From a virus: a stretch of DNA of 22,424 bases. The notes beneath the pieces were generated by a model, which was not told the DNA's origin, made no database searches, and was given only the letters and a program-made list of their open reading frames with translations. Position 1 is the stretch's first letter; the number at the start of each line of letters is the position of its first letter. This document shows positions 1 through 22,424 of this stretch, one piece after another. The position numbers and the translations under genes were made by a program. Location: the IMG/VR virus record IMGVR_UViG_3300035698_005368, positions 1-22,424 of that record. The stretch is one strand, 5' to 3'.

Positions 1-280
1 AAAACCACATTCAAGAGCATACGGTATAAAACCAGGCATATATGATAGAGAAAAAGCCTTAAACAAATATGGACACGCATGTGAAATATGTGGGTGGGAT
101 AAAGTAGTTGAATGTCACCATATAAGTGAAGACAGATTTAATCACGATATAGATAACCTATGTATACTATGTCCAAATCATCATACTTTAACAACAGAAA
201 AATACCAAAATAATAAACATTATTTTAAAATAAATAAACGGAGTGATATATATGACCAACGAAAAAAAGAAAACAGATAA
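1..280 (+). CDS. HNH endonuclease, 3' part (5' end outside window)
   Basis: An open frame enters from the left edge (codons in phase with base 2) and stops at TAA 278-280. It carries a compact zinc-stabilised HNH core: CEIC, then ECHHI, then an Asn-Leu and LCPNHH. This is the usual order for small phage homing-type endonucleases, with the HH pair as catalytic His and the CxxC pairs as zinc ligands. The residues before the core (KPGIYDREKALNKYG) look like the linker in front of HNH domains. Its last 29 nt overlap the start of the next gene. It most likely cuts DNA at one site and spreads by homing, but the target and N-terminal DNA-binding part cannot be seen. Confidence 0.8.
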   Translation, partial: KPHSRAYGIKPGIYDREKALNKYGHACEICGWDKVVECHHISEDRFNHDIDNLCILCPNHHTLTTEKYQNNKHYFKINKRSDIYDQRKKENR

Positions 281-1130
281 ATATGAGGGGATTCGTCTTT
301 CTGCCTCCAGTATCAACACATTTAGAAAATGTCCACGAGAATTCTATTATAATTATGTATTAAGATTACCCCAAGAACCTTCTATACATTTAATTAAAGG
401 AAATGTAGTTCATTCCTGTCTAGAAAAATTCTTTGGAAGATATGAAAAAGATATGAAGAAAAAAATGTTTGACCTATTAGATAAAGAATGGGCAGAAAAG
501 AAACCAGAATTGGACGCACTAAAAATGGCTCCAGAATTAGAAGAACTTGAAAAAGGAGATTGCTACAATATGTTAGACATATATTTAAGAGGTTTTCAAA
601 CCAAACTAGAATATTATTTATATGCCGGAAAAGCAAAAGATTTAGGACACGCATACAACTTATTAAAACCCAAATTCAGAGAGAAATTCTATAAAAGTGC
701 AACCTTTAATCTATGTGGGTTTGTAGATAGAATAAATAAAGATTTCGATAACACCGTAACAATAGCAGATTATAAGACCAGCAACAGGTATGGTGTTGGA
801 CTTAAATATGATTACCTTCTACAATGTGGTATTTATGCCCTTTTATATAAAGAAAATGAAGGACAACTACCAGATTTTACCAGTGTTATATTCTTACGAT
901 TCGGAGAAGAAATCATAACCAGAGTAACGCCGGGCCTAATAAGCGACACAATAGATGTGGTAAAAGATACAGATGCTAAAACAAAATCGGATAAGATAGA
1001 AGATTACCCTAAAAAAGAGCAGAAACTATGTCGTTGGTGCTCACATTTTGACAAATGCGCAGGAATAGAGGAGTTTAAAAGCGATAAACGGGTAGAAAAG
1101 ATGATTGCCAATGTTAAGGTTAAAAAATGA
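252..1130 (+). CDS. Cas4/RecB-like Fe-S exonuclease (PD-(D/E)XK)
   Basis: A 292-residue protein of the Cas4/AddB-like PD-(D/E)XK nuclease group. It opens with LSASSINTFRKCPREFYY, the family's N-terminal box with the first cluster cysteine (C27), followed by GNVVH (H54). The nuclease core is GFVDR (D159), then IADYKT (D173, K175), then LQCGIYALLY (Q191/Y195). The C-terminal CRWCSHFDKC (C260, C263, C269) completes a four-cysteine Fe-S site. All catalytic residues seem intact. Family members resect DNA ends. No Cas1/Cas2 is nearby, so a role in viral recombination or replication is more likely than spacer acquisition. ATG 252 is chosen because GGAGTGA sits six bases before it; an in-frame GTG at 243 overlaps that site. 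It overlaps the next gene by ATGA. Confidence 0.85.
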   Translation: MTNEKKKTDKYEGIRLSASSINTFRKCPREFYYNYVLRLPQEPSIHLIKGNVVHSCLEKFFGRYEKDMKKKMFDLLDKEWAEKKPELDALKMAPELEELEKGDCYNMLDIYLRGFQTKLEYYLYAGKAKDLGHAYNLLKPKFREKFYKSATFNLCGFVDRINKDFDNTVTIADYKTSNRYGVGLKYDYLLQCGIYALLYKENEGQLPDFTSVIFLRFGEEIITRVTPGLISDTIDVVKDTDAKTKSDKIEDYPKKEQKLCRWCSHFDKCAGIEEFKSDKRVEKMIANVKVKK

Positions 1131-1369
1131 ATGAAAATAGTGCAGAAGGTAGAGGGGAAAAATGGTTTATAGGCAAACGATGTTATGAATGTATGAATTG
1201 TGGGACATTAGTGGAATTTGAATGGCAAGATGATGATAGGTGTTCTTGTGAAATGGATGATGAAATAAATAATAGTGGTGGCGCTGAATATGGAAAAAAC
1301 GGTCATATAACCTGCATATCACAAGACGTCATGGACTTAATAATACAATGGAAAGAAAGGTATAAATAA
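1127..1369 (+). CDS. small Cys-rich (zinc-binding?) protein
   Basis: An 80-residue protein starting at an ATGA overlap with the nuclease gene. It has CYECMNC near residues 19-25 and CSC near residue 39, a plausible zinc knuckle, in an acidic middle (DDDRCSCEMDDE). It ends in QWKERYK, one of several copies in this window of a W-[K/R]-x-R-Y motif. I do not recognise a family. The overlap suggests co-translation with the nuclease. The bases coding KERYK are purine-rich and may also serve as ribosome-binding sequence for the gene at 1372. Confidence 0.6.
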   Translation: MNENSAEGRGEKWFIGKRCYECMNCGTLVEFEWQDDDRCSCEMDDEINNSGGAEYGKNGHITCISQDVMDLIIQWKERYK

Positions 1370-1371
1370 AA

Positions 1372-1677
1372 ATGAGCCTATTTAAAAACATAATACTAAT
1401 ATTGATTTTGTTATCCTTATTACAATTAGGACCAGTAAAATACTTTTATAGGTCAATTGGAAACGCAGCGAAAGATATTATACCGACAAATATTAGAATA
1501 GGTGCTAAAACATATACTATACACGACGGGATAAATGATTTTAAAAAGGATTGGGATAATGAAGGAATAAAATTAAGAGAATTCGAAATTGCGCCAGACG
1601 TATGGGAATTTCCTTCCAATATGCAACTTAAAGAAAAAATAGCAAGAGCAAATGAAAACCAATATGAGAGGCAATAA
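1372..1677 (+). CDS. small single-pass membrane protein
   Basis: A 101-residue protein with one hydrophobic N-terminal segment (about residues 4-20, IILILILLSLLQLG), then a soluble part with mixed charge. The segment could be a signal anchor or an uncleaved signal peptide; no lipobox is seen. The remainder matches nothing I know. It starts two bases after the previous stop and its TAA shares a base with the next ATG, so it belongs to the same operon. Confidence 0.6.
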   Translation: MSLFKNIILILILLSLLQLGPVKYFYRSIGNAAKDIIPTNIRIGAKTYTIHDGINDFKKDWDNEGIKLREFEIAPDVWEFPSNMQLKEKIARANENQYERQ

Positions 1678-1814
1678 TGAGAACAGAACAAAATGATTGT
1701 ACCTGTAATTATTGTAAAACTCACATTTGTATATTAAATGGTAATGCTACAAAATGTTTAGACCCAAGATGTGAACATAATAAACCATCTTGGAAAAAGA
1801 GATATGAAAAATGA
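1677..1814 (+). CDS. 45-residue zinc-finger-like peptide
   Basis: A small gene whose ATG overlaps the previous TAA by one base and whose end forms an ATGA overlap with the next gene. It holds six cysteines and two histidines: CTCNYCKTHIC, then CLDPRCEH. This is enough for one compact zinc finger. It ends KPSWKKRYEK, carrying the recurrent W-K-x-R-Y-E motif. Its reality is supported by the tight overlaps on both sides and by the Cys pattern. Function unknown. Confidence 0.55.
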   Translation: MRTEQNDCTCNYCKTHICILNGNATKCLDPRCEHNKPSWKKRYEK

Positions 1815-2080
1815 CATCCAAAGAAAGAAGCGAAGTTGAAGCCATAAGACAAATATTGGCTAAAATGCCAGTAAGAATAATAAAGCGTAAGTTATACCTT
1901 TGTTATTGTATGGATTGTGACGAATATTTTATAGGAGAAAGAAGAAGGCACGTAATGTATAATTGTCCACAATGTAAAACAAATGGTGTGGATATAGAAG
2001 AACATTATTCAAGATTAGTTGGAAATTGTGATATAATAAAAGAAATAAAATTACCAAAAAAGAAGAAGGTGAAAGAATGA
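1811..2080 (+). CDS. zinc-ribbon protein
   Basis: An 89-residue protein with a clear zinc ribbon: CYCMDC (about residues 32-37) and CPQC (about residues 56-59), separated by a basic turn (GERRRH). The N-terminal 25 residues look helical and basic, and the C-terminus is lysine-rich (KKKKVKE), so nucleic-acid binding is plausible. It overlaps both neighbours by ATGA. Specific function not known; a transcription-factor-like or RNA-binding role is inference only. Confidence 0.6.
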   Translation: MTSKERSEVEAIRQILAKMPVRIIKRKLYLCYCMDCDEYFIGERRRHVMYNCPQCKTNGVDIEEHYSRLVGNCDIIKEIKLPKKKKVKE

Positions 2081-2232
2081 TACCATGGAATAAACTAAAC
2101 TATGAAGAAAGAGAAAGAATTGAAACCTTATTCGATAGTGGTGAAGGATACAAAATAGAAGTATTCTCAGAAGAACCCCGAATAGAATTTGATGATGGAA
2201 CAATAATTTATATAGAAGGTGTACAAGAATGA
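2077..2232 (+). CDS. 51-residue acidic protein
   Basis: A small ORF between two ATGA overlaps, beginning MIPWNKLNYEERERIETLF and ending IIYIEGVQE. It is acidic and soluble, with no cysteines. The spacing with both neighbours is exactly that of the rest of the operon, which is the main support. I do not recognise it. Confidence 0.5.
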   Translation: MIPWNKLNYEERERIETLFDSGEGYKIEVFSEEPRIEFDDGTIIYIEGVQE

Positions 2233-2543
2233 AAGAAGAAAAAATAAACTTATTAGTACCATATGTCAAGACAGGTGGAAAACTAATCCCATATCAAGGT
2301 GGACCAAACTTTGAAAAAGGAAATACACCCTGTCCAGATTGTGGAAAACCAATGACTAAAAAACCAATAGGACAAGCTTATATAGAACATAGAAGTGATT
2401 ACTTACTGGTAAATATTAGTGGAACAGATGGCGTAATGACCGTGTGTAAAGACCTAGAAGTAGAAATATGTTGGTTATGTGACACTTGTTCAATAGGTCA
2501 TAGAGTTGTGAAAGAAGATGAACAACCAAACGTGGAAGCGTAG
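2229..2543 (+). CDS. zinc-ribbon protein
   Basis: A 104-residue protein with CPDCGKPM (about residues 35-38) and CWLCDTC (about residues 79-85), making a two-knuckle zinc ribbon with about 40 residues between the pairs. It stops at a TAG inside the start of the next gene, which overlaps it by 26 bases in another frame. Similar small ribbons in archaeal viruses are often uncharacterised or act as transcription regulators; the role here is unknown. Confidence 0.6.
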   Translation: MKEEKINLLVPYVKTGGKLIPYQGGPNFEKGNTPCPDCGKPMTKKPIGQAYIEHRSDYLLVNISGTDGVMTVCKDLEVEICWLCDTCSIGHRVVKEDEQPNVEA

Positions 2544-2901
2544 ATATGAAGGACCCCCTTTAAGCGAAAGGAATAAAAAACGTTTAAAAAATATAGGGAG
2601 ATTTATACACGGCGTTTATGGTGAGGTTACACGTTGGATATCTTACAATAAAGAAACTATTGCGGTTTCAGCCGCAGTAATAATATTCCTTACGTTAATG
2701 ACGCTTGTAATAATATTTGGAGTTGTGGTACAACCACAAGAGCAAAATCAAACAATAGAGGTAATAAAAATGGAAGATATAAGAATACCAGTATACTTCA
2801 ACGAAACAGATAATGGAACGTTATCAATGGATGAAGACACTATGAGAGAAGAATTTGAAGACAAATTAGAAAAAGCCAGAATAGAAATAGAAGGAAGTTA
2901 A
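2518..2901 (+). CDS. single-pass membrane protein with coiled C-terminus
   Basis: A 127-residue protein. The first 45 residues are basic and begin NNQTWKRRYEGPP (the W-K-x-R-Y-E motif). A strong transmembrane segment follows (about residues 49-71, VSAAVIIFLTLMTLVIIFGVVV). The rest is acidic, ending in a charged helix (REEFEDKLEKARIEIEG). The positive-inside rule would put the N-terminus in the cytoplasm. The start at 2518 overlaps the previous gene by 26 bases. Function unknown; a virion, lysis or envelope role is possible but unsupported. Confidence 0.6.
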   Translation: MNNQTWKRRYEGPPLSERNKKRLKNIGRFIHGVYGEVTRWISYNKETIAVSAAVIIFLTLMTLVIIFGVVVQPQEQNQTIEVIKMEDIRIPVYFNETDNGTLSMDEDTMREEFEDKLEKARIEIEGS

Positions 2902-2904
2902 AAA

Positions 2905-3261
2905 ATGAGACGCGAAAATAGAACGGGTAGTATAGACCCAAACTTTATGTTCAACATATGGAGATTCAAATCTAATCTAGGAACTTACAAATTAATAGAT
3001 ACATACGATATAGAAGTAAAGAAACCAAACATACCAACCCCTATATCAGAGTTACACCGGATGATGTGGTTAATTAAAGATATTGGTGAAAAAATAGACG
3101 AAGAAATGTATTACATAGATTGTGACGCTTGGACAATACAAACAATGTATGAATATGACAAAAAAATCACGGTTTCAGTAGATGTCTTTAAAAAGGACAT
3201 ATTATTTAACAAATTAATAGATTTCATAAACAAAAAGCTTATAAAGGGTAGAAAGGTTTAA
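2905..3261 (+). CDS. hypothetical protein, 118 residues
   Basis: The ATG lies after GGAAG, three bases past the previous stop. The product is soluble with mixed charge and holds no motif I can name (central stretch SELHRMMWLIKDIGEKIDEEM, then a basic end KKLIKGRKV). It is the last gene before promoter P1, and its final codons overlap the BRE/TATA region of that promoter, so it probably ends the first operon. Confidence 0.55.
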   Translation: MRRENRTGSIDPNFMFNIWRFKSNLGTYKLIDTYDIEVKKPNIPTPISELHRMMWLIKDIGEKIDEEMYYIDCDAWTIQTMYEYDKKITVSVDVFKKDILFNKLIDFINKKLIKGRKV

Positions 3262-3283
3262 ATAGTAGAAGTTCACTATATAA
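3251..3283 (+). promoter_or_regulatory. archaeal promoter P1 (extended element)
   Basis: GAAA, two bases, then the TATA box TTTAAATA at 3257-3264, AGAAGT at 3267-3272 and CTATATAA at 3276-3283. The same arrangement recurs at 6299 and 20186. The GAAA matches a purine-rich BRE. The expected transcription start, about 25 bases past the TATA box, falls just before ATG 3294, so the message would be leaderless or nearly so; no ribosome-binding site is seen there. Confidence 0.7.
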
Positions 3284-3293
3284 AGGTATAAAG

Positions 3294-3521
3294 ATGAAGT
3301 CAGACAAAAAAGCCAAAGAATATATTAAAAATAAGAAAATATATCCTTTATTAAACACCGCATATGCAGAAATGTGGGTAGTAGAAGGCTCAACAGGCAT
3401 GTGGGAAATTAGATATGATAAAGAAAAGGACATATACACTTGCAATTGTCCAAATGTTAAAAACGTCAAATGCTGCCACATAAAAAGTATTATACTATGG
3501 AAACAGAACAAAAAAGAATAA
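3294..3521 (+). CDS. SWIM-type zinc-finger protein
   Basis: A 75-residue protein ending in a SWIM finger: CNC (about residues 50-52), ten residues, then CCH read as C-x-H, in the context YTCNCPNVKNVKCCHIKSI. SWIM fingers (CxCx(n)CxH) bind DNA or protein and occur in archaeal and mobile-element proteins. The strand before it (MWEIRYDKEKDIYTC) fits the beta hairpin that normally leads into the finger. It is the first gene after P1 and probably leaderless. A regulatory or recombination-accessory role is inference. Confidence 0.7.
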   Translation: MKSDKKAKEYIKNKKIYPLLNTAYAEMWVVEGSTGMWEIRYDKEKDIYTCNCPNVKNVKCCHIKSIILWKQNKKE

Positions 3522-3538
3522 GAAATAGAAAAACCGTA

Positions 3539-4117
3539 ATGACAACATTTATATGTGGTTATTGTAAACAAAAAACGGTTATGCCATTAAGATTCGCTAA
3601 AAAAAGGCATTTTTGTAGTATTCAATGTACAAATATGTGGAGAAAAGAACTAAAACCACACAACATATTAAATTTAGATGAAGAAAAAATTATAAAATTA
3701 TATAAAGAAGGCTTATCATTAGAAAAAATAGGTTCAATATTTAATACATCAGGACCAACAATAGGAAATAGATTAAGAAAATATGGGATAACAAGAGATG
3801 CAGGATTTAAATCAGGAATAAATAATCCTAAATACAGAGGAGCGCATCAATCCATAAATAGAAAAATAAGAAATAGTCCAGAATATAAGAAATGGCGATT
3901 TGAAGTATATAAAAAAGACAATTTCACCTGTAATTATTGTAGAACGCGTGGTACATATTTACACGCTCATCATATTAATCACCTTAGTAATATAATAATA
4001 AATTTTAATATTGAAAACGATAACCAAATTAAAGAATGTAATGAATTATGGGATTTAAATAATGGAATAACATTATGTACAGATTGTCATATGGAGTTAC
4101 ATAAAAATGAAAAATGA
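3539..4117 (+). CDS. HNH homing-type endonuclease
   Basis: A protein with three visible parts. First, a Cys-rich zinc finger (CGYCKQ ... FCSIQC). Second, a helix-turn-helix-like repeat (EEKIIKLYKEGLSLEKIGSIF, the usual 'modified resolvase' DNA-recognition helix). Third, an HNH nuclease core: WRFEVYKKDNFTCNYC, then HAHHINHL, then NNGITLCTDCH. All catalytic and zinc residues are present. It is a typical freestanding phage HNH homing nuclease. The start is uncertain: ATG 3539 follows the previous stop by 17 bases, while in-frame ATGs at 3497 and 3470 overlap the SWIM gene; none has a good ribosome-binding site. No split host gene is visible around it. Confidence 0.8.
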   Translation: MTTFICGYCKQKTVMPLRFAKKRHFCSIQCTNMWRKELKPHNILNLDEEKIIKLYKEGLSLEKIGSIFNTSGPTIGNRLRKYGITRDAGFKSGINNPKYRGAHQSINRKIRNSPEYKKWRFEVYKKDNFTCNYCRTRGTYLHAHHINHLSNIIINFNIENDNQIKECNELWDLNNGITLCTDCHMELHKNEK

Positions 4118-4200
4118 CAAAAAAACAAATAATAACTAAAGTATTATGGTACATAAGTGCGTTATCAATGATAGCGGTAACATTATATGGGCAGCATTAA
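4114..4200 (+). CDS. 28-residue membrane peptide
   Basis: A tiny ORF starting at an ATGA overlap with the HNH gene: two lysines then one hydrophobic segment (VLWYISALSMIAVTLYG). Its 3' end overlaps the start of the next gene. Single-span mini-proteins like this are common in virus genomes. Support is only position and hydrophobicity. Confidence 0.4.
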   Translation: MTKKQIITKVLWYISALSMIAVTLYGQH

Positions 4201-4369
4201 ATTAAAGGTACACAGAATAACGCCGGATAAGAAAATGATTACACTAGAACAATTAAAAGAATTAATGGAAGATAGTGCATTCGACCATAGATGTTGTTGG
4301 AGACACGAAAATGGTGTTCCAATAGACTATTGGAGAAACAGATACGATGATGAGCCAAAAAGAGATTAA
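4187..4369 (+). CDS. hypothetical protein with W-R-x-R-Y motif
   Basis: A 60-residue soluble protein. The C-terminal half has FDHRCCWRHENG, then YWRNRYDDEPKRD, another copy of the W-[K/R]-x-R-Y motif. The ATG at 4187 lies inside the previous tiny gene; ATG 4234 (MITLEQLKEL) is an alternative start. It overlaps the next gene by 23 bases. No family recognised. Confidence 0.5.
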   Translation: MGSIKLKVHRITPDKKMITLEQLKELMEDSAFDHRCCWRHENGVPIDYWRNRYDDEPKRD

Positions 4370-4682
4370 CGATTATTCAAGGAAATATTTCAACCTAAGT
4401 ATCAAGAGAAGTCAAGGAATTATTAATCATGACCCAGGGACAACAAAAGCCCACAGGCAATTAGTAAACGATGTATGCGAATGGGCCAATGATAATAACC
4501 TTACCTTTTTTACACGGGTTCACTTATTAGAAGGGAAGATAGTTGATGTAGTGATTCCTGAAATACCATCACCTTTTGTGGAAATACGAGATAGCGAAAA
4601 GAAAAAAACCAAAGAATATTTGGACAAATATGAAGATATGATTATTTTCGTAGATTGTGATGACCCATATAAATTAACATGA
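4347..4682 (+). CDS. possible PD-(D/E)XK nuclease-like protein
   Basis: A 111-residue protein. Residues 36-71 read as a helix then a strand ending in GKIVDVVIP (D67), followed by PFVEIRDSEKKK (E79, R81) and a final strand with IIFVDCDDP. A helix, then D, about ten residues, then E-x-[K/R] on a strand is the layout of small restriction-like nucleases. The third catalytic position would be Arg rather than Lys, so this stays a hypothesis. Two consecutive ATGs (4347, 4350) could start it. It ends in an ATGA overlap with the next gene. Confidence 0.5.
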   Translation: MMSQKEINDYSRKYFNLSIKRSQGIINHDPGTTKAHRQLVNDVCEWANDNNLTFFTRVHLLEGKIVDVVIPEIPSPFVEIRDSEKKKTKEYLDKYEDMIIFVDCDDPYKLT

Positions 4683-4927
4683 TTAACCGACTACTAACCA
4701 GAGACGATGGTTACTATTACCTAAAAAAAATTAATCCAATAACTAATAAATACTATAAACAAGGAAAAAGATATAGGGATTTAAAAGCTATTGCACAATT
4801 TATTAGGAATTATAATGACATAGAACAAGTTATTTTAAGCTATGATAACTTGATAAACCACAAAATCATATCAAAATTGGAGGAAACATTATATAATAAA
4901 GCTAATTTTGAATTAAGAAAGAGGTAA
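4679..4927 (+). CDS. hypothetical basic protein, 82 residues
   Basis: Starts at an ATGA overlap and ends just before GAGGT, the ribosome-binding site of the next gene. The product is basic and tyrosine-rich at the N-terminus (YYYLKKINPITNKYYKQGKRY), then probably helical. No recognisable family. Being basic and following a possible nuclease, it may bind nucleic acid, but nothing in the sequence proves this. Confidence 0.5.
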   Translation: MINRLLTRDDGYYYLKKINPITNKYYKQGKRYRDLKAIAQFIRNYNDIEQVILSYDNLINHKIISKLEETLYNKANFELRKR

Positions 4928-4931
4928 AAGA

Positions 4932-5246
4932 ATGAAAGATTATAAACTACGATATAAATATGGATTAGGATTATCCAAAAAAGTAAAGTTTTTAAATAAG
5001 ATAGGACAAGAAAATAATATTAACGCAGTATACAAATACGCATATGGAATAATAGATATTAATTTAAAGTCTGTTGAATTTCGTAAACGTCCAGATTTGG
5101 CAATTATAAATTCAATGACAGAAATAATAACCCACGAACTATTACACCATATAATATATGAAGAAACTAATACGTGGGCTAATGATTATGAAGAAGTCAT
5201 AGTAGAAATTATGACAGGACAAAGAGAATGGGGTGACTTAAAATAG
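4932..5246 (+). CDS. HExxH zincin-like protein
   Basis: A 104-residue protein with the zincin motif THELLHH (H68-E-x-x-H72) on a helix, followed about 17 residues on by acidic residues in DYEEVIVEIM that could supply the third zinc ligand. The N-terminal part is basic and strand-rich. Minimal zincins of this size are common in phages and archaea and are mostly uncharacterised; some are metallopeptidases. GAGGT precedes the ATG. The gene ends TAG-TAA, and the next open frame lies in its -1 frame with no normal start codon (see findings). A second, unrelated HExxH protein lies at 17075. Confidence 0.65.
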   Translation: MKDYKLRYKYGLGLSKKVKFLNKIGQENNINAVYKYAYGIIDINLKSVEFRKRPDLAIINSMTEIITHELLHHIIYEETNTWANDYEEVIVEIMTGQREWGDLK

Positions 5247-5542
5247 TAAGACTAATATTAGAAAATGAAGATATTAAAGAATTAATTAAAGCAAAATATA
5301 AGGGAGCAGAAATAATTAAAGGATTAGATGAAGACCTGGAAATAACTATTAAAATTACAGATTTTCAGCAGGCTCCACAACAAAAAGTAGAGCCACAGAA
5401 AGTGGAGCCACCAATAAAGGAAGTAAGATTAGAGGATGGGTCTTTGGACGCATCAAAAAGTGGGTTGGCTCTGGAAAATAGGGAACATACTATTCCGGGC
5501 GGTCCCATGGGTCGTTCCAGAGGTACTTTAAGAACATTTTAG
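5243..5542 (+). CDS. ORF without a canonical start codon
   Basis: A frame opens after TGA 5234-5236 and runs to TAG 5540-5542. It reads like real protein: LILENEDIKELIKAKYKGAE, then LDEDLEITIKITDF, then a Pro/Gln/Glu linker (QQKVEPQKVEPP), then a Gly/Arg tail (GGPMGRSRGTLRTF). The front resembles small phage proteins with an acidic helix and a strand. No ATG, GTG or TTG lies near its start. GGGGTGA at 5230-5236 is a good ribosome-binding site seven bases before ATA 5243, so AUA initiation is possible. A -1 frameshift from the preceding gene is the other option. The limits given assume ATA 5243. Confidence 0.45.
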   Translation: MVRLILENEDIKELIKAKYKGAEIIKGLDEDLEITIKITDFQQAPQQKVEPQKVEPPIKEVRLEDGSLDASKSGLALENREHTIPGGPMGRSRGTLRTF

Positions 5543-5553
5543 GAGGAAAAAAC

Positions 5554-5709
5554 ATGGCAAATAGAGACAAAACAGGACCTAGAAAAGGTTCAACAGGACC
5601 AAGAGATGGTCGAGGGAAAGGAAAAGGACTAGGATTAGGAAAAAGAACAGGACTAAAATTAGGAAAAGGAGTAGGAAAGAAGAAAGGCGGAAAGAAAGGT
5701 AACTGCTAA
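5554..5709 (+). CDS. Gly/Lys-rich basic peptide
   Basis: A 51-residue peptide after a strong AGGAGG, beginning MANRDKTGPRKGSTGPRDGR and continuing as GKGKGLGLGKR-type repeats to a final GKKKGGKKGNC. It is very basic and probably unstructured. The opening is weakly like the MPRGD-x-TGP start of DUF5320-type proteins. Such composition suits binding to nucleic acid or packing with it. A codon bias towards AAA and GGA matches the neighbours, so it does not look foreign. Confidence 0.55.
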   Translation: MANRDKTGPRKGSTGPRDGRGKGKGLGLGKRTGLKLGKGVGKKKGGKKGNC

Positions 5710-5720
5710 ATAAACAATTA

Positions 5721-5745
5721 GGGAGTATTCAAATGAAATATTCCC
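5721..5745 (+). other. RNA hairpin between genes
   Basis: GGGAGTATT (5721-5729) can pair with AATATTCCC (5737-5745) across a seven-base loop, with one G-U pair. It stands 12 bases after the stop of the basic peptide and 22 before the HNH ATG (ribosome-binding site GGAGGA at 5758). It has no clean T-tract, so a classic terminator is unlikely; an RNA-processing or regulatory hairpin is possible. Confidence 0.5.
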
Positions 5746-5767
5746 GTTCATTATTACGGAGGACATA

Positions 5768-6082
5768 ATGGTTAAAACACAAGAAGAATTGGGTCGTAGT
5801 CAAACACCTGCAACAAAACGTAAGATTGCTAAAGCTATGGCAGGAAGTAAAAATCCAGCATATAAAGATGGTAGACGTTCATATAGAGAAAAAACAAAAG
5901 CACCTAAAGGTAGTTTAGTACATCACAAAAACGGGGACAGCAAAGATAATAGACGTAGTAATCTTCAAGTAATATCAAAAGCAAATCGGTCAGCACACGA
6001 AAAGAAACATCATAGAGAAAACAATTTTAAGAAGAGTGGTGGTCGTAAAAAAGTAGCTAGAGGATATAAATCAAAAACTTAA
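5768..6082 (+). CDS. small HNH endonuclease with NUMOD3-like region
   Basis: A 104-residue protein. The N-terminus has TPATKRKIAKAMAGSKNPAY, close to the NUMOD3 DNA-binding repeat of homing nucleases. It is followed by the HNH_3-type core GSLVHHKNGDSKDNRRSNLQ and a final EKKHH. The HH, Asn and His positions are all there. A basic tail follows. ATG 5768 is set by GGAGGA at 5758. Immediately downstream lies the noncoding region that weakly resembles a group I intron core, a known companion of such nucleases. Confidence 0.75.
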   Translation: MVKTQEELGRSQTPATKRKIAKAMAGSKNPAYKDGRRSYREKTKAPKGSLVHHKNGDSKDNRRSNLQVISKANRSAHEKKHHRENNFKKSGGRKKVARGYKSKT

Positions 6083-6090
6083 ATCATACT

Positions 6091-6300
6091 CTCTTTAGAG
6101 ACCGGGGTTAAAATCCCCAAAACATACTTAAATTCGGTGAAGTATCTAATGATACAACGCGACATATAAATGGATAATAACGAACTGGAAAATATATGCT
6201 TATCCCAGCGTTACCTTCGTGCGTTAAGCTACAACCTCTTTAGCATAAGATTCAGGTAGTCCGTCTTTAAGACTTAATATTCACTGAATAATGACACCGA
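6091..6300 (+). ncRNA. possible structured RNA (group I intron-like, uncertain)
   Basis: No gene fits here. Visible stems are: TCTC-TTTA-GAGA; GGGG-TTAAAAT-CCCC at 6102-6116; GTATC-TAAT-GATAC at about 6141-6154; AACG-AA-CTGG pairing with CCAGCGTT (6180-6189 with 6204-6211); GTC/GAC; and TATTC-ACT-GAATA just before P2. The string AAATTCGGTGAA followed by a short hairpin and AACGC resembles the P/P4-P5 region of group I introns such as the Azoarcus tRNA-Ile intron. AAGATTCAGGTAGTCC resembles the S/P7 strand. A convincing P7 partner and P3 pairing are not found, so I call this a structured noncoding stretch with intron resemblance only. Confidence 0.35.
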
Positions 6301-6331
6301 AAGATTTATATAGTAGAAGTTACCTATAATA
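6299..6331 (+). promoter_or_regulatory. archaeal promoter P2 (extended element)
   Basis: GAAA, two bases, then TTTATATA at 6305-6312, AGAAGT at 6315-6320 and CTATAATA at 6324-6331, aligned base for base with P1 and P3. It would drive the long operon that starts with the 52-residue gene at 6372. The leader would be about 40 bases. Confidence 0.7.
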
Positions 6332-6371
6332 TAGTATAAACAAACATACAATAATTAATTAGGTAGAACAT

Positions 6372-6530
6372 ATGGAAAAACAATTTTCCCCTAAAGAATA
6401 TAAAGAGTGGCTTGAGAACCATTCAAGTTTTAGTTCTTTTGAACCGGGAGAAATACAAAAAATTGTAATGAAAGCATTTAGTAATAGTAAGGATGCTATT
6501 CAACTTTTCAGTTCTACAAATAACATTTAA
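6372..6530 (+). CDS. 52-residue hypothetical protein, first after P2
   Basis: ATG 6372 follows a weak AGGT and opens a frame to TAA 6528-6530: MEKQFSPKEYKEWLENHSS, then a helix EIQKIVMKAFSNSKDAIQLF. It is soluble and probably helical. No family recognised. Being the first gene of a long operon behind a strong-looking promoter suggests an abundant or early product, which is inference. Confidence 0.55.
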   Translation: MEKQFSPKEYKEWLENHSSFSSFEPGEIQKIVMKAFSNSKDAIQLFSSTNNI

Positions 6531-6596
6531 AGAGAAAGGGACCTCGTATTTTAATATGCAACTATCATCTCCATTTTAGTATCCCCCCTTTCTCTT
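6530..6596 (+). repeat. 11-bp inverted repeat spanning an intergenic region
   Basis: AAGAGAAAGGG (6530-6540) pairs perfectly with CCCTTTCTCTT (6586-6596) across a 45-base loop. The right arm includes a run of six C, unusual in this AT-rich DNA. It fills the gap between two genes; the ribosome-binding site of the second (AGGTGA, 6604-6609) lies eight bases beyond. It could be an RNA element controlling operon read-through or message stability. Confidence 0.55.
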
Positions 6597-6614
6597 AATT
6601 AACAGGTGAATAAC

Positions 6615-6863
6615 ATGGAAAATGACGAAGTAATGGAAAAAGAAATAAATCAAATTGGTTCTGTGGACGAAAGTGTTACAGAAACATTTAAAGATATGGC
6701 GTCTTTATATAAGAAGATTACAAAAAAACTTAAAGAAGATGGAATATGTTTTATTTCTAAAGAAAAGTTAGAGGAACCGTTTGATATAATTGCAGTCCCT
6801 GAAAAGAAAATAGATAAGGGAATGGTCGCATTCATAGCGGTAAATAAAACCGAAAATAAATAA
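6615..6863 (+). CDS. acidic hypothetical protein, 82 residues
   Basis: ATG 6615 is preferred over the in-frame GTG at 6606, since AGGTGA sits at 6604-6609. The product is acidic and helical in its first half, followed by strands (FDIIAVPEKK, GMVAFIAVNK). No family recognised. It precedes the possible ssDNA-binding protein and methyltransferase. Confidence 0.55.
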   Translation: MENDEVMEKEINQIGSVDESVTETFKDMASLYKKITKKLKEDGICFISKEKLEEPFDIIAVPEKKIDKGMVAFIAVNKTENK

Positions 6864-6880
6864 ATAGTGAGGTAAAAACT

Positions 6881-7441
6881 ATGGCAGAAGATGAAGAAAA
6901 AAATGACCCAACGTGGAAACCAGGAGATTTACAACCAAATGTACCTGTAAAGATAAAATTATTATCTGGTAAAGCGATAGCAACTGGGGAAAGTAAGTTT
7001 GGAACGTGGAATTTATGGACAGCAAATGTTGAAAACCAAAAAGTTCATAATAAAGACACAAAGCAAGTAATTGAAGGATTTACAGGAGAGGTAGTATTTT
7101 TTCCAAGTACTAAATTAAATGAAAACCTATTAGTTGCAACAGAAGGAAGAAAAGTAGACGTTGAAGTAGAAATTATGTTAGTGCCAAAAAAATCACCTAA
7201 AGGTGGATTTTACACAACATATGCAGTAAAGAAGCTTTCAGAGGGGACTATCCCCCCTGAAAGTGTTTCATTTTCACACAATCAATATTTAGAAGACTTT
7301 GAGAAAATAGTCGGTTTAGGAACTTGTGAACGAAACAAAGAAATGTTCTTTATGTTTGGATGTCAAAACCCACACTTCTTAACTGAACAACAATTAACAG
7401 ATTTATGGGAAGTATATCAAGAAAAATATATGAAACAATGA
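6881..7441 (+). CDS. possible OB-fold (ssDNA-binding-like) protein
   Basis: A 186-residue protein. Residues 18-130 alternate short strands with glycine turns: VPVKIKLLSGKAIATGESKFGTWNLWTANVE, then FTGEVVFFPSTKL, then RKVDVEVEIMLVPKK and YTTYAVKKL. The pattern of a strand, a small-residue turn and an aromatic strand resembles OB folds of RPA-like proteins. A helical C-terminal region follows (EDFEKIVGLG..., LTDLWEVYQEKYM). Lying in a replication operon with no other SSB candidate, it could coat single-stranded DNA; this is inference from fold impression and place. It has ATGA overlap with the methyltransferase. Confidence 0.5.
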   Translation: MAEDEEKNDPTWKPGDLQPNVPVKIKLLSGKAIATGESKFGTWNLWTANVENQKVHNKDTKQVIEGFTGEVVFFPSTKLNENLLVATEGRKVDVEVEIMLVPKKSPKGGFYTTYAVKKLSEGTIPPESVSFSHNQYLEDFEKIVGLGTCERNKEMFFMFGCQNPHFLTEQQLTDLWEVYQEKYMKQ

Positions 7442-8235
7442 AACACATAATATATGAAGGAGATACTTTAGAAAGGACTAAAGAGATTGACGACGGTTCG
7501 ATACATTTGACCGTAACAAGTCCACCTTATTATAACGCTAAAGAATATCATCAAGAAGATAATAATGTAGGCAACAATGAAAGTTATGACGCTTACTTAA
7601 ATAAAATAAAAGCATTATTATCCCTCATATATGAAAAAACTTGTGATGGTGGTATAGTAGTTTGGAATACTAGCCCTGTATTACACGAAGGATTACGAAT
7701 TGGAATACCATTTGATACACATAAACTATTTATGGAATTAGGTTATGAATTTTTAGAAGACGTTGTATGGGTTAAACCTGATGGGGCGGCTAAACTACGA
7801 TGTGGTGGTTGGTGTCAGAATAAAGGACGTCCAATGACATGGCACGCTAACATTAATACAGAATATTTAATGATTTACAAAAAACCAGGAACACGAACTA
7901 TTGGTGAATATGATGATTTCAAAAACTATTATAATCCAATACCAAAAGACTTATTAACTAGCACGTGGAAGATTAATCCTGAAACAAGCACTCACTGGCA
8001 TGACGCACCATACCCAGATGAATTAGTACAACGGTGTATATTATTATATTCATATAAAGGAGATATAGTATTTGACCCTTTTTTAGGAAGTGGGACGACA
8101 ATGAAAGTAGCACGATTACTTGGAAGAAATAGTATTGCGTGTGAATTAAGCCCTGAATACTTAAAACAAGCTAAGGAAAAACTTGGCTTTTATCAAACAG
8201 CATTATTATCAGAAGAAATATACGAGGTAAAATGA
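7438..8235 (+). CDS. DNA amino-methyltransferase, orphan, beta-class
   Basis: A 265-residue S-adenosylmethionine-dependent DNA methyltransferase. The catalytic motif IV TSPPYYN comes first (residues 27-33) and the AdoMet motif I DPFLGSGTT comes late (residues 213-221), followed by IACELSPEY (acidic motif II). This circular order marks the beta group, which makes N6-methyladenine or N4-methylcytosine. The TSPPY spelling alone does not decide between them. No restriction enzyme is adjacent, so it probably masks viral DNA from host restriction or marks it for regulation. ATG 7438 at the ATGA overlap is used; upstream in-frame starts lie within the previous gene. Confidence 0.85.
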   Translation: MKHIIYEGDTLERTKEIDDGSIHLTVTSPPYYNAKEYHQEDNNVGNNESYDAYLNKIKALLSLIYEKTCDGGIVVWNTSPVLHEGLRIGIPFDTHKLFMELGYEFLEDVVWVKPDGAAKLRCGGWCQNKGRPMTWHANINTEYLMIYKKPGTRTIGEYDDFKNYYNPIPKDLLTSTWKINPETSTHWHDAPYPDELVQRCILLYSYKGDIVFDPFLGSGTTMKVARLLGRNSIACELSPEYLKQAKEKLGFYQTALLSEEIYEVK

Positions 8236-8351
8236 ATAAAATATATAATGCATATAGGAACTTTATTATTAAAAATTTAAAAAAGAATAATTATAGTATT
8301 AATACTTATGATAAAATGATAAAAATAAAGCGAGGTTTAAAAAATGACTAA
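8232..8351 (+). CDS. 39-residue basic peptide
   Basis: Starts at an ATGA overlap with the methyltransferase and ends eight bases inside the next gene. The peptide is Asn/Lys/Tyr-rich (NKIYNAYRNFIIKNLKKNNY). GAGGT within it (8332-8336) is the ribosome-binding site of the next gene. It may be a real tiny gene, or merely a filler frame in AT-rich DNA. Confidence 0.35.
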   Translation: MNKIYNAYRNFIIKNLKKNNYSINTYDKMIKIKRGLKND

Positions 8352-9498
8352 AGAACCATGGAAAGTAAAAAATCTCTGTCATAATGACAGTTTACAACTC
8401 TTTAACGAGACATTATATGCAAATGTGTTAACCATAAATGATGTGATTAGTAAGAAACGTGCCATTAAAATTGATGACACAAAACATTATGGATACTTTC
8501 TAGAGAAAGGTAAACACACATATTTTGTAGATGATTTACCAGGAGAAGATTCAGTATTAGATATATTACCAATAATAGTTAGTGACAAACACGAGTATGA
8601 TTATAATAAACAAGTATTTTGGTTTATTAAAAAATATGGGAGTGTGAAAATACCGGTTGAACAACAAATGAGTATGAAGGATGTAATAGATAGTCTTTCA
8701 AATTTTAATCACACAAACCCAATACACTTTAAGTTAAGTAAGATTATTAATGTAGCCGCTATGGCTGGAAGAATTAATTTTAGAATAGTTAGTGAAAGAG
8801 GTTTTGGAAAAGATTGTGTAATAAACAATTTAAGAGACCTTTTAGGAAGTGTAGCTAACATTTATGGGGCTACATTCGCTAAATTAGAATATAGTTTAAA
8901 GCATAAATATTTAGTTTTTAATGAGATGGGTAACTTAAAAACAGATGATAAATATAATATGCAACAATTCCTATTAGCAATAGGAGCATTCTTTAACAAG
9001 TATACCAAGAGAAGTAGGGCTACAGAAGATACACAAGAAGAATATGATATTAGTAAGACAAGTTTGGGTATTATTTATAATCCACCATTATACTATGTTG
9101 AACGAGGTCAAGAATTCTTTGATATGATGTTTACACAAGCGGTAGCAAACAGGTTTATTCCTTTTTATTTAGAAGGAGTATTAAGTGAGAGTTTTGATGC
9201 CGAATTTGACACAAAAGCAGTTGTAGATGCTAATATAGGTACATATAAACAATTAATTAGTACTATATTGTGGTTTCAACAGAACCAACCAAAGAACAAG
9301 TATGAAATGCCTGATGACATCGATTTTAGCGATGATTTAAAGCGATTTGAGCGTACTTTCTTTAAAATATGTGATTACATAAGCGAATACGCAAAAGACG
9401 AAAAAGAGTACTATACGCTTGTTTACGAGCTTTGGAATTCATATAAGAAGTATGAACAAATACTAGCAGAAGCAAAATTACAAATTAAAGGTGAATAA
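8344..9498 (+). CDS. AAA+-like ATPase with altered Walker A
   Basis: A 384-residue protein. The C-terminal two-thirds have the order of an AAA+/SF3-like ATPase. It has RIVSERGFGKD (a Walker A in which the Ser/Thr after Lys is Asp; K156-D157), then KYLVFNEMG (Walker B-like, with Asn-Glu in place of Asp-Glu, E194). It continues with a sensor-1-like strand GIIYNPP (N246) and AVANRF (R270, a possible arginine finger). The first 120 residues form a separate domain of unknown type. In this setting, between methyltransferase and RadA/polymerase genes, a replicative helicase or initiator is the likeliest role. With the altered Walker A, ATP hydrolysis could be impaired or use different chemistry. GAGGT precedes ATG 8344. 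Confidence 0.5.
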   Translation: MTKEPWKVKNLCHNDSLQLFNETLYANVLTINDVISKKRAIKIDDTKHYGYFLEKGKHTYFVDDLPGEDSVLDILPIIVSDKHEYDYNKQVFWFIKKYGSVKIPVEQQMSMKDVIDSLSNFNHTNPIHFKLSKIINVAAMAGRINFRIVSERGFGKDCVINNLRDLLGSVANIYGATFAKLEYSLKHKYLVFNEMGNLKTDDKYNMQQFLLAIGAFFNKYTKRSRATEDTQEEYDISKTSLGIIYNPPLYYVERGQEFFDMMFTQAVANRFIPFYLEGVLSESFDAEFDTKAVVDANIGTYKQLISTILWFQQNQPKNKYEMPDDIDFSDDLKRFERTFFKICDYISEYAKDEKEYYTLVYELWNSYKKYEQILAEAKLQIKGE

Positions 9499-9500
9499 AG

Positions 9501-9752
9501 ATGATACCAGTAATAATATTAGGTTTTGCATTTATATATGCGGTAACAAAACAATTTATTATTAAACCAGTATTTGGAATAATATTTTGGTTAATAGCGG
9601 ATGATGAACCAAAAGATAAAATAATAAACGATATGAAAACAATTAATATTAGACCTGTTGAAAGACAAGCAAGACAGCCAATACAAGAACAACAAGTAGC
9701 TATAAGGCATGAAGTTTCAACAGAATATCAAGGAGAAGTAAAACTATGGTAA
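9501..9752 (+). CDS. small membrane protein
   Basis: An 83-residue protein beginning with a hydrophobic span (IPVIILGFAFIYAV), a short basic link (TKQFIIKP) and a second hydrophobic stretch (VFGIIFWLIA), then a polar Gln/Arg/Glu-rich tail. It could cross the membrane once or twice. Ribosome-binding site GGTGA lies at 9490-9494. Unrecognised. Confidence 0.55.
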   Translation: MIPVIILGFAFIYAVTKQFIIKPVFGIIFWLIADDEPKDKIINDMKTINIRPVERQARQPIQEQQVAIRHEVSTEYQGEVKLW

Positions 9753-9943
9753 ACTGGAGAGCAAGATACGAAGATAAGGTTTTTACAGGACAACAAATAA
9801 ATTCCTGTATTATAGATGAAGCAATCTATATAGACTTTGGCAAACTTAAAAAATATTTTCAAGGAATAGTATGTAATTGTTTTTGCGTACCAAAAGAATT
9901 AATAATAGGCACACCAAGAGGTATATGCAATGAAAGGACTTAA
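9746..9943 (+). CDS. 65-residue hypothetical with N-terminal W-R-x-R-Y-E motif
   Basis: Begins MVNWRARYEDK, the recurrent motif at its very N-terminus, followed by a beta-rich part (INSCIIDEAIYIDFGKL) and CNCFC, which might bind metal. It overlaps the previous gene by seven bases; AGGAGAAG (9731-9738) is a reasonable ribosome-binding site. It ends inside the next small gene. Function unknown. Confidence 0.5.
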   Translation: MVNWRARYEDKVFTGQQINSCIIDEAIYIDFGKLKKYFQGIVCNCFCVPKELIIGTPRGICNERT

Positions 9944-10103
9944 AATGTGGGTAATGACACTCGTAGAATATGATGAATTTGGACAAGCAAAGGTAACAAA
10001 ATCATTTTGTAAACCAGCAAAAGATTCAGCAATAAAACCAGCAGGCAAACAAAGTAAGCCTAAACAAGAAAGCAAACAATCAGAAGAGGTTAGTTTATTT
10101 TAA
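9930..10103 (+). CDS. 57-residue protein with Lys/Gln-rich tail
   Basis: ATG 9930 overlaps the previous stop by 14 bases. The front (MWVMTLVEYDEFGQAKVTKSF) looks like a strand pair; the rest is a flexible Lys/Gln/Ser tail ending KQSEEVSLF. The end faintly recalls a clamp-binding tail (Gln, then two large hydrophobics at the C-terminus) but lacks the central Leu/Ile, so I do not claim it. Confidence 0.45.
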   Translation: MKGLKMWVMTLVEYDEFGQAKVTKSFCKPAKDSAIKPAGKQSKPKQESKQSEEVSLF

Positions 10104-10104
10104 A

Positions 10105-10368
10105 ATGAAATTAAACAAAACACTATTGTTTTTATTTAGGATATTCAATAGACCAATGCCTAAAAAAATAGTAAAAGAATCAGATGATGGAGAACTATTT
10201 ATGATAGGAGAAGAAATCATAATAGGAGCTCCAGACGTGTATTTTAAGAGAGTTGAAGACGACGAAATACTCTTCTCTGACCATAAATCAAACAAGTATG
10301 TGGTTAACGGTATTAAATTATTAGAAGATAGCAGGACAAGATATACGTTTAAACAGGTGAAAGAATGA
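10105..10368 (+). CDS. hypothetical protein, 87 residues
   Basis: The ATG stands one base past the previous stop. The N-terminus is short, hydrophobic and basic (MKLNKTLLFLFRIFNRP); the rest is strand-rich with alternating acidic and hydrophobic residues (LFMIGEEIIIGAPDVYFKRV). The first 16 residues could be a membrane-binding helix. Unrecognised. Overlaps the next tiny gene by ATGA. Confidence 0.5.
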   Translation: MKLNKTLLFLFRIFNRPMPKKIVKESDDGELFMIGEEIIIGAPDVYFKRVEDDEILFSDHKSNKYVVNGIKLLEDSRTRYTFKQVKE

Positions 10369-10466
10369 AAATTATAGAAATTAAAGAAGAAGATTATGAT
10401 TTTGTATGTAGATTACTAATTGGATTAGGTATAATGTTTAATAAACCGAAGGAGGAAATAAAATGA
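10365..10466 (+). CDS. 33-residue peptide
   Basis: A tiny ORF between two ATGA overlaps: MKIIEIKEEDYDFVCRLLIG, ending MFNKPKEEIK. Its last codons contain AGGAGG, the ribosome-binding site of the following gene. It may exist mainly to couple translation. Confidence 0.4.
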   Translation: MKIIEIKEEDYDFVCRLLIGLGIMFNKPKEEIK

Positions 10467-10741
10467 ATTTTAAAGAAAGATACGAAAACAATGAACCCAA
10501 TAATGATGTGTGAGGTTCAGTATATGATACATTGAGTGACACGACATCAAGTTCTACCACACAATCAGCATTTCAAGGTGGAACAATAGAAATAGAATAT
10601 GAAGATGAAAGTGGAACCACAAGAACAATTAGAGGTCAAATAACTTCAATGGAAATGAACACAACTCCTAACGATAATATTGCATTCTCTGTAGAAGGAT
10701 TAGGAGACCGCGGTGAAAGATTTAACGCTGAGATGAGGTAA
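10463..10741 (+). pseudogene. gene interrupted by in-frame TGA
   Basis: ATG 10463 has the perfect upstream AGGAGG. Its frame reads MNFKERYENNEPNNDV, then TGA (10511-10513), then continues open in the same frame to TAA 10739-10741. The continuation is GSVYDTLSDTT, a Ser/Thr-rich stretch, then a small beta domain GGTIEIEYEDESGTTRTIRG ... NIAFSVEGLGDRGERFNAEM. The second part alone has only a TTG (10532) with no ribosome-binding site at the right distance. A TGG-to-TGA change would explain it; so would read-through or sequencing error. The N-terminal piece carries the W/F-K-x-R-Y-E motif. Confidence 0.6.
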
Positions 10742-10745
10742 AAAA

Positions 10746-10925
10746 ATGAGACCACAAGAAAGAATAAAAGAAATATTATTCGAACTGAAGCGACTCTGGA
10801 ACAAACATCCAGACATGAGGTTAGGACAATTATTAGGAGTATACGCGTTTGATGATGTTGGACCATTAATGTGGAATCAAGAAGATGACATTACTTTAAG
10901 AAACATTAAAGCTAGGAGGCAATAA
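10746..10925 (+). CDS. small conserved phage-type protein
   Basis: A 59-residue protein: MRPQERIKEILFELKRLWNK, then PDMRLGQLLG, then WNQEDDITLRNI. Many tailed phages carry short proteins with this order (R-P-x-E-R-I, a Trp helix, P-D-x-R-x-x-Q-L, a final E-D-D), and their function is unknown. Recognition is from memory of the pattern, not from a search. Its end contains AGGAGG, used by the next gene. Confidence 0.6.
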   Translation: MRPQERIKEILFELKRLWNKHPDMRLGQLLGVYAFDDVGPLMWNQEDDITLRNIKARRQ

Positions 10926-11240
10926 ATGATTAAAATAATATGTAAAAAAACATGGTTAACTGTAATTAACAATATTAAATATTGGAAAGACCGATATTAT
11001 CGAGAACAAAAAGAACCTCATCCAACACCTGACAAAATAATGTTATGGATAAAAGAATTAAAAAAAAGTACTAATAAACAAACATTAATACATATGAGTC
11101 CAGTAGCATATAAGAATTTACTTAAAAATCCAAATACTAATTTTAATCTTGCTTATTCAAAACGTAAAATTTATATGTTTGATATAGAAATAAAAATAAA
11201 TTCCCACATAGCTGGATGGTATATAAAAGGTAAAAAATGA
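10926..11240 (+). CDS. hypothetical protein, 104 residues, W-K-x-R-Y motif
   Basis: AGGAGG sits before ATG 10926. A basic N-terminus leads to YWKDRYYREQ (residues 19-28), a copy of the recurrent motif, then a Pro-rich link (KEPHPTPDK), then a small mixed alpha/beta part. TLIHMSPVAYKNLL may be a helix over a sheet. Unrecognised. Ends in an ATGA overlap. Confidence 0.5.
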   Translation: MIKIICKKTWLTVINNIKYWKDRYYREQKEPHPTPDKIMLWIKELKKSTNKQTLIHMSPVAYKNLLKNPNTNFNLAYSKRKIYMFDIEIKINSHIAGWYIKGKK

Positions 11241-11410
11241 TAATTGACGCGATAGAAGATATACAAGCTTTTTGGAAAAATTTAGGTTCACGAACTAAAT
11301 TATATAAAGTAATTGTAGGAAAAAAAGAATATAAGAATATGGAATTAACATATGAACAAACCGAAAACGGAGAAAGATTTGTTTTCAAGGAGAGAAAAAA
11401 TGCCAACTGA
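11237..11410 (+). CDS. 57-residue hypothetical protein
   Basis: Starts at the ATGA overlap; MIIDAIEDIQAFWKNLGSRT, then a strand-rich basic half (LYKVIVGKKEYKNMELTYEQ). Its last codons contain AAGGAGAG, the ribosome-binding site of the next gene, which it overlaps by 11 bases. No family recognised. Confidence 0.45.
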   Translation: MIIDAIEDIQAFWKNLGSRTKLYKVIVGKKEYKNMELTYEQTENGERFVFKERKNAN

Positions 11411-11513
11411 AATAAAATATGATGAAATAACTGAATGTACTGCTTGTCACCATGATTTACGCGAATATTGCGACAAAGAAGAATGGGTATGTTGTCCATT
11501 TTGTGGATATTAG
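11400..11513 (+). CDS. 37-residue zinc-ribbon peptide
   Basis: A tiny protein with CTACHHD and, at the end, CCPFCGY: one CxxC on each side of an acidic turn, sufficient for one zinc ribbon. It resembles the many short phage proteins containing only this fold. It ends with TAG. AAGGAGAG precedes the ATG. Supported by Cys spacing and position. Confidence 0.55.
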   Translation: MPTEIKYDEITECTACHHDLREYCDKEEWVCCPFCGY

Positions 11514-11526
11514 GTAAAAAATAATT

Positions 11527-12084
11527 ATGATAAATAATGGTAGATTTAAAAAAGGTATGATTCCATGTAATAAAGGTATTAAAGGACAGATACCTTGGAA
11601 TAAAGGAAAAAAGATGTCTTCGGAATCTTGTGAAAAAATGAGTAAAGCCCATAAAGGAGTTAAACTATCATTAAAAACTTGTAAAAGAATGTCAAAAGCC
11701 AAAACAGGAATAAAACTTACACAACAAACAAAAGAAAAACTATCATTACAAAAATTAGGACCACTAAACCCGCAATGGAAAGGTGGTGTAACACCCATTT
11801 TCGATATCATAAGAAGAAGTGATAAATATAAAGTATGGAGAATGTCTGTATTTGAACGAGATAATTTTACATGCCAAATATCTGGGTTATGCATTGGTGG
11901 TGAATTGGAAGCACATCACATTAAGAATTTTGCAAATAATGAAGAGATTAGATTTAAATTAAATAATGGTATTACTATACATAAAGATATACATTCACTA
12001 TTTCATAAAAAATATGGATATAACAATAATACATTAGAACAAATTGAACAATTTAAGGAGGAATATAAAAATGGATATGAGTGA
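11527..12084 (+). CDS. HNH homing endonuclease with NUMOD3 repeats
   Basis: A 185-residue protein. The first half carries repeated NUMOD3-type DNA-binding units (SSESCEKMSKAHKG, SLKTCKRMSKAKTG, TQQTKEKLSLQKLG), then NPQWKGG. The second half is the HNH nuclease: YKVWRMSVFERDNFTCQISG, EAHHIKNF, NNGITIHKDIHSLFHKKYG. All catalytic residues are in place. It lies directly before radA; its last 14 bases overlap radA, and its 3' end contains radA's ribosome-binding site. Homing nucleases often sit beside replication and recombination genes. Confidence 0.8.
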   Translation: MINNGRFKKGMIPCNKGIKGQIPWNKGKKMSSESCEKMSKAHKGVKLSLKTCKRMSKAKTGIKLTQQTKEKLSLQKLGPLNPQWKGGVTPIFDIIRRSDKYKVWRMSVFERDNFTCQISGLCIGGELEAHHIKNFANNEEIRFKLNNGITIHKDIHSLFHKKYGYNNNTLEQIEQFKEEYKNGYE

Positions 12085-13024
12085 TTTAGAACAATTACCA
12101 GGCGTAGGTTCTGGAACCGCCGAAAAGATGCGAGAAAATGGCGTATTAAATTTAATGAGTGTTGCCGCATCAACTCCTGGACAAATGAAAGATTTGTGTG
12201 GAATGACAGAAAAAGCAAGTAGAAAAATTATTAATAAAGCACGGGAATTGTGTAAGTTAGGATTTGAATTAGGAATAGATGTAGAAAAGAAAAGAGCAGA
12301 GAAACGAGATAAGATACCAACTAATTGTGAAGTAATAGACGAACTATTAGGTGGTGGATTAGAACTAGGAACAAGTCTAGAAGCATACGGAGAGTTCGCA
12401 AGTGGTAAAACACAAATCGGACACTTACTAGCAGTGAATACGCTTAAAAAGTACCCAGATAGTTATGTTATATGGATTGATACAGAGAATACATTCTGTC
12501 CAGACCGAATAAGACATTTCTGTGAAGGAAGCGAAATAGACCCTGAAAAAGTATTAAGACATATCAAAGTTAGTAAAGCAATGAGTAGCGACCATCAAAT
12601 ATTATTAACAGAACAAGTAGAAAAAGAAATTAATGATGGTAATGATGTTAAACTTTTAATCATAGATAGTTTAATGAATCATTTTAGAGCAGAATATTTA
12701 GGAAGAGGAACTCTAGCGAATAGACAACAAACATTAAACGGTTACTTACATAAAGTAGGTAAATTATGTGATATGTATAATGTTGGCGTGTATTTAACAA
12801 ACCAAATACAAAGCGACCCAGGAGCAATGTTCGGCGACCCAAACAAACCGATAGGTGGTAATATTGTGGGACATTTTGCAACAATAAGAGTATATATAAG
12901 GAAAGCGGCTAAAGGAGCGCGTAAAATGGTTTTAGTAGATAGTCCAAACTTACCACCAGGAGACGCAACCTTTATGATACAAGGTACGAAATTGGATTCA
13001 GTAGTAACTAAAAAAGAGGAATAA
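12071..13024 (+). CDS. radA: RadA recombinase
   Basis: A 317-residue RecA/Rad51 family recombinase. Residues 6-60 form the helix-hairpin-helix domain (LPGVGSGTAEKM) typical of archaeal RadA. It continues with Walker A GEFASGKT (107-114; the second Gly of the usual GEFGSGKT is Ala), Walker B LLIIDS (195-200), the L1 region with RGTLANRQQ, and the L2 region TNQIQSDPGAMFGDP ... IGGNIVGHFATIR. The C-terminal VDSPNLPPGDATFMI also fits RadA. It coats ssDNA and pairs homologous strands, here for replication-linked recombination. AAGGAGGA precedes ATG 12071; an in-frame ATG at 12044 lies deep in the HNH gene. Length fits archaeal RadA (about 320-350). Confidence 0.92.
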   Translation: MDMSDLEQLPGVGSGTAEKMRENGVLNLMSVAASTPGQMKDLCGMTEKASRKIINKARELCKLGFELGIDVEKKRAEKRDKIPTNCEVIDELLGGGLELGTSLEAYGEFASGKTQIGHLLAVNTLKKYPDSYVIWIDTENTFCPDRIRHFCEGSEIDPEKVLRHIKVSKAMSSDHQILLTEQVEKEINDGNDVKLLIIDSLMNHFRAEYLGRGTLANRQQTLNGYLHKVGKLCDMYNVGVYLTNQIQSDPGAMFGDPNKPIGGNIVGHFATIRVYIRKAAKGARKMVLVDSPNLPPGDATFMIQGTKLDSVVTKKEE

Positions 13025-13026
13025 AA

Positions 13027-13113
13027 GTGAAAACAATATATGGTAGATGTAGTTATTGTGGGGAAGAACTAACTGTCCCGAATTTAGAATGCGATTGTAA
13101 TAAGGAGGAATAA
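13027..13113 (+). CDS. 28-residue zinc knuckle peptide, GTG start
   Basis: GTG 13027 begins a short frame with CSYCGEE and CDC, ending NKEE. Its last codons form AAGGAGGA, the ribosome-binding site of the next gene. The Cys spacing suits a single zinc site. It may be real or a coupling frame. Confidence 0.4.
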   Translation: MKTIYGRCSYCGEELTVPNLECDCNKEE

Positions 13114-13115
13114 AA

Positions 13116-13601
13116 ATGGAAATAAAATATGTAAAACAAAATAAAGATTTACCAGACTTCACAAAATTAGAAGATGAAGCTGGATATATGGTACGAATTG
13201 GTGAAAGAAGATTAATCAGACCATTCGACATACAACAAGTACGAACAGGTATTAGTTTAAAAGTACCTAAAGGCTACGAATTAGAAATATTAACAATGAA
13301 CAGAATTATTAAAGAAACAGGTATTGGAGTATTAAGCGGTATTGAATCATACCCACCAGGATATGAAGGAGAAATTACAGTTCATCTTAAAAACTTTAAG
13401 CCAACAATGCAAATGTTAGACATAGCAATGCCAATAGCAAGAATGGTTTTAAGAAAAGTAGAAGATGTGTCATTCGTTAGTAGTGACGAAACATTTATTA
13501 AGAAAGAAAATAAAGATAATAGTAAGGAGGACGAAAATGAAAATACAAATAAAAATGATACACCCGGAAGCGATAATCCCGAAAAAAGCAAATCAGACTG
13601 A
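13116..13601 (+). CDS. degenerate dUTPase-fold protein
   Basis: A 161-residue paralogue of the dUTPase encoded just downstream. Shared points: GISLKVPKGYELEI, PPGYEGEITVHLKN and MPIARMVL align with the dUTPase fold. The catalytic motifs are altered. Motif 1 DAGFD is EAGYM; motif 2 R-S-x-S-G is gone (MNRIIKET); motif 3 has a longer loop (IESYPPGYEGE) without the catalytic Asp at its usual place, though the Tyr is kept; motif 5 is missing. The end is a low-complexity Lys/Asn/Asp tail that overlaps the dUTPase start by 65 bases. It is probably inactive as a dUTPase and may serve as a partner subunit, regulator or structural protein. AAGGAGGA precedes ATG. Confidence 0.65.
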   Translation: MEIKYVKQNKDLPDFTKLEDEAGYMVRIGERRLIRPFDIQQVRTGISLKVPKGYELEILTMNRIIKETGIGVLSGIESYPPGYEGEITVHLKNFKPTMQMLDIAMPIARMVLRKVEDVSFVSSDETFIKKENKDNSKEDENENTNKNDTPGSDNPEKSKSD

Positions 13602-13965
13602 TGCAGGATTTGACGTGTTCGTACCAGTAAGAACAATGGTACCACCAAAAAGAACAACATTAGTAAAAACTGGTTTTGCAGTAGCAGTCCCAGAAGGATA
13701 CGAATTACAAGTAAGAAGTAAAAGTGGATTAGCACTTAATTTACATACTGTTGTAGCACAAGGAATTGGAACAATAGATAGTGATTATAGAGGTGAAGTA
13801 GGTATACTATTATGGAATAGGAATAGTATAGGAGTAGAATTCGGAGCAGGTGAAAAAATAGCACAATTAGTACTATGTAAATTACCAGACGCTGAATTTG
13901 AAGAAGTAGAAGAACTAAACGATACCAGCAGAGGAGAAGGTGGTTTCGGGAGCACAGGAAAATGA
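13537..13965 (+). CDS. dut: dUTPase
   Basis: A 142-residue trimeric-type dUTP pyrophosphatase: dUTP to dUMP plus pyrophosphate, keeping uracil out of DNA and feeding dTMP synthesis. All five motifs are seen: DAGFD (22-26), RSKSG (60-64), GTIDSDYRGE (78-87), GEKIAQL (105-111) and RGEGGFGST (132-140). Length is normal. ATG 13537 is chosen because AAGGAGG lies at 13523-13529, inside the previous gene's tail; longer upstream frames give an unrelated basic leader. The RadA-dUTPase-polymerase order suits a replication operon. Confidence 0.92.
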   Translation: MKIQIKMIHPEAIIPKKANQTDAGFDVFVPVRTMVPPKRTTLVKTGFAVAVPEGYELQVRSKSGLALNLHTVVAQGIGTIDSDYRGEVGILLWNRNSIGVEFGAGEKIAQLVLCKLPDAEFEEVEELNDTSRGEGGFGSTGK

Positions 13966-14222
13966 GCGAAATAGAACTAGGTGATACAGTAAAGTGTAAA
14001 TTAACAGGATTTATTGGTGTTGCGGCATCAAGAACAGAATTTATTAATGGCTGCGTTCAATATGATGTAATACCAAAAGTTGGTAAAGATAATAAAGTAC
14101 CAGAAGGAGTATCTATTGATGAAGTAAGTTTAGAAGTTGTTAAAACAACAAAGAAAAAGAAAATAGTTAAGAAAGAAACTGGCGGCGCAATGACAATAAA
14201 AAAAGTAATGAAAGGATATTAA
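13962..14222 (+). CDS. small beta-barrel-like conserved phage protein
   Basis: An 86-residue protein: IELGDTVKCKLTGFIGVAAS, RTEFINGCVQYDVIP, then ISIDEVSLEVV-like strands and a Lys-rich end. Short phage proteins with G-D-x-V-x-D/C-x-x-T-G-F-x-G and N-G-C-x-Q-Y are common and of unknown function; the start resembles SH3/KOW-type strands. ATGA overlap with dut. Near its 3' end is a run of seven A (14198-14204) in the right phase for -1 slippage, leading into an ORF with no start codon (14171-14308). Confidence 0.6.
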   Translation: MSEIELGDTVKCKLTGFIGVAASRTEFINGCVQYDVIPKVGKDNKVPEGVSIDEVSLEVVKTTKKKKIVKKETGGAMTIKKVMKGY

Positions 14223-14308
14223 AAAATGATACAGAAGCACCAAAAGAAAAAAAACTCACAACAACAAGAGATTTGGATGATGAGTTAAAGAGGTTATTAC
14301 TATGTTAG
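14171..14308 (+). other. start-less ORF in -1 frame (possible frameshift extension)
   Basis: The frame opens after TAA 14168-14170 and closes at TAG 14306-14308. Past the seven-A run it reads SNERILKNDTEAPKEKK, LTTTRDLDDELKRLLL, a soluble charged helix-like peptide. It has no ATG, GTG or usable TTG. It could be made by -1 slippage on A-AAA-AAA (14198-14204) of the previous gene, giving a 36-codon extension. The only ATG in the area (14226) is in another frame and gives 20 residues of little character. Confidence 0.35.
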
Positions 14309-14409
14309 TAACATTAATATATGGGTTCGTATGTCTAGCTAGTTTATCCATTAGCTGGGACTGGAAACTAGCGTTTTTAATGTTAGCAATAGATTACGTA
14401 GTATTTTAG
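14302..14409 (+). CDS. 35-residue membrane peptide
   Basis: ATG 14302 follows GAGGT (14290-14294). The peptide is almost wholly hydrophobic: LVTLIYGFVCLASLSI, a short WDWK turn, then LAFLMLAIDYVVF, so possibly a two-span hairpin. It stops at TAG 14407-14409, and the same frame runs on through three codons into the next gene (see findings). Confidence 0.45.
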   Translation: MLVTLIYGFVCLASLSISWDWKLAFLMLAIDYVVF

Positions 14410-14418
14410 TGGATAAAA

Positions 14419-14655
14419 ATGGATAAAACCCCAAGAACATTACAACAAATATGCGATGATGACAAAGTAGAAAATCCAGGATTTAAATTATACGAACTGA
14501 GTAGTGGCGAAATATATTGCAACGTTAAACTAACATCAGGCGACGTAGTATGTGATTATAGAGGAAAAGAACCTTGCAGTAACAGTTTATATCGTTGTTA
14601 TAGTAAAAAAGCAAAATATAAAATGGTTGCTTTTATGAGCGAACACAGGAATTAA
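14419..14655 (+). CDS. Cys-containing hypothetical protein, 78 residues
   Basis: A soluble protein with a helix (TLQQICDDD), strands (FKLYELSSGEIYCNVKL, DVVCDYRG) and five cysteines ending CSNSLYRCYSKK. The Cys are not in a clear zinc-ribbon spacing. ATG 14419 lacks a good ribosome-binding site, consistent with coupling to the preceding membrane peptide in the same frame. Unrecognised. Confidence 0.5.
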   Translation: MDKTPRTLQQICDDDKVENPGFKLYELSSGEIYCNVKLTSGDVVCDYRGKEPCSNSLYRCYSKKAKYKMVAFMSEHRN

Positions 14656-14657
14656 AT

Positions 14658-17078
14658 ATGATATACCAAGTAGAAAGCGTAAGCAAAGGACCAAACTGTA
14701 GCATATACGAATTTCATAGAAATAGTGATGGGACTAAAAATATTAAAGAAATAAGGAAATATAAACCATACTTTTTCGTAGATGACGCTTGTCCATTAGA
14801 AATGTGGGACGGAATATTAAGTGTTCAAAAAGGATTCACAAGCATAGAAGGAACACCAGTAAAAAAAGTAATATATAATCATCCAATTAAAACACAATCA
14901 TTAAGAACTAAAATAGAACGAATACATTACAAAACGTGGGAAGCAGACGTACCATTTCATGACCGATACACAATAGACGCTTGTGAAATGAACAAAGACG
15001 CACAATTAAAAGTATGCTTTTTAGATATTGAAACCAGCGCAACAGACGGACTATTCCCAGACATTAAAACAGCTAATCAAGAAATAACATGTATGACAGC
15101 CAAAATAGGAGACAAATCCAAAACATGGCTATATCACGAAACCAAAACAGTAGAAGGAGCAAAATGTTTCACAAACGAAACAGAAATGCTCAATGATTTC
15201 ATGAACTATTTTATGCAAGAATCACCAGACATAGTAACAGCATGGAACCTAATTAATTTCGATTTAATATATATCATAAACAGATGTGACAGGCTTGGAG
15301 TTGATTACAAAAGATTAAGTCCATTAAGAAGTGTAGACGTAAGAGAAAGTAAAAAAAATAATCAATTCTATATAACAATCAAAGGCTTAGTAGCATTAGA
15401 CTTATTAACAGCATACAAATTATGGAGAAAATATGGTGGTTTACCAAACTTATCATCATACGCGTTAGATAACGTAGCAAACGAAGTACTAAACCACGGT
15501 AAATTAGAACACATGCCATTTAATATATTGTGGAAAGAACACCCTGATAAACTAATAGAATATAACAAAGTAGACGTAGAATTATTAGACGAACTAGACA
15601 AGAAATGTAAAGTAATAGATTTCTTTGACGAACTAAGACGAAAATGTCATATACAATTTGATGAAGTATACAGAACGACGGCACTTATAGATGGTTATTT
15701 ACTAAAACGACTAAACAAAGAGTTCATACTTCCAACAGCTAAGAAAAATACGGGAGATAAGTTTGAAGGTGCATTCGTTGTAGACCCAACACCAGGCGTA
15801 TACGACAACATAAGTGTACTAGATATTAAAAGTATGTACCCAAACATAATTAAGACATACAACATAAGTTATGAAACCGTTGGTGGAGTAATCAAATTAC
15901 CAGTTAAAGGATTAAGCTTTAAACAAGATAAAGTTGGATTAATCCCAAGATACTTAGGAGAACTTGCCGACGAGAGAAACCATTATAAAGGATTATTAAA
16001 AGAAAGCATTAACAATGATGATAAAGATGGTATTCAATTATGGAACCAAAGACAAATATCAACAAAGATATTAATGAATAGTTTTTATGGTTACTTAGGA
16101 TTTAAAGGAAGCAGACTTTATAAAACAGAAGTAGCAGAAGCAGTCACAGGAATGGGAGTATACTTAATTAAAATGATTGGAGACTGGGTAAGAGATGCAG
16201 GAAACAAAGTAGTATATGGTGATACAGATTCAGTATACTTATTAAGTAAGCATAGTGAAGCCGTTAAAGCGGTTAATGAAGGATTTGAACTTACAGAAAT
16301 GATTAACAAAAAATTAGAAGAATACAATAATAGTATTGGTTGTAAAAATTATATTGAAATAGAATTTGAAAAAATGCTAAGAAGAATGTTGTTTACAGAC
16401 GCTAAAAAAAGATACGCGTTTTACAATTCATGGACAGATAAAAAAGGATTCGCTCCAGATAACAAATTACACATTCAAGGATTTGACGCTAAGCGAAGCG
16501 ACAGTAATAAACCAAGTAAAGATGCACAGATTGGTGCATTAAAAATGATATTAGATAACAAATCAGAAGAAGAAACCAAAAGCTTTATAAAGGGACTTAT
16601 AAAGGACATGAAAGACCGTAAATATACCGATGAAGAAATAGGGTTTCCAAAAGGAATAAGCAAACCATTAGAAGAATACGGAGTACCAGGACCAATAATA
16701 AAAGGTGCAGCATACTCAAATAAACATTTCAACACAACATTCGGAAAAGGCTCAAAACCTAAATTTGTGTGGATAGAAAGCATAGCAAACATGCCAGACA
16801 CGATAACAATGAACCTTTATAAAAGCGGGATTGGATGGCACGACAAAGAATATATAATAGAAAGCATAGCATATGATGAAAAAATACCAGATAAAGTAGT
16901 TGTAGACTGGAATAGAATGATTGAAGTCACGTTTAAGAAAAAACTAGAAAACATATTTAACGCAGTAGGTTGGGAGTGGGACTTATCAGAATTTGATAAA
17001 ACAGAAGGCGATAGGAGAAAAAGAGAATTAACTAAAAGAAACAAAGAACAAACAAATTTAGGAGCGTTTCAAAAATGA
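14658..17078 (+). CDS. polB: family B DNA polymerase
   Basis: An 806-residue replicative polymerase with 3'-5' proofreading. Exonuclease motifs: Exo I FLDIET (D123, E125), Exo II NLINFD (N197-D202), Exo III YNKVD (Y302, D306). Polymerase motifs: A DIKSMYP (389-395), B KILMNSFYG (470-478), C YGDTDS (520-525), and a KKRYAF box near 585. All key residues are present. The C-terminus is QTNLGAFQK (Q798, L801, F804), matching the Q-x-x-L-x-x-[F/W] PCNA-binding tail of archaeal PolB, so it probably uses the host clamp. No intein is seen. It starts two bases past the previous stop and overlaps the next gene by ATGA. Confidence 0.95.
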   Translation: MIYQVESVSKGPNCSIYEFHRNSDGTKNIKEIRKYKPYFFVDDACPLEMWDGILSVQKGFTSIEGTPVKKVIYNHPIKTQSLRTKIERIHYKTWEADVPFHDRYTIDACEMNKDAQLKVCFLDIETSATDGLFPDIKTANQEITCMTAKIGDKSKTWLYHETKTVEGAKCFTNETEMLNDFMNYFMQESPDIVTAWNLINFDLIYIINRCDRLGVDYKRLSPLRSVDVRESKKNNQFYITIKGLVALDLLTAYKLWRKYGGLPNLSSYALDNVANEVLNHGKLEHMPFNILWKEHPDKLIEYNKVDVELLDELDKKCKVIDFFDELRRKCHIQFDEVYRTTALIDGYLLKRLNKEFILPTAKKNTGDKFEGAFVVDPTPGVYDNISVLDIKSMYPNIIKTYNISYETVGGVIKLPVKGLSFKQDKVGLIPRYLGELADERNHYKGLLKESINNDDKDGIQLWNQRQISTKILMNSFYGYLGFKGSRLYKTEVAEAVTGMGVYLIKMIGDWVRDAGNKVVYGDTDSVYLLSKHSEAVKAVNEGFELTEMINKKLEEYNNSIGCKNYIEIEFEKMLRRMLFTDAKKRYAFYNSWTDKKGFAPDNKLHIQGFDAKRSDSNKPSKDAQIGALKMILDNKSEEETKSFIKGLIKDMKDRKYTDEEIGFPKGISKPLEEYGVPGPIIKGAAYSNKHFNTTFGKGSKPKFVWIESIANMPDTITMNLYKSGIGWHDKEYIIESIAYDEKIPDKVVVDWNRMIEVTFKKKLENIFNAVGWEWDLSEFDKTEGDRRKRELTKRNKEQTNLGAFQK

Positions 17079-17479
17079 TAAAAGAAAAAAAGAAAGAAGG
17101 TGGAGAAAAAACAATCCCAAAACAAGAAGTAAAACAATACTTAGATTTTTTAAATGGACATAAAAAGTATATGGGTTTAAGTGAATGGAAAGTATGGATT
17201 AAAACAGAAGCCGTAGAAATGGGAGCAGCCCTTGCAGAAATAGACACAAGCGTACTAGAAAAAAGTTTAAACGTAAAATTAGGAGTTGGTTTTTTAACAA
17301 AAAACGATGAAGAAAAAGCAAACATACTATTTCACGAATTAGTACATGGACGAATAGTAATAACACAAGAATTAACAGAAGAATATACAGAAATACAAGA
17401 TGAACATTTAGCAAACGATATTGTTAGAGGATTTGAACAATTCGGAAAACTAGAATTACCAAGGAGGAAACAAAAATGA
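17075..17479 (+). CDS. HExxH zincin-like protein
   Basis: A 134-residue protein. The core is ILFHELVHGRIV (H-E-x-x-H near residues 88-92) followed by EEYTEIQDEHLANDIVRG, whose acidic residues could give the third ligand. Upstream, LGVGFLTKNDEEKAN resembles the strand and turn before the zinc helix in small zincins. The first 25 residues are a Lys-rich leader. It could be a metallopeptidase or an inactive binding protein; the substrate is unknown. It sits between polymerase and primase, ATGA-overlapping the polymerase. Confidence 0.65.
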   Translation: MIKEKKKEGGEKTIPKQEVKQYLDFLNGHKKYMGLSEWKVWIKTEAVEMGAALAEIDTSVLEKSLNVKLGVGFLTKNDEEKANILFHELVHGRIVITQELTEEYTEIQDEHLANDIVRGFEQFGKLELPRRKQK

Positions 17480-17658
17480 GCAAAGAAATAATTTTGGAAA
17501 GAATAGCAGACGTAATTGAATATAATTATAGTCTAGACATAAAACCAAAACAGGACGGCGACGCATTACAATTTGCAATAGATAGCACTGCAAAAGCGTT
17601 AATTAAACTGACTGAAACACAATACCAAATGGAATTTGAAACAGAAATAGACGAATAA
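17476..17658 (+). CDS. 60-residue acidic helical protein
   Basis: AAGGAGGA precedes ATG 17476 (ATGA overlap with the HExxH gene). The product is acidic and helical: KEIILERIADVIEYNYSLD, LQFAIDSTAKALIKLTETQ. It ends one base before the primase ATG. No family recognised; a primase or polymerase accessory factor is conceivable from place alone. Confidence 0.5.
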   Translation: MSKEIILERIADVIEYNYSLDIKPKQDGDALQFAIDSTAKALIKLTETQYQMEFETEIDE

Positions 17659-17659
17659 A

Positions 17660-18655
17660 ATGAAACACATAGATAATTTTTGTCACAACGCCGAACGTAT
17701 ATCAATAAATACGAATAATATACCAAGTGTTCTGAACAATGAAATAGAAATAGACGTAAACCACGACGAAGTTAGAAGAACCAGATATGGAATAGATGGC
17801 TCTTGTATCTTCACAATGAGAATGAATATACTAAAACATGGAACATTAAATGACGAAATTAAATTTATGAAAATGATAGAATTAGTCTATCCAAAAGCAT
17901 TTAGTTGGCGATTTGACGGTTGGCACATAGAATGTATAGCATTAATACCTATGAAAAAAGAATACATGGGAATATTAGGCAGATATAAAGGCTCATATGG
18001 TTTTATCAAAATGTTAAGAGATAGATTACTTGAAATATTACAATACAGAGGCGATAAAGTAATCACATCACAAATGATTAGCACAATGATAGTAGCTACT
18101 GGAAGTATTAATTCACAAACAAATGCGTGGTCAGTAGATATTAAAATTAATGATAAAGCAGAAACAATAATGGCTAATTCAGCAGAAAGAAAATTAAGAA
18201 CATCAGAATTAACACCATTAGATATGAAATATTGGGTAAAAGAAATAAATCCAGACTATTACAAAGCTGGAGAGCCACCAATGCAAAAACGAAACAAATA
18301 TTTAATAACAGAACATATTATGAAACAATACCCACCGTGCATACATAAAATAAGCGGACTAAAAACAAAGGGAAACTATCCTAGATTCTTATTAGGAAGT
18401 TTCTTATTAGGAGTTCATAATGAAAGAGATGCAAAACACCAATTAGACATTATGTTAACTGATAAAGAAAGAGAGCATATGAATGAAGGAAATTGTAAAG
18501 GACAATGGCGAGCACTAATAGCCAAACAATATCCTATACCAAGCTGTAAAACAATGATAGAACATGGGTTCTGTCCAAAACAATGCGACAAGTTTGGAAT
18601 GTTATGGAATTTAGATAAGGAGGAAGAACATGAAACTAATATACATAAGCGGTAA
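17660..18655 (+). CDS. primase with PriL-type Fe-S domain (PriS/PriL-like fusion)
   Basis: A 331-residue protein. The C-terminal half matches the iron-sulfur domain of archaeo-eukaryotic primase large subunit. It has YPPCIHKIS (C227), then NYPRFLLGSFLLGVH (R242), then CKGQWRALIAKQYPIPSC (C296), GFC (C305) and C309, giving four cluster cysteines. The N-terminal half may be a diverged catalytic (PriS/AEP) domain. FDGWHIE (H89) resembles the middle motif, and ATGSINSQTNAW (147-157) resembles the P-G-S-L-H-x-K-T-G loop of PriS. A clear D-x-D catalytic pair is not evident, so activity is uncertain. It would make primers for the polymerase two genes upstream. The last 26 bases overlap the next gene. 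Confidence 0.65.
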   Translation: MKHIDNFCHNAERISINTNNIPSVLNNEIEIDVNHDEVRRTRYGIDGSCIFTMRMNILKHGTLNDEIKFMKMIELVYPKAFSWRFDGWHIECIALIPMKKEYMGILGRYKGSYGFIKMLRDRLLEILQYRGDKVITSQMISTMIVATGSINSQTNAWSVDIKINDKAETIMANSAERKLRTSELTPLDMKYWVKEINPDYYKAGEPPMQKRNKYLITEHIMKQYPPCIHKISGLKTKGNYPRFLLGSFLLGVHNERDAKHQLDIMLTDKEREHMNEGNCKGQWRALIAKQYPIPSCKTMIEHGFCPKQCDKFGMLWNLDKEEEHETNIHKR

Positions 18656-18956
18656 ATACACAGCAGACACACTAGAAGGAATAACAGAAAACATAACTAA
18701 AGCCAGAAATATGGCTATACAATTATGGGATAACGGGTTCGCAGCGTTATGTCCACACTTAAACACAACAAATTTTGAAATTGATTGTAAAGCAAAATAT
18801 CATCAATACATTGAAGGCGATTTAATAATGATAGAAGGATGTGACGGAATACTTATGTTAGAAGGATGGGAACAAAGTAAAGGAGCAGTAACAGAAAAAG
18901 AACACGCAGAACGTTTAAACATACCTATATATTATAAAATAGAGGAAATACTATGA
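18630..18956 (+). CDS. DUF4406 / nucleoside deoxyribosyltransferase-like protein
   Basis: A 108-residue Rossmann-like protein: YISGKYTADT at the N-terminus, ENITKARNMAIQLWDNGFAALCPHLNT, YIEGDLIMIEGCDGILMLEGW, SKGAVTEKEHAERLNIPIYY. These are the hallmark stretches of DUF4406 and its relatives, the nucleoside 2-deoxyribosyltransferases, including the S-K-G-A/T-x-x-E segment with the presumed nucleophile Glu. It may act in salvage or modification of deoxynucleosides. AAGGAGGA at 18617-18624 lies inside the primase gene and sets the start. Confidence 0.75.
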   Translation: MKLIYISGKYTADTLEGITENITKARNMAIQLWDNGFAALCPHLNTTNFEIDCKAKYHQYIEGDLIMIEGCDGILMLEGWEQSKGAVTEKEHAERLNIPIYYKIEEIL

Positions 18957-19108
18957 AATGCAAACATTGTCAAGAAGAAAAACCATTAAGAGTATCTTAT
19001 AGAGAAAGAAACGGACAAGTAAACAGAGAACTTGTATGTGAAGAATGTCACGCTTTATCAACAGAAGAAATAATAAGGAGATACGAAAATGACAAAAGCA
19101 TTAGATAA
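18953..19108 (+). CDS. 51-residue zinc-ribbon protein
   Basis: CKHC (residues 3-6) and CEEC with a following His (around 31-35) make a zinc ribbon; the end is STEEIIRRYENDKSIR. Its last codons include AAGGAG, the ribosome-binding site of the next gene, which it overlaps by 20 bases. The R-R-Y-E-N end is a partial match to the W-K-x-R-Y-E motif. Function unknown. Confidence 0.55.
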   Translation: MKCKHCQEEKPLRVSYRERNGQVNRELVCEECHALSTEEIIRRYENDKSIR

Positions 19109-19304
19109 ACAAGTAGATGGAAACCATTACAAAAACTTTGCAATACAACCAGTAGAATTTAGTGAAAAAAACAAATTAACATTTATAGAAGGGAATATAG
19201 TCAAATACATATGTAGATGGCGACACAAAAACGGAATAAGAGATTTAGAAAAAATCAAACATTACGTTGATTTATTAATAGAACTAGAAGGTGAAAACAA
19301 ATGA
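19089..19304 (+). CDS. DUF3310-like phage protein
   Basis: A 71-residue protein reading DKQVDGNHYKNFAIQPVEF, then FIEGNIVKYICRWRHKNG, then DLEKIKHYVDLLIELE. This is the DUF3310 pattern (G-N-H-Y, Q-P-x-E, E-G-N-x-x-K-Y, D-L-x-K-x-x-H-Y), widespread in tailed phages and often found near nucleotide metabolism and replication genes. Its biochemical role is not established. The start is fixed by AAGGAG at 19075-19080. Confidence 0.85.
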   Translation: MTKALDKQVDGNHYKNFAIQPVEFSEKNKLTFIEGNIVKYICRWRHKNGIRDLEKIKHYVDLLIELEGENK

Positions 19305-20038
19305 AACTAATTAAAATAGAAGAAAAAGGAGATATAAGTCTAGTACCAATTGGAGATGCACACGCAGGCTCAATGGACTTTGACAGAGAAGCATTTGAAA
19401 AACAAATCAAATGGGTAAAAGAAAACAAAAACGTAAGAGTAGTATTAATGGGCGACCTGATTGACGCCGGGCTAAAAAATAGTGTTGGAGCAGGAACCTT
19501 CGACAACGATATGACACCCGAAAACCAAATAGACTATATGATAGATATATTAACTCCTATCAAAAAACAAATATGGTGTATGCTAGCAGGAAACCACGAA
19601 GAACGAATAAGAATGAACACAAGTATAGATGTAACCAAACTAATGGCAAAAGCATTAGGCATACCATATGGAGAATCAACGTGTTTCATCAAAGCAAGAA
19701 TTAAAGAAATTAATTATATTATCTATGCACACCATGGAAGTACAGGGTCATTAACACCAGCAGGAAAACTAAACGCAGTAATCAAATGTGGAAGTTTCGT
19801 AAATGCAGATATAGTATTAATGGGACACGTACATGAATTAATGAACCATAGCACAGAATATTTCAGAGTAGACATAGGAAACAAACAAATAGTAAAAGAA
19901 AAGAAACACTACGTAATAACAGGACACTTCCTGAAATACGGAGGATATGCACAAGCTAAAAATATGGCTCCAGGAAAATTAGGTGTTGCTAAAATTAAAT
20001 TGTTTGGTAAGAAAAAAGACGTGCATATAAGCCTATAA
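19301..20038 (+). CDS. calcineurin-like metallophosphoesterase
   Basis: A 245-residue two-metal phosphoesterase with all the usual blocks: GDAHAG (D19, H21), GDLID (51-55), GNHEER (97-102), HHGS (144) and GHVHE (175-179). These bind Mn/Fe and cut phosphoester bonds. It lacks the capping domain of full Mre11/SbcD, so it is a minimal phage type whose substrate (nucleic acid, nucleotide or protein phosphate) cannot be told. ATGA overlap upstream; its stop shares a base with the next ATG. Confidence 0.85.
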   Translation: MKLIKIEEKGDISLVPIGDAHAGSMDFDREAFEKQIKWVKENKNVRVVLMGDLIDAGLKNSVGAGTFDNDMTPENQIDYMIDILTPIKKQIWCMLAGNHEERIRMNTSIDVTKLMAKALGIPYGESTCFIKARIKEINYIIYAHHGSTGSLTPAGKLNAVIKCGSFVNADIVLMGHVHELMNHSTEYFRVDIGNKQIVKEKKHYVITGHFLKYGGYAQAKNMAPGKLGVAKIKLFGKKKDVHISL

Positions 20039-20196
20039 TGACAACCATTGGAATAAACGATGTTATTTGCCCAATATGTAAAACTGTAGGCAAAATAAAT
20101 AGGTCAAAAGCGTGTAAACGAACATTTATATGTCTTGCATGCGGGCAAAGAGGCGGTTGGAGTTTAATACAAAATCAACTAAATAGAAACATTTAA
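20038..20196 (+). CDS. 52-residue zinc-ribbon protein
   Basis: CPIC and CLAC (about residues 14-17 and 37-40), with an intervening Cys in a basic loop (NRSKACKRTF), make a zinc ribbon. The end GQRGGWSLIQNQLNRNI could be a helix. The ATG overlaps the previous stop by one base. Its final codons lie within the TATA region of promoter P3, so it closes the long P2 operon. Confidence 0.6.
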   Translation: MTTIGINDVICPICKTVGKINRSKACKRTFICLACGQRGGWSLIQNQLNRNI

Positions 20197-20218
20197 ATAT
20201 CAGAAGTATACTACATAA
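20186..20218 (+). promoter_or_regulatory. archaeal promoter P3 (extended element)
   Basis: GAAA, two bases, TTTAAATA at 20192-20199, AGAAGT at 20202-20207 and CTACATAA at 20211-20218, in register with P1 and P2. It drives nrdD. The expected start of transcription (about 20220) leaves a leader of about 30 bases with TTGAGGA as ribosome-binding site. Confidence 0.7.
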
Positions 20219-20232
20219 CTATATTGCTTCTG
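20201..20232 (+). repeat. inverted repeat over the nrdD transcription start
   Basis: CAGAAG (20201-20206) is repeated inverted as CTTCTG (20227-20232), 20 bases apart, spanning the predicted start site. The left arm is part of the shared AGAAGT promoter box; the right arm is only at this promoter. It may be an operator for a dimeric regulator of the reductase gene, or a stem in the leader. Confidence 0.4.
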
Positions 20233-20250
20233 AAATTGAGGACTAAAAAT

Positions 20251-21942
20251 ATGGACATAAAAAACACTATAAAGGGATATTTATCTCAGGCTGATTGGAG
20301 AGTAAAAGAGAACGCTAACACTGGTTATAGCTTTAGCGGCTTATCATTAAGAGTATCAGAGGACGCATTTGAAGAATATATGCTAGAACACGTATTCTCA
20401 GAAGAAATAAAAGATGCTCACAAAAGCTGTCATATTAAACTACATGATGTTGGTTATCCAACCGTTTATTGTTGTGGTCATGATTTACGAAAACTTTTAG
20501 CTGAGGGTCTTAATGGAGTGCCAGGGAAGATAAATACAAGCGCACCAAAGCACTTAAATTCTGTCATTAACATAATGGTCAACTATTTAGGAATAATGCA
20601 AATGGAAGCAGCTGGAGCGCAAGCATTCTCAAATATGGACACATTATTAGCACCATACATTAAGAAAGATGGACTATCATATGATGAAGTTAAACAAGCA
20701 TTTCAAAACTTCGTATACCACTTAAACATAGCTAATCGTTGGGGGAGTCAAGCACCATTCACAAACATAACATTGGACGCACAATGTCCAGACATGTTCA
20801 AAAATGATAAACCAATCATAGGCAAAGACGTAGCAGACTTTACTTATGGAGATTGTCAAGAACAAATGGATATGATTAATAAAGCAATGTTTGAAATAAT
20901 GATGGAAGGAGACGCAACAGGACAACCCTTCACGTTTCCAATAATCACAGTCAATTTAACAAAAAACTTTGATTGGAACAGCGATATTGCACAAATAATA
21001 TTTAAAGCAACAGGAAAGTATGGAACACCTTATTTTCAAAACTTTCTAAACAGCGACTTAGACCCAACAGACGTTTACAGTATGTGTTGTAGATTACAAA
21101 TAGATAAGAAAGAATTACAAAAACACACAGGCGGGTTGTTTGGAGCTGGAGCAGCTACAGGAAGTATACAAGTAATAACACTAAACCTCCCACGTTTAGC
21201 GTATGAAGCAAAGGGAAGTAAAGAAAAGTATTTTGAGTTAATAAAGAAATATGCGAACATTGCAAAAGTGGCTCACGAAATTAAAAGAGTTTTTATTGAA
21301 GACCAAATGAAAAAAGGCTTATATCCTTATTTCAAAAGATATTTAGGTCATTTTAGAAACCATTTTAGCACGATTGGAGTTCTTGGGGGCAATGAAGCAT
21401 GTCTTAATTTATTAAACAAAGATATTAAAGCACCAGAAGGTAAAGCTTTAATGGTAGAAACATTACAATTTTTAAGAAAAATAATATTAGGATTTCAAGA
21501 AGAAACAGGAAACCTATATAATTTAGAGGCAACACCAGCAGAAAGCACAGTTTTTAAATTCGCAAAATATGATAGAGAACATTGTGAAGGAATAATAACA
21601 TCAGGAACAGAAAGTGCACCCTATTACACTAATAGTACACATATTAGTCCAGATGGAGAAACAGATATTATTGACGCAATAAACCATCAAGATGACTTAC
21701 AAGTATTATATAATAGTGGTACAGTATTACACTTTTATTTAGGTGAAGAAATACCAAAATGGCAAACGTGTAGAGATTTAGTAAAAAGAATAGCAAAAAA
21801 TAGTCATATGCCATATTTTAGTATAACACCAACATTTAGTGTATGTCCAGTATGTGGATATCTTTCAGGAGAACACGCGTATTGTCCAAATGAACACACA
21901 GAAGATGAGTTAAAAGCTTACGGAATAGAGGTTAAAAAATGA
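20251..21942 (+). CDS. nrdD: anaerobic (class III) ribonucleotide reductase, lacking glycyl-radical end
   Basis: A 563-residue class III reductase core. It has WRVKENANTGYSFSGL, AHKSCHIKLHDVG, TVYCCGHDL (C74/C75), PFTNITLD, YSMCCRLQ (C279/C280) and GAATGSIQVITLNLPRLAY, then SITPTFSVCPVCGYLSGEHAYCP. These carry the active-site cysteines and the start of the zinc site (C532, C535, C545). The normal enzyme continues with a fourth zinc Cys and a glycyl-radical loop (R-V-x-G-Y) near the end. Here the protein stops after EHTEDELKAYGIEVKK, so both are missing. The N-terminal ATP-cone is also absent. It should make deoxynucleotides without oxygen, but as written it cannot form its own radical. ATG 20251 follows TTGAGGA. 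Confidence 0.85.
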   Translation: MDIKNTIKGYLSQADWRVKENANTGYSFSGLSLRVSEDAFEEYMLEHVFSEEIKDAHKSCHIKLHDVGYPTVYCCGHDLRKLLAEGLNGVPGKINTSAPKHLNSVINIMVNYLGIMQMEAAGAQAFSNMDTLLAPYIKKDGLSYDEVKQAFQNFVYHLNIANRWGSQAPFTNITLDAQCPDMFKNDKPIIGKDVADFTYGDCQEQMDMINKAMFEIMMEGDATGQPFTFPIITVNLTKNFDWNSDIAQIIFKATGKYGTPYFQNFLNSDLDPTDVYSMCCRLQIDKKELQKHTGGLFGAGAATGSIQVITLNLPRLAYEAKGSKEKYFELIKKYANIAKVAHEIKRVFIEDQMKKGLYPYFKRYLGHFRNHFSTIGVLGGNEACLNLLNKDIKAPEGKALMVETLQFLRKIILGFQEETGNLYNLEATPAESTVFKFAKYDREHCEGIITSGTESAPYYTNSTHISPDGETDIIDAINHQDDLQVLYNSGTVLHFYLGEEIPKWQTCRDLVKRIAKNSHMPYFSITPTFSVCPVCGYLSGEHAYCPNEHTEDELKAYGIEVKK

Positions 21943-22307
21943 AACAAATATTATATTTATTTGTATTCATATGTCTTATTAGTGTTGTAAGCGCTTTACC
22001 AACAGGTGGAACAAGTTCAGCAACATTAGACCCAAATGCTAAATTAATAATGGCTGATGGAATATTAGATAATGAAGCACAATTAGTAATAAATAGTATA
22101 GAAAACAAAGAAGAAACAGGAATATTAATTATAGAAACAATAACAGAAAATAGTATTATATTAAAAACAGTAAAGACTGAATACTTATTTGGAATATTTG
22201 CAAAAAACAGAGAAGTAAAATTTGAAGCATTTAAAACAGGTGAAGTAAAAAGATTAACAACAAAATTCTTATGGGCTGAAAGACGTTTATGGAGCAAAAT
22301 AAAATGA
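21939..22307 (+). CDS. exported protein with signal peptide
   Basis: A 122-residue protein starting at an ATGA overlap with nrdD. The front is a typical signal peptide: MKQ, a hydrophobic core (ILYLFVFICLISVV), then SALPTGG with likely cleavage after Ala. The mature part is Thr/Ile/Asn-rich, with strands (GILIIETITENSIILKTVKT) and a basic end. It matches nothing I know. Its place behind nrdD in the same operon is odd for a secreted protein. Confidence 0.6.
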   Translation: MKQILYLFVFICLISVVSALPTGGTSSATLDPNAKLIMADGILDNEAQLVINSIENKEETGILIIETITENSIILKTVKTEYLFGIFAKNREVKFEAFKTGEVKRLTTKFLWAERRLWSKIK

Positions 22308-22424
22308 AAAAAATAATGTTTACACTGCTTATATTTGCTTTACTCTTATTAACAGCTTGTGGACAACAAGAAACAATTACTAGTGGAACTTTTATAGCGC
22401 CACAAACTGATTGTGGTTGTAATG
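22304..22424 (+). CDS. lipoprotein, N-terminal part (cut by window end)
   Basis: ATG 22304 overlaps the previous stop (ATGA). The product begins MKKIMFTLLIFALLLLTACG, a lipoprotein signal with lipobox L-T-A-C, then GQQETITSGTF and CGCN at the edge. It would be anchored by lipid outside the membrane after cleavage before Cys. Function unknown; the two consecutive exported genes may form a cell-surface or lysis/exclusion unit. Confidence 0.6.
   Translation, partial: MKKIMFTLLIFALLLLTACGQQETITSGTFIAPQTDCGCN

Follow-up and report, generated by a model that had tools for sequence, protein, structure and literature searches.

Class III (anaerobic) ribonucleotide reductase (RNR) is an oxygen-sensitive enzyme that makes DNA precursors. 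A single RNR chain normally carries both the glycyl radical and the cysteine that it targets. In class III chemistry, the barrel receives the glycyl loop close to the finger-loop cysteine (PMC11226230), and motion of the glycyl-radical domain in P. copri NrdD is expected to be mostly rigid-body (PMC11226230); MCCR is one of two finger-loop motifs of the class (PMC9669993). A precedent for a glycyl radical acting in trans is GrcA (YfiD), the autonomous glycyl-radical cofactor of pyruvate formate-lyase, a small separate protein that brings the radical to a large barrel and restores PflB G734A (PMC12338860). Viral RNR polypeptides in pieces are known from Aeh1 (nrdA-a/b) and phiAS4 (nrdD fragments), where the splits are recent insertions or fragmentations (PMC3653736), and a one-chain class II RNR is made as two chains, NrdJa and NrdJb, in P. 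aeruginosa and Thermus phage phiYS40. Finally, the archaeal virus ANMV-1 encodes a 144-aa protein labelled 'anaerobic ribonucleoside triphosphate reductase' (AJP62049; positions 5686-6120 of KP703175.1, our locus L363), which is no more than a stand-alone NrdD glycyl loop preceded by a cysteine-rich segment. The open-access literature that we searched describes RNRs split by introns, inteins or insertions and holds no report of a stand-alone NrdD glycyl subunit (subscription papers were mostly, and preprints wholly, outside this search). A split class III RNR is therefore likely to be undescribed, as far as that literature shows.

The DNA analysed here, called the window (the whole stretch, a virus fragment of 22,424 nt), ends 482 nt after the stop codon of an nrdD gene, an uninterrupted ORF of 563 aa, with the following features:

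20251..21942, + strand: nrdD, read as the large (catalytic) subunit, without ATP-cone or glycyl-radical loop (Pfam NRDD, PRK08270, AlphaFold model)
20470..20472, + strand: C74, conserved first-strand active-site cysteine (alignment; aligned with the YC motif of T. maritima NrdD)
21082..21093, + strand: M278-C279-C280-R281, double-cysteine finger loop receiving the radical (alignment)
21520..21543, + strand: NLEATPAE, residues 424-431, conserved active-site segment (alignment)
21844..21897, + strand: zinc site C532, C535 and C545 with H549 as probable fourth ligand, CPVC...CPNEH (alignment, partner-cysteine complementarity)
21898..21939, + strand: C-terminal tail TEDELKAYGIEVKK, resembling the loop-less relatives L183, L192, L112 and L165
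21939..22307, + strand: next ORF, 122 aa, apparent signal peptide, ATGA overlap with nrdD, no family match
21940..22424, + strand: region where relatives encode a separate glycyl-radical subunit; none is found here before the contig end

Both its sequence family and its barrel fold identify this protein as a class III RNR. The match to Pfam NRDD (E 2.5e-158) covers profile positions 1-531 of 562 and that to PRK08270 positions 99-652 of 684; the protein therefore lacks the ATP-cone and approximately 30 residues at its C-terminus. Identity to cellular PRK08270-type relatives is 45-53%. The AlphaFold model (pLDDT 85.5, pTM 0.86) reaches Z scores of 29-35 against solved NrdD structures, versus ∼18-20 against other RNRs and glycyl-radical enzymes. 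C74 and the MCCR segment are unchanged in an alignment of 29 relatives, which also keep the NLEATPAE segment except at T428 and A430, both variable. Like the class III NrdD proteins of T4, T. maritima and P. copri (PRK08270), the window protein thus has the barrel fold, the active-site cysteines, the double-cysteine finger loop and most of the zinc site, but it stops before the glycyl-radical loop, its C-terminal end being CPVCGYLSGEHAYCPNEHTEDELKAYGIEVKK, and has no ATP-cone. It does not meet the class III criterion of a C-terminal RVxGY loop on the same chain.

The missing loop was not found elsewhere in the record. No RVxGY loop occurs in any frame of 21000-22424, and the six frames of the whole window hold only two matches, which lack context and are put down to chance. 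We also built a profile from 258 loop sequences; at maximum sensitivity, its best E against 803 window ORFs was 0.25, while it recovered the loop of three control loci with E values of 1e-15 to 1e-24. Neither PF01228 nor a radical SAM protein (an nrdG-type activase) was found in the 22.4-kb record. As the record is a fragment that ends 482 nt past the stop, the absence of a partner and of nrdG here does not prove that the virus lacks them. By appearance, the ORF at 21939-22307 is a signal-peptide protein that is not part of the RNR, and the one running from 22289 to the end is a lipoprotein; both assignments are inferred from sequence alone. A first-pass annotation had described a class III RNR without a glycyl-radical domain, with intact active-site cysteines, followed by a signal-peptide protein and a lipoprotein rather than the missing end, and lacking ATP-cone and nrdG. 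All of this held: the first point on NRDD coverage and the absence of a loop in any frame, the second on the invariant C74 and C279/C280, the third by sequence only, and the last for the 22.4-kb fragment, on profile coverage and the lack of a radical SAM protein. It had also proposed searching for a short RVxGY ORF and nrdG, neither of which is found in the record, and aligning homologues, which reveals the same loop-less end in other viruses and in cells.

Indeed, the loop is missing in 26 of the 80 closest cellular relatives (first scan of cellular loci), mostly from Treponema and other Spirochaetota and from rumen Alphaproteobacteria, along with a Margulisbacterium (L089) and a bacterium (L112). 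We scanned 279 genomes from the phylum of a Woesearchaeota MAG (DPANN) at a NrdD threshold of E <= 1e-60; NrdD was present in 60 of them, and the loop was missing in 19 of the 30 best archaeal loci. Among viruses, 17/77 NrdD loci carry no loop at their end (second scan). One locus, L073, is partial, and a RIHGY form of the loop was seen in L087, L103 and L104. Several loop-less relatives have a tail nearly identical to that of the window protein: it is CPHEHSEEELEKFGVEEKEIEVMTK in L183, and begins with CPYDHTNAELNQHGIE in L192, CPYPHTEEELAKFGIE in L112 and CPYPHTEEELKKYGIE in the viral L165. The end of the window NrdD is thus a natural one, falling after the third zinc ligand but short of the radical loop, and common to relatives.

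In these relatives, the loop has a gene of its own. Each of the 19 loop-less archaeal nrdD genes has a small loop-bearing ORF downstream, adjacent or overlapping, of 49-93 codons stop-to-stop and starting between 111 nt before and 123 nt after the nrdD end, with the motif CEVYSR(I/V)VGYFRPVxNWNxGKxxEF. A small loop ORF also follows nearly all bacterial and viral loop-less nrdD genes. The small pieces match NRDD positions ∼525-562, exactly the portion absent from the large pieces; these partners are of NRDD type and not PF01228. The small piece was present in 17 of 19 viral records with a split large subunit, lying ∼480 nt or more downstream in five. In phage L164 (6146-8874), the large subunit, a NrdG-like radical SAM protein and the small subunit are encoded within about 2.8 kb, and the order large nrdD, NrdG-like gene, small gene, in a row, is that of the L164/L166 phage type, a possible candidate for a minimal split class III RNR. 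The cluster in L164 (and L166) also includes a 58-aa ORF. In Treponema-type loci the downstream protein is mostly 165-200 aa long, the loop being joined to a redoxin-like CPNCPPVK domain. Across the Spirochaetota loci L084-L110 and L117, most small glycyl subunits carry such a glutaredoxin/thioredoxin-like domain as a fusion, and one small protein may there bring both the radical and the reductant.

The zinc site links the two chains. The fourth zinc cysteine of intact NrdD precedes the E of EVYSR by five residues, and we followed it in 54 distinct large/small pairs. Where the large chain has this cysteine, the small chain does not (33/33 pairs); in pairs without it on the large chain, it is found on the small one (15/15). 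The difference in the small chain (15/15 versus 0/33) gives a Fisher p of 9e-13, which overstates the independence of the data since the pairs are interrelated. Yet the sister pair L203/L204 shows both states, so the complementarity does not merely reflect a single ancestry. No other evidence here speaks as strongly for a single folded unit made up of the two chains, zinc ligation and docking themselves being inferred. Five pairs carry CPxxH in the large chain, and there the fourth cysteine is absent from the small chain too. The window NrdD belongs to this group (C532, C535, C545, H549). As neither chain of CPxxH pairs provides a fourth cysteine, H549 is likely the fourth ligand, giving a CCCH set in place of the CxxC/CxxH...CxxC of class III NrdD; this is inferred from the alignment and the complementarity, without metal data. 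The first-pass claim that the fourth ligand is missing must hence be corrected: the site is not necessarily short, H549 being a probable replacement. One of the 54 pairs, L188 (G236), has lost the zinc site on both chains (CPxH to DPVH, CP to SP) while the gene pair is intact; its small chain has no cysteine.

We therefore propose that the product of the window gene is very likely the large catalytic subunit of a split class III RNR, with a second polypeptide as the source of the glycyl radical. The true end of the protein, its sharing by relatives, the small gene paired with it in those relatives and the complementary zinc cysteine are demonstrated; docking, activation and activity in trans are inferred. 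In this model, the glycyl-radical loop, fused in textbook NrdD, would form a protein of its own, roughly 45-90 residues long, on which a NrdG-type activase would place the radical. The loop would then enter the barrel of the large subunit beside the C279/C280 finger loop, where a thiyl radical would form ahead of ribonucleotide reduction. A zinc knuckle would hold the junction between the subunits, with its CCCH set within the large chain in the subgroup of the window and a fourth cysteine contributed by the small chain in many archaeal relatives. The double-cysteine finger loop would suit a redoxin-type reductant, as would the Treponema redoxin fusion. The model is supported by loop-less homologues in Spirochaetota, Alphaproteobacteria, Margulisbacteria, DPANN archaea and viruses. 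Against it, the 22.4-kb record holds neither a partner nor nrdG, a secreted-type ORF overlaps the nrdD stop here, where cellular relatives have the partner next door, and the window protein is a long branch whose position relative to split and intact forms the trees leave unresolved. Unlike the Aeh1 and phiAS4 splits, the NrdD break is recurrent, falls at a domain boundary and is found in cells too; the NrdJa/NrdJb pair differs in class, cofactor and break point.

Where the partner of this virus is encoded is less certain. The small gene lies ∼480 nt or more downstream in five viral records, and may thus sit just past the contig end here; we lean slightly towards this explanation. Alternatively, and as a sub-case of the split model, the virus could encode the large subunit only and rely on the small subunit and NrdG of its host, forming a virus-host hybrid. 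In favor of this, DPANN archaea commonly have a split NrdD, and the virus itself is archaeal judging from sequence matches: its RadA scores above the PRK04301 cut-off, with up to about 52% identity to homologues from the Woesearchaeota phylum versus about 28% to haloviruses, and many of the best matches of its PolB are haloarchaeal tailed viruses. A host from the Woesearchaeota phylum is only a possibility suggested by RadA, because no other archaeal phylum was compared. No close viral relatives were found by nrdD alone, PolB or exact DNA. Many virus records also hold one half only, so that viral and cellular halves plausibly mix: in the small-subunit scan (L283-L362), 53/80 viral loci had a stand-alone loop ORF without a nearby NrdD, mostly of 45-100 codons, and 38 of the 39 small-only records searched whole had no NrdD large subunit anywhere. 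Viruses may thus possibly donate the radical half as well, although small-only records may be fragments. Against the hybrid, the viral split-nrdD records mostly contain the small gene themselves, in some cases at a distance that this contig would not cover, and we hold a hybrid to be the less likely option. In a bolder reading, the two-subunit class III RNR would be widespread and its halves exchanged between viruses and hosts, this virus bringing only the catalytic half, completed by a host radical subunit, and dozens of other virus records only the radical half; we hold this to be less likely than not.

In a different explanation, the small loop proteins would not be obligate subunits but GrcA-like spare parts, used on NrdD that oxygen has damaged, and the window gene would depend on one. 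The small-only viral records and the precedent of GrcA for pyruvate formate-lyase speak for it. However, the enzyme served by GrcA has its own loop, whereas the paired large subunits have none to repair; the fourth zinc cysteine complements between the chains; and the small subunit is derived from NrdD and usually encoded next door. We thus consider a spare-part role unlikely. Accordingly, the first-pass suggestion that a small protein encoded elsewhere brings the radical in trans gains comparative support (19/19 archaeal genes, nearly all bacterial and viral ones), and its comparison with GrcA is refined to an obligate second subunit from a neighboring gene.

It could also be argued that the nrdD gene is decaying or was recently truncated and has lost its function, given the missing loop, the lack of an adjacent partner and the long branch. 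But its 563 codons are open, the invariant residues are kept and the NrdD fold is confident, and its tail resembles that of functional-looking relatives up to the stop, without loop remnant downstream. Decay, which the first-pass annotation had left possible, is very unlikely since the gene is intact and L183, L192, L112 and L165 end alike; the same evidence makes a recent truncation improbable. Lastly, an interruption by an intron, intein or frameshift as in T4-type phages, with a second exon further on, could be invoked because interruptions are frequent in phage nrdD genes (PMC3653736) and the window holds three HNH/NUMOD3 ORFs, but is all but excluded, as the terminal residues align with loop-less relatives and not with an intron, and dozens of unrelated genomes show this break, their second piece having its own start codon. 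A frameshift near 21900 in particular is rejected for the lack of a loop in all frames there.

Returning to the split RNR, core trees built without the C-terminus show at least 6-7 changes between split and intact states on well-supported branches. Splitting and/or re-fusion are therefore recurrent and not confined to one clade. The window NrdD forms an unresolved long branch both in FastTree and in a mixture-model tree (which left out L164). If two chains suffice, the radical half could be exchanged, replaced or separately regulated, as GrcA is for pyruvate formate-lyase, and the system would offer a simple two-protein setting in which to study radical docking. If this holds true, annotation misses a short essential subunit, many of these ORFs being of 45-90 codons. 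With viruses carrying either half, nucleotide supply would be a direct point of dependence between virus and host in anaerobic archaea and spirochaetes.

Other ORFs of the window can be mentioned here. Directly upstream of nrdD, positions 20038-20196 encode a 52-aa zinc-ribbon-like protein (CxxC...CxxC) without Pfam match. A dUTPase ORF (13465-13965) is overlapped by another ORF (13116-13601), which has no Pfam match and resembles, by eye, the dUTPase/dCTP deaminase fold. The three HNH/NUMOD3 endonuclease-like ORFs of this 22-kb fragment lie at 3470-4117, 5768-6082 and 11527-12084.
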